DNA of 64,000 bases from Ignavibacteria bacterium (GTDB lineage Bacteria > Bacteroidota > Ignavibacteria > Kapaibacteriales > Kapaibacteriaceae): NCBI GenBank assembly GCA_016191145.1, contig JACPPD010000008.1:62001-126000 (forward strand), read 5' to 3'. A program made the position numbers and the translations under genes. Below are positions 1 to 64,000 of the stretch, one piece after another. The notes below the pieces were generated by a model. It did no database searches. It was given only the letters and a program-made list of their open reading frames with translations, and was not told the origin of the DNA. Numbering within the stretch: the first letter of the stretch is position 1; each line of letters begins with the position of its first letter.

Positions 1-694
1 CGGCAGGATTTGGATACACCTTAGTACCCGATGTAAGCAGTTGTTCAGAAACCGAAACAGAAACTCCGCTAAAGCAAACAGTCTCGCCGTTAAAACCATG
101 AACAAAGCAGAAAAACGGTGAACCGGTTGAATCGGCGGGTGCCCAAAGGAGCTCCCAATATGGCGTTCCAGCAGGGTATGTGAGAAATGCTTCGGGCAAT
201 ACCGAAATGACGGCTATCAGCGGCAAACTATCGGGATTGGCATAGACAAACGTTTGGTAATCTGCATTGGTCTTTAGGGCGTTAATGAGCTCTACACCTT
301 CAATCGTATTTGCGGGAATAGGCAGATTACTTCCACTAATAGTGATGGAGTCTGGAATTTGGCCTGAGGGTAACGAAGAGCAGGGCAACGGGAAGTTGAT
401 CATCAAGGACGTTACCGATGTATCGAGAGAAGGACTGTAAATATTGTACATCCACATAGCTGCCTTCCCGGTTTCTAAGTCGATACCCGTATAGACCGTT
501 GACACGCCAAGGTCGTAATTCACTCCAACACTTGCAATCGACGTTATCAGTACATCGGTTGCACCCGGTATCTGGCCTTTGGCTGTACCAGTGCACGCAG
601 AAGGAAGAAACTTAGGCAGCGTGAGCTGTGCCTTCGATTCCAAATATCCAAATATCATACCGATCGCAATAACCAATAGTGTCAATAGTTTCAT
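1..694 (-). CDS. Secreted protein with T9SS sorting signal (partial, C-terminus off the window)
   Basis: The frame opens at the ATG at 694, with AGGAG just upstream, and runs without a stop to the window edge (231 codons visible). Residues 1-23 form a signal peptide (MKLLTLLVIAIG..., cleavage probably after SKA). The middle is a Ser/Thr/Pro-rich, beta-looking secreted domain with a few cysteines and no family I recognise. The last visible residues, TKVYPNPA, are the typical opening of a type A Por/T9SS C-terminal sorting domain, so the protein is predicted to cross the outer membrane by type IX secretion; only about 70-80 residues should be missing. A TAnnTTTG-type -7 box (TACTTTTG, minus strand 726-719) lies about 25 nt upstream of the start. 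Confidence 0.75.
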   Translation of the reverse strand, partial: MKLLTLLVIAIGMIFGYLESKAQLTLPKFLPSACTGTAKGQIPGATDVLITSIASVGVNYDLGVSTVYTGIDLETGKAAMWMYNIYSPSLDTSVTSLMINFPLPCSSLPSGQIPDSITISGSNLPIPANTIEGVELINALKTNADYQTFVYANPDSLPLIAVISVLPEAFLTYPAGTPYWELLWAPADSTGSPFFCFVHGFNGETVCFSGVSVSVSEQLLTSGTKVYPNPA

Positions 695-808
695 GTGAAC
701 TCCTGAACAGTTTATCAGCAAAAGTACCAATCTAGAGACTATGTTCTCACTACTGACCTACTTCACCGTTCGTAAGTTTGTGGCTCAATCATCTCACCAC
801 GCAACGGC

Positions 809-2857
809 ATGACGAAGAAAGAATGGATTGATGTGGCACGCATCGTACTTGCGAGCCGCCGCATCGACGAAATTGAGGAGCAAGAGCTGGCTCCATCAGG
901 GAAGGTTACCTATCAGTTCTCTGCTACAGGGCATGAGCTGACGCAAGCCATTCTCGGTATGGTGTTGAAGCAGGGACGAGATGGGGCAACCGTGTATTAT
1001 CGGTCACGACCATTTGTCCTCGCCGCCGGGCTGACATTTGAGGAAGCGTTTGCAAGCCCCTTATCATTATCGCTAAGCAGAAGCGGTGGGCGAGATATCG
1101 GAGTTGTTCATCATCTGCCCAATCGCAATGGCGTAACCGTTCTTCCAGCTTCGGGTGATGTTGGTGCGCAATACACGCCGTGCGTGGGCTGGGCGCAGGC
1201 AATAACCTATCGCTCCGATGTATTGCACGAAGAGGAATGGAAGGGGGCAGTGGCAGTCGCACTCGGCGGGGACGCGTCGGTAGCGACGAATGGTTTCTGG
1301 GCTTCATTAAACATTGCAACTACACAGAAACTCCCCATGGTGTTTTTTGTGGAGGATAATCAGTACGGGATAAGCGTACCGGGAACCTTTCAGACACCCG
1401 GTGGAAATATCGCAGATAATCTGGCTTCATTTAAGAATCTTCGAATCGTTGAATGCGATGGAACCAATCCCGAGGAGGCATCCAGGATAATCGAAAAAAC
1501 TATTGATTACGTCCGCGATAAACGAACACCCGTACTCATCCACGTAGATGTGCCGCGAATATGCGGTCACAGCGGGGCTGACAATCAGGCATACAAATCG
1601 GAAGAAGAGCGGCAGCGAGAACGCGCACGCGATCCAATCGTTAAACTGAAGGAGTTCTTCGTCCGCAAGAAGTATATGGATGAACTCCAATGGGACGAAT
1701 TTGTTAGTAGCGTTGATTCCGAAGTTCGTCAGGCTTGCAATGCAGCGTTGAATCAACCGGAACCAGATGCTGGCAATATTTACAATCACATTTTCTACAG
1801 CGGAAAGAAGCCCCTTCACGGAGGCTTGATGGCAGAAGATATCCCCGCTACGAAGGGTTCTGGAGAGATACGCGAAGAAGGACCGAGGATTAACCTCATC
1901 GATGCTGTTCGCCGCACCATCGATTCTGAATTGTCGCTCAACAATCATTTGCTGGTATTTGGTGAAGATGTAGGTGTGAAGGGCGGTGTACACGGCGCAA
2001 CCATCGGCTTGCAGCGCAAACACGGTGCTGAACGAGTATTCGACACTTCGTTAAGTGAAGAGGGCATTATAGGACGCTCCGTAGGCATGGCCCTGGCAGG
2101 ACTGGTTCCAGTCCCCGAAATTCAATTCCGCAAGTATCTCGATCCTGCAACAGAACAGATCAATGATTGTGGCACAATCCGGTGGAGAACCAATGGCGAC
2201 TTTGCTGCTCCAATTATCGTTCGAATACCGATTGGTTTCAGCAAAAGAACAGGAGACCCATGGCACAGCGTGAGCGGTGAAAGTATTTTTGCTCACACAA
2301 TCGGCTGGCGTGTTGCCATTCCTTCTAATGCACAGGATGCTGTGGGACTTCTTCGATCGGCAGTGAGAGGTAATGAACCGACGTTCTTTTTAGAACATCG
2401 GGCAATACAGGATACGTTGCCAGGACGAGGCGTTTATCCGGGTGATGAATACATGATTGATTTTGGCAAGGCACATGTTGTTAAAGCCGGAACGGAGGCA
2501 ACCATCATAACCTGGGGCGAAATGGTTCACCGCGCAAAACTTGCTGTCGAAAAACTAGATCGAAGTATTGAAATTATAGACCTGCGCACAATCGTTCCTT
2601 GGGATACAGATCTTGTTCTGCAGTCCGTAAAGAAAACCAATAAATGTTTGGTCTTACATGAAGATGGAATAACGTGCGGCTTTGGCGCGGAAATATCAGC
2701 GACGATTGCCGATAGAGCCTTTGATTATCTTGACGCACCTGTGCGGCGGCTTGCCGTTGCAGATGTTCCCATTCCGTACAATCGTACCCTTATGGAAGCC
2801 GTTATCCCAAGTATAGAAGACATAGCAACAGAACTTCTGTCACTGCTGAACTACTGA
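809..2857 (+). CDS. 2-oxoacid dehydrogenase E1, alpha and beta subunits fused (branched-chain type)
   Basis: Thiamine-diphosphate E1 of a 2-oxoacid dehydrogenase complex, which decarboxylates a 2-oxo acid and acylates the lipoyl group of E2. Residues about 10-330 are E1-alpha: the ThDP/Mg motif begins GGDASVATNGFW near 153 and closes with VEDNQYGISVP near 181, and an RICGHSGADN loop follows. Residues about 360-682 are E1-beta (NLIDAVRRTI, FGEDVG near 384, DTSLSEEGIIG, PEIQFRKYLDP). The two are separate polypeptides in many bacteria, but the fused form is common in Bacteroidota. Branched-chain rather than pyruvate specificity is an inference from overall resemblance. No E2 or E3 gene is nearby. 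A -7 type box TAAGTTTG sits at 773-780. The helicase gene follows after 4 nt. Confidence 0.88.
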   Translation: MTKKEWIDVARIVLASRRIDEIEEQELAPSGKVTYQFSATGHELTQAILGMVLKQGRDGATVYYRSRPFVLAAGLTFEEAFASPLSLSLSRSGGRDIGVVHHLPNRNGVTVLPASGDVGAQYTPCVGWAQAITYRSDVLHEEEWKGAVAVALGGDASVATNGFWASLNIATTQKLPMVFFVEDNQYGISVPGTFQTPGGNIADNLASFKNLRIVECDGTNPEEASRIIEKTIDYVRDKRTPVLIHVDVPRICGHSGADNQAYKSEEERQRERARDPIVKLKEFFVRKKYMDELQWDEFVSSVDSEVRQACNAALNQPEPDAGNIYNHIFYSGKKPLHGGLMAEDIPATKGSGEIREEGPRINLIDAVRRTIDSELSLNNHLLVFGEDVGVKGGVHGATIGLQRKHGAERVFDTSLSEEGIIGRSVGMALAGLVPVPEIQFRKYLDPATEQINDCGTIRWRTNGDFAAPIIVRIPIGFSKRTGDPWHSVSGESIFAHTIGWRVAIPSNAQDAVGLLRSAVRGNEPTFFLEHRAIQDTLPGRGVYPGDEYMIDFGKAHVVKAGTEATIITWGEMVHRAKLAVEKLDRSIEIIDLRTIVPWDTDLVLQSVKKTNKCLVLHEDGITCGFGAEISATIADRAFDYLDAPVRRLAVADVPIPYNRTLMEAVIPSIEDIATELLSLLNY

Positions 2858-2861
2858 CGGT

Positions 2862-4820
2862 GTGAAGCGTCTCGTACTAAAAAAGACAACATTATCAACA
2901 TTTCCACGCAATTATAAAATTGCTTACGAAACTGAACTCAATCCGGCGCAATACGAAGCTGTAATGCATAACGTTGGCCCTGCACTCATTCTCGCAGGCG
3001 CCGGAACCGGTAAAACAAGAACCCTGATCTATCGCGTTGCGCGGCTTGTGGAGGATGGCGCAGATCCAACGTCGGTTCTGCTATTAACGTTCACCCGGAA
3101 GGCTGCACGCGAGATGCTGCACAGAGCGGGAGGCCTACTCGATGGCCGCTGTAACAGTGTTGCAGGAGGGACATTCCACTCTTTTGCTTTTTCGATGATG
3201 AAGCGCTTTCGTACCCGTGTTTCCGTACTCGATCAGTCTGACGCAGAGGACGTTATGAACATGGTAAGGGGCAGGTTCGACGTAAGCAAAATCGGGAAAC
3301 GATTTCCTCAGAAGGGTACGCTGCTCGATATGAGCAGCACGTCCATCAATACCATGACTCCGCTGTCCGACGTCGTCGCCAATAAATTCCCCCAATTTCT
3401 CAACGAGTCAGACCTCATTTCCCAAATAATTCACTCATATCACTCATACAAACAGCACATCAATGTGGTTGATTACGATGATCTGCTGCTGCATTTGCTG
3501 TCGATGACAAGAGAAAATGAGATTTCGGCTGCATTGATGAGTCAGTACCGATTTATTATGGTTGATGAATATCAGGATACGAACGTATTGCAGCATGAAA
3601 TTATAAAGGGGTTGTCCGGTTCCGAAGGAAATGTTGTTGCCGTTGGAGACGATGCGCAGAGCATCTATTCCTTCAGAGGCGCCGATATAAGAAACATCCA
3701 CAGTTTCCCGGACTCCTTCGCATCGTGTAAGATCATTCGCCTCGAGCACAACTATCGGAGCACACAGCCAATACTTGATGTCTGCAATAAGATTATTGCC
3801 GATGCTCCGGCAATGTTCAACAAGGAGTTGTTCAGCAACAGAAAAGACGGTGAACAACCAATTCTTGTAGCATGCAGCAATGAGAGACAACAAAGTGTCT
3901 TTGTTGTTCAGCAGATACTCGAACTGCATGAGAACGGACTGCCCCTTTCACAAATCAGTGTGTTAATGCGGGCAGGGTTCCTGTCGTTCGATCTGGAGAT
4001 TGAACTTTCTAAAGCCAACATTCCATACAGAAAATTTGGCGGCCTGCGGTTTACCGAGGCTGCTCATATCAAGGACGTTCTTGCCCTGCTAAGGATAACG
4101 GTAAATGCAAAGGAAACAATATCATGGTATAGAACGCTGATGCTGCAAAAAGGTGTGGGCCGAAAAGTAGCAACCAACATTGTCGATCAGATTGCAGAGA
4201 TGACTGATCCGTTGACCGAGAGTTTTCATGGAATAAGTGAAAAAGTCGCGATAACAATCGAAGGGTTGCGCAGTGCAATTCGCAATGCGAGCAAGATGTC
4301 CGACCCTCGGGAGAGGATCGTGTTTCTTAACGATCTGTACAAACCAATTATGGAAAGAACCTACGCAGACCACCAAAAGCGTTCAAAGGATATTGAAACA
4401 GTGATGGCAATTTGCTCGCGCTATTCATCTGTTGAAATGTTTCTTTCTGATATAGCGTTAGAGCCCCCTAACCAGACTCTCGACGATATTGAGAGCGATG
4501 ATGGAGAGGATGAATTCGTAACCGTATCAACTATCCACTCTGCGAAAGGACTCGAGTGGAATACTGTGTTTGTGATCTGGGTTAACGAGGGTAGGATTCC
4601 GTCTGCCAGGAGCGCCGAATCTGAGGCATTGCTTGAAGAAGAGCGCAGACTGTTGTATGTGGCATGTACACGAGCGAAAGAAAGGCTAATTATGATTTAT
4701 CCCACAGTATTAATTGAAGGTGAATACTCAGATGTTCTTGGTAGACCGTGCAGATTCCTGGATGTAGTAGATGAGGAACATGCACCGAAGTACTTTCTTG
4801 CTGAAGAATCGCAAACCTAA
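2862..4820 (+). CDS. UvrD/Rep/PcrA-family ATP-dependent DNA helicase
   Basis: Superfamily 1A 3'-5' DNA helicase. Seen in order: Q-motif region (LNPAQYEAV, about 27), Walker A AGAGTGKT (45-52), motif Ia (LLTFTRKAAREM), motif II DEYQDTN (about 236), motif III VGDDAQSIYSFRGAD (about 260), motif IV NYRST (about 297), motif V STIHSAKGLEWNTVF (about 556) and motif VI LLYVACTRAKERL (about 597). At 652 residues it is shorter than UvrD/PcrA (about 720) and ends soon after motif VI, so the usual C-terminal protein-interaction tail is absent. The start is GTG, 4 nt after the E1 stop. The role is DNA repair or replication restart; which paralogue it is cannot be decided from sequence alone. Confidence 0.9.
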   Translation: MKRLVLKKTTLSTFPRNYKIAYETELNPAQYEAVMHNVGPALILAGAGTGKTRTLIYRVARLVEDGADPTSVLLLTFTRKAAREMLHRAGGLLDGRCNSVAGGTFHSFAFSMMKRFRTRVSVLDQSDAEDVMNMVRGRFDVSKIGKRFPQKGTLLDMSSTSINTMTPLSDVVANKFPQFLNESDLISQIIHSYHSYKQHINVVDYDDLLLHLLSMTRENEISAALMSQYRFIMVDEYQDTNVLQHEIIKGLSGSEGNVVAVGDDAQSIYSFRGADIRNIHSFPDSFASCKIIRLEHNYRSTQPILDVCNKIIADAPAMFNKELFSNRKDGEQPILVACSNERQQSVFVVQQILELHENGLPLSQISVLMRAGFLSFDLEIELSKANIPYRKFGGLRFTEAAHIKDVLALLRITVNAKETISWYRTLMLQKGVGRKVATNIVDQIAEMTDPLTESFHGISEKVAITIEGLRSAIRNASKMSDPRERIVFLNDLYKPIMERTYADHQKRSKDIETVMAICSRYSSVEMFLSDIALEPPNQTLDDIESDDGEDEFVTVSTIHSAKGLEWNTVFVIWVNEGRIPSARSAESEALLEEERRLLYVACTRAKERLIMIYPTVLIEGEYSDVLGRPCRFLDVVDEEHAPKYFLAEESQT

Positions 4821-4833
4821 ATATAATTAGAAA

Positions 4834-5355
4834 ATGAAGGCTTTGTTTCTCGACCGCGATGGTATCATTAATGTCAAAGCCGATGGTGACTACATCAAGG
4901 TCGCCAGTGAATTTGTATTTATTGATGAAATATTAAACGTGTTGAAACATGCAAAAGAGATGGGGTATTTATTAATCATGGTATCGAATCAGCAGGGAGT
5001 TGGTAAGGGTCTGATGACACAGAACCAGTTAGAGGATGTGAATAATTTTATGCAGGAGCAGCTCAGGGGCCGGTTAGGCTACGCCCTAGATGAGCTTTAC
5101 GTGTGTACCGACCTGGAAGGATCCGGGAGTACGAGGCGTAAGCCAGCTCCTGGTATGCTGATCGAAGCCATTGAAAATAATGTCCTTACACCATCAGCTT
5201 GTTGGTTTATAGGCGACAATTTGAGCGATGCTTTGGCAGGGAGGGCTGCTGGAGTGCAAACCATACTGATTGGAGAATTTCCCCCAACTGCAGCGACTGT
5301 AGTGGTGGAATCAATGCTCCAGTTTCGGACCATTATGCATCGAATATTCATCTAG
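4834..5355 (+). CDS. HAD-superfamily phosphatase, GmhB/HisB-N (HAD-IIIA) type
   Basis: 173-residue HAD-IIIA phosphatase. Visible motifs are FLDRDGIINV with nucleophile D7 and acid/base D9, motif II VSNQQGVGKG, the conserved lysine in RRKPAPGM, and the metal-binding GDNLSDALAG. The relatives are D-glycero-D-manno-heptose-1,7-bisphosphate 7-phosphatase (GmhB) and histidinol-phosphatase. In GmhB the segment before the RKP lysine normally carries a Cys/His zinc loop; here only CTDLEGSGS is present, so that zinc site is missing and the substrate is uncertain. A heptose pathway role would fit the envelope sugar genes further along, but no other heptose gene is in the window. It lies 13 nt after the helicase gene. 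Confidence 0.8.
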   Translation: MKALFLDRDGIINVKADGDYIKVASEFVFIDEILNVLKHAKEMGYLLIMVSNQQGVGKGLMTQNQLEDVNNFMQEQLRGRLGYALDELYVCTDLEGSGSTRRKPAPGMLIEAIENNVLTPSACWFIGDNLSDALAGRAAGVQTILIGEFPPTAATVVVESMLQFRTIMHRIFI

Positions 5356-5402
5356 GTGCAACCAAATACAGTGCGAGCCGCACACACGCAGAATTTTAAT
5401 AG

Positions 5403-5432
5403 TTGCATATTTACTGACCATTAGTAATTTTG
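5403..5432 (+). promoter_or_regulatory. Bacteroidota-type promoter for the efflux operon
   Basis: TTG at 5403-5405, 19 nt spacing, TAATTTTG at 5425-5432. This matches the TTG / TAnnTTTG consensus of Bacteroidota housekeeping promoters. It is placed about 50 nt ahead of the TolC-type gene and is the only plausible promoter in the 128-nt gap. Confidence 0.6.
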
Positions 5433-5482
5433 TGACCGTTGTTCAGTAAACCGTCAGGAATCACTGCATCCGAGGTACGTGT

Positions 5483-6829
5483 ATGTTATTTAGGATTTTG
5501 GCAATTAACCTTTTCGTATTTGCGTATGGCGTTACCGTTTTGGGGAACGTCAGGGATTTACCGCTCGATGAAGCAATACAGGTAGCACTAAAGCAGAACA
5601 AGAATGTTCAGATTGCTCGTTTAGCTGTGATTAAGGCAGACGCACAGTCGCAAGAGGCTGTGGGCAATGCATTGCCGACATTGACGCTAGCTGCCAATTA
5701 TAATCGCAACATTCTTGCCCCAGTGTTCTTTATCCCAAATTTCACTAATCCATCAGCAGGAGTTGCACCCGTTCGTTTTGCGTTAAACAACGACTATAAT
5801 GTTACCGCGAGTATTTCTCAAGTCCTCTTTAACAGTGCAGTTTTCACGGGAATCGGTGCAGCCAATATATACTCGGAGGCAGCTCGGGCACAGTTCAGAT
5901 CTGTAGTTGCAGAGGTTGTGACGGAAACTAAAAAACGTTACTATGGTGCGCTCGCAGCAAGCGAATTTACCGATATCTCGCAAAGCACTCTGGACAATGC
6001 ACAGCAAAATTTCGACAACATTTCAAAGTTATTCGCCGAAGGCCTTGTTGCGGAATTCGATAAGATCCGCGCTCAGGTAACCGTTGAAAACGTTAGGCCA
6101 ACAGTAACCGACGCCAAATCCGGATACGCAAACGCTGTTTCGGCCTTGATGCAGTACTTGGATCTTGATTTTTCGGACACAATTCGACCTGTGCTAACGG
6201 GAATATCCGATCCGGAAGCCGTTCCGTCTGAAGACTCAGGCTTTAAGGCGGCCATGCGTGCTAATTATGAACTGCGAACGCTGGAACTTCAGAAAGAAGT
6301 GCTGGACAGAGTCATTGATGTGCGAAGATCGGAGTACTACCCCACACTTTCGCTGAACGGACGTTGGTCCAACCAGGGGCAATCCGATACTTATACAAAT
6401 TGGGTAGCTGCGTCGACTGCTGTTGTCGGCATCGGATTCACTTTTAACATTTTCAACGGCCTTCGTGTAATGGCCAAGGTAGAACAGGCACAGGCCGATT
6501 ACGAAACAGTCCGGCAGCAGTATGAACTGTTGAAAAATGGAATCCGACTTCAGGTACGAACGATCATAAACAAAATGAAGTCCGCCCTCGACAGGATCCA
6601 GGCTCAGCAATCAACAATCGAACAGGCGCAGAGAGGCTATGATATTTCGCGTATTCGATACACCGAAGGTACCGGAAGCCTACTGGAAATAAACGACGCA
6701 GAAGTGGCGCTTGCCCGAGCGCGTGTAAACCGGCTGTCCGCTCTCCTCGACTACTATTCAACTCGGTCAGATTATGACAGAACTATCGGCGAAGTAAGCG
6801 ACCGTTACATGAATATGGTGGAGCCGTAA
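5483..6829 (+). CDS. TolC-family outer-membrane efflux protein
   Basis: Outer-membrane channel of a tripartite efflux system. Residues 1-23 are a signal peptide. LPLDEAIQVALKQNKNVQIARL is the usual N-terminal OEP repeat start, and a second OEP repeat runs from about 250 (NYELRTLELQKEV) with the long coiled-coil hairpin helices to about 440. A short insertion rich in Asn/Phe/Pro (RNILAPVFFIPNFTNPS) occupies the first beta region. At 448 residues the length is normal. It is the first gene of a compact operon (TolC, TetR, adaptor, RND pump) with a 4-nt gap to the next gene. The substrate is unknown. Confidence 0.93.
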   Translation: MLFRILAINLFVFAYGVTVLGNVRDLPLDEAIQVALKQNKNVQIARLAVIKADAQSQEAVGNALPTLTLAANYNRNILAPVFFIPNFTNPSAGVAPVRFALNNDYNVTASISQVLFNSAVFTGIGAANIYSEAARAQFRSVVAEVVTETKKRYYGALAASEFTDISQSTLDNAQQNFDNISKLFAEGLVAEFDKIRAQVTVENVRPTVTDAKSGYANAVSALMQYLDLDFSDTIRPVLTGISDPEAVPSEDSGFKAAMRANYELRTLELQKEVLDRVIDVRRSEYYPTLSLNGRWSNQGQSDTYTNWVAASTAVVGIGFTFNIFNGLRVMAKVEQAQADYETVRQQYELLKNGIRLQVRTIINKMKSALDRIQAQQSTIEQAQRGYDISRIRYTEGTGSLLEINDAEVALARARVNRLSALLDYYSTRSDYDRTIGEVSDRYMNMVEP

Positions 6830-6833
6830 CGAA

Positions 6834-7502
6834 ATGGGCATAATGGAACGAAAGGTTCGCGAGCGAGATCTTCGGCGAAGTGAAATTCTCGATTCTGCAC
6901 GACGCGTTTTCATTGAATGCGGGCTGGAGCACGCTTCAATGGACAGGATTGCTACCGATGCCGAGTTGGCGAAGGGCACTCTCTATCTCTACTATAAAAA
7001 TCGAGAAGAATTGTTGATGGCATTGATAGGCAAGGAATTTGAAAGCTTGCTTGTCCAAATAGAGAATGTCCTTGTAAAGAAAAAAACGCCCGACAAAAAA
7101 TTGCTTGATGCCGTCCGCACGTTCTATAAGTTTTCTCATGAAAACGAACTGTTCTACAGCATAATAACACACCTTAATGTAAAGCAGTTGTTCGGCTGCG
7201 ATCCCGATGACGAAAGCGATGTTGCGCTACGATTCCGTGAAATACATGTTCGCATGATGTCAGTTGTGCAGAGACTGATTCAAGAGGGAGTAGACAGTGG
7301 AATATATCGCTTAGACCAACCAGTTGAATATATCGTAGTGCAAATCATGATTATCATGAAAGGAATTATGGTGATAACACAGAATAACATACTACCGCCA
7401 GAGTGGCGAAAATTGAGTGTTGAACAGTTGCTTGTAAACACTACAAGCATGTTAATCCGCGGAATGTCCAAATCAAATCAAACAACAAAAGGTATTCGAT
7501 GA
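6834..7502 (+). CDS. TetR/AcrR-family transcriptional regulator
   Basis: 222-residue one-component regulator. The N-terminal TetR DNA-binding domain spans about 14-60 (RRSEILDSARRVFIECG, then the helix-turn-helix around MDRIATDAELAKGTLYLYYKN). The remaining helical part is the ligand/dimerisation domain and has no recognisable family. It lies inside the efflux operon between the TolC gene and the adaptor, and its stop overlaps the adaptor start by 4 nt (ATGA), so it probably represses its own operon in response to a pump substrate (inference). A second in-frame ATG three codons later is an alternative start. Confidence 0.92.
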   Translation: MGIMERKVRERDLRRSEILDSARRVFIECGLEHASMDRIATDAELAKGTLYLYYKNREELLMALIGKEFESLLVQIENVLVKKKTPDKKLLDAVRTFYKFSHENELFYSIITHLNVKQLFGCDPDDESDVALRFREIHVRMMSVVQRLIQEGVDSGIYRLDQPVEYIVVQIMIIMKGIMVITQNNILPPEWRKLSVEQLLVNTTSMLIRGMSKSNQTTKGIR

Positions 7503-8596
7503 ATCACCGACCAATCCTTGCCTTGCTTTTAATAATCGTTTTTGCGCTGGGATGTAAGCAGGATGACAACATTGAATCATTGAAAGCGCAGCGCGCGACA
7601 TTGGATGAAAAGATTCGTCGTCTGGAGAGTGAACCAGGCGGTAAGAATGGCCGCGATGCAGCAACTCCCATTGCTGTAGTTACGATGGTGCAAGCCCCTT
7701 TCAAGCATATCATCGATGTAAGGGGCACAATTGACAGTAGATCTTCGATTGACATACTGCCGAAAGCATCGGGACAAATCGACAAGATTCTCGTTTCGAA
7801 TGGGCAGCCAGTCTCAAAGGGACAACTGATTGTTGAATTGGACGCCGAAATAACGCGCAAGGCAATCGAAGAGGTGAAGATACAGCTCTCTTTTGCTACA
7901 ACTGTGTACGAAAAGCAGAAGCGTATTTACGATCAAAAGGCAGGCAGTGAAATTCAGTACCTTCAGGCAAAATCAACAAAAGAATCGCTTGAGCAAAGGT
8001 TGTCGTCACTGGAAGAGCAATTAATGTTGTATAGGATCAAAGCTCCAACATCTGGATACGTCGACAATCTAACGGCCAAAGAAGGTGAAATTGCGATGCC
8101 TGGTATTCGGTTGTTAACAATTGTTAATACATCCGATATGCGAGTTGTAGCCGACCTTGCCGAGCCATATATCGCTACTGTTAAGGTAGGCGCTCCGATA
8201 ACAGTAATCTTTCCGGAAATATCCGATACTATTCAGGCAAGGGTAACATTGGTTTCAAGAGTTGTGAATCCAACAAACCGAACATTTCGGGTCGAGACAA
8301 TGCTTCCAAGAGTACCCCCGCTACTAAAACCGTTCACAACGTGCAACGTGCGCATCAACGATCAAACGATTGAATCGGCGCTGAGTGTTCCGATTGAAAG
8401 TGTGATGAGAGAGAACAGTTCAGAATATGTTTACATCGTTGACGAAAGCAACAGCGTAAAGCGAATCGGTGTGTTAACAGGTCTAACATCCGGATCACAC
8501 ATTCAGATCAAAAGCGGCTTAAAAGGCGGAGAACGGGTAATAACCAGGGGTATGCTGGAGGTAGCCGAAGGGCAGAAAGTTCGAATCATTCAATAG
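7499..8596 (+). CDS. RND efflux periplasmic adaptor (membrane fusion protein), lipoprotein
   Basis: Periplasmic adaptor linking the RND pump to the TolC channel. The signal is of lipoprotein type, with hydrophobic stretch ILALLLIIVFALGC and lipidation Cys19. After an acidic linker with a short coiled coil come the barrel-sandwich/lipoyl halves (KASGQIDKILVSNGQPVSKG near 84-103 and IKAPTSGYVDNLTAKEGE near 180), an alpha-hairpin between them (about 120-175), a beta-barrel domain and a membrane-proximal domain ending GGERVITRGML. At 365 residues the length is typical. It is translationally coupled to tetR by the 4-nt overlap and followed by the pump gene. Confidence 0.93.
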   Translation: MNHRPILALLLIIVFALGCKQDDNIESLKAQRATLDEKIRRLESEPGGKNGRDAATPIAVVTMVQAPFKHIIDVRGTIDSRSSIDILPKASGQIDKILVSNGQPVSKGQLIVELDAEITRKAIEEVKIQLSFATTVYEKQKRIYDQKAGSEIQYLQAKSTKESLEQRLSSLEEQLMLYRIKAPTSGYVDNLTAKEGEIAMPGIRLLTIVNTSDMRVVADLAEPYIATVKVGAPITVIFPEISDTIQARVTLVSRVVNPTNRTFRVETMLPRVPPLLKPFTTCNVRINDQTIESALSVPIESVMRENSSEYVYIVDESNSVKRIGVLTGLTSGSHIQIKSGLKGGERVITRGMLEVAEGQKVRIIQ

Positions 8597-8621
8597 TCAC
8601 ACTCTCCATCAATCGAATTTT

Positions 8622-11600
8622 ATGTCTATACACAAGTCATTTCCGATTACGGCGTGGGCTGTTGAAAATCGAACAACGATCTACGTACTCACGGCGCTGA
8701 TTCTGTTGATTGGTGCGATGGTGTACCAGCGCCTGCCAAAGGAGCAGTTCCCCGACATTGTGGTGCCAACCATCCTCGTAACAACAATCAACGCGGGAAC
8801 ATCGCCCGTCGATGTCGAGAATCTGATTACCCGTCAGATAGAAAAGCAAATCAAAGGCATTGCAGATGTAAAAAAAGTTACCAGTCAGTCGTATCAGGAC
8901 GTATCAATTATAACAGTCGAATTTTCTACCGAAATAACGCCTACAGTTGCAAAGCAGAGGGTGACGGATGCTGTAGACCGTTCGAAAGCAGATTTGCCAA
9001 GCGACATAACGAAGGGGCCTGATGTAGCGGAAGTTGACTTTTCTGAATTTCCCATCATGTTCGTCAACATTGCAGGCAATGTTGGCCTGGACAAGCTGAA
9101 GAAGTATGCCGACGAACTGCAGGACCGCATTGAGTCGATGAAGGAGATCCGAAGAGTGGATATCATCGGCTCACTCGACAAGGAGATTCGGGTAGACCTC
9201 GATCCAAACCGGATGCAGACGTTAAGCGTTTCGTTCGACGATGTTTCGAGGGCGATAGGAAGCGAGAACGTAAATATTTCCGGCGGCGAACTTGCCAGCG
9301 GCAGCATCAGAAGAAATGTGCAGATCAGCGGTGAATTTCACACGGCGCCCGAAATTGAAAGTGTGGTTGTAAAGTCGGGTAGAGGCAATACTGTTTACGT
9401 TCGCGATATCGCAAGCGTTGTTGAAACCAACAAGGAGCAGCTCACGTTTGCAAGACTTGACGGCAAGCCAGTTGTAACCCTTTCTGTGCTAAAGAAGGCC
9501 GGTGAAAACCTTATTGATGCCTCAGACAAGATTCAGAAAATGGTCGCGAAATATACTTCAGAAAAGTTGCCGGCAAACGTATCTGTGGTAATAACCAATG
9601 ATATGTCGATCTCGACGCGCACAAGCATTGCCGACCTTGTAAATTCGATTATCATCGGTTTCATTCTGGTTACACTCGTCCTGATGTTTTTCATGGGTGT
9701 CCAGAACGCCTTATTTGTGGGCATGGCAACGCCCCTTTCATCATTCCTGGCATTTATGGTATTGCCTGGAATGGATTTTACATTCAACATCGTTGTGACG
9801 TTCTCATTCCTGCTTGCAATGGGAATTATCGTTGATGATGCCATTGTTGTAATCGAAAACACGCATAGGCTTCACAAACGAGAGGGAATTGAAATCAAGA
9901 CTGCGGCAAAGTATGCTGCTGCAGAGGTGTTTGCTCCGGTTGTTGCCGGCACACTTACCACGCTGGCACCTTTCTTTCCTCTTTTGTTTTGGCCCGGTTT
10001 GGTTGGGAAGTTCATGGTGTATCTGCCATCAGTATTGATTTTTGCTCTTACAGCTTCTCTGATAGTTGCTTATGTGATCAACCCAGTGTTTGCAGTAGAT
10101 TTCATGGACAGAAAGGAACAGCCGCTAACGCGCCGTCGGCTCGTCATCGGTGGGAGCATAATTGGCTTCTTCATCGCTTTGGGTCTACTGGCGGGTTCTA
10201 CGTGGTTTGTTGTATTAATACTAATAAATGCAACATTTTACTTTGTTAACAAACTGTTAATCACACCGTATCTGATAAAACCATTTCAAAATTCCTTCTT
10301 GCCATGGTTTATGGATCGGTATCGGGCAACATTGAGGGCATTTCTTAAAGGGTGGCGGCCATACCTGGCCATTGTTGGGATGGTTGGGTTGTTTGTGTTT
10401 ACGGTTGTTTTAACTGCTCTTTTTGGAAAGCCCCCTGTGTTTTTTCCAAGCGGCGAACCAAATAACGCATACATATACATCAAGATGCCAATTGGTACCG
10501 ATGCACATGTTACCGATTCCATTACGCGAGTTGTTGAGCAGCGCGTGATGAAAATAATTGGACATAACAACCCCGACGTAACGAATGTAGTGAGTAACGT
10601 TGGCATTGGCGCTGGTGATCCGCAAAAACCTGACAGGTCTGTAACGCCTCACAAAGGCAAGGTTACAGTAACGTTTAAAGAATATTCAAAGCGGGGAGAT
10701 CCTCAAACGAGTAGGTATCTCACGATGTTCCGTCAGGCTCTGACTGATATTCCGGGAGCTGAAATTTCCGTTGAGAAAGAAGCAAATGGACCACCACAGG
10801 AGAAAGACGTCAATGTCGAAATCTCTGGTGATGATTTCGATACGTTGTCGGCACTATCGGAGAGGATCAGAACACTGATCGTCGACTCTCTTGAGATCCC
10901 CGGCATCGAACGGCTCAAATCGGATCTGGAGCGAAACAAACCCGAGATTGCCGTGATTGTTGACAGGGAAAAAGCTAACCAGGAGGGAATATCAACATCG
11001 CAAATTGGGATGGCGTTTCGTAACGCTTTATACGGCAGCGAAGCTACCAAGGTGAGAGTGGGTGAAGATGAATATCCAGTTCAAATCCGCGTTGCTGAAA
11101 ACACGCGATCAAATATCGATGCCATTCTTAACCTTCCAATCACGTTCAGGGAGATGAGCTCCGGGCAATTCAGACAGATCCCTGTTGCTTCTGTTGCCCG
11201 CATAGAATACGTTAATTCGTTCTCTGGCATTAACAGAAAAAATATGAAACGAGTAGTCACACTGTCATCCAATGTGCTAAAGGAGCAGGGCTACAATCCA
11301 ACAACCGTAAATAGCCAGATAGTGCAGGCGTTAGATGGGATAGCAATTCCTGGCGGGTACGATGTGCGTTTAACTGGCGCACAGGAACAGCAGCAGGAAT
11401 CGGCAGACTTTCTTGCAATGGCTTTTTTAATTGCCGCCGGCATCATCCTTCTCATCATGGTCACACAATTCAACTCAGTCTTCAAACCGCTGCTGATTAT
11501 GACGACTGTGGGATTCAGCATCATCGGAGTCCTGCTGGGATTTGTGATCTTTCAAATGCAGTTTTCAATCGTCATCACAGGAGTGGGAATTGTTGCACTA

Positions 11601-12038
11601 GGTGGTATCGTGGTTCGCAACGGTATCGTCCTCGTCGACTTCACCGATATCCTGAAGAAACAGGGATGGAAAACAAAAGCTGCGATTATTGAAGGGGGCG
11701 CCATACGCTTTAACCCAGTAATTCTTACCGCTGCCGCCGCCATTCTTGGCTTGCTGCCTCTTGCCTTTGGATTAAATGTCGACTTTTGGGAACTGATCAA
11801 TCTCAGAGATCCGAAAATTCACATTGGATCCGACAGCGTTGCTTTTTGGGGTCCTCTTGCCTGGTCCATCATATTTGGTTTAGGATTCTCAACATTTTTA
11901 ACACTGATCGTAGTGCCATGCATGTACTACATTTTGTATGTACAAACCATTCGGTACAAGCATTTTGGATTTTTCGATTATATCACAACACCCATCAGGC
12001 GGGTATTCAGGCTGCCACGAAAGCTATTTGGACGATGA
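8622..12038 (+). CDS. RND-family efflux permease
   Basis: Inner-membrane proton-driven RND pump of 1138 residues, somewhat longer than AcrB-type pumps. TM1 is near 15-35 and followed by the porter domain ([16 protein letters not shown]). The TM4 proton-relay pair lies in [16 protein letters not shown] (about 403-418). The second half has the docking/porter region (about 600-900) and C-terminal TMs, including [14 protein letters not shown] near 990. At the position of the essential TM10 lysine of AcrB (GLSAKNAILIVEF) there is an arginine. The last 15 nt overlap the convergent msrB gene. The substrate cannot be predicted. Confidence 0.94.
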
Positions 12039-12548
12039 TTGTGCTGCAATGAATTTCAGTGACGCTGAATTGATGCAGTAGCGTAAGCCCGTTGGTTCCG
12101 GACCGTCGTTGAATACGTGGCCCAGATGAGCATCGCATCGTGCACACAGGACTTCTGTTCGTTCCTCGAACGGTAGTGAAAGGTCTTTCTGATATTTGAT
12201 AGCTTCTTTGAAGTGCGGACCAAAGAAGCTCGGCCAGCCGCAGAAGCTGTCGTATTTGGTGTCGCTTGAAAACAGTTCTGCACCACAGCTATTGCAGAGG
12301 TACATGCCGGAATCATGATTATTCCAGTACTTACCGGTGTAAGCCCGTTCCGTACCTTTCTTTCGCATAATCCTGAATTCTTCAGGAGTAAGTATCTTCA
12401 TCCACTCTTCGTCGGATTTCACGAATTTGTCCACGGCTGAATCCTGCTGTTGTTGAACTGAAACGTTCCCGGATGTATCAGGGACTTCTGCGTTGCATGA
12501 TGATACTGCAATAACGGCAACAAAGAATGCTATCCGGAGTTTGCTCAT
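12024..12548 (-). CDS. msrB: Peptide-methionine (R)-S-oxide reductase MsrB, lipoprotein form
   Basis: Reduces methionine-R-sulfoxide in oxidised proteins. The MsrB domain (about 45-170) shows both zinc-binding CxxC pairs (CNSCGAEL and [12 protein letters not shown]), the FCGWPSFF segment, and the catalytic cysteine in [11 protein letters not shown]. An N-terminal signal ending VSSC (Cys19) makes it a probable lipoprotein, so it should repair envelope proteins. The acidic linker that follows fits export. The 174-residue length is normal for MsrB plus a signal. Its 3' end overlaps the convergent RND pump gene. Confidence 0.95.
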
Positions 12549-12560
12549 AATATTTACTTT

Positions 12561-13103
12561 GTGAAAATGGATCTGAGAACCCAGTTACGAACGTACGGTG
12601 AGCGCTGGCCAGATGAGGCAGAGACACTTCATTCATTCATCGGTTTTATTGAGTCTGATCCTTACTGCTTTGAACGAACGAATGCCTTCGGTCATGTTAC
12701 CGGATCAGCCTGGCTTGTGGATCCATCAGGAAATCTGGTACTTCTTACTCATCACAAAAAACTCAACGTATGGATCCAGTTGGGAGGACATGTAGACGGT
12801 GAAAGCAACATCCTTAGTGTTGCAATCCGTGAGGCTCAGGAAGAGTCGGGAATTCATTCCATAGACGTTGTATCACTTGAAATTTTCGACCTAGACATCC
12901 ATACCGTTCCACATGCCGGTGCTATGAATGCACATTTGCATTTCGACATCCGGTATGCTTTGCAGGCACAACATACCAACCATCGCAAGAGCAACGAATC
13001 CCATGATCTGGTTTGGGTTGACGTGACGAAAATTGATGCCTATACTTCGGAAGTTTCTATGCTGCGTATGGCACAGAAGTGGTTAACATACATCCGAAGA
13101 TGA
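12561..13103 (+). CDS. Nudix hydrolase
   Basis: 180-residue Nudix phosphohydrolase that cleaves a nucleoside diphosphate linked to another moiety. The Nudix box is complete: [19 protein letters not shown] followed by EESG (about 78-100), with the catalytic REAQEESG. A histidine-rich segment ([16 protein letters not shown]) follows the box. Specificity cannot be read from the sequence. It is divergent from msrB with only 12 nt between the two starts, so the two promoters must overlap the neighbouring coding regions. Confidence 0.9.
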
Positions 13104-13251
13104 AGCTGTCCCATCCGAGCTTTAGTTGGCTGCTTAACAAGCTTATTGACAAGAGCTTTGCGTCGAAGGTCCCTCAGTTTGAAATTAGCCTTCAACTAAA
13201 AACACTAATATTTTTGATTTACAACGAGTTAAGAGACTAAAGGCAAACCTT

Positions 13252-13368
13252 CCCCGGCAGCATAAGCCTCCCGGCATGTTTCCCGGCAGCATAAGCCTCC
13301 CGGCATGTTTCCCGGCAGCATAAGCCTCCCGGCATGTTCCCCGGCAGCATAAGCCTCCCGGCATGTTC
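13252..13368. repeat. 29-bp tandem repeat array 1 (4 units)
   Basis: Four near-identical 29-bp units with no spacers. Each unit consists of two half-units that both begin CCCGGCA: CCCGGCAGCATAAGCCT (17 nt) and CCCGGCATGTTT (12 nt). The period is not a multiple of three, so the frames through it are artefacts. The array fills the 293-nt gap between the Nudix and PBP2 genes; the rest of that gap shows no gene. The same unit occurs in a second array at 29628-29772. Upstream, CTCAGTTTGAAAT at 13173-13185 matches, inverted, a sequence flanking array 2. Confidence 0.95.
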
Positions 13369-13395
13369 TGAGTGCAAGATGAACACCTGTATGCT

Positions 13396-15342
13396 CTACT
13401 TGAGCGAAGCTGAAACTACCGAAGGCTGATACCTTTTAACTGACTTAGGTTTCAATTCGGGCGCAAAAGGACCATTAAGTTTCGGGACCTGTGGGTTTGA
13501 AGAAGTCGAATCAGATACAACGCCACCCTGCTGAATCCATGTAGAATCGCGCCCTATTTCTTCAGGCCATTTATTAAGCAGGTATTGTTCAAGAAGTTTA
13601 CGAGCTATGGGTAGAGCTGTTGTCGCGCCAAATCCGCCCCCTTCGGCTGTTACAACTAATGCGATCTTAGGGTTGTTCAGGGGTGCAAAGCATACAAACC
13701 ATGATTGGTCTTTCTGTCCGGGCAGCGCCTGCGCCGTACCTGTTTTACCAGCTACGTCGAGTCCGGGAATATCAATTCCTCTGCCTGTTCCTGAGGAAAC
13801 AACAGAACGTAGCATTTGTTTAACTGTACGAAAATGCTCCTTGTCGATCGGGATTTCGTTTTTTGCATAGCTGAACGTGAGCATCTTGTTCAGGGTCTTG
13901 TCATACATGGCGCGCACGGCATGGGGCTGATTCCATGTTCCTTCGTTTGCGATAGTGGCGATGTAGGATAACATTTGTAAGGGAGTTACTGCTAGCTCGC
14001 CCTGACCGATGGCCCAGTTCATCACGACGTAATCTGTCCAGTTACCCTTACCCCACTGCCTGTTTAAGTAGGCGCTATCGGGCATTACACCTTTGGATTC
14101 CTCGGTGATATCTGCGTTAGTTTTTCTACCAAACCCAAACGCATTGCCGTAGTAATGGATCCGATCCATGCCAAGCTTCACTCCAAGCTGATAAAAGAAT
14201 GCGTTGCATGAAACCGTTAGCGCTGTGTTTAGGTCGATGGAACCATGAACACCGCCATGACATCGTGCAAACCTATTGCCGTACTGATAGCCCCCTGCAC
14301 AGTACAATTTCGACGTGGGTGTGATGATGCCTTCCTGTAGTGCAGCTAGAGCCATAAGGGGCTTCCACGTTGATCCGGGAGAGTATTGCGGCATACTAAC
14401 TCTATTGAACAACGGTTTCTTGGCGTCTTTGTCAATAGTATTTAAATATTTGCGGGAGGTTCTTCCGGAAAACTGACGCAGATCGTAATCGGGTGAGCTC
14501 ACATAACACAGTATTTCACCGTTTGATGGATCCAATGCCACAACTCCACCGTTGTGCGGTGCAATTAGTTTCTCGGCAAGTTCCTGCAAGTCGGTATCTA
14601 ATCCGAGGTATAAGTCATTCCCTTCCTTTGCCTCGATATCGCTCTTGCCATCGTTGAATTTTGCAACACGCCGGCCCTTGTTGTTGACTGCAATGAACTG
14701 AAAGCCTTTTTGTCCGCGAATGCTTTGTTCGTAGGCCTTTTCCAAACCCGTCTGACCCGTTATGTCGCCAGGATCGTACGAATCACCTAAATTTTTCAGA
14801 TGCCATTCGCTTACTTCGCGTGTATAGCCAAGCAGATGCGACGCGTTTCCATCGAATGCATACAGGCGTTTGGAGTCGATGATGATGTCGACTCCGGGAA
14901 GTTCATCGCGGCGTTCTTCAATAAACGACAGCACGGCATAATCAATGTCTCTGCCATAACTGATTTTAGAGGGGTTGAATCTGTTAAATACTGCAGCCCG
15001 GTGGACTTCATCCCAGATAAGAGAGTCGGGTACATCAAGAAGGGCCGAAAGTAGCTTTGCCGCCGAGTCGGTGAACTCATACGGAGTAATTGTGATGCTG
15101 AATCCGGGAGCATTTTGAACAATAGCCCGTCCATTTCTATCGAACATCATGCCACGGAACGGCTCAACTTTAACCTGCTTGATTGCCTGCGCTTCAGCCT
15201 TCAGCCGATAAGCGCCTCCCTGAATAATTTGCATCCAGCCCAACCGAAGAATGAAGACTGCTGCAACAGCGAGGATGACATACTGAAAGATTCGCTGTCG
15301 CTTTGATGATCCAAATTCTTTATCGGTAGTTGCTGCTCTCAT
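13396..15342 (-). CDS. mrdA: Penicillin-binding protein 2 (peptidoglycan D,D-transpeptidase)
   Basis: Class B PBP that cross-links peptidoglycan during elongation. One N-terminal TM (about 18-40) anchors it to the inner membrane. The dimerisation/pedestal region follows (PFRGMMFDRNGRAIVQNAPG, about 58-77). The transpeptidase domain has active-site SxxK in SPGSTWKPL (about 327), SxN as SCN in VSCNAFFYQLG (about 376) and KTG in VAGKTGTAQ (about 533). The 648-residue length is normal. It is the last gene of a minus-strand run behind the O-antigen polymerase/ligase gene (2-nt gap), an unusual neighbour, since mrdA normally sits with mreBCD and rodA. Confidence 0.95.
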   Translation of the reverse strand: MRAATTDKEFGSSKRQRIFQYVILAVAAVFILRLGWMQIIQGGAYRLKAEAQAIKQVKVEPFRGMMFDRNGRAIVQNAPGFSITITPYEFTDSAAKLLSALLDVPDSLIWDEVHRAAVFNRFNPSKISYGRDIDYAVLSFIEERRDELPGVDIIIDSKRLYAFDGNASHLLGYTREVSEWHLKNLGDSYDPGDITGQTGLEKAYEQSIRGQKGFQFIAVNNKGRRVAKFNDGKSDIEAKEGNDLYLGLDTDLQELAEKLIAPHNGGVVALDPSNGEILCYVSSPDYDLRQFSGRTSRKYLNTIDKDAKKPLFNRVSMPQYSPGSTWKPLMALAALQEGIITPTSKLYCAGGYQYGNRFARCHGGVHGSIDLNTALTVSCNAFFYQLGVKLGMDRIHYYGNAFGFGRKTNADITEESKGVMPDSAYLNRQWGKGNWTDYVVMNWAIGQGELAVTPLQMLSYIATIANEGTWNQPHAVRAMYDKTLNKMLTFSYAKNEIPIDKEHFRTVKQMLRSVVSSGTGRGIDIPGLDVAGKTGTAQALPGQKDQSWFVCFAPLNNPKIALVVTAEGGGFGATTALPIARKLLEQYLLNKWPEEIGRDSTWIQQGGVVSDSTSSNPQVPKLNGPFAPELKPKSVKRYQPSVVSASLK

Positions 15343-15344
15343 TA

Positions 15345-16673
15345 CTATTGGGAATCACCCAGCTCCTGACTTTTATTATGAACAATCGAGACAAGCGCTA
15401 ACAGAAATCCGACAAGTACATTGCCATATCGTCGTTCCATCAGGCCCGTCATAAAAAACATCGATAAAAAAGTTGGGACGACACCCAGAGAACCTATGGC
15501 GACGGCCCTGTAGAGGCTGGTTCTACCGAACAAGTTTCTTCGTCTAATCGAGCTAACAATTTTCGTTAGTGCATTAGCCATGATGGCAAAAAGCAAAATC
15601 GTGAGTGGTACTCCCAGCTTGTAAATCTGGCTTACGCCGCCGAAGTGAACAAATCCACCTTTGTCATGTTGCTGTTCAATCATATTCCATCGTACAAATT
15701 CTGACCTCAGGCCATTACCCGACAAGTAATTGCCTCGCAACTGTTTAAATGCACCTTCAGCTTCAGCTATTCGATAATCCATCGACAAGTCTCCGCCTTT
15801 CACCTCCGCTGAAGCGAGGAAACGGTTAGCAATAAGTTTCACGGCAATGTTTGTTAGGCGGGGATTGTAGATCATTGCGCCAGTGAATACAATGAGGACC
15901 ATCATCACTATAACGAAAACAATGGAAATATTTTGCCTGAATGTAAAAAAGAACATTGTAATCAAAACGGAAATCAGAGCTGCAACCCAAAGAGATCGTG
16001 TAAATGTTTGCAACAATCCCAAGCTGCAGACCAACGTGAGAAGGAACAGGCTGAGTTTGCTCCAAAATCCGTTGATGTGAAAAAATGCCGGTACTGCGTA
16101 GATGATTACAAGGGCAAAGAATGGTCCAAATAATACGCTTCTGGAAGATTGGATTTGATACGCATACATGCTTCCCTCATGCAAGCGGTTTAGATAATCC
16201 TGAAACGAGACTGCAAGGAACATCAAGCTCAAAACGCTAAATATCACCAATAACTGCTTAAATGACTTTTCGTCGTTACCAAAGATCTCTCGAATTGGAA
16301 AGTAATACAGTATCAACAAGAACAATGAATATTCTGACGCCCAATTAATTAGTTTAACATTGTTAAGATAGGCGACCACACTATTGCTAAGTACCAAGAG
16401 AATAAAGAGAACAAGGAGATAATCGCCCCACGAGCGAATAATTTTTTTTCCTTTGGCCATGTTCCATAGGCCCCAGAGGATGACAGCCAGGAAATGGAAG
16501 CCACCCACAATAATTTCAAAGGCCGAGATACCCTTTCCGCTTATAGAAAAGAATAGGGGAAGACTGACGAAGAAACTTCCGAGCCAAAACTTGGGGTGTC
16601 TGATAACAAGGTAAAGGTAAATCAATGCTACCGCACTCAGAGGCAACAACAAGTATAGTATCAGGTAGTTCAC
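15345..16673 (-). CDS. O-antigen ligase/polymerase-like membrane protein (Wzy_C type)
   Basis: 442-residue polytopic membrane protein with 11-12 predicted TM segments. A large external loop at about 270-345 (NRFLASAEVKGG..., SGNGLRSEFVRW) and the segment LLQTFTRSLWVAAL just before it match the layout of O-antigen ligase/polymerase proteins. It should act in the inner membrane on lipid-linked polysaccharide. Ligase and polymerase cannot be told apart from sequence alone. It lies between a Wzz-like chain-length gene (18-nt gap) and PBP2. Confidence 0.8.
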   Translation of the reverse strand: MNYLILYLLLPLSAVALIYLYLVIRHPKFWLGSFFVSLPLFFSISGKGISAFEIIVGGFHFLAVILWGLWNMAKGKKIIRSWGDYLLVLFILLVLSNSVVAYLNNVKLINWASEYSLFLLILYYFPIREIFGNDEKSFKQLLVIFSVLSLMFLAVSFQDYLNRLHEGSMYAYQIQSSRSVLFGPFFALVIIYAVPAFFHINGFWSKLSLFLLTLVCSLGLLQTFTRSLWVAALISVLITMFFFTFRQNISIVFVIVMMVLIVFTGAMIYNPRLTNIAVKLIANRFLASAEVKGGDLSMDYRIAEAEGAFKQLRGNYLSGNGLRSEFVRWNMIEQQHDKGGFVHFGGVSQIYKLGVPLTILLFAIMANALTKIVSSIRRRNLFGRTSLYRAVAIGSLGVVPTFLSMFFMTGLMERRYGNVLVGFLLALVSIVHNKSQELGDSQ

Positions 16674-16691
16674 GTTTTCTGTTGCGTCAGC

Positions 16692-17804
16692 CTACTTAAA
16701 ACTCTTCCATGCTTGCAGCAGGAGAAAGAATAGGATTGAAAGTATTCCCATCCCGAAAAATGTTCCAGATGCAATTAACAATCTCTTTGGCCGATCTTTT
16801 TTGTCTGCAGGGATAGGCTGATCTACCACAAGCAAGGCTGGAGCGGTTCTGTTGATGTCGAGCTGCATTTGTTCTAGCGTTGGCAATAAAAAAGCCTTCA
16901 GCTTAGCCAACCCTTCAAGCTCGGCAGAAATCTTCATGTAATGAGCGCTGATACCCGTCATCTGCGATAGACTTACATCGCCCGACATCCCCGGTTTTGC
17001 AATCAGATCATCGTACTGCCTCTGCAGATTTTTTACCAGCTCGCGCTGAACCCCTACCTGCGGATCGGCAGCTCCGTAGGAGCGCTCAAGAATGCCTAAG
17101 ATCGCTTCCTGCTTGAGAAGGTCTGATTTTGCTGAGGCAAGCGCTGTGGCAGTTGCTTTCGACTGGTCAAGTGGCGAAAATATCTTGTACGTTTTCGAAT
17201 AGTACACCAAGGTATCCGAGAGTATCGCATATAAACTGTCTATCGACTTGATACGCGCTTGCAAATACTTCGTTGTTTTGATAGCATCAGCTTGTTTTAT
17301 ACGGTTGGCAATGTCGTTGGCATACCTTACAAATTCAGAGCACATTTGAACAGCCCTATCCTTGTCGCGACTCCATATCGTGATCTCATAGTTTCCTTCA
17401 GGTTTGTATTCGACCTCAAGATTTGATTCAAACTCACTGCGTACCAGCGACATTTTCTTACGGTCGATTTCGTATTCTTCCGCAAGGTTGAATCGATTGA
17501 TCATTGAGTCGCGAATTGTTCTGGTGAATAATACTACTATAAAATTGTATGAGTTTTCACCGGAGCCTCCCAGTTGTGTTAACCCAAAATCCTTTAACGC
17601 CGCACCAATACCTCCGCCCGACGTCGGTATCAGAGAGTTGTCTTCTCGTGAGGGGACACAGTTGATCGAGGCTTTATAATAAACAGGCAACTGTAGCGAA
17701 ATAATATATGCCGCTACAGCGCTTACAAACGATATGATTAAGATAATCCACTTCTTACGAAACAACTTTCGTGTTACGTCGGCAGATGAGAACGGTTCAC
17801 TCAT
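16692..17804 (-). CDS. Wzz/GNVR-type polysaccharide chain-length determinant
   Basis: 370 residues with the two-TM polysaccharide co-polymerase architecture: TM1 about 18-38 (KKWIILIISFVSAVAAYI), a large periplasmic helical domain, and TM2 about 342-365 near the C-terminus (GTFFGMGILSILFFLLL). A Pro-rich segment (PIPADKKDRPKRL) precedes TM2 as in Wzz proteins. There is no C-terminal tyrosine kinase domain. It regulates chain length of the polysaccharide made with the adjacent Wzy-like protein (family knowledge). A minus-strand -7 like box (TAACTTTG, 17844-17837) lies upstream. Confidence 0.85.
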   Translation of the reverse strand: MSEPFSSADVTRKLFRKKWIILIISFVSAVAAYIISLQLPVYYKASINCVPSREDNSLIPTSGGGIGAALKDFGLTQLGGSGENSYNFIVVLFTRTIRDSMINRFNLAEEYEIDRKKMSLVRSEFESNLEVEYKPEGNYEITIWSRDKDRAVQMCSEFVRYANDIANRIKQADAIKTTKYLQARIKSIDSLYAILSDTLVYYSKTYKIFSPLDQSKATATALASAKSDLLKQEAILGILERSYGAADPQVGVQRELVKNLQRQYDDLIAKPGMSGDVSLSQMTGISAHYMKISAELEGLAKLKAFLLPTLEQMQLDINRTAPALLVVDQPIPADKKDRPKRLLIASGTFFGMGILSILFFLLLQAWKSFK

Positions 17805-17906
17805 AGGTAATGTATTTGTTTAGGCTTATTCTAAAGCAAAGTTAGCGCAGGAAAGATACATACTACGATATAACCATTGACGTTGCATCTCAGCCAGCTA
17901 TTTTTG

Positions 17907-19163
17907 ATGAAATTGTTGAGAATACTTTTCTTTGCTCCCAGAATTCCTGTCCGGCCATTCGATGGCGGGGCATTGTCTATTTATCATCAGGTTAAGGGGC
18001 TTCTAAACGCAGGACATAGTGTTACGGTTGTGGCGCCAAATACAAGCAGACACTATGCCGACGATAAGGCGATACATGAATTCTGCGACGATGTAATAAC
18101 TCAGGATGTTGATACTGCAATTAAGCTGTTTGATGCAATCAGAAATCTGCTGATTGACAAAGCCCCCTACAAAATCGGCCTTCCTAAAACGCCGTATACG
18201 ATTAGCAGGTTTCTGCATCGCAGTCTTGTTGATAAAATACACCAAAGAGTGAATGCTGAAGAAAGGTACGATGTTATACATATTGACTATCTGACGCCAG
18301 CTTGGTACGCCATTGAGTTGAAACAGTCATTGCCTTTGAAAACCCCGCCTATTCTCTTCCGGGCTCACAATGTTGAATACCGGATAGTTGCACAGTTAGC
18401 ACTCGACAACAACAGGGGCTTGGCGGAAAGAGTGTATCGGAAAATTGTTGCCAGGCAGACGCAATCGTTTGAACAAGAGGTTGCGCGACGATGCGATATG
18501 ATAGCTGCTGTGTCTCAAGCTGATGTTGAGTGGTTCAACAATGTTTGTCCGGATGTCCCGAGCAAGGTGATTCCGGTTGGCGTTGAAGCGGTTGACAGAT
18601 CCAAACTCACACGACCGAAACGCACACGCCCTGCGATTGGATTCCTGGGAAGTCTTGAATGGGGACCAAACGTTGAAGGGATTCTGTGGTTTGTTAGGGA
18701 AGTTGTACCGTTGGTTATTCAAGCATTACCCGAAGTTGAGATTCGAATTGCGGGCCGTTCTCCAGCCCCTGAAGTACTTGCGCTGCATAATGGCACTAAT
18801 GTTTTTATTGATGGACCGGTGAATTCTGCAACAGAATTTCTGACCTCCGTTGATGTTGCCATTTCACCAATCCTCAGCGGCAGCGGTGTTCGAATTAAAA
18901 TCCTTGAGGGGTTGGCACATGCCATGCCAATGGTTACAACGTCGGCAGGCGCCGAAGGTTTGCCTGTGTTGGACGGAGAGCACATCATTATTGCCGACGA
19001 AGCCGCTGCATTTGCACGGGGATGCATTCGCCTGGTTAACGACACTGCGTACGCAGAACTGCTGGGAAACAGCGGGTATGACCTTGTTACTAAGGAGTTC
19101 AGTTGGGGAGAGTCCATCAGAAAACTCGTTGCTGCTTACGAATCAATAGCCTTAAGGCGTTGA
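17907..19163 (+). CDS. Glycosyltransferase family 4 (GT-B fold)
   Basis: GT-B glycosyltransferase of 418 residues from the ATG at 17907; the longer frame needs a TTG and adds a non-conserved leader. The N-terminal Rossmann half has [20 protein letters not shown]. The C-terminal half has [27 protein letters not shown] and the donor-binding segment [20 protein letters not shown] then [13 protein letters not shown]. It is probably part of the envelope polysaccharide pathway with the divergent wzz-wzy genes. Its last 28 nt overlap the convergent uvrB gene. Confidence 0.88.
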
Positions 19164-21163
19164 ATTTCGTCGCGCAGTTCTGCGGCCCGTTCAAAATCTA
19201 AATCACGCGCTGCTGTCTTCATTTCCTGAAACATTTGCTCAATCATATCGCCTCGTTGCTCAGGTGTAAGGTACTTGGCAATTGGTTCTGCTGCCTTCTT
19301 CAGCCGGACGGTCTCAGCGTCGCGTAATCTCGAGGTTCGTTGTTGCTGAATATCGGCCACCGATGTTGATTCGAGAATTTCCTCAAGAGATTTATATATT
19401 GTTGTAGGATTAATGCCATTATCAGTATTATACTTTTCTTGCAGAGTTCTTCTTCGATTCGTTTCGTCGATAACAGCCTTCATTGAATCGGTGATTCTGT
19501 CGGCGTAAAAAATTACAAGCCCGTCCACGTTGCGGGCTGTTCTGCCTGCAGTCTGCATCAGCGATCTCTCACTGCGAAGAAACCCTTCTTTATCGGCGTC
19601 AAGAATTGCAACGAGTGAGACTTCGGGCATGTCGAGTCCCTCACGCAACAAATTGACGCCAACGAGGACGTCGAAATTTCCCAGACGAAGCCCCCTGATA
19701 ATGTCTACGCGTTCAAGTGCATCTACATCGGAGTGAATATAGGCGATGCGAATGTTGAGATTATGAAGGTAGTCAGTCAAATCCTCTGCCATGCGTTTTG
19801 TGAGTGTTGTAACCAACACACGTTCAGATTTAGAAACGCGTCGGCGAATTTCTTCCAACAAATCGTCGATCTGGTTATGAACGGGTCTGACTTCAATCTT
19901 GGGATCGAGGAGACCAGTAGGACGAATGACTTGCTCGACGATAACGCCCATGCACTTTTCAAGCTCGTATGCTCCAGGCGTTGCACTTACATAAATCGCA
20001 TTGCTGATATGCTGTTCAAACTCTTCAAAGCGAAGAGGTCGGTTTTCGAGTGCAGACGGCAAGCGGAAACCATGTTCAACAAGTGTGAGCTTTCGCTGTC
20101 TGTCGCCGTTATACATTCCCCGTACTTGCGGCATCGTTACGTGACTCTCATCGATGACTAAGAGAAAATCTTCCGGAAAGTAGTCCAGCAGGCATGCCGG
20201 TTTTTCACCCGGCTTGCGGCCACTCAGATGCATTGAATAATTTTCTATCCCTGAACAATACCCAACCTCCTTCATCATCTCGATGTCAAACATTGTCCGC
20301 TGTTCAAGACGCTGTGCCTCCAGCAGTTTATCTTGTTCACGCAGCTCCTTTAGCCGCGACACTAGCTCATCCTTTATGTCGGTAATTGCCTTTGCGAGAT
20401 TAGACTGCGACGTCACAAAAAGCCGAGCCGGGTACAACAGTACTGATTCAACATGTTCGATTACCTTGCCATCAATTTTATCGATCCATGAAACACGTTC
20501 CACAACGTCGCCGAATAATTCCACGCGGATAGCACGCCGATCTTCGTGTGCTGGAAAAATGTCCACAACATCGCCCCTTACCCTAAACGTGCCCCTTCCA
20601 AATTCAAAATCATTTCGCGAGTAGTGAATATCGTTGAGTCTATACAGCAATTGCTGACGGGAAATGGTCATCCCCGTTCGGATCAGCATAAGTTGTTCTT
20701 TAAAATCGGCTTTGGCGCCAATGCCGTAAATGCACGAGACGGAAGCGACAACAATTACATCACGTCTGTCTTCAACAAGAGAGCTCGTTGCCCGAAGTCT
20801 AAGCCTGTCTATTTCATCGTTGATTGAAAAATCCTTTTCGATATACAGATCTGTTTGCGGCAAATACGCTTCGGGCTGATAGTAGTCGTAGTATGAAATA
20901 AAGAATTCAACGGCATTCTCCGGGAAGAAGCTTTTGAACTCACCATAAAGTTGTGCAGCAAGGGTTTTATTTGGAGAAATAACAAGGGTAGGCTTCTGAA
21001 CGGCCTCGATCACATTGGAAATTGTGAACGTCTTGCCAGAGCCCGTCACGCCGAGCAATATTTGATCCTTTCTGTCCTCTTTCAGTCCAGTAATCAGTTC
21101 CTCGATAGCCTTGGGCTGGTCGCCTGAGGGCTGGTATCTCGTATGTAGCTTGAAGCGAGGCAT
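19136..21163 (-). CDS. uvrB: Excinuclease ABC subunit B
   Basis: DNA-damage recognition helicase-like subunit of nucleotide excision repair. Seen are Walker A GVTGSGKT (about 39-46), the beta-hairpin region [14 protein letters not shown] (about 88), DESHVT (about 334), helicase motifs including SATPGAYE and [23 protein letters not shown] written across about 504-526, QTAGRTARN, and the C-terminal UVR domain ([18 protein letters not shown]) that contacts UvrC. At 675 residues it is full length. No LexA-like palindrome of the kind found at 55.7 kb is visible upstream. Confidence 0.97.
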
Positions 21164-21199
21164 GTGCTTGAAAAAAATTAGGTTATGAAGGGAAATTCA

Positions 21200-21231
21200 T
21201 TGACGTACCTTCCGTGGTCACCGTATCTTTG
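21200..21231 (+). promoter_or_regulatory. Bacteroidota-type promoter for queA operon
   Basis: TTG at 21200-21202, 21-nt spacing, TATCTTTG at 21224-21231, matching TTG/TAnnTTTG. The predicted start of transcription is about 45 nt before the queA ATG, in the gap between divergent uvrB and queA. Confidence 0.5.
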
Positions 21232-21283
21232 CTGTTTTTGAGCGACGACCAATTGTTAGCTCATATCTCCCCGGGGAAATTCA

Positions 21284-22330
21284 ATGAAGCTTTCGGAATT
21301 TAAGTTCACCGTACCAAAAAATGCTGTTGCCAGGTTTCCCGCTGATCCTCGTGATAGTTCAAAACTGATGGTGATTAATCGTGAAACAGGCGAGATAGAA
21401 GACAAACAGTTTAAAGATATTCTGTCCTATATGCAGAAGGGCGACGTAATCGTCGTCAACGACACCAAGGTATTTCCCGCCAGGCTATACGGCAAGAAGG
21501 AAAAAACCAATGCCAGAATAGAAGTAATGCTCTTGCGCGAGCTCAAAGCCACCGAAAGAATTTGGGACGTCCTTGTAGAGCCGGCAAGGAAGGTGAGAAT
21601 CGGCAATAAAATATACTTCGACGAAAACAAGTTCTATTGCGAGATTATCGACAATACAACTTCGAGAGGGCGCACTGTGAGGTTCTCCCACGACGGCGAC
21701 CTGCATGAAATCATTGAACGAATTGGCCAAATGCCGCTCCCCGAATATGTAAAACGGGATCCTACCGATGATGATAAAGAAACTTATCAATGTGTATTTG
21801 CTAATCCGAACAAGGTTGGTTCGATAGCGCCGCCGACGGCCGGGCTGCACTTCACGGACAAAATGCTTAAAGCTGCCGATAAAAAGGGCATCAAGATTGC
21901 ACATGTCCAGCTTAATATCGGACAGGGAGTGTTTGAAACAATAGAAGTTGAGGATTTAACGAAACATCGTATGTACAGCGAATACTTTGAGATTAACAAA
22001 GAAGCCGCTGATACCATCAACAAAGCCCTGAAGAGTAAACGCAATGTTTACGCCGTGGGATGCAGCGTTGTGCGTGCGCTTGAATCCAGTGTTCTCACTT
22101 CCGGAATCGTTAAGCCCAACAAGGGCTGGACGGATAAGTTCATCCATCCTCCGTATGAGTTCAAGATTGCGAACCGATTCATCACCAACTTCCATCTTCC
22201 GGCTTCGCCGGGATTGCTGCTGACAACTGCGTTTCTTGGTAACAAGGAATCTCTGTTCAAAGCATACAAACGCGCAGCAAAGGCAGATTATCGGTTCTTT
22301 GCTTACGGCGATGCAATGTTGATTTTTTAA
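21284..22330 (+). CDS. queA: S-adenosylmethionine:tRNA ribosyltransferase-isomerase
   Basis: Makes epoxyqueuosine in tRNA by transferring and isomerising the ribosyl group of SAM onto preQ1. Family signatures are FPADPRDSSKLMVI (N-terminal), VVNDTKVFPARLYG (about 57-70), the SIAPPTAGLHFTD segment (about 184-196), and the C-terminal NRFITNFHLPASPGLLLTTAF then YRFFAYGDAMLI. At 348 residues it is full length. It is the first gene of a three-gene operon; the M32 peptidase gene follows 13 nt later. Confidence 0.96.
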   Translation: MKLSEFKFTVPKNAVARFPADPRDSSKLMVINRETGEIEDKQFKDILSYMQKGDVIVVNDTKVFPARLYGKKEKTNARIEVMLLRELKATERIWDVLVEPARKVRIGNKIYFDENKFYCEIIDNTTSRGRTVRFSHDGDLHEIIERIGQMPLPEYVKRDPTDDDKETYQCVFANPNKVGSIAPPTAGLHFTDKMLKAADKKGIKIAHVQLNIGQGVFETIEVEDLTKHRMYSEYFEINKEAADTINKALKSKRNVYAVGCSVVRALESSVLTSGIVKPNKGWTDKFIHPPYEFKIANRFITNFHLPASPGLLLTTAFLGNKESLFKAYKRAAKADYRFFAYGDAMLIF

Positions 22331-22343
22331 TCGGAGAGCATGG

Positions 22344-23837
22344 ATGAGTTGGCAAGATTTACAATCAGTCATGCACCGTGTTTCCGACATCAGCGCTGCT
22401 TCGGCAGTACTAAGTTGGGATCAGGAAACGTATATGCCTGATGGGGCTGTCCAGGCGCGCTCGGAACAGCTTGCAACGCTTACAGAGCTGGCACATCATT
22501 ACATGACGAATGACGAAGCACAGCGAGCCATTTCTGATTTTGCTGGTTATTCCGATACACTCACGGAACGTCAGCGAAGAATTTGCCGGACATTTATTAA
22601 AGATTTTGATAGAGCTAAGAAGCTCCCGGCAGAACTGCTTGTAGAGCAGGCACGGACTGCATCGCTGGGCCAGGATGCATGGAAGAAGGCACGTCAGCAA
22701 AACAGCTTCAGTCTGTTTAAGCCATTGCTAGAGCGCATGTACCAATTGAAACGTGAGGAAGCTTTGTGCCTGGCTCCCACGGAGCATTTGTACGATGCAC
22801 TCCTCGATGTTTACGAACCGGGCATCACGGTCTCGGCGTTGATTCCTGTCTTTAAAGAGTTAAAGGCTGGAACAATGGACTTGCTTGCCAGGATTGCTCC
22901 ATTTCAGTCTCGTGTTAGTGATGAAGTCTTACACAAGACATTTCCAGGAGACAAGCAACTCTCAGTGGCACAGACCATCATCAACTCATTGGGTTTCTCT
23001 GCTTCAACGGGAAGAGTAGACCTTTCAGCGCATCCATTCTGTACGTCTTTTGCAAACACCGATGTAAGACTTACAACCCGAATCAGAGAGAAGGATCTTC
23101 GTTCGTGCTTGTTTGGCCTTATCCACGAAGCTGGGCACGGTATGTATGAACAGGGCATATCATCCGAACTGTCGCGAACGCCTTCTGGTCAGGGGGCCAG
23201 TATGGGAATCCATGAATCGCAATCGCTCTTTTGGGAAAACACCATTGCAAGGAGCGAAGAGTTTTGGAAATGGGCATTCCCGTCGCTGCGCAAAGCCTTT
23301 CCCGATCAATTAGCAGAACAAGATGTGCCTATGTTTTTCAAGGCCATCAATTCAATTAAGCCGTCGCTGAATCGCGTTGAGTCCGATGAACTAACATATA
23401 ACCTTCATATCATACTGCGATTTGAATTTGAAAAAGCGTTGATAGAAGGGTCGATGAATGTTTCCGACATTCCCGAAGCATGGAATGCTTCGATGAAAGA
23501 CCTTCTTGGAGTCGATGTACCAAATGATGCAGAAGGATGCTTACAAGATGTTCACTGGTCAATTGGACTGATGGGATATTTCCCGTCGTATACCCTTGGC
23601 AAACTCTATGCAGCCATGCTGTGGAATCAGATGCGCCAGGATATTGCTGACATCGAACTCAAGATTGAAGATGGCAGTTTTTCGGATATTCTGAGTTGGC
23701 TGCGTTCCAACATCCATGATTATGGCCGCACGGAAGATCCTCGGGAAATCATCCAGCGCGTTTGTGGCCGGCCCCTTACAGAAAAGGACTTCGTGGAGTA
23801 TGTTGGGAGTAAGGCACAACGCGTGTATGGCTTCTGA
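22344..23837 (+). CDS. Carboxypeptidase Taq (M32 family metallopeptidase)
   Basis: Zinc carboxypeptidase of family M32. The HExxH zinc site is in GLIHEAGHGMYEQG (about 259) followed by GASMGIHESQSLFWENTI, which carries the third ligand HES. The N-terminal VLSWDQETYMPDGA segment is typical for the family. At 497 residues it is full length and has no signal peptide, so it is cytoplasmic. An SD (TCGGAGAG) precedes the ATG at 22344. Its 3' end overlaps the start of the next gene by 11 nt. Confidence 0.95.
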   Translation: MSWQDLQSVMHRVSDISAASAVLSWDQETYMPDGAVQARSEQLATLTELAHHYMTNDEAQRAISDFAGYSDTLTERQRRICRTFIKDFDRAKKLPAELLVEQARTASLGQDAWKKARQQNSFSLFKPLLERMYQLKREEALCLAPTEHLYDALLDVYEPGITVSALIPVFKELKAGTMDLLARIAPFQSRVSDEVLHKTFPGDKQLSVAQTIINSLGFSASTGRVDLSAHPFCTSFANTDVRLTTRIREKDLRSCLFGLIHEAGHGMYEQGISSELSRTPSGQGASMGIHESQSLFWENTIARSEEFWKWAFPSLRKAFPDQLAEQDVPMFFKAINSIKPSLNRVESDELTYNLHIILRFEFEKALIEGSMNVSDIPEAWNASMKDLLGVDVPNDAEGCLQDVHWSIGLMGYFPSYTLGKLYAAMLWNQMRQDIADIELKIEDGSFSDILSWLRSNIHDYGRTEDPREIIQRVCGRPLTEKDFVEYVGSKAQRVYGF

Positions 23838-24510
23838 TACATTTGGGACATGTATCTATAGGTTCCTAACGTCGCTCGAATTCAATATTGAACTGCCGTC
23901 GGGCTTCGAACTGCTAAATCCATATACCAACGACGAAGCTCTGCGTGTTGTTGCTGCATTTTGTAATAAATTTTACAATGATTGTACACAACGAATTCCA
24001 ATTTGGGGCATTAATCCGGGAAGATTCGGTGGCGGCGTAACTGGTCTGTCGTTTACCGACCCGTTTGCAGTTGCCAACCAGCTCGGCATATCTACTACGC
24101 TTGGTGGACGACGGGAATTATCGGCTGAGTTTATTGGAATTGTTATCGAAGAGTTTGGCGGACCGGAAAAATTTTATTCGCTGTTCTATTTGTCTGCACT
24201 CAGTCCTTTGGGATTCGTCAAAAATGGCAAGAATGTTAACTTTTATGATGATCGTGTGCTGGCGGCCAGCATCGTTGGATTTATCTCACAGGCTATAGTC
24301 ACACAAGGGCGGTGCGGACTCTCTTCAGACCGTTGTGTTGTATTGGGAACAGGGGCATTAAAGCGATTTGTTGAAGCAAATATTCAGCCAGCGATTGGAT
24401 ATCGCGAGATACAATACCTCGAACATCCTCGGTTTATCATGCAATATCGGCGCCCGAAAATGAAGGAATATGTGTCGAGGTATCTTGATGTTCTTGCGAG
24501 GTTTGCCTGA
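23827..24510 (+). CDS. Uracil-DNA glycosylase-like protein (SMUG2/DUF4918 type)
   Basis: 227-residue protein from the ATG at 23827, which lies inside the end of the peptidase gene; the longer frame is only an extension through that gene. IWGINPGRFGGGVTGLSF (about 56-73) matches motif 1 of the single-strand-selective UDG branch (GxNPG...G). VVLGTGALKRFVEAN and YLEHPRFIMQYRRP near the C-terminus hold the HPR/HPS-like motif 2. It probably removes damaged bases such as uracil from DNA. It is translationally coupled to the M32 gene, a combination with no obvious shared pathway. Confidence 0.8.
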   Translation: MASDTFGTCIYRFLTSLEFNIELPSGFELLNPYTNDEALRVVAAFCNKFYNDCTQRIPIWGINPGRFGGGVTGLSFTDPFAVANQLGISTTLGGRRELSAEFIGIVIEEFGGPEKFYSLFYLSALSPLGFVKNGKNVNFYDDRVLAASIVGFISQAIVTQGRCGLSSDRCVVLGTGALKRFVEANIQPAIGYREIQYLEHPRFIMQYRRPKMKEYVSRYLDVLARFA

Positions 24511-24525
24511 CAACCCGTAATTTTG
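24494..24525 (+). promoter_or_regulatory. Promoter of the tRNA-Thr gene
   Basis: TTG at 24494-24496, 21-nt spacing, TAATTTTG at 24518-24525. The -7 element ends 12 nt before the mature tRNA 5' end, leaving a very short leader. It lies partly within the end of the UDG-like gene. Confidence 0.5.
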
Positions 24526-24537
24526 TTGTTCTATAGC

Positions 24538-24610
24538 GCCAACTTAGCTCAGCTGGTAGAGCAGTTCATTCGTAATGAACAGGTCGCCGGTTCAAGTCCG
24601 GCAGTTGGCT
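24538..24610 (+). tRNA. tRNA-Thr (anticodon CGT)
   Basis: A 73-nt cloverleaf with perfect pairing: acceptor GCCAACT/AGTTGGC, D-stem GCTC/GAGC, anticodon stem GTTCA/TGAAC with loop TTCGTAA (anticodon CGT, reads ACG), a 5-nt variable region AGGTC, and T-stem GCCGG/CCGGC with loop TTCAAGT. The discriminator base is T and CCA is not encoded. Confidence 0.96.
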
Positions 24611-24615
24611 CTCTA

Positions 24616-24649
24616 ACACCCTCGTGCTCCACTGTACGAGGGTGTTTTT
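24616..24649 (+). terminator. Rho-independent terminator after tRNA-Thr
   Basis: A perfect 10-bp stem ACACCCTCGT / ACGAGGGTGT with a 10-nt loop, followed directly by TTTT. It separates the tRNA from the channel gene, whose ATG is only 13 nt beyond the T-tract. Confidence 0.9.
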
Positions 24650-24662
24650 GTATACTCGTGTA

Positions 24663-26537
24663 ATGGCAAAGAATCCGCTTATTGAGCGCTGGAGATTTTG
24701 GCTGGACTGCCAGCTATCAAAGGGAACTTCGGTTCTGCTCCTGCTCCTGCTTGCCACAGTCATCACATCGCTTGTCATCGTCACAATTGCCATCATTGTT
24801 GTAGGAGCTGTGCCGAACAATGATATGACGGTAATCGACACGATGTGGACGGTATTTGCTTACATGTACGATCCAACAAGCGTTTCGTACAAAGAAGGTG
24901 TTTGGGCCTACAGAGTACTGTTGCTGATTGCAAGTTTGGTGGGAGTTGTTGTGCTATCGACGCTGATAGGAATCATCACAACAAGTTTCGATTCATTGAT
25001 AGAAAAATTGAGAAAGGGGAAATCTCCCGTCATACTAACGGGACACACAATCTTGCTGGGTTGGTCGGATCAAATCTTCATCTTGCTTAACGAGCTGATT
25101 ATTGCAAACGAATATCATCCCGACAACGCAGTTGTTATCCTTGCTGATAAAGATAAGGTTGAAATGGAAGATGAGATTCGCGCACGGATATCCAACAGGA
25201 ACAGTACACGAATTATATGCCGGAGTGGATCGCCGATCGACCGGACAGATCTTGAAATTGTGAGGCCGCAAGCGTCGCGATCAATCATCATCACTCCATC
25301 TGATACTGGTGAAAACCTTGATTCAATGGTAATTAAATGTATGCTGGCCATTTTGAAGACGCCACGTACTGATGATCAGCTATACAACATCGTTACCTCT
25401 ATCAAGGAAGAGCGTAATAGATCAGCCGCGAATATCCTGGGAGGTAGTCAGGCTCATCTTGTGCCCGCAGATCAAATCGTAGCACAAATCATCGCTCAAA
25501 CCTGCCGTCAGCCTGGCCTAAGCCAGGTGTATTCGGAAATGCTCGACTTCGAAGGCGAAGAACTTTACTTTGTTGATGGTCAGGATTTTGTCGGAAGAAT
25601 ATTCGGCGATATTCTGCTGTCGTTTTCATCATCTACTGTTATAGGTCTGAAACGTGCTGCGGGAGATGTTGTACTCAATCCTCCGATGGATGAAGTTGTT
25701 ACCGATGGATCGTCCATCATTGTGATGAGCCACGACGAGAAGTCAACCGTCACCACAACACACGAGTTTAACATTGACTTCGCTGCTATCTCAACAAGCC
25801 GTTCAGTTCAGTCATCAGAGGAGAACTTCCTGATACTTGGATGGAACAAAATTGGTGAGTTGATCCTGCGGGAGTTGGATCAGTATGTGATGAAGAGGAC
25901 AGTGGTCACCATCGTATCTGGTGCAGAGTTGACGGAAGATCTCCACGTCTTTCAATCAGGGTTTAGTAATCTCAACGTTTCTGTATTAATTGCCGATCAC
26001 ACCGATAGAGTTGTACTCGGTGGCGTCTCGAACTCAGATCGATCGAGCATCGTTATTCTCGCAGACAAACAAGTGAGCATGCAGGAGGCCGATGCTAAAA
26101 CACTGATGACTCTCATCCACCTTCGTGACATCAAATCAAAGTTAAATCATAAGATAAATATAGTGACGGAAATGTTGGACGACAGAAACCGTGAGCTTGC
26201 TGATCTGTCTGGCGATAGTGACTTCATCGTCAGCAATAAGATTATTGCCCTGATGTTAACTCAGATTTCCGAGAATCGAGATTTGTACGACGTTTACTCA
26301 GAATTATTCGATGCTAAAGGAAACGAACTGTACCTGAAACCTATTATTGATTACGTCGTACCAGCGCGTCCCTTAACCTTTGCCACTGTAATTAAGTCTG
26401 CGGCTGCCAGGGGGCAGATAGCCATTGGTTACAAGAAAGACACTGGCGCCGAGTCCGCAGTCTTTCTCAACATCGACAAGGGTGAGACGATAGTATTCAG
26501 CGAAACCGATCAGGTAATTGTTATCTCAGAGGAATGA
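24663..26537 (+). CDS. CASTOR/POLLUX-type ion channel with two RCK domains
   Basis: Start taken at the ATG at 24663; the longer frame would begin inside the terminator. This gives 624 residues. There are two clear TM segments (about 22-52 and 86-115) with a short pore-like region between them, then two Rossmann/TrkA-N-like halves: TGHTILLGWSDQIFILLNEL (about 133) and FLILGWNKIGELILREL (about 391). The GWS/GWN motifs, rather than GxGxxG, are characteristic of the CASTOR/POLLUX/DMI1 group. It is an inner-membrane cation (K+ or Ca2+) channel by family knowledge. It stands alone between the tRNA and the phosphatase operon. Confidence 0.85.
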   Translation: MAKNPLIERWRFWLDCQLSKGTSVLLLLLLATVITSLVIVTIAIIVVGAVPNNDMTVIDTMWTVFAYMYDPTSVSYKEGVWAYRVLLLIASLVGVVVLSTLIGIITTSFDSLIEKLRKGKSPVILTGHTILLGWSDQIFILLNELIIANEYHPDNAVVILADKDKVEMEDEIRARISNRNSTRIICRSGSPIDRTDLEIVRPQASRSIIITPSDTGENLDSMVIKCMLAILKTPRTDDQLYNIVTSIKEERNRSAANILGGSQAHLVPADQIVAQIIAQTCRQPGLSQVYSEMLDFEGEELYFVDGQDFVGRIFGDILLSFSSSTVIGLKRAAGDVVLNPPMDEVVTDGSSIIVMSHDEKSTVTTTHEFNIDFAAISTSRSVQSSEENFLILGWNKIGELILRELDQYVMKRTVVTIVSGAELTEDLHVFQSGFSNLNVSVLIADHTDRVVLGGVSNSDRSSIVILADKQVSMQEADAKTLMTLIHLRDIKSKLNHKINIVTEMLDDRNRELADLSGDSDFIVSNKIIALMLTQISENRDLYDVYSELFDAKGNELYLKPIIDYVVPARPLTFATVIKSAAARGQIAIGYKKDTGAESAVFLNIDKGETIVFSETDQVIVISEE

Positions 26538-26608
26538 ACCTGTGAAATTTGTTATCGTTTTTTAACAGTAGTGATGGCGCTGCTGAAGTTTCTTTAGGTT
26601 GAATCTTA

Positions 26609-28750
26609 ATGCTCCGATTTTCTGACGATCACGCAACCCGACGGTGGTTGTTTGCAGCAATCATCATTGCTGCTTGCGTGACCGTCGTCCTACGGATGGC
26701 AGGTGTTTCGCTTTGGTGTGTTGTTGGAGGTCACGAAATATCCGACAATATTTGGATAGAAATTGCCCTGACTGCCGCCAGCGACCTCATCATTGCAGGC
26801 TTGGTTGGAGTCACCATCCTTCATTTCAGGCATCGACTTCGAACGCAGAACGGCAATGAACTTGTAGTCTCTGCATCAACGTTGTATGCCGTTTCTACAC
26901 TTGCCTTGTTGTTGATGTCGGGAATTGTGGGTTTCAATCTGGAAAGAGGTCGTATCGAGCGTCTGGTTGACGTTGTTTCGGTACATGCTGTTGCCGTGGG
27001 AGTGTATATCGTTTCGATTGGACTTGCCGGATTACTCGTAGCGCTTGCAGCCACCAGGCGTCAGCGGATTACAGGTCGTCTTGTTCTTGTTGGTATAATG
27101 TTGGTGGGGATCTGGGTGAGTTCCATCTTGGAGATCCTCTCCAACTTGTTCAATGTTGCGGCTATCGCACTCGCAATTGTTGTAGCCATCGTTCTTCTTT
27201 CGAGCATAGGCAGGCTGAACTGGCTGCCAACTCTGACTCTCGACAAAAAACTCAGACTGCTATGGCTCTCGATGTGCGGAGCCTTCGCCTCTTCTGTACT
27301 CAGTGCTTTGTTATTGTTCGATCAGACATCCTTTGTTACTCTGGCTTCGCAGCATTTCCTGAGAAAAGGTTCCGTTCTGCCGGCAGTGATAAATATCATT
27401 GGCTTCCTCTTTTTTGTAAGATTATTTATTGGGACGCTGATAGCACTGCCAAACAGTGGAATTGTAGACAGACGTTCAAGTGAAGTCAGTTCACTGACGA
27501 AGCTCACGCGCCTGGTTGCAGAGTCGGCGAGTGTTCATCAGTTGCTATCATCGGTCACAAAATATTCATTGGACGTATGCAGCGCTCATGGCGCTTGGTG
27601 CGAACTGTACGAGGACAACGAAATTGTAATTGTTGGTGCAGAGCTTATTCATCCGGATTACGTAACGTCACTGCGGTTGAACCGGAATTTGAACAGATTA
27701 TTTACAGCAACCGACAAACCAATACTCATTGAATCGCTTGCATACAGTAATCCGGACGCTACCGATGGTAGTCCAATCCGATCATTGATTACGATACCAC
27801 TTGTGGCACATCACAAGCGTGCTGGTACGCTTGTGATGTTTAGCACTGTGGAGTTTGGATTCGATCAGGAGGATTTGCGATTGCTGACGGCATTTGCAGA
27901 CACAATAGGAGTCGGGCTCGATCAGGCACGTCTCAGAGAAGCGGAAATAGAGAACGAAAGACTACAGAAGGAGTTTGAAGTCGCCAGAAATATTCAGGCA
28001 TCGCTCTTGCCGAGAACAGCACCTAAAATCGATGGCTGCGATATCGATGCCATCACCATCCCTGCTGCGCAGGTGGGTGGAGATTACTTTGACTACGTCA
28101 GGTTCGAGTCGGGCAACATTGGCACAATCATCGCAGACGTGTCGGGCAAGGGTGTTCCCGCAGCACTTTACATGGCTACGCTGAAAGGCATCGTCCTTGC
28201 GGAAATGCGATCTTCACGGGGACCCGCAGATTTGCTGAAGCGTATTAACGCAACATTCTCCGGGAGTCTCGAGCGAAGCATATACATTTCTATCATGTGC
28301 GTCGAGGTCGACACATCTGCCATGCAGTTGAAAGTAGCCAGGGCGGGGCACACTCCTGCCCTCATGCGCTTACAGGGCAACGTAGTGACTTTTACACCGA
28401 AAGGAATCGCCATTGGAATCGTGCCCCCTGATCAATTTGACTCCATCATTGAAGAAATCGAGGTTGACGTATCTCCGGGAGATCTGTGCCTGTTAACGAC
28501 GGACGGTGTAAACGAACGACGCAATGGTGCGATGAATGAAATGACGTTCGCGCCTGTAGAAACCATGCTTGCCTCGATGCACACTATTTCTGCGGCGGGT
28601 CTAATACGCGAGACGTTAAAGCTGCTCGATGAACACGGTGAAGGCACAGATCAGCACGATGACATTACCATTGTTAGTCTCGCAATCGGTTTTCCATCTG
28701 ACGGTTCAGCCAACGTATATGCGAAAGAAATTGCAGGAGAACAAGGATGA
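26609..28750 (+). CDS. Membrane PP2C-type phosphatase (SpoIIE/RsbU) with GAF domain
   Basis: 713 residues: about eight N-terminal TM helices (to about 275), a GAF-like sensor (about 300-440, ITIPLVAHHKRAGTLVMFS), a coiled-coil linker (EIENERLQKEFEVARNIQASLLP) and a SpoIIE phosphatase domain (about 480-700). The metal-binding motifs are present: GGDYFDYV, IADVSGKGVPAALYM, AGHTPALM, TTDGVNERRN and DDITIVSL. It should dephosphorylate the STAS antagonist encoded next. The following gene starts inside its stop (ATGA overlap), so the three genes form a coupled module. Confidence 0.92.
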   Translation: MLRFSDDHATRRWLFAAIIIAACVTVVLRMAGVSLWCVVGGHEISDNIWIEIALTAASDLIIAGLVGVTILHFRHRLRTQNGNELVVSASTLYAVSTLALLLMSGIVGFNLERGRIERLVDVVSVHAVAVGVYIVSIGLAGLLVALAATRRQRITGRLVLVGIMLVGIWVSSILEILSNLFNVAAIALAIVVAIVLLSSIGRLNWLPTLTLDKKLRLLWLSMCGAFASSVLSALLLFDQTSFVTLASQHFLRKGSVLPAVINIIGFLFFVRLFIGTLIALPNSGIVDRRSSEVSSLTKLTRLVAESASVHQLLSSVTKYSLDVCSAHGAWCELYEDNEIVIVGAELIHPDYVTSLRLNRNLNRLFTATDKPILIESLAYSNPDATDGSPIRSLITIPLVAHHKRAGTLVMFSTVEFGFDQEDLRLLTAFADTIGVGLDQARLREAEIENERLQKEFEVARNIQASLLPRTAPKIDGCDIDAITIPAAQVGGDYFDYVRFESGNIGTIIADVSGKGVPAALYMATLKGIVLAEMRSSRGPADLLKRINATFSGSLERSIYISIMCVEVDTSAMQLKVARAGHTPALMRLQGNVVTFTPKGIAIGIVPPDQFDSIIEEIEVDVSPGDLCLLTTDGVNERRNGAMNEMTFAPVETMLASMHTISAAGLIRETLKLLDEHGEGTDQHDDITIVSLAIGFPSDGSANVYAKEIAGEQG

Positions 28751-29103
28751 CGTCCTTTACTTCCACCGTTAATAAACAAGGCGACGGTATTTGCGTGATA
28801 TCGATAGAGGGGTATCTCGATGCACATACTGCATCGGATTTGGAGAGCACAATGCAGGGTGTACTCGCTGATGGCTGCAGAAGGATAGTGGTTGATTTCT
28901 CACATCTCGATTACATCAGCAGCGCAGGCCTCGGCGTGTTTATGGTCTTCATTGAATCGGTGAGGAAGGATGGCGGCGACATCAAACTCGCCTCAATGAA
29001 GGACAAAGTGTTCTCCGTATTCGATTTGTTGGGATTTCCAGTACTATTCGAAATTTTTCCTTTAGTCAGTGAAGCTGTGGAGGCATTCCCGGCATCTGCA
29101 TGA
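28747..29103 (+). CDS. STAS-domain anti-sigma factor antagonist
   Basis: A 118-residue single STAS domain. The phosphorylatable serine lies in DFSHLDYISSAGLGVFMVF (about 55-73, SSAG motif). In partner switching the unphosphorylated form binds the cognate kinase/anti-sigma factor. It overlaps the phosphatase gene and the kinase gene by 4 nt each (ATGA). Confidence 0.92.
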   Translation: MTSFTSTVNKQGDGICVISIEGYLDAHTASDLESTMQGVLADGCRRIVVDFSHLDYISSAGLGVFMVFIESVRKDGGDIKLASMKDKVFSVFDLLGFPVLFEIFPLVSEAVEAFPASA

Positions 29104-29540
29104 CAATTCCTGTAGACGATAATGCCACCATACGAATCGTTGCTGAAACGCAACAACTATTTCGTGTTCGTACGTTTATCCGAAAGCAGATAGCACAACT
29201 TGGTTTTTCGGAATTCGAAGAAAACAACATCGTCCTTGCCGTTGATGAGGCTTGCGCCAACCTCATTCAGCATGCTTATTACAACCAGCGAGATGCATTT
29301 ATAGACTTGCGCGTAATTATCGAACCCGGAGCTGTGAAAGTTGAAATTTCAGACAATGCAGCCCCCTTCAATCCGAGCGATGCCCAGCTCCCTGACATGC
29401 GACAATATTTCGCCGAGCACAGGCATCACGGCCTGGGAATTTTGCTGATGACTCGGGTGATGGATGAGATTGATTACCAACCGGCAGGGAGCGGCTCCAC
29501 GCTGAATACGCTCATCCTCACTAAGCGGCGTACGCATTAA
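29100..29540 (+). CDS. RsbW/SpoIIAB-type serine kinase (GHKL ATPase), anti-sigma factor
   Basis: A 146-residue HATPase_c_2 domain. The N box is VLAVDEACANLIQHAYY (about 43-59), the G1 box VEISDNAAPFNP (about 82) and the G2 region HHGLGILLMTRVMDEIDYQ (about 109). It would phosphorylate the STAS partner and either hold a sigma factor or control another effector. No sigma-factor gene is in the window, so its target is unknown. It is the third gene of the coupled module; its TAA lies inside the 13-nt direct repeat that flanks the next insertion. Confidence 0.9.
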   Translation: MTIPVDDNATIRIVAETQQLFRVRTFIRKQIAQLGFSEFEENNIVLAVDEACANLIQHAYYNQRDAFIDLRVIIEPGAVKVEISDNAAPFNPSDAQLPDMRQYFAEHRHHGLGILLMTRVMDEIDYQPAGSGSTLNTLILTKRRTH

Positions 29541-29809
29541 GCTGTATTGTCTCAGTTTGATGCTCCTCTGGGTTTGAAAGCGTAATGGATTGAAATACAG
29601 CAACTTAAACGCCTTTCGATAAACCTTCCCCGGCAGCATATGCTTCCCGGCATGTTCCCCGGCAGCATAAGCTTCCCGGCATGTTCCCCGGCAGCATATG
29701 CTTCCCGGCATGTTCCCCGGCAGCATATGCCTCCCGGCAAGTTCCCCGGCAGCATATGCCTCCCGGCAAATTCTCGATTTCAAACTGAGACACTATGCAT
29801 TAAGCTGTA
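29534..29809. mobile_element. MITE-like insertion carrying repeat array 2
   Basis: A non-coding segment bounded by 13-nt direct repeats GCATTAAGCTGTA (29534-29546 and 29797-29809) that read like a target-site duplication. Just inside them are 13-nt inverted repeats, TGTCTCAGTTTGA at 29548-29560 and its complement at 29780-29792. The core is the 29-bp array. There is no transposase inside. It separates the kinase gene from ccmC. The left direct repeat contains the kinase stop codon and the right one lies just before ccmC. That it moved as a unit is inference; the repeats themselves are seen directly. Confidence 0.55.
29628..29772. repeat. 29-bp tandem repeat array 2 (5 units)
   Basis: Five contiguous 29-bp units of the same family as array 1 (13252-13368), in the same orientation. 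They vary mainly at the centre (CATATGCTT, CATAAGCTT, CATATGCCT) and in the last two units (CCCGGCAAG, CCCGGCAAA). Both arrays are preceded by AAACCTTCC. Long minus-strand frames through the array (Cys/Arg/Gly-rich) are repeat artefacts because the period is 29. Confidence 0.95.
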
Positions 29810-29821
29810 ATTTTGCTCGAT

Positions 29822-30877
29822 ATGAAGTTTCTGATAATGCTTGCCGCAACAGCGGCAGGCATATTCCTTGGAATGCGTCCGCGAATCGACGTGCCGCGGC
29901 CGTCATGGTGGATGTGGCTGGCAATAGCGTGCACAACACTTACAATCCTGCTTGGACTTGTGCCGCCAATCGGTGGGACGTTTACCGATGTAGTGATTAC
30001 GAACCGGATGGATTCTTCAAAGGTTATTCCCTGGTACGCGCACGTGGAAAGCGGTGGAACTGCGTCCGACGGCTGGGTACTGATGAGCGACGTCCGTGAT
30101 CGGCGCGTTCTGGTAGGTGTTGCGGCAAGCACAGGACTTGAAAGTACACTTGAGTCAATGGCAGGGAAGGCAGTCATCATATCTGTACAGCGCCATGGCG
30201 ATGACTTACACGCTCGTGCTGTGGAAGGGGGCTCTGTAGTTGTTGATCCAATTTTGACGCTTCCATACATCGTAGGTCTCGAAGAACGTGCACGCCTGAT
30301 CTTCTTTCACGTTCCCTTATCGTGGGTTGCAACGGTTGCCTATCTCATCTCCATGATTTTTGCCGTCCTCTTTATGCGAAAGCGTTCGCTTGAATACGAT
30401 ACCCGATCGATGGCGGCAGCCAGTGTTGGCACTCTTTATGCAGTTCTCGCAACAATAACCGGCGCTGTGTGGGCACGTTTTAATTGGGGATCGTTTTGGA
30501 ATTGGGATCCGCGGGAGACTTCAATCTTTCTCCTGCTGCTTGTGTACTTCGCGTACTTTTTGCTGAGAGGGTCTATCGACGATCCGGTTCGGCGCGCCCG
30601 CCTGAGTTCAGCGTATTCGATTGTTGCTTTCGTAACCGTTCCATTTTTGGTTTTCATTTTGCCGCGGCTGATGCCTGGTCTGCATCCCGGAAGCGCCGAC
30701 GATGTGAACGCAGGCCCCTTACTAAGCCCGAAATCTGATGCTATCAACGTCACAAAACAACTCCTATTTGGGCTGGCCTTATTTTCCTTCACGCTATTAT
30801 TCTTCTGGCTCATGAGTCTTCGCATTCGTCTCGAAGCGCTTTCCCGCCAATTATCCATGGTACATCGGTATGATTGA
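29822..30877 (+). CDS. ccmC: Cytochrome c maturation haem-handling protein CcmC, with enlarged periplasmic loop
   Basis: 351 residues from the ATG at 29822 (a TTG three codons earlier is less likely). The CcmC core begins near 155 with RLIFFHVPLSW, holding the conserved HVP histidine, and contains the tryptophan-rich WGSFWNWDPRETS (about 221-233) plus further TMs. E. coli CcmC is about 245 residues. Here the loop between the first core TM (WWMWLAIACTTLTILLG) and HVP is expanded to about 100 residues of soluble, beta-looking sequence, and there is one extra N-terminal hydrophobic segment. It delivers haem to CcmE at the periplasmic face. TAATTTTG at 29808-29815 could be a -7 box giving a near-leaderless mRNA. 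It overlaps ccmD by 8 nt. Confidence 0.85.
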   Translation: MKFLIMLAATAAGIFLGMRPRIDVPRPSWWMWLAIACTTLTILLGLVPPIGGTFTDVVITNRMDSSKVIPWYAHVESGGTASDGWVLMSDVRDRRVLVGVAASTGLESTLESMAGKAVIISVQRHGDDLHARAVEGGSVVVDPILTLPYIVGLEERARLIFFHVPLSWVATVAYLISMIFAVLFMRKRSLEYDTRSMAAASVGTLYAVLATITGAVWARFNWGSFWNWDPRETSIFLLLLVYFAYFLLRGSIDDPVRRARLSSAYSIVAFVTVPFLVFILPRLMPGLHPGSADDVNAGPLLSPKSDAINVTKQLLFGLALFSFTLLFFWLMSLRIRLEALSRQLSMVHRYD

Positions 30878-31025
30878 TTTCCTTACTTTGAATGCTCTCT
30901 ACGTTGTGCTGATTTGCGCTCTCATCATCTGGGCAGGTATTGCTTTTTATCTGTTGCGTGTCGACCGTAAGATTTCTCAACTAGAGCGCCGTCTGAATCG
31001 TTATACGGAGTCAAAAAAATCATGA
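30870..31025 (+). CDS. ccmD: Small CcmD-like haem exporter subunit (51 aa)
   Basis: A short gene read directly from the sequence: ATG at 30870, 51 residues, TGA at 31023-31025. One TM (NALYVVLICALIIWAGIAF) is followed by a basic/coiled cytoplasmic tail (RVDRKISQLERRLNRY). Size, topology and position between ccmC and ccmE match CcmD, which is poorly conserved in sequence. It overlaps ccmC by 8 nt and ccmE by 4 nt (ATGA). Confidence 0.8.
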   Translation: MIDFLTLNALYVVLICALIIWAGIAFYLLRVDRKISQLERRLNRYTESKKS

Positions 31026-31408
31026 AAGTACGATACCTCATCGGAATTGGCGCAGTCGCAATCCTGTTCGTTATCGGATACTTTGCTCTCGTCTCGAGCA
31101 CGGTTCAGTATGCTGATTTGGATAGGGCAGAGCGTCTTGGAAAGACGGTACAAGTAGTCGGCACATGGGTTTCTGAAAAGGGCAGTTCGTACGATGCGCA
31201 ATCAAATACTTTTCGGTTTGTGCTTCAGGACGAAAAGGGTCGGCGCATACCGGTTGAATTGAACGGCGCGAAACCAAATAATTTTGAAATAGCCGTTAGC
31301 GTAGTCGTTAAGGGTCAGGTCGATAACGGAGTTCTGAAAGCGTCGAACATCCTGACCAAATGTCCATCCAAATACGAAGCACAAGCCAAGGATCCTGCAA
31401 CAATTTAA
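31022..31408 (+). CDS. ccmE: Haem chaperone CcmE, CxxxY variant
   Basis: 128 residues: an N-terminal TM anchor (about 4-24), then an OB-fold (GKTVQVVGTWV, FRFVLQDEKGRRIPVELNG, VSVVVKGQV, VLKASNILTKCPSKYEAQ). The covalent haem-binding residue is normally His in HxxxY; here it is Cys114 with Tyr118 (CPSKY), the CxxxY form known from some archaea and Desulfovibrio. Charged C-terminal residues follow. It is directly behind ccmD and ahead of a second OB-fold protein. Confidence 0.85.
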   Translation: MKVRYLIGIGAVAILFVIGYFALVSSTVQYADLDRAERLGKTVQVVGTWVSEKGSSYDAQSNTFRFVLQDEKGRRIPVELNGAKPNNFEIAVSVVVKGQVDNGVLKASNILTKCPSKYEAQAKDPATI

Positions 31409-31759
31409 ATGCTAAGAAAAGTTATAATCGTTTCGCTTGTCCTTGTTGTCCCACTTGCGTTTTACATCGCAGCACAGTATGGACAACTTTCCGAAGTATC
31501 GTTTAATGAGGCTATAACGAAGACCGTTACGGAAGTGGAAGGGGATCAGGCGCCCAAGGTAATTGTTGTGTCTACAATTCAGCAAGTTGGCGGAGCCGAT
31601 CTTATCTGTACCGATGCAGTGGGGCAGTCCTTTAACGTTAACTTTACAGGCAGCGAGCCAAAAGTGCCGTTTATTCCAGGGCAAACCGTTCGGTTTGTGG
31701 GGCACGTTCACGGTGCAGACCCATACTACTTCCACGCTACACAGGTATACAGCCGATGA
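31409..31759 (+). CDS. Second CcmE-like OB-fold protein without the haem-binding motif
   Basis: 116 residues, starting immediately after the ccmE stop. An N-terminal membrane anchor (KVIIVSLVLVVPLAFYIAA) is followed by a CcmE-like strand pattern (KVIVVSTIQQVGG, FNVNFTGSEPKVPFIPGQ, TVRFVGHVHG, FHATQVYSR). Neither HxxxY nor CxxxY follows the last strand, so it cannot bind haem in the usual way. It overlaps ccmF by 4 nt. It may be a divergent ccmE paralogue acting with CcmF, or a structural subunit; its function is unknown. Confidence 0.7.
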   Translation: MLRKVIIVSLVLVVPLAFYIAAQYGQLSEVSFNEAITKTVTEVEGDQAPKVIVVSTIQQVGGADLICTDAVGQSFNVNFTGSEPKVPFIPGQTVRFVGHVHGADPYYFHATQVYSR

Positions 31760-34041
31760 CTGGTCAGTATCTCATTCACCTCCTATTCGGACTTTCTGTT
31801 ACGAGTACGGTTCTCTATTGGCTGTCTTGGAAACGCTCCGATGAACGGTTCCTGCGCGTTGCCAGGGTGTTGTTCTCACTCGTCTCGCTGTTGCTAATTA
31901 CCTCTGCATCGCTGCTTATCGTCGAAATCGTCCGCCACCGATTCGAATACACCTACGTATACAGCTACTCCTCCGTCAATCTGCCCCTTCACTTACTCAT
32001 TGCAAGTTTTTACTCCGGTCAGGAAGGGAGCTTTCTATTGTGGGCAATGCTTGTTTCCATCATCGGCGTGGCGCTGATACCGTACTCGAGAAAACACCAG
32101 TACGAAGGGCAGGCGATGACGATATACGGATTGATATTATCGTTTTTGACGTTACTGCTCATTGCAAAGAATCCCTTCTCATTTTATTGGGAGACCTTCG
32201 CCCCTCAGGGCATCACGATGGCAGATGTGCCGGCGGACGGACGCGGCCTTAACCCACTGCTGCACAATGCCTGGATCACAATCCATCCGCCCATCTTATT
32301 CACAGGCTTCGCTGCAATGTCGGTAAGCTTTGCCTTTGCCATGGCTGGTCTCATCAAGCGCGATTATCATCGGTGGATTGGGATTGCCCTGCCGTGGACG
32401 CTGTTCGCGACCGCAATACTCGGTTTTGGAATCATGTTAGGGGGCTTTTGGGCGTATGAAACATTGGGGTGGGGAGGATTCTGGGGCTGGGATCCCGTAG
32501 AAAATTCTTCGCTCATACCATGGCTTGTAAGTGTAGGTCTTGTGCACACAATGCTGGTGCAAAAACGGACGCATGGGCTGGTGAAAACCAACATGGCGCT
32601 TGCTATAGGGACGTTCGTCATGGTCCTATACTCAACATTTTTAACACGCAGTGGCGTCTTGGGCGACACTTCCGTGCATTCGTTTGTTGATCCGGGAAAA
32701 TTTGCCTTTTGGATTCTTCTGGCATTCATGCTTGCCTTTACTGTCCTTGGCGCAGTGATGCTTATTGCGCGACGCAACGACATGAATATCAACCGGAAAG
32801 AGTTTACTCCTAAGTCGCGGGAATTCATGATGTCGATAGGCGCTGCACTTGTTATGGCAAGCGCCTTGTTTGTAACCGTCGGCACATCGTGGCCAGTGTT
32901 TATGGAAATCATCAACCAGCCGAAGGTCGCAGTAGCTACAGACTTTTACAACCGAATCCATATCATCCTTGTACCGCTCATCCTTATTACAAACGGGCTT
33001 GCGCTGCTCGTTCAATGGCGGCATACATCGGGTAATGTGTTCGTTAAAAACGTCCTTTGGTCTGCTGGTATTTCGCTTGTTCTCACCGTCGGCGTAGTTA
33101 TGCTTGGCATTCGCGACGTACCGTTTATTGCTTTATCGGCGTGTGCATGGTTTTCGCTTATCATAAACGCACAAATCGGGTTCAGGCTTATGCGCCGATC
33201 GGCTTCAATGGCTGGCGCTTACATTTCACACCTCGGAATTGCGGTTCTGATGTTCGGAATCATTGCATCTTCGGCGTATACGAAAACTTATCATGCAACT
33301 CTCGTGGAGGGCGTCCCGCAGAAGGTTGGTGAGTTCACGCTGACGTTTCTTGGCAGGGAGCAGATTGAAAAGTATTATACCGATCGGGAGAAATATCGGT
33401 ATAACGTCAGGGTCGAGCACGCTTCAGAAAACGTCGACGTTGCATCCGTTCTGTATTGGAGCGACTTCAATCGGCGTGAAAGCGCATTCCTGGAACCGGG
33501 AATCAGATGGGGAATTGTTAATGATCTTTACATTTCTCCCAAAGCTACAGACCACGAGCAAGTAATGAACTCAACAGCTGTGATGAGAGGCGGAACAATC
33601 CAAAATCCGCTGGACTCACTCATGTCAATTACTCTTGAACGTTTTACGACTCCTGTGGAGGAAGGCACAAACGCCGATGGAACCATGAACATGGGAGCTG
33701 TGCTGCATATTGCCGACACCACGATGAGGGCGCTCACCAAGGTATCGATGCATGGCGGGAAGCCTGCATTTGAGCCAGTATGGACAAGGCTTCCAAATTC
33801 AAAGATCGAAGTTGGTCTGACGGCTATTGTCCGCAATAACGACGATCCAACCAAGTCAACAGGCGAATTGTCGTTTAGAGACACTGGAAAGCCCCTTCCC
33901 AAACCGCGCGAAATTTATACTGTTGATTTTTCCGTAAAGCCCCTGATCTCTCTTGTCTGGATTGGAGTGATTACCATGGTAGCGGGCTTTGTGTTTTCAA
34001 TAGTTCGATATGCAAAGCTTGAAGATCGCACTGCCGTCTAG
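31756..34041 (+). CDS. ccmF: Cytochrome c haem lyase subunit CcmF
   Basis: 761-residue polytopic protein that ligates haem to apocytochrome c. It carries the signature WGGFWGWDPVENSSLIPW (about 237-254), the upstream GSFLLWAM and NAWITIHPPILFTGF segments with a conserved HPP histidine, and many TMs to about 510, then a periplasmic domain (about 515-730) before the last TM. The length is slightly above E. coli CcmF. The operon lacks ccmA, ccmB, ccmG and ccmH, which must lie elsewhere. Confidence 0.93.
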   Translation: MTGQYLIHLLFGLSVTSTVLYWLSWKRSDERFLRVARVLFSLVSLLLITSASLLIVEIVRHRFEYTYVYSYSSVNLPLHLLIASFYSGQEGSFLLWAMLVSIIGVALIPYSRKHQYEGQAMTIYGLILSFLTLLLIAKNPFSFYWETFAPQGITMADVPADGRGLNPLLHNAWITIHPPILFTGFAAMSVSFAFAMAGLIKRDYHRWIGIALPWTLFATAILGFGIMLGGFWAYETLGWGGFWGWDPVENSSLIPWLVSVGLVHTMLVQKRTHGLVKTNMALAIGTFVMVLYSTFLTRSGVLGDTSVHSFVDPGKFAFWILLAFMLAFTVLGAVMLIARRNDMNINRKEFTPKSREFMMSIGAALVMASALFVTVGTSWPVFMEIINQPKVAVATDFYNRIHIILVPLILITNGLALLVQWRHTSGNVFVKNVLWSAGISLVLTVGVVMLGIRDVPFIALSACAWFSLIINAQIGFRLMRRSASMAGAYISHLGIAVLMFGIIASSAYTKTYHATLVEGVPQKVGEFTLTFLGREQIEKYYTDREKYRYNVRVEHASENVDVASVLYWSDFNRRESAFLEPGIRWGIVNDLYISPKATDHEQVMNSTAVMRGGTIQNPLDSLMSITLERFTTPVEEGTNADGTMNMGAVLHIADTTMRALTKVSMHGGKPAFEPVWTRLPNSKIEVGLTAIVRNNDDPTKSTGELSFRDTGKPLPKPREIYTVDFSVKPLISLVWIGVITMVAGFVFSIVRYAKLEDRTAV

Positions 34042-34068
34042 GTGCATTTGAGCCAGTTGTTGGCCAAG

Positions 34069-35187
34069 TTATCGCGTTTTGTATTCGTTAATTGTACGTT
34101 GGCACAATTCAAGCATTTCGTTCGCGCTTGTCTCCCAGGAAAACCGTTTAGCCCATTCAACAGCGCCTTGGCTAAGAGCCCTGCGCTCGTCTGCGTGCTT
34201 TAAGATGTGCAGCAAAGCCGATCCCAACTGGGGAATGTTGCCATATTCATACAGAATACCGGAGGTTCCGCTGCTTACAGAATCGCGCAAGCCGGGTACA
34301 TTGGCGCTAATAACAGGTGTTCCGCATGCATTGGCTTCGATGTTTGTAATTCCCCACCCTTCTTTTACAGACGTGTTCACAACAACATGTGCACGTGATA
34401 GATAGCGGATTTTCTCTTCATCAGAAACGTATCCATGAAACATAACTGCATCGTCGAGGTTAAGCTGAATCGCGAGGTTGCGGAGTTCCTGAAGTTCATC
34501 ACCTGTTCCAAGTATTTCAAGCACAGCATCGGGCAGCTCTTTGCGAACGCTATCAAAGGCACGGATCAGATGGTCAACAGATTTATATTTTTTCAACCTA
34601 CCGAAATACACAACTGTTGGCTTCACTGCCTTTTCCGATACCACCATGGGGAAGGCCTCGGGAGTGATTGCATTGTAAATCACAGATATACGGCTGGATA
34701 GCAGTCCTCGCTCAATGCATTCATCGCGCGAACTCTGTGATACCGTGCAGATGTTGGTATTACGGTAAACCGATGCAATTTTATTCTCGAAAAAGTGCAC
34801 ATAACTACCGGCAAGTTTTCCAGCCTCGGAATAAATGCTTTGACCGAAAAAATGATGAACTATTCCGAGAATTGGTCGTTTGATATAAAGGGGCGTTAGA
34901 AACGGAATCTTGTTGATGTCGTCGATAACGATGTCGGGTGAATATTTCTGACGATGCTGCAGCCACCAAAGCGGAACGCTATAGTTAAACGTTAGCCGAC
35001 TGCCAACCCTAACAATATTGATGTTATCAATTACTTCACTGACAGGTGCGCCGCGATAGCGGCAGCAAACAAGCATGACTTCATGACCCATTCGGGCTAT
35101 TCGCCCGAATATCTCGTGTAAATGCACCTCGGCCCCGCCGGCCTGAGGATGCGTCCGATCCTGCCAATTAAAAATCAGCAGCTTCAT
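34069..35187 (-). CDS. Glycosyltransferase family 4
   Basis: 372-residue GT-B glycosyltransferase. The N-terminal acceptor half has HPQAGGAEVHLHEIFGRIA (about 13-31) and the C-terminal half has VVYFGRLKKYKSVDHLIRAF, LEILGTGDEL, VNTSVKEGWGITNIEANACG and TPVISANVPGLRDSV. These include the EGWGITNIEA nucleotide-sugar motif. It is the last gene of a three-gene minus-strand operon; its ATG overlaps the OmpA-gene stop by one base (TAATG), implying translational coupling. A role in glycosylating the exported envelope proteins of this operon is possible but unproven. Confidence 0.88.
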   Translation of the reverse strand: MKLLIFNWQDRTHPQAGGAEVHLHEIFGRIARMGHEVMLVCCRYRGAPVSEVIDNINIVRVGSRLTFNYSVPLWWLQHRQKYSPDIVIDDINKIPFLTPLYIKRPILGIVHHFFGQSIYSEAGKLAGSYVHFFENKIASVYRNTNICTVSQSSRDECIERGLLSSRISVIYNAITPEAFPMVVSEKAVKPTVVYFGRLKKYKSVDHLIRAFDSVRKELPDAVLEILGTGDELQELRNLAIQLNLDDAVMFHGYVSDEEKIRYLSRAHVVVNTSVKEGWGITNIEANACGTPVISANVPGLRDSVSSGTSGILYEYGNIPQLGSALLHILKHADERRALSQGAVEWAKRFSWETSANEMLELCQRTINEYKTR

Positions 35188-37223
35188 TAACGACGTTGAG
35201 TTTCGACGACTACCTCTACAGTTCGCGAATAAAAGCGTCCTTCGGGCAAATCATTGTCGTACTGAGGCAGCGCTTCGCCAACGCCTCGAGCTACCGATTC
35301 CGGCTGACCCAGCTCCCGTGCAACACTCTTTGCGCGCTGATCGCTGAGTCGAAGATTCAAATCGTCGTCGCCCGTCTTATCGGTATAACCAACGATGCTC
35401 ACTGTGGCGCCCGGTACGATACGCTTCTTAATCTCGCCAACGACTCTTTTATGCTCATCTGTAAGATCAGACTTGCCAAAGCCAAACAGGATGAGTGAGT
35501 ACCTGTCTATGCTCTTATCGACACCGCCTGATTTCGATTTGTCGTCGAGCGTAATTTCATTCAGGGCAATCGAGCGCGATGTTGATGGGATCACTGCGCC
35601 ACTCGAGTCACGAACTGCGAGCATTGTTCTCATCTCCGTTGAGCCGCGCGGAATAAATACCATGCGTTCGCTAATGTTCCACTCCAATGACGGTGGGACT
35701 GGATCCGGACCGTGAAAAGTCTTGATAAGCCTATCGTTAACTGAAACAAACACAGTCCACGATGCAATGGGAACTCTGGGATCGATTGACGGCTGAATTT
35801 TTAAACCAGCCGGATTGGGCAACCGCAAGGTATCCACCGATTCTACAGGTGCGAGGATGCTAACGTCGCTTGATGAAATCTCCACCCTTCTGTTCTCGGC
35901 CCGCCCGTCGGCTGTAACTGTATTCGATGCATTCTCCGGTGTGGAGCGTGCAACAACAGTAATTCTGTCGGCGCTGATATCCCACGTATCCGTGAGGTAC
36001 AACTGAACTGCGTCGGCCCGACTCCGAGCCAAGCCTGCACCCTTATCTGCTTCACTTTCATCAATGTAACCAGACACAGTGATGGTTGCACCGGGATTGT
36101 CCTTCATTCGTTTCCCAACAACGTTCAGCACGTGATAGTAAGTATTGATAGCATCGATGTTATAAAAGTTATTCATGCTGAAGTCGCTCACCAGATCTGA
36201 TCTGAGTGACCTATATCGAGTTGGAATCTCTGACGATCCGTGATCAAAGAACACATAGGGGAGCAGTGGACGAATCCTTGTAGACACAAACTCTTCAATA
36301 CGAATTGCCGACACAGGCGTGACCCTTCCGTCGGAAGACAAACCGCTTACGCTCAGGTTAGAGGTAAATGCAACACCAGGGTCGCCCTTGGAAGGGGGCG
36401 TGATAGTCCGCGCAAAATCGTACAGCTCGAGTTCAGAAAGTGTGTCTACAATTGCCGGAGGAATAAACGAAAACGCGAGTCCTGCGCGGATGTGTTGTGC
36501 CGACCAGGAGATGCCGCTTACAAGGTCCAGTGGCGAGAGCGTAAGTAACACCTCAGGACTAATGAATGCAGTGCGCTCAGCATTGAGGGGAAGATCGTAC
36601 GTGGCGCCTAAGGACAAGCCAATGCCTAAGGAACTGGCATTGGGTACCTTGCCGCTCAATGCATTTCGCTGGCGAGAGTTGGTGGAGAACACTGCATCAG
36701 AGGGTTCAACGAGAGTTTCAACTTGGTCGTATGTGGACGAAAAAATGTACCCCGCTGTGATGCCCCCTAACAATGAAAAATCTTTAGAAAGACGATAGCC
36801 GATAAGCGGCTCGATGCTGATTTGAGTAAACGAAGCATTTAGATCGTGTTGGAGAGTTGCTGTGGCAGGACCTCCCTGCAGGTCTACAATGGGTTGTGTT
36901 TGTGTTTCGGAGAACGATGCGCCAAACGACCAGTAATGCATTCTAACGTGCAGGGAAAGCGATTCGCTCAGCGGGTCTATAAAACTCACACCTCCAAGCC
37001 AGCCTAGGTCTGCATCGCCCGTGAATCCAGGACAACAGTTTGGTATGCCTGGCAACTGGCTGAACGAAGCAATGTTCAGCGTATAATCAACATTACCGAA
37101 TATTCCGAAGCGTGACTTTCCTACAGTGGACTGTTGAACCTGAGCTTCTACCGTCCTTAGTGAAAAAGCTGCAACAATGATCAAGATTGCGAGGCGGGCC
37201 GAGGATTGTAAAGATGTTTTCAT
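35187..37223 (-). CDS. Outer-membrane protein with two OmpA-like domains (copy 1)
   Basis: 678 residues. The signal peptide (1-27) is followed by a beta-barrel-like region with paired cysteines (PNCCPGFTGDADLG near 62-75), then an OmpA/peptidoglycan-binding domain (about 330-450: FFDHGSSEIPTRY, SGYIDESEADKG, LARSRADAVQLYL, ENRRVEIS). A linker domain follows, and a second OmpA-like half (about 590-678: LILFGFGKSDLTDEHK, IVGYTDKTGDDDLN, LSDQRAKSVARELG). It is paralogous to the protein at 41603-43621. Start and stop overlap neighbouring genes by one base (TAATG), so it is coupled to the giant VWA gene and the glycosyltransferase. Confidence 0.85.
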   Translation of the reverse strand: MKTSLQSSARLAILIIVAAFSLRTVEAQVQQSTVGKSRFGIFGNVDYTLNIASFSQLPGIPNCCPGFTGDADLGWLGGVSFIDPLSESLSLHVRMHYWSFGASFSETQTQPIVDLQGGPATATLQHDLNASFTQISIEPLIGYRLSKDFSLLGGITAGYIFSSTYDQVETLVEPSDAVFSTNSRQRNALSGKVPNASSLGIGLSLGATYDLPLNAERTAFISPEVLLTLSPLDLVSGISWSAQHIRAGLAFSFIPPAIVDTLSELELYDFARTITPPSKGDPGVAFTSNLSVSGLSSDGRVTPVSAIRIEEFVSTRIRPLLPYVFFDHGSSEIPTRYRSLRSDLVSDFSMNNFYNIDAINTYYHVLNVVGKRMKDNPGATITVSGYIDESEADKGAGLARSRADAVQLYLTDTWDISADRITVVARSTPENASNTVTADGRAENRRVEISSSDVSILAPVESVDTLRLPNPAGLKIQPSIDPRVPIASWTVFVSVNDRLIKTFHGPDPVPPSLEWNISERMVFIPRGSTEMRTMLAVRDSSGAVIPSTSRSIALNEITLDDKSKSGGVDKSIDRYSLILFGFGKSDLTDEHKRVVGEIKKRIVPGATVSIVGYTDKTGDDDLNLRLSDQRAKSVARELGQPESVARGVGEALPQYDNDLPEGRFYSRTVEVVVETQRR

Positions 37224-40200
37224 TAACGCACCACACTCAATTGTTGTGAGATCTGCTGCGTTGGCGTTGTTAAGTGTATTGTGTACGCCCCAGCTTCGAG
37301 AGTCGTTGTATCAAATGGAATAAAGTACATGCCGGGCGACAGGTTTCTCTGTACAATCTGCTTCACCATCCTTCCCGAAACATCAAACAGATCCACTGTT
37401 GTCAGTCCTGACTCAATAACAATCAGTTCAATGACTGCGTTATCCGATGCAGGCTGCGGAATTACACGAAGTCTCGCAGGTCCTTGCGATGGCCGTACAA
37501 GAAGCCGAGGTCCACCCTGAAAGCAAATATTGTCGATCAGCACCATGCCATTCTTAGTCTTGAAGGTTAGCGTATCGTTCGTCCAAACGGAATCGATCTC
37601 GATAGCGGATGCCGTATCGTTTCCCCAGGTAACCGTAAAGGGAAGGGCGAGAGCAATATCGCCAGACTGAGGAATAGGAATTGTGACGTCGAACACACGC
37701 GATCCATCAGTGCCAAATGTGCCTCGATCACCAGAACCTGATGGCGTAAGAATTGTGCCATTCACGCGAAGCCTGGCCTGAATTTCGGAGACCTGAGTTC
37801 TATCAAAATTTACTTTGTCGGAAATTCGAATGGGCACAGTTACATCCTTGCCGATACTGCCCATAACTGTGTCAATCGACAACGTCAGTCCTATATAACT
37901 TTTCACGGTAGCCGAAATGTCGAGTCTTGCCGAACGCTGACAAATGGAATCAACAAACACATACGATGCCGAATAATTTTGCCCAACTATTCCTCCCTTA
38001 AATTTTATCACAACTTCCGATTGTGCATTCGGCATCGTCGTATTTGGTTCAACAGACTCTATTCGAAAATCTCCAAGCTCAATGGGAGTCGGTGCCCATC
38101 GCAGGCTTGTTGTGCCCGTGTTGATGATCTGTATGGACTGCACCGCAGAATTACCTTCATTGACATTATCGAAAATTACTGACGATTTAGACAGTTCAAA
38201 CGCAACTGAATCTTTGCGCGCAACAAACGGAATGATGGTGATTCCGCCAGCAGCATCGACTGCGTTAGAAGAAACAACTAAGCGGGCATCCTTAATACCA
38301 GATTCTGCTGGTGAAAAGCGAATGATAAACGTATTCTTCTCCTGAGCATCCAAGCTAAGAGGAAAAGTTTGTGGTTCAATGATTTCGAATTCCGAAGCAT
38401 CTTCACCTGCGATGGAAGCGGCATACAACTGCAGCGTCGACGTTCCAGTATTCAGGAAAGTAACAGAGTCGGTGACGGGCACTGCGTTACATCGGTCAGA
38501 TGAAAACAGAATGGACTGATCAGACGACGAAATCCGTGCATCACCAGCCCCCTCGCCATACAATCGAAGAGTTGAAATACTGCCGTCTCCAAGTGTGAAT
38601 TCTATCCATGCTGCAAACCTTCCGAACGTTGAAGGAGTGAACCGTAGTAATAGCTGCCGAGGGTTTGTTGAGCTTACGGTGAAAGTGCCGCCGCCACTTT
38701 CCAGAGAGAATTCACTAGACTGTTCACCCAAAAGCAGCGTACGAGTTACCGTGATGGTGCCGGCACTTGCAGGTGCATTGATGTAAATCGTTGTGTCGAC
38801 AACTGCCTGATTTGCGAGCTGGCGTCCGAAATCAACTACAGACGGAAAGGAAATCTTAGAGAGAATACCTATGCCCGATATGCCTACCTGTTTTGTGCCC
38901 GTGCCCGTTACAACCTGGATGCTGGCGGCACGATCTGCAAATACCTGGGGTGTGAATGTTGTTTCCAGAACAAGAGAGTTGGAGGCATTGAGTATGGTTT
39001 GAGGAACTGCGGTAAGAAGCGAAAATTCGTCGACATCGCCGCTCACAAGCCGAGCCGACTTAATAACGAGCGGATCGGATCCTGTATTCGTTATCACAGA
39101 AGAACTAACATCGTTCCCAAATCCAACAACTACGTCGCCATGTTTAATATCAGTAACGCCAGCATTGCCGCCAATGACTCTAAATGCTGCATCGCTGACG
39201 TCCTGTGCCATAACTAATCCCGAGACATTCCAAACACGCGCTGTCTCATCGGACGAAGCGGTAACGATGCGCGAACCATTTAAATTGAATCGCGATGCGT
39301 ATACGGAACCCTGATGTCCCGCTAAGGTGCTGCTGAGCGTCATACTAGAAGCATCGAGCAGCTTAGCCGATCCATCGCCCTCTCCCAACAAAAGCCGTGT
39401 TCCATCGGAAGTAATATCCAAAGCAAGAATTGCTGAGATAGCGCTCGACGTCTCAGACAGTTCAGTACCAGTTGCAGCATCCCATTTTCGAACAATGAAA
39501 TCTGCGCCGCCTGAGTATACACTTTGAGCATCGGGCGAAGCAGCAACGGCATAGACCGGCCCAACATGACCGGTAAGTGTTTGCCGAACCTCCCATGTGT
39601 TGGCATCTCGAACTACAACCTTGCTGCCTTCACCGGTAACGAGAATTTCGTCGTTCAATGAATACCGACAAGAATATACAGGTCCATCCGGAGCTGCAAT
39701 AATGTTTACCGTAGTCCAGTCGGAAGTATTAACAATCATTAGCGACCGTTCGATGCCTATCGCAAGATGATTCCTTGTGGGGGAAAAATCCAAACTCCAA
39801 ACCCGACCGTCTGTTTTGATGGTAATAATCCTCTCACCGGTATTCATATCCCACACGCGTACTGTGCCGTCGAATCCGCCAGACGCGGCAACGTCGAGCC
39901 TCGGATGCGTAGCAACGGCCCAGACCCATCCCTGGTGAGTCCCTAACTGACGTTCCTCCACGCCTGTTACTGAATTCCAAACCCTTACAGTGCCATCGTT
40001 ACCGCCTGTTACAACGCGCTGTGCGGACCTGTCGAAAGCTGCACTGTAAACAGAATTAACATGTCCGCGCAGCACAACAATGTTGGAAGAATCAATAAGA
40101 GTATGCTGAACACGGATTATTGAATTATCACTTGTGGTCGGTCCGGCTGTCCATCGATATGAATTGCCTTGTGCATTTTCTGTGATGGTCGACCATGTTG

Positions 40201-41521
40201 TTCCTGCATCGGAACTCATTTCAATGCGAACAGGGTCGGCGGGTAGAGTATTCGTCCATTCAATCAAGGTATCCAGACCGGCTACAAACGATTCACCTCC
40301 GTTTGGTTTCAAAACTTTTATGGTCTGACCCTGCGGCGACAAACCACCGCGCACATATAACGGCGTTACTTCGCAGCCATTGGAAGTAATTGTAAACGTG
40401 CCGAAGTGAATGGTAGCTGCTCCGGCAAAAGCTACGGTGAGGTCTATCGACTGGTCTTGCTGAAGAACAGTACCTGGTTCAATTGTTGGGTTGAGAGTAA
40501 AAACAGGATCGCTTTTTGCAACGCTCTGAATGGTTACGGGCGCGCCGCGTGCTGTGAGCCGTACCGTAGTCTGGGCAGGTACTCCTGTAGTACCGAAGTC
40601 TATGCCGGACACCGACCACTCCAAGGCGGAAATATTATAAGAAGGTACAGAATACAATTCCGTTCTCACAACGGAATTGTAGGTGAATTCTGCCACATGC
40701 GATCGAATGCACAAATCGGCAGGTACATATTCAAGAGTAGATGCAGCTAGTCTTTTTGCCTGCGATACAAATCCAAGAGCATAAGCATTAGCATCTGCCG
40801 ATGATGCAACGTTTTCGACCCACAAACCACCCGAGCTGTCTGCCAATTTTTTCAACTCAGGCGTCAGCCCCGTCCGCACTCCAATGATGTACACTTCTGT
40901 ACGGAACGATTTTACAAGCTGCAGTGATGCTGCCACATTGAACGAAGGAGCACCATCGACAATCAATAACAATGCGCGTGGATTCCGCGCAGTTTGCAAG
41001 TGAACGAGTCCGCCCATGGGCTGACTGTTTAGCCCCTTATTTAAATCAGTACCTGAGCCTGCTTTGAGGTAAGCGAGCGACGAAACGTATAAGGTTTTAT
41101 CGGTGGTTAGCCCATGCAGAAGAGTTGGATTGGCATCGAACATTCCTAATGCAATTTCATCTGTGCTCTGATTGAGCAGGGAAGGGGCTTGCTGGGCAGC
41201 CCCCTTAATGATTTCGAATGTTGAAGGTGTTCCGCCCGAAACGGACGACGACATATCGGCCAAGACCATGAGCGACACCGCCCGCTCGTTTGTTGATGGC
41301 TCCTGTCCAACGGTGACTGCCAGGGGAGAACCATTGTGCTTCAGCGCAATGCTGCCCTCGGTAATGGGTTGCGGCGCCCATGAAAACGCAAACGCATAGG
41401 CACGCGAAACAACGGTGGGATAGGATTTAGCATCTGTGCCAACAACAACAAAGGATTGTCCCCAAACCTCGTTACTTAACAAAAAACATACTACGATACA
41501 AACAGCAGTAACCATTCTCAT
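37223..41521 (-). CDS. Giant secreted VWA / WD40 / choice-of-anchor D protein with T9SS sorting domain
   Basis: 1432 residues. In order: signal peptide (1-22); VWA domain (about 80-260) with a MIDAS DMSSS and GSGTD; a PNGGE-type beta domain (about 400-475); seven or so WD40 blades (about 485-765, such as GHVNSVYSAAFD, GGNDGTVRVWN, ASSDETARVWN); repeated choice-of-anchor D-like Ig domains (about 790-1150); a cohesin/Big-like segment; and a C-terminal type A sorting domain (PQPASDNAVIEL, DVSGRMVKQ, LSPGMYFIPF). It is predicted to be exported through T9SS and attached to the surface. A -7 type box (TAGATTTG, minus 41569-41562) lies about 40 nt upstream. It overlaps the OmpA gene by TAATG. Confidence 0.88.
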   Translation of the reverse strand: MRMVTAVCIVVCFLLSNEVWGQSFVVVGTDAKSYPTVVSRAYAFAFSWAPQPITEGSIALKHNGSPLAVTVGQEPSTNERAVSLMVLADMSSSVSGGTPSTFEIIKGAAQQAPSLLNQSTDEIALGMFDANPTLLHGLTTDKTLYVSSLAYLKAGSGTDLNKGLNSQPMGGLVHLQTARNPRALLLIVDGAPSFNVAASLQLVKSFRTEVYIIGVRTGLTPELKKLADSSGGLWVENVASSADANAYALGFVSQAKRLAASTLEYVPADLCIRSHVAEFTYNSVVRTELYSVPSYNISALEWSVSGIDFGTTGVPAQTTVRLTARGAPVTIQSVAKSDPVFTLNPTIEPGTVLQQDQSIDLTVAFAGAATIHFGTFTITSNGCEVTPLYVRGGLSPQGQTIKVLKPNGGESFVAGLDTLIEWTNTLPADPVRIEMSSDAGTTWSTITENAQGNSYRWTAGPTTSDNSIIRVQHTLIDSSNIVVLRGHVNSVYSAAFDRSAQRVVTGGNDGTVRVWNSVTGVEERQLGTHQGWVWAVATHPRLDVAASGGFDGTVRVWDMNTGERIITIKTDGRVWSLDFSPTRNHLAIGIERSLMIVNTSDWTTVNIIAAPDGPVYSCRYSLNDEILVTGEGSKVVVRDANTWEVRQTLTGHVGPVYAVAASPDAQSVYSGGADFIVRKWDAATGTELSETSSAISAILALDITSDGTRLLLGEGDGSAKLLDASSMTLSSTLAGHQGSVYASRFNLNGSRIVTASSDETARVWNVSGLVMAQDVSDAAFRVIGGNAGVTDIKHGDVVVGFGNDVSSSVITNTGSDPLVIKSARLVSGDVDEFSLLTAVPQTILNASNSLVLETTFTPQVFADRAASIQVVTGTGTKQVGISGIGILSKISFPSVVDFGRQLANQAVVDTTIYINAPASAGTITVTRTLLLGEQSSEFSLESGGGTFTVSSTNPRQLLLRFTPSTFGRFAAWIEFTLGDGSISTLRLYGEGAGDARISSSDQSILFSSDRCNAVPVTDSVTFLNTGTSTLQLYAASIAGEDASEFEIIEPQTFPLSLDAQEKNTFIIRFSPAESGIKDARLVVSSNAVDAAGGITIIPFVARKDSVAFELSKSSVIFDNVNEGNSAVQSIQIINTGTTSLRWAPTPIELGDFRIESVEPNTTMPNAQSEVVIKFKGGIVGQNYSASYVFVDSICQRSARLDISATVKSYIGLTLSIDTVMGSIGKDVTVPIRISDKVNFDRTQVSEIQARLRVNGTILTPSGSGDRGTFGTDGSRVFDVTIPIPQSGDIALALPFTVTWGNDTASAIEIDSVWTNDTLTFKTKNGMVLIDNICFQGGPRLLVRPSQGPARLRVIPQPASDNAVIELIVIESGLTTVDLFDVSGRMVKQIVQRNLSPGMYFIPFDTTTLEAGAYTIHLTTPTQQISQQLSVVR

Positions 41522-41602
41522 AAAGTATACACCTCATTAAAACTGAGTTTCCCAACTGTGCCAAATCTATGGAATGGTCAACAGATAACAGGCGGAATGG
41601 TT

Positions 41603-43621
41603 TCAGCGTATTGGAGAAATAACTTCGATAATTACCGTTCGATTGTAGGCACGGCCTTCCGGCAGGGAATTATCGAACTGCGGCGCCTCTTCGCCTACGG
41701 CAGCAATGGTGTAATTCTTAATGCCGAGCGCCTTCGCTACCTCGGCTGCACGGCGTCTGGAAAGCTCCATATTATAGTCCGATGCTCCCATGGCATCGGT
41801 CATGCCAAAAATCTTTACGGCATTTCCCTGCTCTATTCGCGTACGTATCGATGCAAGCACGTCGCGATGCTCGCGTGTAAGAGATGCATCATCGAACCTA
41901 AACAATATTAGAATGTATCGTTCAATCTGAACGTCGGCAATCTGTTCCGACTGTTTGCGCTCAGCAGAGACTTCGGCAAACAAAATTGTATCCGCGGCGT
42001 GCTGACGTTTGCCTGAGGTGAGTTCAACCTCATAGTCGACGATGATTTTGTTGTCTGAAGCATCCTGATGCATTTGGTATAATCTTTCCGAGGGAAGGCG
42101 AACGGTGTCGGCGTACTGAACCGTCAGTGAATCAAATTCAAGATCGTGGGATTCAGAATGGGCTTTTGACCGAACGGTGACGGTGCGTCGAGCTAAGCCT
42201 TCTGGAACCGATGCAGTGAGGATGACTGCAGCAGTGTCTGGCGTAATAGTTCTGCGTGTACTTCGGATAGTAATCGGATGGAGGATCTCAGAGGAGGATG
42301 AGGAAATTTCAACGCGACGGTTCTCCTGCTGTGCATACGGTTCATCGGCTTCAGTACTGGCTCTGGTTGGAACGGATGGGCTACGTCGGGACGTAACAGC
42401 AATCCTCGCCCGATCTGCGCCAATACTCACAAGCACGTCGCGCACGGCTTCTGCTCGCATTCTGCCAAGCTCCACACCTCGATCACCGTCTACATCGGCT
42501 GTGCTGCCGGTTAGCGTTATTGTGGCAGAAGTATCTTCCTTAAGTCTGCGTGCCACGATTCCTAGCAGGGCTGTTAAGGCATCGGCTGACGTTGCAGATT
42601 CCGGAGAATCGTATACCCTGCGTGCTGAGTTGACGTATCGGTCTGGAACGTGGTAAATGCCATGATCAAAATAGATATGGCCAAGCAGCGGCATTTGGTC
42701 GATGACGGCTGTGTCTTCGACAACCACAGTATCGAGATCTATGGAACCTGCATAGTAATCTTTGTTAGCATGTCGAACAAACCTGGCAGAAAGTGCAACG
42801 TCAGGCACAGTAAGCGCGGGAGGCGGAGTCAGGGGAGGCTCGACTATCGGTGGCGTAACCGGTGTCCGAAGAGGAGTTGAGTAAAACAATGCCACAGAAA
42901 ATCGAAACTGGGACACACTCCATTGAATATCGGGTGTGACGTTAGTAAGCGGATAGCTATAAAATATTTCCGGAGCTACGTTGAATGCTGAACCAGGACC
43001 AACGGGCAGCACATACCGTAGGCCTAAGCTAACAGCCAGCCTTAATGACGATGCATTTGGAATATCGCCTACGGTATTTACCCATTCACGCCCGGATCCA
43101 AGGTATTCGCCGTAGTCTGCCGGCTCTATAAGTGTTTCTGTTTGATGGAACATTGATGATGTTACGAATGCGATGCGCGGTCCAACCATAACGTCGAGAG
43201 CGCCAATCGGACGAAATGCTATCAGCGGTTCAACGCCGATACTTGCCAACGTTGCATCCAACCGATGTTGGAACAGCGCTTGCACGACCTGTGCAGAATC
43301 GCGCAGATCGGCAACGAAGCTGAATTCATCATCTGCCAGCGTCCCGCGTTCATTCGAGTAGGCGAGTCGCGTTTGCAGCCGCCACTGCGCACTCATCTGT
43401 ACGGTAAAAAACGATCCAGCATACGTACCCCAGCCACTACCGCCAGTGAATTCCGGGCAGCACGATGGATAGGAACCAAGTCTGCTGAACGATGCTGCAT
43501 GCACGTTTCTATGTGCACCAGCTACAATGCCCCATTCATATCGCATCTGTTGAAGTGTATCGGATTCCTGCGCCGCAAGCAGGACATGAGACACAACAAG
43601 AGCTGCCGTGATTACTTTCAT
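41603..43621 (-). CDS. Outer-membrane protein with two OmpA-like domains (copy 2)
   Basis: 672 residues from the ATG at 43621, where a signal peptide (MKVITAALVVSHVLLA) begins; the longer frame adds 21 unlikely residues. Same architecture as 35187-37223: a barrel region with YPSCCPEFTGGSGWG, a first OmpA domain (about 325-450, IYFDHGIYHVPDRYV, LTGSTADVDGDRGVELG, ENRRVEIS), a linker, and a second OmpA half (about 580-672, ILILFRFDDASLTREH, IFGMTDAMGASDYN, LSRRRAAEVAKALG). Both copies share the CCPxFTG motif and the spacing of the domains, so they arose by duplication. It lies 82 nt upstream of the VWA gene on the same strand and may be co-transcribed with it. Confidence 0.85.
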   Translation of the reverse strand: MKVITAALVVSHVLLAAQESDTLQQMRYEWGIVAGAHRNVHAASFSRLGSYPSCCPEFTGGSGWGTYAGSFFTVQMSAQWRLQTRLAYSNERGTLADDEFSFVADLRDSAQVVQALFQHRLDATLASIGVEPLIAFRPIGALDVMVGPRIAFVTSSMFHQTETLIEPADYGEYLGSGREWVNTVGDIPNASSLRLAVSLGLRYVLPVGPGSAFNVAPEIFYSYPLTNVTPDIQWSVSQFRFSVALFYSTPLRTPVTPPIVEPPLTPPPALTVPDVALSARFVRHANKDYYAGSIDLDTVVVEDTAVIDQMPLLGHIYFDHGIYHVPDRYVNSARRVYDSPESATSADALTALLGIVARRLKEDTSATITLTGSTADVDGDRGVELGRMRAEAVRDVLVSIGADRARIAVTSRRSPSVPTRASTEADEPYAQQENRRVEISSSSSEILHPITIRSTRRTITPDTAAVILTASVPEGLARRTVTVRSKAHSESHDLEFDSLTVQYADTVRLPSERLYQMHQDASDNKIIVDYEVELTSGKRQHAADTILFAEVSAERKQSEQIADVQIERYILILFRFDDASLTREHRDVLASIRTRIEQGNAVKIFGMTDAMGASDYNMELSRRRAAEVAKALGIKNYTIAAVGEEAPQFDNSLPEGRAYNRTVIIEVISPIR

Positions 43622-43662
43622 CTGAGGCGGACGTGTGCGATGTAGGGGGCAATGTGACGTCT

Positions 43663-44307
43663 CTACACAAGCGATGAAGGGCAAAGATCGTTAACAACAC
43701 ACTCTGCACATTTGGGCTTCCTGGCAATACATGTTCGTCTGCCATGAGTGATAAACAAGTGATTAAGATCGTTCCAGGAAACTTTCTCAACCAGGTCCAT
43801 TAACGCATATTCAACCTTTTCGGCATCTTCGGTTTGAACTAGTCCTAAACGGTTCGACACTCTCATCACGTGAGTATCAACGGTGATGGCCGCGATGTTG
43901 AAACACGTGCTAAGTACGCAATTCGCTGTTTTGCGTCCAACTCCCGGCAACGATGTAAGCTCTTCAACACTCGACGGTACCTCGCCGTTAAACCGCTCTA
44001 TCAACTCTGCGCAGCATCCCCGGATGTTCCGTGCCTTGTTTCTAAAGAATCCCGTCGACCGAATATCTTCTTCCAATTCCTCCTGAGAAACATCGATGTA
44101 ATCCTGTGGGTTCTTATACTTTAAAAACAATTTCTTAGTCACAATATTTACCCTGTCGTCAGTACACTGAGCTGACAAGATTGTTGCCACCAATAATTCG
44201 AAAGGGGACGCAAAGTCGAGCCCTACCTTTGCCCCTGGATATGCAATTATAAATCTATTTAGTATTTCCTGAACTACACTGCCATTGTCAATCTTCCTCT
44301 CCTCCAC
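43663..44307 (-). CDS. nth: Endonuclease III
   Basis: DNA glycosylase/AP lyase for oxidised pyrimidines. The helix-hairpin-helix is LPGVGRKTANCVL with the catalytic lysine, the catalytic Asp is in VDTHVMRVSNRLGL, and the [4Fe-4S] ligands C-x6-C-x2-C-x5-C end the protein (CIARKPKCAECVVNDLC). I chose the GTG at 44307, preceded by AAGGAAGG; ATGs at 44346 and 44361 are in frame but would overlap the glycosyltransferase gene more. The gene overlaps the GT2 3' end by about 20 nt. Confidence 0.94.
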   Translation of the reverse strand: MEERKIDNGSVVQEILNRFIIAYPGAKVGLDFASPFELLVATILSAQCTDDRVNIVTKKLFLKYKNPQDYIDVSQEELEEDIRSTGFFRNKARNIRGCCAELIERFNGEVPSSVEELTSLPGVGRKTANCVLSTCFNIAAITVDTHVMRVSNRLGLVQTEDAEKVEYALMDLVEKVSWNDLNHLFITHGRRTCIARKPKCAECVVNDLCPSSLV

Positions 44308-44941
44308 TCTTCCTTCCTTTCTTTTTGGTTTCCGAATCTTGCCCATCTCTATAGTACACATAGCTCTTCACATCTGTACGCGCAATCACAATACCGAATG
44401 CCGAAGCTTTTTCATAAAATAATGTATCATCTGCATAAGCTCCCTCCGGAAACATGCCAATGACGTCGAACACGTCGCGCCGCACGAAGAATGTACCGCC
44501 GATTATGCACTCGTCTACATGCACATAGCGTTCTCTATCGTGCATGTCTATCACCCACGGATCTCCCACTACACGGCAGCCGCCAATCAGCATCTGTACA
44601 TTTTTGTTATTCATCAGCAGAAGCTTCCTGGAAGCCAGATGATCAGGTTCGTAGGCATCGTCGGAATCAAGGAACGTCACCCAGGCCCCCTTCACATTTC
44701 TGATTCCAACGTTCCTTGCAGCCGCCACTCCGAGGTTTTTCTGTCCTTGTGTTTTCACATACGCAATATTGGCGTGATATTGCGCGTAGTTTTGTGCCAC
44801 AGCATGCGTGTTATCTACCGACGCATCGTCAACGATAATTGCTTCCCAATCTTTCTCCGTTTGAACAAGAAGTGAATCCAGGGCGCGGGGGAGGACGTGT
44901 GCGCGATTATATGTGCAGATGACTACGCTAAAGAATGGCAT
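44288..44941 (-). CDS. Glycosyltransferase family 2 (GT-A fold)
   Basis: 217 residues from the ATG at 44941 (MPFFSVVICTYNRAHVLPRAL); a longer frame adds 17 residues that run through the divergent rsmG start. The nucleotide-sugar-binding aspartates are in WEAIIVDDASVDN and the DxD region in VTFLDSDDAYEPDHL. WVIDMHDRERYVH and GGTFFVRRDVFDVIG are acceptor-side motifs. The C-terminus is highly basic (KKKGRKSGGEED). It is likely an envelope glycan enzyme with no partner genes beside it. Confidence 0.88.
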   Translation of the reverse strand: MPFFSVVICTYNRAHVLPRALDSLLVQTEKDWEAIIVDDASVDNTHAVAQNYAQYHANIAYVKTQGQKNLGVAAARNVGIRNVKGAWVTFLDSDDAYEPDHLASRKLLLMNNKNVQMLIGGCRVVGDPWVIDMHDRERYVHVDECIIGGTFFVRRDVFDVIGMFPEGAYADDTLFYEKASAFGIVIARTDVKSYVYYRDGQDSETKKKGRKSGGEED

Positions 44942-45614
44942 GACAAGAACCGAAAATATCGACATTTGGACTACTTGCACTGCAAACAGCATTATGCTCT
45001 CTCGGGAGCAGATGGATTCGCTTGTGAGGTATCACGACGAGCTGCGCTATTGGAATGCGCGCGTGAACATGATTTCGCACAACGACGAAGAACATATCTG
45101 GGTGAAGCACATCCTGCATTCGCTGATGCTTCTTAAATACGTCAGCTTCAAACCCAAGGCACGCGTTCTCGATGTGGGAACGGGAGGGGGTTTGCCCGGA
45201 TTGCCAATAAAGATTGCGCGGCCAGACGTGAAGATGACACTCATTGATTCCATCGCCAAGAAAATTAAGATGGTATCAATGTTTGCACAGCACACCGGTT
45301 TGAAGGATGTCGACGTTATCTGCACGCGCGCCGAGCGCCTTGCCGACGATGCGCACTACAGAGGCTACTTCGACGTTGTTATCACACGGGCAACAGCATC
45401 GGCAAAAGACATCATTTCGTGGACAAGCCCCTTACTCGCAAAAAATGGATGCTGGGCACTCATGAAAGGGGGCGACCTTTCGCACGAGATCGAGGAAGCC
45501 CGAGCAGCTCTGCCGGCGGGGCAGGTACAGGTAGAAGAACTCCTGATTGACTGTTTTGGCGTACCGCAATTCAAGGCCGATGAAAAGAAAGTTCTAATAT
45601 GTCGATTATCGTAA
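44940..45614 (+). CDS. rsmG: 16S rRNA (guanine(527)-N(7))-methyltransferase
   Basis: 224 residues from the ATG at 44940. It methylates G527 of 16S rRNA with SAM. Signatures are YHDELRYWNARVNMIS (about 33-48), HILHSL, the SAM motif VLDVGTGGGLPGLPIKIA (about 77-94), and FDVVITRATASAKDI with the GGDLSHEI segment later. The ATG shares bases with the divergent GT2 start (both within CATG at 44939-44942). A later ATG at 44994 is an alternative but would trim the N-terminal helix. Its stop overlaps the DUF4159 gene by 16 nt. Confidence 0.93.
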   Translation: MTRTENIDIWTTCTANSIMLSREQMDSLVRYHDELRYWNARVNMISHNDEEHIWVKHILHSLMLLKYVSFKPKARVLDVGTGGGLPGLPIKIARPDVKMTLIDSIAKKIKMVSMFAQHTGLKDVDVICTRAERLADDAHYRGYFDVVITRATASAKDIISWTSPLLAKNGCWALMKGGDLSHEIEEARAALPAGQVQVEELLIDCFGVPQFKADEKKVLICRLS

Positions 45615-46267
45615 CAATACTTACAATATTACTCACAGTTCAGCAGACGCATATACCTGCGCCTCAGTCGTTATCGGGCATTAAGCTTGCCCGGGTCAAG
45701 TACGGCGGCGGCGGCGATTGGTACAACGACCCCAGTGCAGAAGTAAATTTATTGAGATACGTGAGGGCAAATACGAATATCAACGTCGAGCCCGTTTACG
45801 AGTACGTAGACTTATCCAGCGACAACCTCTTCCAGTATCCATTGATTTTCATGACGGGTCACGGCACCGTCAACTTCACCGAATCCGAGGCACGAAACCT
45901 AAGGTCATATCTTGAGAACGGGGGATTTTTGTACGTCGACGATGATTATGGCATGGACAAGTCGATACGTAAAGAACTCAAGAAAGTATTTCCGGAGCAG
46001 GACCTTGTCGAGCTTCCATTCGACCACCCCATTTACCACACGCACTTCGATTTTCCCAATGGGCTGCCGAAGATCCACGAGCACGACGCAAAGCCGCCGC
46101 AGGGCTTTGGACTATTTATCGGCAAACGTTTGTGCGTTTTCTATACCGTCGAAACCAATCCAAGCGATGGCTGGGCAGATCCGGAGGTTCATCACGATCC
46201 GCCGGAAAAGAGGGAAGCGGCATTGAAGATAGGGACGAACATCATTGTATATGCCCTGAGCCAATGA
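45599..46267 (+). CDS. DUF4159-domain exported protein
   Basis: 222 residues with an N-terminal signal (about 1-18). Typical DUF4159 features are LARVKYGGGGDWYNDPSAEVNLLRY written across about 30-55, FMTGHGTVNFTESEARNLR, YLENGGFLYVDDDYGMD and the C-terminal NIIVYALSQ. The fold resembles a class I glutamine amidotransferase-like/PIG-L-type Rossmann domain by family knowledge. Function is unknown; such genes often occur near gliding, aerotolerance (Bat) or DUF4175 genes in Bacteroidota, and a DUF4175 gene does follow here. The start overlaps the rsmG stop by 16 nt. Confidence 0.85.
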   Translation: MSIIVTILTILLTVQQTHIPAPQSLSGIKLARVKYGGGGDWYNDPSAEVNLLRYVRANTNINVEPVYEYVDLSSDNLFQYPLIFMTGHGTVNFTESEARNLRSYLENGGFLYVDDDYGMDKSIRKELKKVFPEQDLVELPFDHPIYHTHFDFPNGLPKIHEHDAKPPQGFGLFIGKRLCVFYTVETNPSDGWADPEVHHDPPEKREAALKIGTNIIVYALSQ

Positions 46268-46278
46268 CCCGAAAAACG

Positions 46279-46306
46279 ATGCCGGGTATCTCTTGATACC
46301 CGGCAT
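46279..46306. repeat. Palindromic repeat copy A
   Basis: A 12-bp perfect stem with arms ATGCCGGGTATC and GATACCCGGCAT around a TCTT loop. One of three copies in the window (also 46331-46366 and 55789-55820). On the minus strand it is followed by CGTTTTT, so it could terminate minus-strand transcripts, though no minus-strand gene is upstream. On the plus strand it has no T-tract. Confidence 0.85.
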
Positions 46307-46330
46307 GGCGTTAAAACCGTATGTTCTTAA

Positions 46331-46366
46331 CACGATGCCGGGTATCAAGAGATACCCGGCATCGTG
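46331..46366. repeat. Palindromic repeat copy B (inverted)
   Basis: The same palindrome with the loop reading AAGA, so it is in the opposite orientation to copy A, and with a longer 16-bp stem (arms start CACGATGCCGGGTATC). It lies 24 nt after copy A in the 239-nt gap between the DUF4159 and DUF4175 genes. No other element is visible in that gap. No T-tract follows on the plus strand. Confidence 0.85.
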
Positions 46367-46505
46367 GGTTCGTGGGGATCTTTTGGGGATAAAATTGTAC
46401 GGTTCGGCGTCTGTTGTATTTTCCCTGCCCCTAACTGAATTTGTTTATTAATCCGTCCACTTCCCGCCAACTACTGTACAGCAGCAGACTACCATCCGCC
46501 ATACA

Positions 46506-49500
46506 ATGACAATTATCGATAGACTCCACTCCGTAGCCCGCACCGAACACCTCTGGGACCTGATCCGTGCCCAGGGTGCTGTGCTCATGATTACGTCCCT
46601 GTGGGTGCTCCTATGCTCTGTTGTAGAATTGATGGCACATGGGTCTGTAACGTTTAGAAGCATCCTGTTCTGGATGGGCGCTGTAGGCATCCCCATCCTG
46701 GAAATTGCAGCAGTTGGCCCGCCTCTTGCCGCGTATTTGGGTTTAATCAGAAAAGTTAATATCAATACTGTTGCTATCCGCGTTGGTAATGCCTTTCCCG
46801 ATGTACGCGACACACTGGCCAATGCTTTGCAGCTCGAATCGCATAAGGGAGCCCGCGGCGCTCAGGAACTTGTTGATGCCGCCCTCAAAGACGCGCACAT
46901 GGCTTCACGCGACAAAGATTTTTCTGTAATCGTCGACAAACGGCCTGGCAGACGCTTCGCTCTGTTTGCTATACTATCGGTTAGCGTTGCTGCCCTTTCG
47001 CTGGTCTCTATTCAATCGCTGGCAGATGCGGCTTATCGAATTGTTCACTATAATGTATCGTTTCTGCCGCCAGCTCCTTTCAGATTGGTGATTTCACCAA
47101 ATCGCGATACTGTGATGCGAGGAACTACTTCGAGCGTACGCGTCGAAGCAGTTGGCACGCCCCCTAGTGAAATACGGCTGTGGCTGAGAGAAGGGCAGAA
47201 CGGGCGGTTTACATCCTTCCCCGTGAGGCTCGACACGTCGGCTTCGTATACACACCTTCTGCCGGGAATGTCTGCGTCCACGTCGTTCTATGCCGAAGCA
47301 TCGTGGCTCGATTCTGACGTGCGAAGCGATACGGGCAGCATCATCCTGATTGATCGTCCCATCCTGCGGACGCTATCCGGACGCGTGCTCCCACCAGCAT
47401 ACACGCACATGCCGCCTACAGAACTCACTGAGCGCCAGGCCGATATCACGGCCCTGCGCGGATCGATGGCCGAAATCACAGTAACGTCATCTAAAACGCT
47501 GCGGCAGGCGCAACTTGTAGTGGTAAGGGGCTCTGACAGTGGAACAGCAGATACATCGCGCACACGCATGACGGTCAGGGGCTCTTCGGCCGACGTTCGC
47601 TTTGGAATAGTTGCTAATGGTTCTTATTATATCGAACTTGAGGATGCTGACGGACAAACCAATGCAGAACCCGCGAAATACGGAATCGTTGTGCTCGCCG
47701 ATGGGTATCCAACGATTTCAATGATTGAACCGAAGAAGAATATAGACGTCGACGCTTCATTCATTGTACCAATCACGGTGTCGGTGTCCGACGACTATGG
47801 TTTTTCCAACCTTAAACTGCACTATCGCCTAACGCGCTCACGGTACGCCCCGGCAGAAAAGAATTACAAATCAATAAGCGTTCCTTTGACTTCTGGCGAA
47901 ACGTCGCAAGAAATAAATTATGTCTGGAATGTTTCGGACATAAACATTACACCCGAAGACGAATACGAATTTTATTTAGAAATCGCTGATAACGACGTAA
48001 TAAGCGGTCCCAAAACAGCACGAACCTCGCCCCTTAAACTTCGCCTGCCTTCGCTTGACGAAGTTTTTGCCGATGCAGACAAAGCGCAAAGCGAAGTTCA
48101 GGAAGAAATGAAGGCCATTTTGGAAGAAAGCCAGCGGGTGAGCAAGGAGGCAGAGGAGCTGCAGCGAGAGATGCAGAAGCTGCAGTCTCAGTCGCAAAAG
48201 CAAACCGATTGGGCAGATAAGAAGAAGGCTGAAGAGCTTGCCAAACGGCAGCAGGAACTTGAAAAACGAATGGAGAAGGCCGTTGGGAAACTGGAGGAAA
48301 TGACGGAAAAGCTGCAAGAGAACCGCGCAATCTCGGAAGAGACTATGAAGCGGTATATGGAGCTGCAGAAGCTGATGAAGGAAGTCAAGTCGAAGGACCT
48401 CGATCGCATGCAGGAAAGGATGCGAAAGGCAATGGAACAGATTTCACCCGAAGAACTTGAACGCATGATGAAAGAGTTCAAGTTCGATGAAGAGAAGTTC
48501 AAACAGAATATAGAACGAACAATTAATTTATTGAAGAGGGCACAGGCAGAGCAGAAGGCGGAGGAATTAGGGAAACGCGCCGAAGAGCTGGCGGCAAAAC
48601 AGGATGATCTGCGGAAGCAGGCGGAAAACGCAAACCAACGTGATGAGAAACTGAAGGATCAGCTTGCAAAGGAGCAGAGGCAGCTTCAGGAGGAACTAGC
48701 TCAACTCAACAAAGAAACCAAGGAATTGGAACAGTTGATGAAGGATGTTGGAGCAGATATGCCAATGGAGCAAATGCAGCAGGCAATGAAGGAACTTTCG
48801 GCTGAGCAAACTGCACAGGACATGAAGAATGCTGAAAAGAATATGCAAAGTGGCGACATGAGCGAAGCATCAAAAAGTCAGCAGCAGGCTTCCGAAAATC
48901 TTCAGCGATTTGCGCAGCAGATGAATCAGCTTAAGCGCCAGATGCGGAAGAATTCGCAACGCGAAGCGATGAAGGGTATGCAGAAGGGAATGAATGATTT
49001 GCTGCAGCTTTCCAAGGAGCAGGAAGAGCTGATGCAGAAAATGAAGAACATGGACCCGTCGAGCGCTTCGTACTCGCAGATGGCAAAACAACAGCAGCGT
49101 ATGCAGGAGTCTATGCAGAATCTGGCTAACAGCATGATGCAGCTAGGGCAGCGGTCTGCAAGCGTTACGCCCGACATGGCACAAGACCTTGGCGATGCCC
49201 TGCAGTCTATGAAGGATGCACTTGGCAACATGCAGGATAGAAATGGACAGATGGCGTCGCGCGAGCAGGGAAGCGCTATGAGCAGCATGAACAGCGCAGT
49301 CCAGCGCATGAGCGATGCGCTCGGACAAATGATGCAGGGCGAAGGCCAGGGGCAAGGCGGGCAGGGAGACAACCCTGGTCAGGGAGAAGGCAAGGGCATG
49401 AGTCCCTTCCAGCGTTTACAGAGTCTTGCTGAACAGCAGCAAGGTATTAACCAGGGCACGCAGCAACTGGGTCAGAATGGTCAGCCCCTTTCCGATCAGC

Positions 49501-49949
49501 AGCGCGCAGAAATGGGACGTCTGGCGCAGCAGCAAGGCAGGGCTTTAAAGGCGCTGGAAGAGCTGGAAAAGGAACGCGAGACCGTTGGTGAGGCAAATAA
49601 AAAACCGATTGGAGACTTAAAGGCCATTACTGAGGAGATGAAAGAGGTGATGACCGATATGCAGACTGGGTCGATCACGCCGGAAACGAGAATGCGCCAG
49701 GAGCGAATTCTGTCCCGACTGCTTAACGCCTCGCGCTCCATCAATGAACGCGACTACGAGAAGTCGCGCGAATCGCGGTCGGGTACCGATGCGAGCCGAA
49801 AGAGCCCGGCCGCACTCAACCTCGATGCACAAACTGAACGCTCGCTGCGCGAAACCATGGACGAGCTGCGCCGTGGCTATACTAAAGATTATGAAAATCT
49901 CATTCGCAGGTATTTTGAAGCTCTCGAAAAAATGAAGCACGACGAATAA
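46506..49949 (+). CDS. DUF4175-family membrane protein with long coiled coil
   Basis: 1147 residues. Three TMs near the N-terminus (about 22-45, 55-80, 155-175) are followed by an exported Ig-like region (about 190-500, including YAEASWLDSDVRSDTGS) and then a very long Glu/Lys/Gln/Met-rich coiled coil (about 520-1110). A Gly/Gln linker GEGQGQGGQGDNPGQGEGKG sits near 946. This is the DUF4175 architecture. Function is unknown; the context with DUF4159 suggests an envelope structural role. The gene's composition is skewed by the coiled coil, which makes long spurious frames on the other strand. Confidence 0.85.
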   Translation: MTIIDRLHSVARTEHLWDLIRAQGAVLMITSLWVLLCSVVELMAHGSVTFRSILFWMGAVGIPILEIAAVGPPLAAYLGLIRKVNINTVAIRVGNAFPDVRDTLANALQLESHKGARGAQELVDAALKDAHMASRDKDFSVIVDKRPGRRFALFAILSVSVAALSLVSIQSLADAAYRIVHYNVSFLPPAPFRLVISPNRDTVMRGTTSSVRVEAVGTPPSEIRLWLREGQNGRFTSFPVRLDTSASYTHLLPGMSASTSFYAEASWLDSDVRSDTGSIILIDRPILRTLSGRVLPPAYTHMPPTELTERQADITALRGSMAEITVTSSKTLRQAQLVVVRGSDSGTADTSRTRMTVRGSSADVRFGIVANGSYYIELEDADGQTNAEPAKYGIVVLADGYPTISMIEPKKNIDVDASFIVPITVSVSDDYGFSNLKLHYRLTRSRYAPAEKNYKSISVPLTSGETSQEINYVWNVSDINITPEDEYEFYLEIADNDVISGPKTARTSPLKLRLPSLDEVFADADKAQSEVQEEMKAILEESQRVSKEAEELQREMQKLQSQSQKQTDWADKKKAEELAKRQQELEKRMEKAVGKLEEMTEKLQENRAISEETMKRYMELQKLMKEVKSKDLDRMQERMRKAMEQISPEELERMMKEFKFDEEKFKQNIERTINLLKRAQAEQKAEELGKRAEELAAKQDDLRKQAENANQRDEKLKDQLAKEQRQLQEELAQLNKETKELEQLMKDVGADMPMEQMQQAMKELSAEQTAQDMKNAEKNMQSGDMSEASKSQQQASENLQRFAQQMNQLKRQMRKNSQREAMKGMQKGMNDLLQLSKEQEELMQKMKNMDPSSASYSQMAKQQQRMQESMQNLANSMMQLGQRSASVTPDMAQDLGDALQSMKDALGNMQDRNGQMASREQGSAMSSMNSAVQRMSDALGQMMQGEGQGQGGQGDNPGQGEGKGMSPFQRLQSLAEQQQGINQGTQQLGQNGQPLSDQQRAEMGRLAQQQGRALKALEELEKERETVGEANKKPIGDLKAITEEMKEVMTDMQTGSITPETRMRQERILSRLLNASRSINERDYEKSRESRSGTDASRKSPAALNLDAQTERSLRETMDELRRGYTKDYENLIRRYFEALEKMKHDE

Positions 49950-49958
49950 TCAGGCACT

Positions 49959-50306
49959 ATGAAACTTATCCTTATGAGCTCCCTCCAGGCGCTGCTTGGT
50001 GTAGGGGGCATGGCTATGCTGACGAATGCCCTTGGCGGTAAGGCAACCTCTGCAATGCAGATAGTGTATGCGCTGGCATCGCCCTTCGGTATTGCAGGCA
50101 TCGCACTGATGCTTACTGCCGGAGTTGTGATGTTCATAATATTTACCTATGCAAAGCTGTCGGCATTCGTTCCCATAAGCACTGCCGCCGCTTTCTTATT
50201 CACTGTGCTTGTGTCCGTCCTGTACCAAGGCGAAAAACTTTCCCTCTCTCTGGTACTCGGAATGGCCATGATCCTCGGAGGCATTGTTGTTGTCTCCAAA
50301 TCCTAG
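49959..50306 (+). CDS. Small four-helix membrane protein, EamA/SMR-like
   Basis: 115 residues with four predicted TM helices, ending in LGMAMILGGIVVVSKS, the typical last helix of EamA/SMR-type half transporters (EmrE, ArnE/ArnF). The second TM region carries AKLSAFVPISTAAAFLFTV, like the SMR PxS/T segment. SMR-specific charged residues are not evident (no Glu in TM1), so it is more like the lipid-carrier flippase half-transporters. It starts 9 nt after the DUF4175 stop. Its last 111 nt overlap, in the opposite direction, the 3' end of dnaE2. Confidence 0.7.
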   Translation: MKLILMSSLQALLGVGGMAMLTNALGGKATSAMQIVYALASPFGIAGIALMLTAGVVMFIIFTYAKLSAFVPISTAAAFLFTVLVSVLYQGEKLSLSLVLGMAMILGGIVVVSKS

Positions 50307-53300
50307 CGCCTGCGTATCCAGTCCGCCGTTCATCTGCAGGTGACCGGAGTATCCGCCTATAACATTGTTTAGTATCCGAACCTCGCGGACAACAAGTCCT
50401 CTCCAGCCCTGTCTGGCGCCATGAACGGCGCTGCCTATGCGCACAACATCGGCTTTCACAATCAGCGCTGCTTGACGCAGCTCGCGTTCATAAAGCTCGC
50501 GCTCGCGCGGCTGCACAACGCATTGCACAAAGCCTGTCTCGTCCTCTATGGTAACAAATAACACGCCATGAGCAGTAGGCGGCGACTGGCGGAGGATGAC
50601 GATTCCGGCAACGCAGATGGACAGGGGAACAGAAGGATAGGGCGACAAGGCGGGAAGAGACCACACCATTTCGATTGGACGGATTTCGAAGTCGGTAAGC
50701 ATACGCCTATACAGCGCCATTGGGTGAACGCGCGCGGCGCCGTGCGTCATGTAATCATACGCAAGACGTTCGGGAGCCTTAATTGGCGGCAATAGGGGAA
50801 TCAGGGATTCTGCGATAGCAGAAGAGCTTAAACGCTGCTGTGCATCACGCGCCGCGCTGCTGCCCGCATTGGTGAGCTTGTGCGAGCTGCTGCTGAGCAG
50901 AGAGACTATCCACAATGCACGGCGGGCATTGCCTTCCAGAGAATCGAGCGCTCCGGAAAGCGCTATTGAGTCGTACACATCTGCAGGGAGGCGCAAGCGG
51001 GCAACAACATCTTCGGCAGACTCAAACGTACGGGCTGCCCGCTCCCAGACAATCATCCGCGCCATATCTTCGGTTACTAATTTTATTGATGTTAATGGTT
51101 TTTGTATACCAATTCGCTGCGTCGAAGAGCTGCCCTTACCCGCCGATGCATTGTGGGCATGTTCTGCAGCCGAGAGCGAATATCGTGTGCCAGACAGATT
51201 AATATCGGGCGGCAATACAGGCACTCCAAAGCGCTTGGCTTCCTCTTCGAGCGTCATCAGGTTGTACATGCCCGGACGGTGCTGCATAAATGCGGCCATG
51301 TAGGCTGCAGGATAGTAGCGTTTGAGCCACGCACTCTGATAAACAATTTTAGCAAATGCGGCGGCATGAGAACGGCAGAAACCATAGCCGACAAAGTGCG
51401 ACACCTTCTCGTAAACAAGTTCGGCACTGGCTTTATCTACACCACGCTGCATAGCCCCCTTCACAAATTTTTCGTGCATGACTTCCATTGCCTTGGCATC
51501 ACGGTTTTTCGATATCAATGCACGAAAGTCGTCGGCTTCGTCGAGCGGCATGCCGGCAAAGTGGTGTGCAATGTCGAGCACCTGTTCCTGAAAGAGCACA
51601 ATTCCCAGTGTGTCATTGAGCAGCGGTTCAAGGTCGGAATGGATATAGCGGACGGGTTCCTGGCCCCTGCGCCTGCGGATGTATGGGTTCACCATGCCCC
51701 CTTGCAGCGGACCTGGCCGGAAGAGGGCAACTTCGGTAACAAGATCGTCGAACGTTTCTGGCTGATGCTGTGCCAGCAAATGCATCTGCCCCTGACTCTC
51801 TATCTGAAACACTCCGAGTGTTTGCCCGCTCCGGATTAGCTCGTACACTGCGGAGTCGTCGAGCGATTCAAATTTATCCCACTCTGCCTCTGTATCTCTG
51901 TATTCATCTGTTCCTGTGCGCTCAATCAGTTCCAGCGCTTCGCTGATGCATGCAAGCATGCGCAGGCCAAGCACATCGAATTTTACTAGCCCCATTGCTT
52001 CAACATCGTCCTTATCGAACTGCACAACCGACACGCCATTGGCTGAGCGCTGTACAGGCGTGAAGTAGGTAAGGGGCTTGGACGAGAGAATCATGCCGCC
52101 ACTATGCTGCCCCAGGTGACGCGGATGATCGAGCAGCTTTTCTACTACCCTCAGCAGCACATCGAGTAAGGGTACATGTGTATGCTTTGCCGGGTTCCTG
52201 CCGATCTGCGTTGTTCCGAGAGCTTCGCGCAGATTGTCGGCAAATTCAGCTATGTCTTTGTTTGTAAAGCTCGGTACGGATTTCGACAATTTATTTACAA
52301 CGTCCATCGGCCAGCCTAATGCCTTGGCTGCATCGCGCACAGCCATGCGCGCGCGGTACATGATGAGCGTAGCCGTCATGGCAGTCTGCTCCTGTCCGAA
52401 ACGCTGCTCCATCCAGGCAATGATTTCGTGCCGCCTGTCGGAGTCAAAATCTACGTCGATGTCTGGAGTACCCTTGCGTCCCCTATGCAAAAACCGTTCA
52501 AACAATAGATTATGTCGGATAGGGCAGACACCTGTAATGTCAAGCAGATACGCCACTATCGAATTTGCTGCCGAACCTCTTCCCGAGCAACGAATGCCGC
52601 GGCGGCGTGCTTCATCAACAATTTCTTTCACTACAAGGAAGAAGTCGGCAAGCTTCAGGTCGCAGATTACTTCGAGTTCGTGCTTCAGCAGCTCTTCGGC
52701 TTTCTGTTGGTTTCTATATTTCCGTACTAAAGCCGACGCACAGAGTTCACGGAGGAGATGTTCCGGCGTAGTGGTATCGGGCACTCGTGCACATGGAGGC
52801 GTAACATGTCCGGGGAGAATGTCAAATTCCTCGCAGTCGTCAATCATCGTGTGGGTAAATGCGAACGCCTCCGGGTAGGGCAGCAGACTGCGTAATTCCT
52901 CTTCCGATTTTAGGCACTCTTCATCGTTTACAGGACGTTCCGGATGAGGATCGAAAATTGTGATGCCAAGCCGAGTACACGTCATCACATCATAAGCCAT
53001 GTACTCGTCCTGTCGGGCATAGTTGATGAAGGGGGCAATGCAGACGGGCAGACTTTTCATCTTTGCCAGGCGCACCATGCGGTCTGCTGCCAGACCCTGA
53101 CCAGGTTTGCGCGAATGAAGGACTGCGAGAACAACAACGCGGCGCAGCGAGAGGTTGGCGGGTATTTCGAGGCCTTGTTCTCCAACTGTCAGCACATAAC
53201 AATCCTCCAGATCTCTGAGAGGTTCAGCAGTTTCAAAGGCGGGCTGTTCGAGCGAGTGGAGGTTGGTTAGGAGGCGGTTCATCGATGCGTATCCAGAGCG

Positions 53301-53528
53301 GCTGCGTGCTACAATGCGCGTTGGCATGCCCCCTACCATCACTGTGCAGCCAATAAGGGGTTTGAGTCCGCGGGCACGGCATGCGCGCTGGTGGCGGACG
53401 GCGCCATAAACGCCATTAACATCAACCAGACACAGAGCTTTCAGGCCGAGCTCGGCGGCTCGGCTGGCAAGCTCTTCGGGCGACGAGGGAGAGCGCAGGA
53501 AGCTAAAATGAGAGCTGCAGAAAATCAA
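50196..53528 (-). CDS. dnaE2: Error-prone DNA polymerase III alpha subunit DnaE2 (ImuC)
   Basis: C-family polymerase of the SOS mutasome, 1110 residues. The PHP domain (about 1-240) is present but degenerate at the start (FCSSHFSFLR, LVDVNGVYG instead of HxH and DHDG). The palm carries GRGSAANSIVAYLLD and PDIDVDFDSDRR (about 335-375) with the catalytic aspartates. HTHVPLLDVLLR, GLVKFDVLGL, QIESQGQMHLL and YGFCRSHAAAFA are typical DnaE/DnaE2 motifs, and an OB domain lies near 990. No epsilon- or beta-binding tail like that of DnaE1 is seen. The start is TTG, overlapping the DUF6504 stop (TTGA). It is the last gene of the lexA-imuB-DUF6504-dnaE2 operon. Confidence 0.9.
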   Translation of the reverse strand: MIFCSSHFSFLRSPSSPEELASRAAELGLKALCLVDVNGVYGAVRHQRACRARGLKPLIGCTVMVGGMPTRIVARSRSGYASMNRLLTNLHSLEQPAFETAEPLRDLEDCYVLTVGEQGLEIPANLSLRRVVVLAVLHSRKPGQGLAADRMVRLAKMKSLPVCIAPFINYARQDEYMAYDVMTCTRLGITIFDPHPERPVNDEECLKSEEELRSLLPYPEAFAFTHTMIDDCEEFDILPGHVTPPCARVPDTTTPEHLLRELCASALVRKYRNQQKAEELLKHELEVICDLKLADFFLVVKEIVDEARRRGIRCSGRGSAANSIVAYLLDITGVCPIRHNLLFERFLHRGRKGTPDIDVDFDSDRRHEIIAWMEQRFGQEQTAMTATLIMYRARMAVRDAAKALGWPMDVVNKLSKSVPSFTNKDIAEFADNLREALGTTQIGRNPAKHTHVPLLDVLLRVVEKLLDHPRHLGQHSGGMILSSKPLTYFTPVQRSANGVSVVQFDKDDVEAMGLVKFDVLGLRMLACISEALELIERTGTDEYRDTEAEWDKFESLDDSAVYELIRSGQTLGVFQIESQGQMHLLAQHQPETFDDLVTEVALFRPGPLQGGMVNPYIRRRRGQEPVRYIHSDLEPLLNDTLGIVLFQEQVLDIAHHFAGMPLDEADDFRALISKNRDAKAMEVMHEKFVKGAMQRGVDKASAELVYEKVSHFVGYGFCRSHAAAFAKIVYQSAWLKRYYPAAYMAAFMQHRPGMYNLMTLEEEAKRFGVPVLPPDINLSGTRYSLSAAEHAHNASAGKGSSSTQRIGIQKPLTSIKLVTEDMARMIVWERAARTFESAEDVVARLRLPADVYDSIALSGALDSLEGNARRALWIVSLLSSSSHKLTNAGSSAARDAQQRLSSSAIAESLIPLLPPIKAPERLAYDYMTHGAARVHPMALYRRMLTDFEIRPIEMVWSLPALSPYPSVPLSICVAGIVILRQSPPTAHGVLFVTIEDETGFVQCVVQPRERELYERELRQAALIVKADVVRIGSAVHGARQGWRGLVVREVRILNNVIGGYSGHLQMNGGLDTQALGFGDNNNASEDHGHSEYQREGKFFALVQDGHKHSE

Positions 53529-53776
53529 TCCAGAAGCCGAGAAAGCATCCAGCCGCGTGGGGAATAAAAGATTTCCATAACGCCGTGAGTAGTAAGGAGC
53601 AGGTAGTATTCTCGCTTATCGTCGGAGGCGCCGGCAGCGGAAGCCGTCCACCATTGCGTCCGCGACGTCCATGTTTCAAGTATGCGTTCCACTTCGTAAA
53701 GGCGTCCGCGCCAGCAGAAGCGTGCAGGTCCTGCCGGCTGTTCGGCAACGTCGATAGGTTCCATGAGGAGTTTCAT
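53525..53776 (-). CDS. Small DUF6504-like protein in the mutasome operon
   Basis: 83 residues from the ATG at 53776 (MKLLMEPIDVAEQP); an upstream in-frame ATG at 53815 lies inside imuB and is less likely. PARFCWRGRLYEVERILETW, then a Trp-rich stretch, DKREYYLLLTTHGVMEI and the terminal GWMLSRLLD match DUF6504, a short beta domain often found beside or fused to ImuB. Its role is unknown, but its position between imuB and dnaE2, with 4-nt spacing and a TTGA overlap, ties it to translesion synthesis. Confidence 0.7.
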   Translation of the reverse strand: MKLLMEPIDVAEQPAGPARFCWRGRLYEVERILETWTSRTQWWTASAAGASDDKREYYLLLTTHGVMEIFYSPRGWMLSRLLD

Positions 53777-53780
53777 TATT

Positions 53781-54989
53781 CTATCCTGCCTCGCGCCACT
53801 GTCCGATAATTGCAAATCTATCGGGCGTATACGCCCACGGATCTACAACATCGATACGCTTTGTAGCTCCGGGGAATCGCTTAACCATGGCGCCTTGCAG
53901 AGCCGACGCTGCCTGGGCAAGAGTCTCTCTGTAGCCTCTTCCCATCAGTGTTTTGCTGCTTAGCGAAAGCTGGTGGGGAACGGGCCGGCTGAGCGACGCC
54001 AGCTTAAGGTGGACGCCCCACGACGATACGCCACGCAGTGCCAGGCCCTCGAGCATAGCCTGCACCTGTGTTGCAATGAAGCGTGCATCGCTGGTTGGCG
54101 CTCTCAGGATCCGCGATGCAGTCTTCATCGGCACGTCTGCCTTATCCAGCAGCGACACATCTATCCTCGATGTTTTCCACGGCACGCGCAGCAGCTCCTT
54201 TGTTACCTTATTGCACAACCCTCCGGCTGCCAGTGCCAGCAGTGCAGGCTCCTGAACACCGTCTGTAAAGCGCTCACGCGCTGTAATTGTTGGCGGCAGT
54301 TCATACATAGTTCTGCGCGCAGATTCCTGCCCCCTAACACCATCGGGAAGTCCCTGGCTTAGGCTGCTGAGCAAGGCATGCACGAGCACTCCGTTCTGGC
54401 CAAACTGCGCTTTTAGCTGGGCAGCCGTAAGCATGCGCAAACGTCCGACGGTGCTCAGACCAAAGAGCTCCAGCTTTTCAACCATCCTTACGTCGACGCC
54501 AAGTTCCGGAAGCTCTAGCAATGCGCCAACCGGCAGCGATTCGAGGAACGCCGCCTCTTTGCCTGCAGCAACCACAACGGGATCTGCACACGGTTCTGCA
54601 GAGAGGGCAGCCAGCAGCGACATGGTGGGCGAGGGTGCTATGCCACATCGGGCATTGAAGTGGGCCACAAGCTCGGCTGGTACACTGGGCAGCTCGGCAG
54701 TTATGCGTCTGTTATGCACAAACAAGTAGGGTGTTAGGGCAAACACGCGTTCCACGATGGCATCCCACCCAGCATCTTCCAGAGACGGCTGGCGAACCAG
54801 CAGGGGAGCATGCGGCTGGAGTTCCTGCGCCCTCTGTGCCGGCATGCCCCTGAGGGAGTGAGGGGAAACAACCGTGCCGCGCTCGTGGACAATAGGGATG
54901 GGTTGTTGGCTGTCTGCCAGCGGCCATATTCCGAGCGACTGTCCCAGAGCAATCGACGGTAAATCCGGAAATAACAACGTTCCAAACAT
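53781..54989 (-). CDS. imuB: ImuB, catalytically degenerate Y-family polymerase homologue
   Basis: 402 residues. The N-terminal strand (FGTLLFPDLPSIALG) is the ImuB version of the Y-family palm and lacks the metal-binding DxD-type residues of active Y polymerases. A helix-hairpin-helix-like region follows (DVRMVEKLELFGLSTVGRLRML, about 165-186), then the little-finger-like C-terminal half. In mutasomes ImuB is an adaptor linking the beta clamp and DnaE2. No obvious QxxLF beta-clamp motif was found by eye. The gap to the lexA-like gene is 18 nt. Confidence 0.82.
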   Translation of the reverse strand: MFGTLLFPDLPSIALGQSLGIWPLADSQQPIPIVHERGTVVSPHSLRGMPAQRAQELQPHAPLLVRQPSLEDAGWDAIVERVFALTPYLFVHNRRITAELPSVPAELVAHFNARCGIAPSPTMSLLAALSAEPCADPVVVAAGKEAAFLESLPVGALLELPELGVDVRMVEKLELFGLSTVGRLRMLTAAQLKAQFGQNGVLVHALLSSLSQGLPDGVRGQESARRTMYELPPTITARERFTDGVQEPALLALAAGGLCNKVTKELLRVPWKTSRIDVSLLDKADVPMKTASRILRAPTSDARFIATQVQAMLEGLALRGVSSWGVHLKLASLSRPVPHQLSLSSKTLMGRGYRETLAQAASALQGAMVKRFPGATKRIDVVDPWAYTPDRFAIIGQWREAG

Positions 54990-55007
54990 TTGTATTCTGG
55001 CTTTCTA

Positions 55008-55706
55008 TTAAAAATGTTTAATACACGATCGGACTACTCCCACAATGGAGAACTCCATATCGGGCGTAATGGCAATGTCCTTATACCTGCGGTTCTCTGC
55101 GCGCAGCACGGGCGCATTGTTCTGCGTCAGGTATCGCTTTACCGTCAGCTCGCCAAACACCTTAGCAATCACTACCTGACCCGAGCGCGGCTTGACGGCG
55201 CAATCAACAATCAGCATGTCGCCATTACCTATTCCCGCATCCGTCATAGAGTCTCCCACCACGCGTATGAAGTACGTGTTATCGGGGTGCTCCAGCAGCA
55301 TCTCCGTCAGGTCTATCTCTTCCGTCACCTCATCGCCCCCTTCTGCCGGCAATCCTGCCGACACTCCCAGCGCCAGCATCGGTATCTTGGGTGCAGGGTA
55401 GGGGGCAGACTTCCGCAGTTCATCCACAGCTTGTGCAAGCAGCTCCAGTGTACTCTCAGACTTCTTTCGTTCTTGCTTTGCGGCGCTCTTCTTCTCTTTT
55501 TCCCCCACAATCATCCACGAAGCGCTGACTCCATAGTTCTTTTCCAGCATCCCCATCACTTCGTGCGGCACATAGGAGCGTCCTGCTTCCCACGCATACA
55601 CCGTCACCTCTTTAACACCAACAGCCTGGGCATATTCGGCAACCGTGAGGCCCAGCACCTCTTCGCGTGCCTGCCTATGCCTGCGTCCAACATCTTTCTT
55701 GTTCAT
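55008..55706 (-). CDS. LexA-like SOS repressor: XRE helix-turn-helix plus S24 peptidase domain
   Basis: 232 residues. An XRE-type HTH (about 17-60, LTVAEYAQAVGVKEVTVYAWEAG) is followed by a linker and a UmuD/LexA-type S24 autopeptidase. The presumed cleavage site is Ala-Gly in VSAGLPAEGG (about 116), the catalytic Ser is in VVGDSMTDAGIGNGDM (about 150) and the catalytic Lys in FGELTVKRYL (about 188). Since the HTH is XRE-like rather than LexA winged-helix, it is closest to phage-CI/HdiR-like SOS repressors. It heads the imuB-DUF6504-dnaE2 operon, and two palindromes in its promoter look like its own operators. The SD is GGAGG. Confidence 0.88.
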   Translation of the reverse strand: MNKKDVGRRHRQAREEVLGLTVAEYAQAVGVKEVTVYAWEAGRSYVPHEVMGMLEKNYGVSASWMIVGEKEKKSAAKQERKKSESTLELLAQAVDELRKSAPYPAPKIPMLALGVSAGLPAEGGDEVTEEIDLTEMLLEHPDNTYFIRVVGDSMTDAGIGNGDMLIVDCAVKPRSGQVVIAKVFGELTVKRYLTQNNAPVLRAENRRYKDIAITPDMEFSIVGVVRSCIKHF

Positions 55707-55720
55707 AGCGACCTCCGAAG

Positions 55721-55735
55721 TCTACAAATTGTAGA
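55721..55735. promoter_or_regulatory. Operator 1 of the LexA-like repressor
   Basis: A perfect 15-bp palindrome TCTACAAATTGTAGA, predicted to cover the transcription start of the lexA-imuB operon. It is 15 nt from the repressor ATG and 20 bp centre-to-centre from operator 2. That the repressor binds here is inference from position and symmetry. Confidence 0.7.
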
Positions 55736-55738
55736 GGC

Positions 55739-55767
55739 AATCTACGAATCGTAGAACAAGAAGTCAA
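55739..55767 (-). promoter_or_regulatory. Sigma70-like promoter of the mutasome operon
   Basis: On the minus strand, TTGACT (55767-55762), a 17-nt spacer and TAGATT (55744-55739). The spacer and -10 coincide with operator 2. This is unlike the TTG/TAnnTTTG promoters elsewhere in the window. Confidence 0.6.
55741..55755. promoter_or_regulatory. Operator 2 of the LexA-like repressor
   Basis: A perfect 15-bp palindrome TCTACGAATCGTAGA, differing from operator 1 only at the inner positions (consensus TCTACrAATyGTAGA). It lies inside the promoter spacer, overlapping the -10, ideally placed for repression. Confidence 0.7.
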
Positions 55768-55788
55768 GAGGAAAAACAGCAAAAACAA

Positions 55789-55820
55789 CAATGCCGGGTA
55801 TCTCTTGATACCCGGCATTG
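55789..55820. repeat. Palindromic repeat copy C
   Basis: The same palindrome as at 46279 and 46331: a 14-bp stem with arms beginning CAATGCCGGGTATC and a TCTT loop. On the minus strand it is followed by TTGTTTTTG, so it may terminate minus-strand transcripts from the small-gene cluster upstream before they enter the lexA operon. It is 9.5 kb from the other copies, which marks this as a dispersed repeat. Confidence 0.8.
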
Positions 55821-55860
55821 AGTTTAAACAACTTTATACACACGTTTATGCATACGGCCT

Positions 55861-55897
55861 AAAAACGAATACGCCCGGGCCGTGAGGACCCGGGCGC
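55861..55897 (-). terminator. GC-rich hairpin, possible terminator of the small-gene cluster
   Basis: An 8-bp stem CGCCCGGG/CCCGGGCG (55872-55879 with 55889-55896) and a 9-nt loop. On the minus strand it is followed after 5 nt by TTTTT. It is 110 nt downstream of the 118-residue gene. A second, longer imperfect inverted repeat (CACGTCGAC with GTCGACGCGACGTG, 55911-55954) lies between, so the 300-nt gap holds structured sequence but no gene. Confidence 0.45.
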
Positions 55898-56008
55898 AAT
55901 CGCTATTGTTCACGTCGACCGTGAGAGTGGGTGGGGTGCAGTCGACGCGACGTGCCTTTACCGTGATTCTGATGAAAGACGAAATCGCGGGTAAGACACT
56001 ACTTTAAT

Positions 56009-56365
56009 TTATACAGCATGGGCATAAGCAGGAACAGCGTTGGATGTAAATCCGCAACTGCGTTCAAGTAGGGTGATGACGTCTGAACGCCGGGCTCTTT
56101 CAGCCTTTGGCATCAGGAAAACATCGAACCTTACATTATCGAGACTGCCGGCAGCGGAGACCCAAGAGCCAAACCGCTCATCAGATGTCAACTGACTAGT
56201 ACTAGGGATTGAATCACAGTCAAAAGCGTCAAGTACCCTATACTGGCCATTTTCGTCACCTACCAGTACTCCAACCACACCAGCTACATTGTAGGACTTC
56301 CAGTCCTCAAGCCGTGTTGGCGTGATAAAGTGCATGCAATTCGTTACGGGCAGTGTTTGTAACAT
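56009..56365 (-). CDS. Hypothetical protein (118 aa) of the small-gene cluster
   Basis: 118 residues, no signal peptide or TM, soluble alpha/beta composition (VAGVVGVLVGDENGQYRVLD, FGSWVSAAGS, VRFDVFLMPKAERARRSD then a helix VITLLERSCGF). I do not recognise the family. The strand-strand-helix order faintly recalls a degenerate GIY-YIG fold, but the catalytic residues are not there. It is the last of three small minus-strand genes, 50 nt downstream of the repeat peptide, with a hairpin after it. An ATG ten codons in (MHFITPTRLEDW) is an alternative start. Confidence 0.55.
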   Translation of the reverse strand: MLQTLPVTNCMHFITPTRLEDWKSYNVAGVVGVLVGDENGQYRVLDAFDCDSIPSTSQLTSDERFGSWVSAAGSLDNVRFDVFLMPKAERARRSDVITLLERSCGFTSNAVPAYAHAV

Positions 56366-56415
56366 TTTACTATTCTCCGTTGCTTGTTATGTTGTTGTGC
56401 AGCGTGAAATTGAGC

Positions 56416-56547
56416 CTAGTTCTCTTCGCCGCGGTCAATGATGTACCCATCATTTCGGTTACCTTCGCCGCGATCAATGATAAAAAGCGATTCACGGTTG
56501 TTTTCACCACGGTCGATGATAAGAGTCGACGGAAAGTGCGCAGTCAT
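56416..56547 (-). CDS. Small repeat peptide, three 13-residue IIDRGE repeats (43 aa)
   Basis: Read directly from the sequence: ATG at 56547 preceded by TGGAG at a good SD distance, TAG at 56416-56418. After a short lead (MTAHFPS) it consists of three 13-residue repeats: TLIIDRGENNRES, LFIIDRGEGNRND and GYIIDRGEEN. The repeats are also visible in the DNA as a 39-nt period (TTCGCCGCGGTCAATGAT type), with silent differences between copies, as expected if the protein sequence is maintained. There is no TM or secretion signal. I know no family; it could be a precursor peptide, a binding-partner scaffold or a repeat antigen-like protein. Confidence 0.6.
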   Translation of the reverse strand: MTAHFPSTLIIDRGENNRESLFIIDRGEGNRNDGYIIDRGEEN

Positions 56548-56635
56548 GACTAACTCCATTTATTTTCAATTGTTTAGGAAAGCTTTGGAAAGATGTCGCC
56601 AGGCAGTAAAGCAGAAAAGATCTGTAAAGAAGGAA

Positions 56636-56821
56636 TTAGTCTTCCAAACGATCGATCGCTACAGGAGTAATTACCTGCATAAGTACCGGATCCTGCAGAG
56701 TTGTATTAATCAGTTGTTGATTAGAGTTTACCAGGAATTGTTGATCGGCATTAGTCAGTGTGGCCGTGCTATTTGGTGTAACCATTCCGAAGTAAATCAA
56801 GATTGCGATGAAGAGTTCCAT
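56636..56821 (-). CDS. Small membrane-anchored or exported peptide (61 aa)
   Basis: 61 residues from the ATG at 56821, with AGGA upstream (AAGGATCACAGTC). Residues 3-15 (LFIAILIYFGMVT) are hydrophobic like a TM anchor or short signal. The remainder is Asn/Gln/Thr-rich and ends acidic (AIDRLED). It is the first of three minus-strand small genes and is divergent from the 513-residue gene with a 195-nt gap. That gap shows only a weak -7 box TACATTTG (56918-56925, plus strand). Function unknown. Confidence 0.5.
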   Translation of the reverse strand: MELFIAILIYFGMVTPNSTATLTNADQQFLVNSNQQLINTTLQDPVLMQVITPVAIDRLED

Positions 56822-57016
56822 GACTGTGATCCTTGTTTGGTTGCGATAGTTGTTATTACCTGATACGAAAATCAGCGTTCAGCCAGACGTATCCCATTAC
56901 ATTTACCTGGTATTTGTTACATTTGAAATTCAGTCAACCAAATAGCAACTAGATGGATGAAAAATTCAAATGATCTAGGAAAGTCTTGAAATTGTAAAAC
57001 TTAACAGCCGCAGCGT

Positions 57017-58558
57017 ATGGAAATACTCAAAGAGATTCTTCGAATTGTTACATCAAAATCAGACATTTCAAAGGTGCTTCCTGAGCTGGATCCGGAATCA
57101 CCTGAGGAAATCCGTGGTTCACTTTCGGGAAGATTTTTGAACGGATTATCGAGTGACTCATATTTAACTGATACTGATGCCTCTAAAGATTTATATAAGA
57201 GTGACCAGACAGATCAGCGATACCGGACTTTAAAGTCAAGAACTTATGAAAGACTTCTCCACTCATTACTATTCTTGCAGGTTAAGCAACCCGAGCATTC
57301 TGAATACCTTAGCTATTACTATAAGTGTACACGTAACCTTATTTGTGCTCAATCTCTTATGAGGTTTGCCTCAAGAAAAGCCGGATTTGCAGTGTCCCAG
57401 AAAACTCTTTTAATTGCGCAGAAATATGAATTCACCGATATATGCCTGACACTGGCTGTGTTATTAAGAGAAACATCAGCATTCTGGGGACAGCGAAAGA
57501 AATTTGACTATTATGACGGACTCGGTTCTAAATACCTGAAGATTCTCGAAGCGGAATATCGTACCAATGCCCTGCTTGACAAGTATAGTCTAGAAATGAT
57601 CGCTACAAGTCGCACAAAACAATACTTGCTACAGCTTGCCGAATCTGTAAAAAATGAAATTGATGACTTAGTGAAGTTATATGGATCACATCTACTCAAA
57701 TTGAATAAGGTGCGAATAGACATTGCGGTAGCTTCTCAGCTAAACGATTTTCAGATGATTATTGAGGTTTGTGACGCAGCGATCGAATATCTTGCAGCAA
57801 ACAAACATCTTTCCCAACCTGCTCGTTTGGGAGAGTTTCGGTTACGGAAAATGATATCGCAAATCAATGTTAGGCAATATCATGCGGCCTTTCAATCAGC
57901 TGATACTGTTGTTGATTCCTTTCAAGAAGCTGGGAATAATTGGTTTATTGCCCTGTATTATGCAACCTGTGCTGCATTTTTATCTGAAAATTATTCAAGA
58001 GCAGATTATTATATATCAACAGCAACAAGGCACAAAAGGTTTTCACTTGCTGACGAATCAACGCGTGAAAGCCGTGTGATTTTTGGAGCTTATGCTCATT
58101 TAGCAGAGCTGTTGGGATTGTACATCCCTGAACCACAATATTCTAATAGATCATTTAGACTTAGTACATATTTGAATAGTATTCCTTTAGAATCAAAAAT
58201 TAAAAAAATATCTAATATTTTAATTCTCTTATCACATGTGGCCTTTCTGATACTCGAAGGTAATTTTGATTTGGTCGAGAAACGACTTGAGTATTTACGT
58301 GTATATATTTCAAGATATTTAACAGAAAAACAGTTCAGTCGTGTAAGATTGTTCGTGAAGTTACTCCAGACATTTCCCAAACACAGCTTTATTGCAAAGG
58401 ATATACGAAAGGCAAACCATGAATTATATGAACTTCTTTTACTATCGAAAACCGATAACATAACAACAGAGATCATCGAATACATTCAATACGAAATATT
58501 ATACGAATCACTTCTGATCTTCTTAGAGAAGCATGCGGCAGCGATAAAGGTGGATTAG
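57017..58558 (+). CDS. Hypothetical, probably all-helical repeat protein (513 aa)
   Basis: 513 residues with no signal peptide or TM. It is almost entirely predicted amphipathic helices, with TPR-like pairs in the centre (about 230-360: IIEVCDAAIEYLAANKHL, QYHAAFQSADTVVDSFQEAG, WFIALYYATCAAFLSENYSRADYY). A charged N-terminus and a Leu-rich C-terminal helix bundle (IIEYIQYEILYESLLIFLEKHA) flank them. There is no HTH, nuclease or ATPase motif. It is richer in AT than the core genes around it, which fits an acquired gene. The divergent arrangement with three small genes suggests a functional link, such as a peptide receptor or scaffold, but this is unproven. Confidence 0.6.
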   Translation: MEILKEILRIVTSKSDISKVLPELDPESPEEIRGSLSGRFLNGLSSDSYLTDTDASKDLYKSDQTDQRYRTLKSRTYERLLHSLLFLQVKQPEHSEYLSYYYKCTRNLICAQSLMRFASRKAGFAVSQKTLLIAQKYEFTDICLTLAVLLRETSAFWGQRKKFDYYDGLGSKYLKILEAEYRTNALLDKYSLEMIATSRTKQYLLQLAESVKNEIDDLVKLYGSHLLKLNKVRIDIAVASQLNDFQMIIEVCDAAIEYLAANKHLSQPARLGEFRLRKMISQINVRQYHAAFQSADTVVDSFQEAGNNWFIALYYATCAAFLSENYSRADYYISTATRHKRFSLADESTRESRVIFGAYAHLAELLGLYIPEPQYSNRSFRLSTYLNSIPLESKIKKISNILILLSHVAFLILEGNFDLVEKRLEYLRVYISRYLTEKQFSRVRLFVKLLQTFPKHSFIAKDIRKANHELYELLLLSKTDNITTEIIEYIQYEILYESLLIFLEKHAAAIKVD

Positions 58559-58737
58559 GAGGTTTTGAAGGGGTATTCCCATCGAAAGCACGCATCCATT
58601 CCGATGGAAGTCGGCCATCTTTCGTACAGGCCTTGTAACGGATGGCAGCCTTCCGACGGAATGAGATCCTTAATACGAAAGCAATCGTTGATTATGCCGA
58701 TTGACTCCTTGGACAAATAAGTCTTTAGAGACCATCC

Positions 58738-59016
58738 TCACCCCAAGTCATCGTCCGGATTGAAATCATTGGGTTCACATTCAATCAAGCCACGTTCCTT
58801 CATCCGACTAACAAAACCAGGTGCATCTCCTGTCAGATGACTTCCATCATCTCTTCTCTGCCCATCATTCTCTGCTGCACGAATAGAAAGCCCATATTGT
58901 TGTTTGTGCCTTTTCAATATTTCGGTTCCAATCCCTTGCATTTTATGATTAGGTTCAATTTCCATATTCGTTCTGTAGTAGTGGCCAAGTGACGGATGGT
59001 CATGCTCAACGATCAT
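58738..59016 (-). pseudogene. Gene fragment joined to the end of an IS element (GNAT-like?)
   Basis: The open frame actually runs to 59208, but above 59013 it reads the IS element out of frame, so only the last 92 codons (from about 59016) are host sequence. The remainder contains HKMQGIGTEILKRHKQQYG, which resembles the acyl-CoA loop of GNAT acetyltransferases (K-x-x-G-x-G), and ends GFVSRMKERGLIECEP with an acidic tail. The N-terminal part is missing, so I call it a truncated gene whose 5' end was lost on IS insertion or deletion. The 180-nt gap before it (58559-58737) holds an imperfect inverted repeat (CATTCCGATGGAAG with CTTCCGACGGAATG) and no gene. Confidence 0.4.
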
Positions 59017-59974
59017 GTCCGTTTTTGCGTTAAAATTCTCGAAGGCTTTGATTCTAAATGTTGTTTGAATCGTTGTTGATTGATTTCGTTTTGAATCGCC
59101 ATCTGCAATCCAGGTAATTGGCGAAAATTGTGAATCTTGTTCCAGGCTGGCTCGAGTTCCATCAGCGCCAGTGCAGTCCATCGCATCCGTTGATCTGCGG
59201 TAGTCCATCGCGTGATATGACGCGTGTATCGGGCAACACCACTATTGACGCTCTCAATGATGTTTGTCGTCAGGAAGCATCGTCCGAAGGTCGCATGCAG
59301 GCCTAACCGTGCCAGCGTGAACCTGTTGTTGCCTGCGTCAGCCCAAGCGTTCTCTTTACACCGTTCTGCGTCACACCGATGGCAATGACCATGCTTTGGT
59401 TCTGCAACGCTTTGCCATCGATAAACATTGCCACATAGGTGTCATCATCCAGCCGACGCTTCAGGAACTCTTCGAGAATCTCGCTGCTGTGTTCTACAAA
59501 CTTCTCTGACAGCGATGATTTCGACAATCCCATTGATGCCATCAACGTCTCGGCAGTCTCATGGTACTTGCGTGTACCAAGACCCAGCATCAGTGCGCGT
59601 ATAATATGCACTGGTGGTTCTGCCATTTGCTGCAGTCGCGCATAGATCTCCGGCGTGTGTGTCGTCTGCGATTCGTTGTCGCGGATTCTCGGAACCTCTA
59701 CCCGCAGCTTTTGCCCACCTACCGCCACACTTCCACGGTTGATTCCCCAGCGGCTGAACCGCCCTTCGTGTGGCTTGTTGTGACTGTAGCGATCGCCGGC
59801 TCTTTCCGATGTCTCTCGCTGCATCAGCCATTCAATGGCATGTCGACTCAGCTCAAGATGGTTCAGTACTAATGCCGCTGTGTCATCACCTGTTGTTCCG
59901 GCCATCGATGAAAATGCTGCTTCCAGTTCGTTATTCTTCAGCGTATGTTTGGTACTCATAGGGGCTCTCTTCAA
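59013..59974 (-). pseudogene. IS256/mutator-type transposase, internally deleted and frameshifted
   Basis: The N-terminal part (59974 to 59303, 223 codons) contains the transposase start, RVEVPRIRDNES and the first catalytic Asp region MFIDGKALQNQSMVIAIGV, and stops soon after LGLTQATTG. The C-terminal part continues in another frame from about 59320 to a TGA at 59013: CFLTTNIIESVNSGVARYTRH, RWTALALMELEPAWNKI, FRQLPGLQMAIQ. Compared with about 400 residues for the family, roughly 100-130 residues including the second catalytic Asp region are missing, so it cannot transpose by itself. Confidence 0.85.
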
Positions 59975-60050
59975 ATGGTGTTTTGTTGTTGTAATTCAAT
60001 CTACCATTTAGACTTGAGCCTCTTAAATTTTCAACACAGATTTGGACATA
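59014..60050 (-). mobile_element. Decayed IS256/mutator-type insertion sequence
   Basis: The ends are imperfect 34-bp terminal inverted repeats at 59014-59047 and 60017-60050 (outer core ATGTCC, inner core AGGCT-like; about two thirds of positions agree). The element spans 1.04 kb with the deleted transposase inside. No matching target-site duplication was found at the flanks (TCAACGAT on one side, CCCGTACT on the other), which fits further deletion or recombination. It lies just upstream of the Mg-ATPase gene. Confidence 0.65.
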
Positions 60051-60082
60051 CCCGTACTTGCTGAGGCGGACACTAGGAAAGA

Positions 60083-62785
60083 ATGATTGAGACAATGAAA
60101 AGAGTGAAAAATAAAACAGCGAATTTTGCCTTATTTAAAAATGAGGCAGATGAATATCGCTTGAAGAGGCTTCGGGAAATAGCAATTTCCAACGATAAGT
60201 CCTGCCTTCGTATTCTTGAAAGTGGATTGCAAGGGCTGTCCCAACAAAAAGTTATAGAGCGAAGAGCGCAATATGGGCCTAATGAAATCGCAAGTGAAAA
60301 GGCACCTACTTGGTATAAGCAACTAATAAATGCGTTTATTACTCCTTTCAATGGAGTCCTGATTCTGATTGCAATAGTTGCTTTTATCACAGACTCATTC
60401 TTAGATCCGACAGAGCATGATATAAAAACAATTATGGTTATTTCTGTAATGGTACTTTTTAGTTCATTACTACGTTTTTGGCAGGAGTATCGAAGTAACA
60501 AAGCGGCTGATCATTTGAAAAACATGATTAAAACGACCGCGACAGTTATCCGAGAAAATGCAGACGAAGAGGAAATTGATATTCAAGAACTAGTACCCGG
60601 AGATATTGTTTTGTTATCTGCGGGAGATATGATTCCCGCAGATTGCCGTGTATTACGTTCAAAAGATTTATTTGTTGGCCAGGCTGTTTTGACCGGAGAA
60701 TCTGTGCCTGTAGAAAAAAGAGAAGATGCGGTTTATGAAGCGTTTGATAGGTCAATGATGGATTTAGATAATATTTGTTTTATGGGTACTAATGTAGTTA
60801 GTGGGTCTTCTTTAGCCATCGTTGTTGCAACAGGTAATCAAACTTATTTCGGATCAATCAGTAAATCTATTACTGGTACCCGACCGACTACAAGTTTTGA
60901 TAAAGGTGTAAAAAGTGTTAGCTGGTTACTAATCCGTTTTATGGTTATAATGGTCCCATTAGTATTCCTGATTAATGGGTTTACAAAGGGAAGTTGGCTG
61001 GAAGCTCTTTTGTTTGCTGTAGCTGTTGCTGTAGGCTTGACGCCAGAAATGCTGCCGATGATTGTTACTACCAACCTTGCTAAAGGCGCAATGAACATGA
61101 GCAAGCGAAAGGTAATTGTGAAACGGCTCAATGCAATACAGAATATCGGTGCAATGGATATTTTCTGCACTGATAAAACCGGAACACTCACTCTTGATAA
61201 AATTGTGCTGACTATTCACGACAATGTTTATGGAGAAGCAGATGATGAAGTATTGAAATGGGCCTACCTAAATAGTACTCATCAAACGGGATTAAAAAAT
61301 CTGATGGACACTGCAATTCTGGAACATGCAGAAGTCGAACATTATTTAAGAGTCAAAGAAGATTATTTGAAGGTTGATGAAATTCCGTTTGATTTCCAAA
61401 GAAGACGGATGTCGGTAATTCTCAAACAGAAAAATGGGAAACACTTATTGATATGTAAAGGGGCGGTCGAAGAAGTTCTTTCATTATGTAGTCACGCTTT
61501 TGACCCCGGTGAAGATCGTCAGTTACATATTGAAAATGATACGGTGCTTCCGATGGATGATGAGATTTGGAAGTCGGTGATGCAGACGTGTAAAAGATTG
61601 AATGAAGATGGTTTGCGAGTGCTTCTAATTGCTATTAAAGAGTATGATGAGAAGCCGTTGACTTATTCTGTTGCCGATGAAAGGAATATGATATTGACAG
61701 GTCTGATTGGGTTTCTTGATCCACCAAAGCCATCATCCGCGCTTGCTATTAAATCGTTGAATAAATTAGGAGTAAATGTTAAAGTTCTCACCGGTGATAA
61801 TGAGATCATTACAAAAAAAATATGTCGGGAAGTTGGTATTCAGGTTGATAATGTAATGCTTGGCAATGAACTTGAATCTGTCACTGATGAGGAGCTAAAG
61901 AACAGAATTGAAGACATTTCCATATTTGCGAAACTTAGCCCAAACCAAAAATCAAGAGTGATTAATGTCTTGCAAGCCAAGGGGCATACAGTGGGATACA
62001 TGGGAGACGGTATTAACGACGCTTCTGCTTTACGTGACGCTGATGTTGGCATCTCTGTAGATACGGCCGTGGACATTGCCAAAGAAAGTGCAGATATTAT
62101 ATTATTAGAGAAAGACTTAATGGTTCTGCGAAAAGGGGTTATTTATGGACGCAGAACATTTGGTAATATCATTAAGTATATTAAAATGGCTGCAAGCAGT
62201 AATTATGGAAATATGTTTAGCATGTTGGGAGCAAGTGCCTTCCTTCCCTTTCTGCCTATGTTGCCTATTCAAATTCTTGTTCAGAATCTGCTGTACGATA
62301 TATCCCAAGTTTCAATTCCCTGGGATACAATGGATAAAGAATATATAGAAAAGCCTCGCAAATGGGATACTCAGGGGATTGGTAAGTTTATGTTATTCAT
62401 TGGCCCGATTAGTTCCATTTTTGATTATGCAACTTTTGCCTTGCTTTTTTTTGTTTTTGAAGCAAACTCACCTCGACATCAGTCGTTGTTTCAGAGTGGA
62501 TGGTTTGTTGAAGGATTATTGTCTCAAACACTCATTGTCCATATGATAAGGACGAGAAAAATACCTTTTATTCAAAGTTGGGCAACGGCACCTGTAATAG
62601 TTGGTACTTCGCTGGTAATGGCGGCAGCTATCTTCATTCCTTTTTCACCGTTTTCTGCGGCATTGAAAATGCAACCTCTTCCATTATTTTATTTTCCTTG
62701 GCTGATTGGCATTTTGTTTTGTTATTGTTTATTAACTCAATTAATAAAAACACTGTTTATCAAAAGATATAGTCAATGGCTGTAA
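60083..62785 (+). CDS. mgtA: Magnesium-translocating P-type ATPase (MgtA/MgtB family)
   Basis: 900-residue P3B ATPase for Mg2+ import. The N-terminal cation-ATPase domain (SGLQGLSQQKVIERRAQYG), actuator TGES (VLTGESVPVEK, about 212), phosphorylation site DKTGTLT (about 363), hinge GDGINDASALRDADVGIS (about 638) and TM region PEMLPMIV and MAASSNYGNMFSM are all present, with 8-10 TMs. The MgtA-specific PTW near the N-terminus is present (KAPTWYKQL). The gene is AT-rich compared with the window and follows an IS remnant, suggesting horizontal acquisition. No Mg-sensing leader is visible in the short upstream gap. Confidence 0.94.
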   Translation: MIETMKRVKNKTANFALFKNEADEYRLKRLREIAISNDKSCLRILESGLQGLSQQKVIERRAQYGPNEIASEKAPTWYKQLINAFITPFNGVLILIAIVAFITDSFLDPTEHDIKTIMVISVMVLFSSLLRFWQEYRSNKAADHLKNMIKTTATVIRENADEEEIDIQELVPGDIVLLSAGDMIPADCRVLRSKDLFVGQAVLTGESVPVEKREDAVYEAFDRSMMDLDNICFMGTNVVSGSSLAIVVATGNQTYFGSISKSITGTRPTTSFDKGVKSVSWLLIRFMVIMVPLVFLINGFTKGSWLEALLFAVAVAVGLTPEMLPMIVTTNLAKGAMNMSKRKVIVKRLNAIQNIGAMDIFCTDKTGTLTLDKIVLTIHDNVYGEADDEVLKWAYLNSTHQTGLKNLMDTAILEHAEVEHYLRVKEDYLKVDEIPFDFQRRRMSVILKQKNGKHLLICKGAVEEVLSLCSHAFDPGEDRQLHIENDTVLPMDDEIWKSVMQTCKRLNEDGLRVLLIAIKEYDEKPLTYSVADERNMILTGLIGFLDPPKPSSALAIKSLNKLGVNVKVLTGDNEIITKKICREVGIQVDNVMLGNELESVTDEELKNRIEDISIFAKLSPNQKSRVINVLQAKGHTVGYMGDGINDASALRDADVGISVDTAVDIAKESADIILLEKDLMVLRKGVIYGRRTFGNIIKYIKMAASSNYGNMFSMLGASAFLPFLPMLPIQILVQNLLYDISQVSIPWDTMDKEYIEKPRKWDTQGIGKFMLFIGPISSIFDYATFALLFFVFEANSPRHQSLFQSGWFVEGLLSQTLIVHMIRTRKIPFIQSWATAPVIVGTSLVMAAAIFIPFSPFSAALKMQPLPLFYFPWLIGILFCYCLLTQLIKTLFIKRYSQWL

Positions 62786-63186
62786 ACAATGTAATCGAGA
62801 GGGTTGAAATAATCCGACTGTTTTCAGGTTCTGACTTAACATTCAACAACAGCATATTGAAGAGCTGGTTCACAGACGGTGCAGTCTTGTTCAGTGCCAT
62901 TACCATCTGATTCAAAGCCAGTTCAGTCTATTTCACAGACGGAGCAGTCTTATCCACAGACATTGCAGTTAACTTTTCAAAAGCTGCAGTTTCTTGGATA
63001 AGCGAATTAGTTCATGAAATGAATGCACACAACGAACTGATTTCGCAGATGTCTGCAGAAGCAAACAGATTGAAAAAAATCTACCAGTTGTTACACAGCG
63101 ATTTTAAAGAAGCTCGTGCGGTAATCAGATCAGTCGTGATCAATATCTTAAATGTATTGCTCAACGCAATTTGTACCTGCGGCTGA
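62776..63186 (+). pseudogene. Remnant gene with in-frame stop and a 63-nt duplication
   Basis: Starting at an ATG overlapping the mgtA stop, an open frame gives 44 residues (ending WFTDGAVLFSAITI) and a TGA at 62908-62910. The same frame continues for 91 more residues (VYFTDGAVLSTDIAVNFSKA, then VSWISELVHEMNAHNELI and a helical tail) to TGA at 63186. The FTDGAV segment occurs twice, 63 nt apart, in the same frame. I read this as a broken hypothetical gene. The remaining sequence to 63425 carries a hairpin (63258-63286, stem AGCGTCG/CGACGCT) and a nine-codon frame MFKMFADGVQ after AGGAG at about 63337 that echoes the repeat; no real gene is seen. Confidence 0.4.
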
Positions 63187-63425
63187 ATGAGGTTGTGAGA
63201 GGCGCTTATCCAGTTGTTGAACAGAATATTGCCGTGAAGGGTGACTAGGAATGCTTCAGCGTCGTGACCGAGGACTCAGCGACGCTTCCTTTCCTTGTCG
63301 GAATGCATTTCATCAACTAAGAGGAGATAGTGGACATGTTTAAGATGTTTGCGGACGGAGTGCAATGAATGTATCTCGGATAGACTCTCACTGAGTGAGC
63401 ATGCTGACTTTGTGTTTTTTTTGAT

Positions 63426-63853
63426 CTATTTTTCAATTCTGGAATGAATGTCCGATTTAGTGCGGTTATTACGTGCCAGGGCAAGGTGCTCCCGACATGA
63501 CATTATCAATTGAGCGAAATCAGCCCAGCGGTAGCGCTTTAGCGACTGCACAGCATCTGCACGTTGACGCACGAAGTAGCGATGTGCAATAGGCAATTAG
63601 AATCTGTGTCTCGAGTGTGCATCTTAAGAAGACGTAGCATGATTTCAGGTTCACGAACTGCACCACATGCAGTATAGATTTTCTGGAGTGGTTTAACAGA
63701 AAGATCTGAGCGAATCACCCGACTCATTGTACGCAGCTTCTTTACTGATACGCGAAGCCGGTGTATAGTGAGGGAGTCGACCTTGGAATGCAGTGATATA
63801 ACGGCTGACGACAGTGCGTTCCACTTAAGGTGAACGAATTTGTCAAAAATCAT
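63426..63853 (-). pseudogene. CHAD-domain protein, frameshifted
   Basis: The 5' part (63853 to about 63590) gives an N-terminal CHAD segment, including SLTIHRLRVSVKKLRTMSRVIRS with its conserved His and basic residues. It then leaves the CHAD pattern and stops at 63539. The +1 frame resumes the pattern as YFVRQRADAVQSLKRYRWADFAQL and continues to a TAG at 63426. CHAD proteins bind polyphosphate or similar anions through conserved histidines. With only about 140 codons in total it is also short for the family. It lies 3 nt after the stop of the OmpA-family gene. Confidence 0.6.
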
Positions 63854-63856
63854 TCG

Positions 63857-64000
63857 TTATGGAATAACATGCATTTCTACCCGACGATTCATTGAATGGG
63901 CTTCTTCCGTTTCGGCCTGCATAAGTGGTTTTGTTTCGCCATAGCCAACGGATTCAACACGCTTTGCGTCGACTCCGCCATTTACGATGTAGGCTTTAAC
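63857..64000 (-). CDS. OmpA-family protein (C-terminal end only)
   Basis: The window edge cuts this gene; only the last 47 codons are visible (stop TAA at 63857-63859). YIVNGGVDAKRVESVGYGET and ending MNRRVEMHVIP are the typical end of an OmpA/MotB peptidoglycan-binding domain. The tail ending is unlike the two OmpA paralogues at 35-44 kb, so it is a separate family member. Confidence 0.75.
   Translation of the reverse strand, partial: VKAYIVNGGVDAKRVESVGYGETKPLMQAETEEAHSMNRRVEMHVIP

Follow-up and report, generated by a model that had tools for sequence, protein, structure and literature searches.

A conserved locus of Kapabacteria encoding candidate peptide ligands and a divergent TPR protein as their putative receptor

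The locus lies in the 2.47 Mb genome of a member of the Kapabacteria (Bacteroidota), whose named relatives are metagenome bins labelled Kapaibacterium and Ignavibacteria, within a stretch of 64,000 nucleotides that was analysed as a whole (the window; contig 3, 62001-126000) and whose positions are used as coordinates below. Three small genes run on the minus strand from 56821 downward. They encode peptide A (61 aa, 56636-56821), a proposed ligand precursor with the SD sequence AAGGA upstream; peptide B (43 aa, 56416-56547), a proposed multi-copy ligand preceded by GGAG; and protein C (118 aa, 56009-56365), a soluble α/β protein and putative accessory protein, likewise preceded by GGAG. Divergent from them on the plus strand is the gene for protein D (513 aa, 57017-58558), which is predicted to form an all-helical TPR superhelix and is the proposed peptide receptor. 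The 195 bp between A and D (56822-57016) presumably hold both promoters, as judged by position and conserved geometry. On the minus strand, a terminator-like hairpin with a 14-pair stem, a loop of 4 and a T-rich tail (55789-55820) ends the A-B-C unit, and a second hairpin of 12 pairs is found at 55870-55898.

An earlier, sequence-only reading of the region had reported frames of 61, 43, 118 and 513 aa, SD sequences before the 61- and 43-aa starts, and a hairpin after the cluster. All four frames are present, the SD sequences are of the GGAG/AAGGA type (the GGAG before the 118-aa start had not been listed), and the hairpin is the 14-pair terminator-like stem with its T-rich stretch. Pfam, NCBIfam and PADLOC returned no family above cut-off for A, B, C or D, in line with the earlier view that none belonged to a known family. 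Conservation and co-occurrence had been set as the test, and homologues of A, C and D keep the same arrangement in relatives. A lack of conservation, a lack of co-occurrence or a match to a known family was to count against the reading, and each of the three came out in its favour. The gene cluster is real and conserved, beyond what chance would give.

Peptide A has a hydrophobic N-terminus, MELFIAILIYFGMV, a polar middle and the C-terminal tail IDRLED (56639-56656, minus strand), a motif that is also that of the B repeats. The family profile of A gave a match of E 3e-15 in its own genome, and small ORFs divergent from distant D proteins belong to the same family. Among 123 genomes of the order the profile found 89 matches in 40 genomes (E about 1e-5 or better), and in a 395-genome sample of the phylum it found none beyond the class. 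Family members are 57-85 aa long and have a start of the type MExLxAILLYLG, an N- and Q-rich middle and a variable tail in which an hhhID motif is frequent, as in VIIDADQEY, LIIDFETEY and VVLDKTEDCDN; the close homologues all end in IDRxED (IDRAED, IDRTED, IDRRED or IDRLED). The sequence-only reading had centred on the 43-aa peptide. Its repeats are borne out, but the widespread peptide family is that of the 61-aa A, and the C-terminal motif common to both had been missed.

The hydrophobic segment of A spans 12 residues with a mean hydropathy of 2.4, shows no obvious cleavage site and reaches transmembrane strength in 21 of 45 A proteins. Because the N-terminus is acidic, with K or R at positions 2-6 in just 2 of 45 pairs, it does not appear to be a canonical Sec signal peptide. 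Tandem arrays of A with the tail EEWTDPPPEPIMD or similar were seen at contig ends at three loci of the sister family f2 (L159, L205 and L150), and after the arrays comes a third A variant with a different tail, VEQLEVDDSAPIFD.

The 43-aa frame of B is made of three IIDRGE units spaced 13 residues apart, as the sequence-only reading had described. By translation these are unit 1, IIDRGENNRESLF (56482-56520), unit 2, IIDRGEGNRNDGY (56443-56481), and unit 3, IIDRGEEN (56419-56442), all on the minus strand, and the repeated motif takes the forms IIDRGENN, IIDRGEGN and IIDRGEEN. The hydrophobic leader is absent from B. Whether the repeat number varies had been raised as a check, and it does: B takes two forms in relatives. 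One is a separate gene of 17 aa (for example MKTTRTLPYIIDRGEEN or MLTNRQNPYSIDRGEEN), present one to four times and frequently in alternation with A genes; the other is an ORF that joins two or three units. When the 23 genomes of the family were scanned with a degenerate DNA pattern that encodes IDRGE(x)N, 10 of them gave matches, 25 sites in all, as against none in the reversed control; the sites always form a single locus per genome, beside the 513-aa homologue where the contig allows. A stricter pattern, run over the 123 genomes of the order, gave matches confined to the family of the window. Within seven arrays the units differ by synonymous changes only, a result of which the flanking codons are the informative part, given that the search pattern fixes IDRGE; the window's own B is the exception among multi-unit genomes, its motif flanks varying as well. 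As array units differ almost only synonymously, the small B frames appear to be translated and selected as peptides. At one further locus (L100 in G002, 8764-8826) a 13-aa ORF with an SD, MRLFNLLLDRRED, comes after the A gene that accompanies a D paralogue and is possibly a B-like peptide with a different tail.

Protein D had been described as helical and TPR-like, and two lines of evidence now identify the repeats as TPRs. A profile of the D family (17 homologues) matched designed consensus TPR proteins with E 1.4e-4, and AF2 modelling from seven sequences gave a superhelix made up entirely of helices (pLDDT 86.8). The structural ranking for this model was headed by Phr*-bound Rap of plasmid pLS20 (Z 15.4 over 277 residues, 4.4 Å) and NprR-NprX (Z 15.3), both tied with LGN, and then came RapI, RapF, RapH and AimR. 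Single family members fall below the Pfam cut-offs for TPR, Foldseek gave nothing below E 0.001 for D, and scans of Pfam and NCBIfam found no RRNPP family in D or its homologues. Profile and model show that D has a TPR superhelix, a common fold that by itself gives no function. The conserved N-terminal region (residues 24-98) had no match to a helix-turn-helix (HTH) domain among Pfam families or PDB sequences, and no recognised output domain, DNA-binding or enzymatic, was found in D. Matches to Snu56 and Gemini_V2 were below cut-off and absent in relatives, and were taken as chance.

A contig search with the D sequence by itself returned nothing, and one with the D alignment returned six loci. 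In the order, 92 matches were found in 37 of 123 genomes, with up to 17 copies per genome (G029); further families of both the class and the phylum have D as well, across Bacteroidota, and no homologues were found on plasmids or phages.

Within 3 kb of a D gene lie 54 of the 89 A matches, and 53 of these 54 are divergent from it. The remaining 35 comprise 11 beside a divergent D protein, 12 beside a TPR-sensor histidine kinase and 12 at contig ends, such that every A match with a visible neighbour (77 of 77) adjoins a TPR protein, be it D or a divergent D (65) or the kinase (12). The most distant subgroup of divergent D proteins was linked to D by profile comparison (E 2.9e-5 over 447 columns). 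For about 40 of the 92 D matches the flanking 3 kb showed no A, in some cases owing to contig ends or missed divergent peptides. When the neighbouring ORFs of about 80 loci from nine taxonomic families were compared all against all, D and the TPR kinase were the only ones to recur broadly, and no modifying enzyme, protease or transporter recurred at the A-D loci.

The kinases beside A in family f2 are 741-829 aa long and carry TPR_12, HisKA and HATPase_c domains. In a hydropathy scan one membrane segment is N-terminal and another comes just before HisKA; the TPRs lie between the two and are therefore predicted to be periplasmic. As the A-linked kinases of several genera are mutual best matches, the A-kinase linkage represents in large part one conserved pairing rather than many independent ones. 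The pairing of the same peptide family with a periplasmic TPR-sensor kinase suggests that in f2 the peptide tail is perceived outside the cytoplasm. Beyond the reach of the A profile, three loci of a class-level outgroup (L168, L169 and L177 of G271) have proteins of 119-125 aa divergent from D with N-termini that look, by eye, like signal peptides; none of them has profile similarity to A, and one ends in the similar tail AIVIVDKDEIQ. Since the A profile stops at the class, small ORFs that neighbour D in families f36 and f40 are only suggestive as counterparts of A.

Comparisons of tandem A copies showed the last 10 residues to be identical in four of six cases, the others giving 8/10 and 5/7; for the copies of L159, 17 of 18 N-terminal residues, 19 of 50 in the middle and 10 of 10 in the tail are identical. 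The tails of A are locus-specific. Among 45 A-D pairs, the nearest relative of a given D also had the nearest A in 19, compared with a permuted mean of 1.0 and maximum of 8, most pairs being orthologues or paralogues and not independent events. The distance between D proteins correlated with the distance between tails weakly (Mantel r 0.17), and non-significantly when permuted within genomes. Given that linkage alone produces co-inheritance and that the distance correlations are weak, these data support co-inheritance of A and D as a stable pairing, with co-evolution of an interface not proven.

On this evidence we propose that the locus is probably a peptide-ligand/TPR-receptor pair, with A and B as precursors and D as receptor. 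In such a model A would be the ligand precursor. Its hydrophobic N-terminal segment would act as a leader or anchor it in the membrane, and the ligand that bears the specificity would be the C-terminal tail (of the hhhID-x-x-E-x type, here VAIDRLED), of which B would supply additional leaderless copies. The groove of the TPR superhelix of D would hold the tail, and binding would alter the activity of a partner, C perhaps having an accessory role. We infer that the peptides are exported and matured and then signal from cell to cell, and in f2 the same peptide family would be read by the periplasmic TPR-sensor histidine kinase. Export looks to be the weakest link of the model, because the N-terminus of A is acidic and B is leaderless. 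It is favoured by the predicted periplasmic location of the f2 TPRs and by the N-termini of the outgroup small proteins beside D, which resemble signal peptides. It is not obvious how a single export route could supply both sensors, as D reads as cytoplasmic and the f2 kinase as periplasmic.

An alternative without release would make A a small membrane-bound regulator whose tail docks a TPR protein and tethers it within the cell or at the envelope. MgrB and SafA, for example, are small membrane proteins that act on sensor kinases; the partner of A in f2 is a membrane kinase, and the hydrophobic N-terminus of A without an obvious cleavage site would suit an anchor. However, fewer than half of the A proteins reach transmembrane strength, B has no membrane segment and yet keeps and multiplies the tail, and the outgroup partners of D begin with signal-peptide-like N-termini, and we consider such a tether unlikely. 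The sequence-only reading had wavered between a peptide-receptor pair and a RiPP precursor. Its receptor half is well supported by the comparative evidence of co-occurrence, TPR fold, co-inheritance and the switch to a kinase, whereas the RiPP half, with A and B as leader-core precursors of a modified natural product, finds no support, as neither a maturase nor a transporter recurs at the loci. The conserved N-terminus and variable C-terminus of A, the repeated cores and the tandem precursor genes do resemble RiPP loci, but a protease does not recur either, the tails are not the usual Cys/Ser/Thr-rich cores, B is leaderless and what accompanies A is a TPR protein or kinase and not an enzyme, which together leave a RiPP very improbable. 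Just as little weight attaches to a toxin-antitoxin or conflict module in which D neutralises toxic A and B peptides: a larger protein does adjoin a small hydrophobic peptide and the distribution is patchy, but A and D are divergent and not co-transcribed, some D genes lack an A and some A genes have a kinase in the place of D, PADLOC gave no match, and D homologues are absent from plasmids and phages.

The ligand-receptor pair that we favour can be set against known systems. A survey restricted to Firmicutes (PMC10075063) gives five criteria for RRNPP systems: a propeptide of 10-100 aa, secretion by Sec or PptAB (SHPs) with maturation, a receptor of 250-500 aa, TPRs and adjacency. Here the peptide and receptor genes are directly adjacent, A (61 aa) and B (43 aa; 17 aa in homologues) lie within the propeptide range, and D, at 513 aa in a family of about 475-600 aa, is marginally outside the receptor range. 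In RRNPPA systems, receptors without a peptide have been termed 'eavesdroppers' and those with several precursors or repeats 'chatterers' (PMC9765709), and D copies that lack a peptide gene, like receptors with more than one peptide gene or repeat, follow these patterns. As in Rap-Phr, NprR-NprX and AimR-AimP, a small peptide gene adjoins a TPR receptor and the proposed peptide is C-terminal and locus-specific; like Rap of Bacillus, D has no recognised DNA-binding domain, and Rap and NprR are among its closest solved folds. In contrast to RRNPP systems, the host is a Gram-negative member of Bacteroidota, the gene order is divergent, the receptor has no sequence match to theirs, and the A peptides form an unrelated family with an acidic N-terminus and no canonical signal peptide that also pairs with a histidine kinase. 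Our best reading, by analogy, is that A/B-D works like Rap-Phr and other RRNPP pairs; we refrain from assigning it to that group, given the different phylum, the receptor of 513 aa, the lack of a sequence relationship and the unproven export.

Other peptide systems share single features with the locus. The peptide two-component systems of Bacillota, ComX-ComP and Agr, resemble the f2 arrangement, where a membrane sensor kinase lies next to the peptide gene, but the f2 sensor is a predicted periplasmic TPR array, the loci showed no modification enzyme like ComQ or AgrB, and across the order A is usually paired with a soluble TPR protein. Rgg-SHP likewise has a short hydrophobic precursor without a Sec signal whose peptide is read by a TPR receptor; the hydrophobic residues of SHPs, however, are in the mature C-terminal part and those of A are N-terminal, and D has no HTH.

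Peptide signalling through TPR receptors is confined to Bacillota in the surveys (PMC10075063, Firmicutes only; PMC9765709), and we found no published description of such a system in Kapabacteria or Bacteroidetes in the open-access PMC literature. A wider and more tentative proposal, somewhat short of an even chance in our judgement, is that Kapabacteria and other Bacteroidota may own an independently evolved peptide-pheromone language, with soluble TPR receptors and, in f2, periplasmic kinases. Such a language would comprise a single diversified peptide family with locus-specific tails and as many as 17 receptors in one genome, the majority of them paired with a peptide of their own. If true, TPR-receptor peptide signalling arose or spread outside Bacillota, into a Gram-negative phylum rich in uncultured members, and would there be a general, peptide-based form of cell-to-cell signalling. 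The use of one peptide family on a soluble TPR receptor versus a TPR-sensor kinase would offer a handle on receptor wiring. TPR-sensor kinases are abundant in these genomes, and for at least one group of them the system would also suggest a candidate ligand.

Homologues of protein C were found only in genomes of the same family that have A and B, and adjoin A/B or D where the contig allows. Its model has a pLDDT of 64 and its best fold match, to the UvrC GIY-YIG domain, is weak (Z 4.0 over 71 residues); no GIY..YIG motif was seen in C by eye, and the idea of an enzyme was set aside, the resemblance being too weak. One genome has two C genes (G008, L090 1758-2996), one of them without the otherwise conserved N-terminal Cys-x-His.

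Three minus-strand genes beside the cluster encode a LexA-like regulator with HTH and peptidase-S24 domains (55008-55706), an ImuB-like protein (53781-54989) and a DnaE2-like polymerase (50196-53528). Counting the genome of the window, five genomes of the family have the S24 regulator and the ImuB-like gene next to the D-A locus; the other four are G017, G007, G003 and G004, and DnaE2 was seen there in the last three. This neighbourhood is a possible output of D, and only a lead. Just upstream of the S24 gene (55721-55755) are two near-perfect palindromes of 15 bp, TCTACAAATTGTAGA and TCTACGAATCGTAGA, 5 bp apart, which have no further close copy within the window and are likely to be the operator of the S24 regulator. 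Downstream of D, a truncated Mutator-family transposase (59303-59974, minus strand) suggests the remnant of an insertion sequence.
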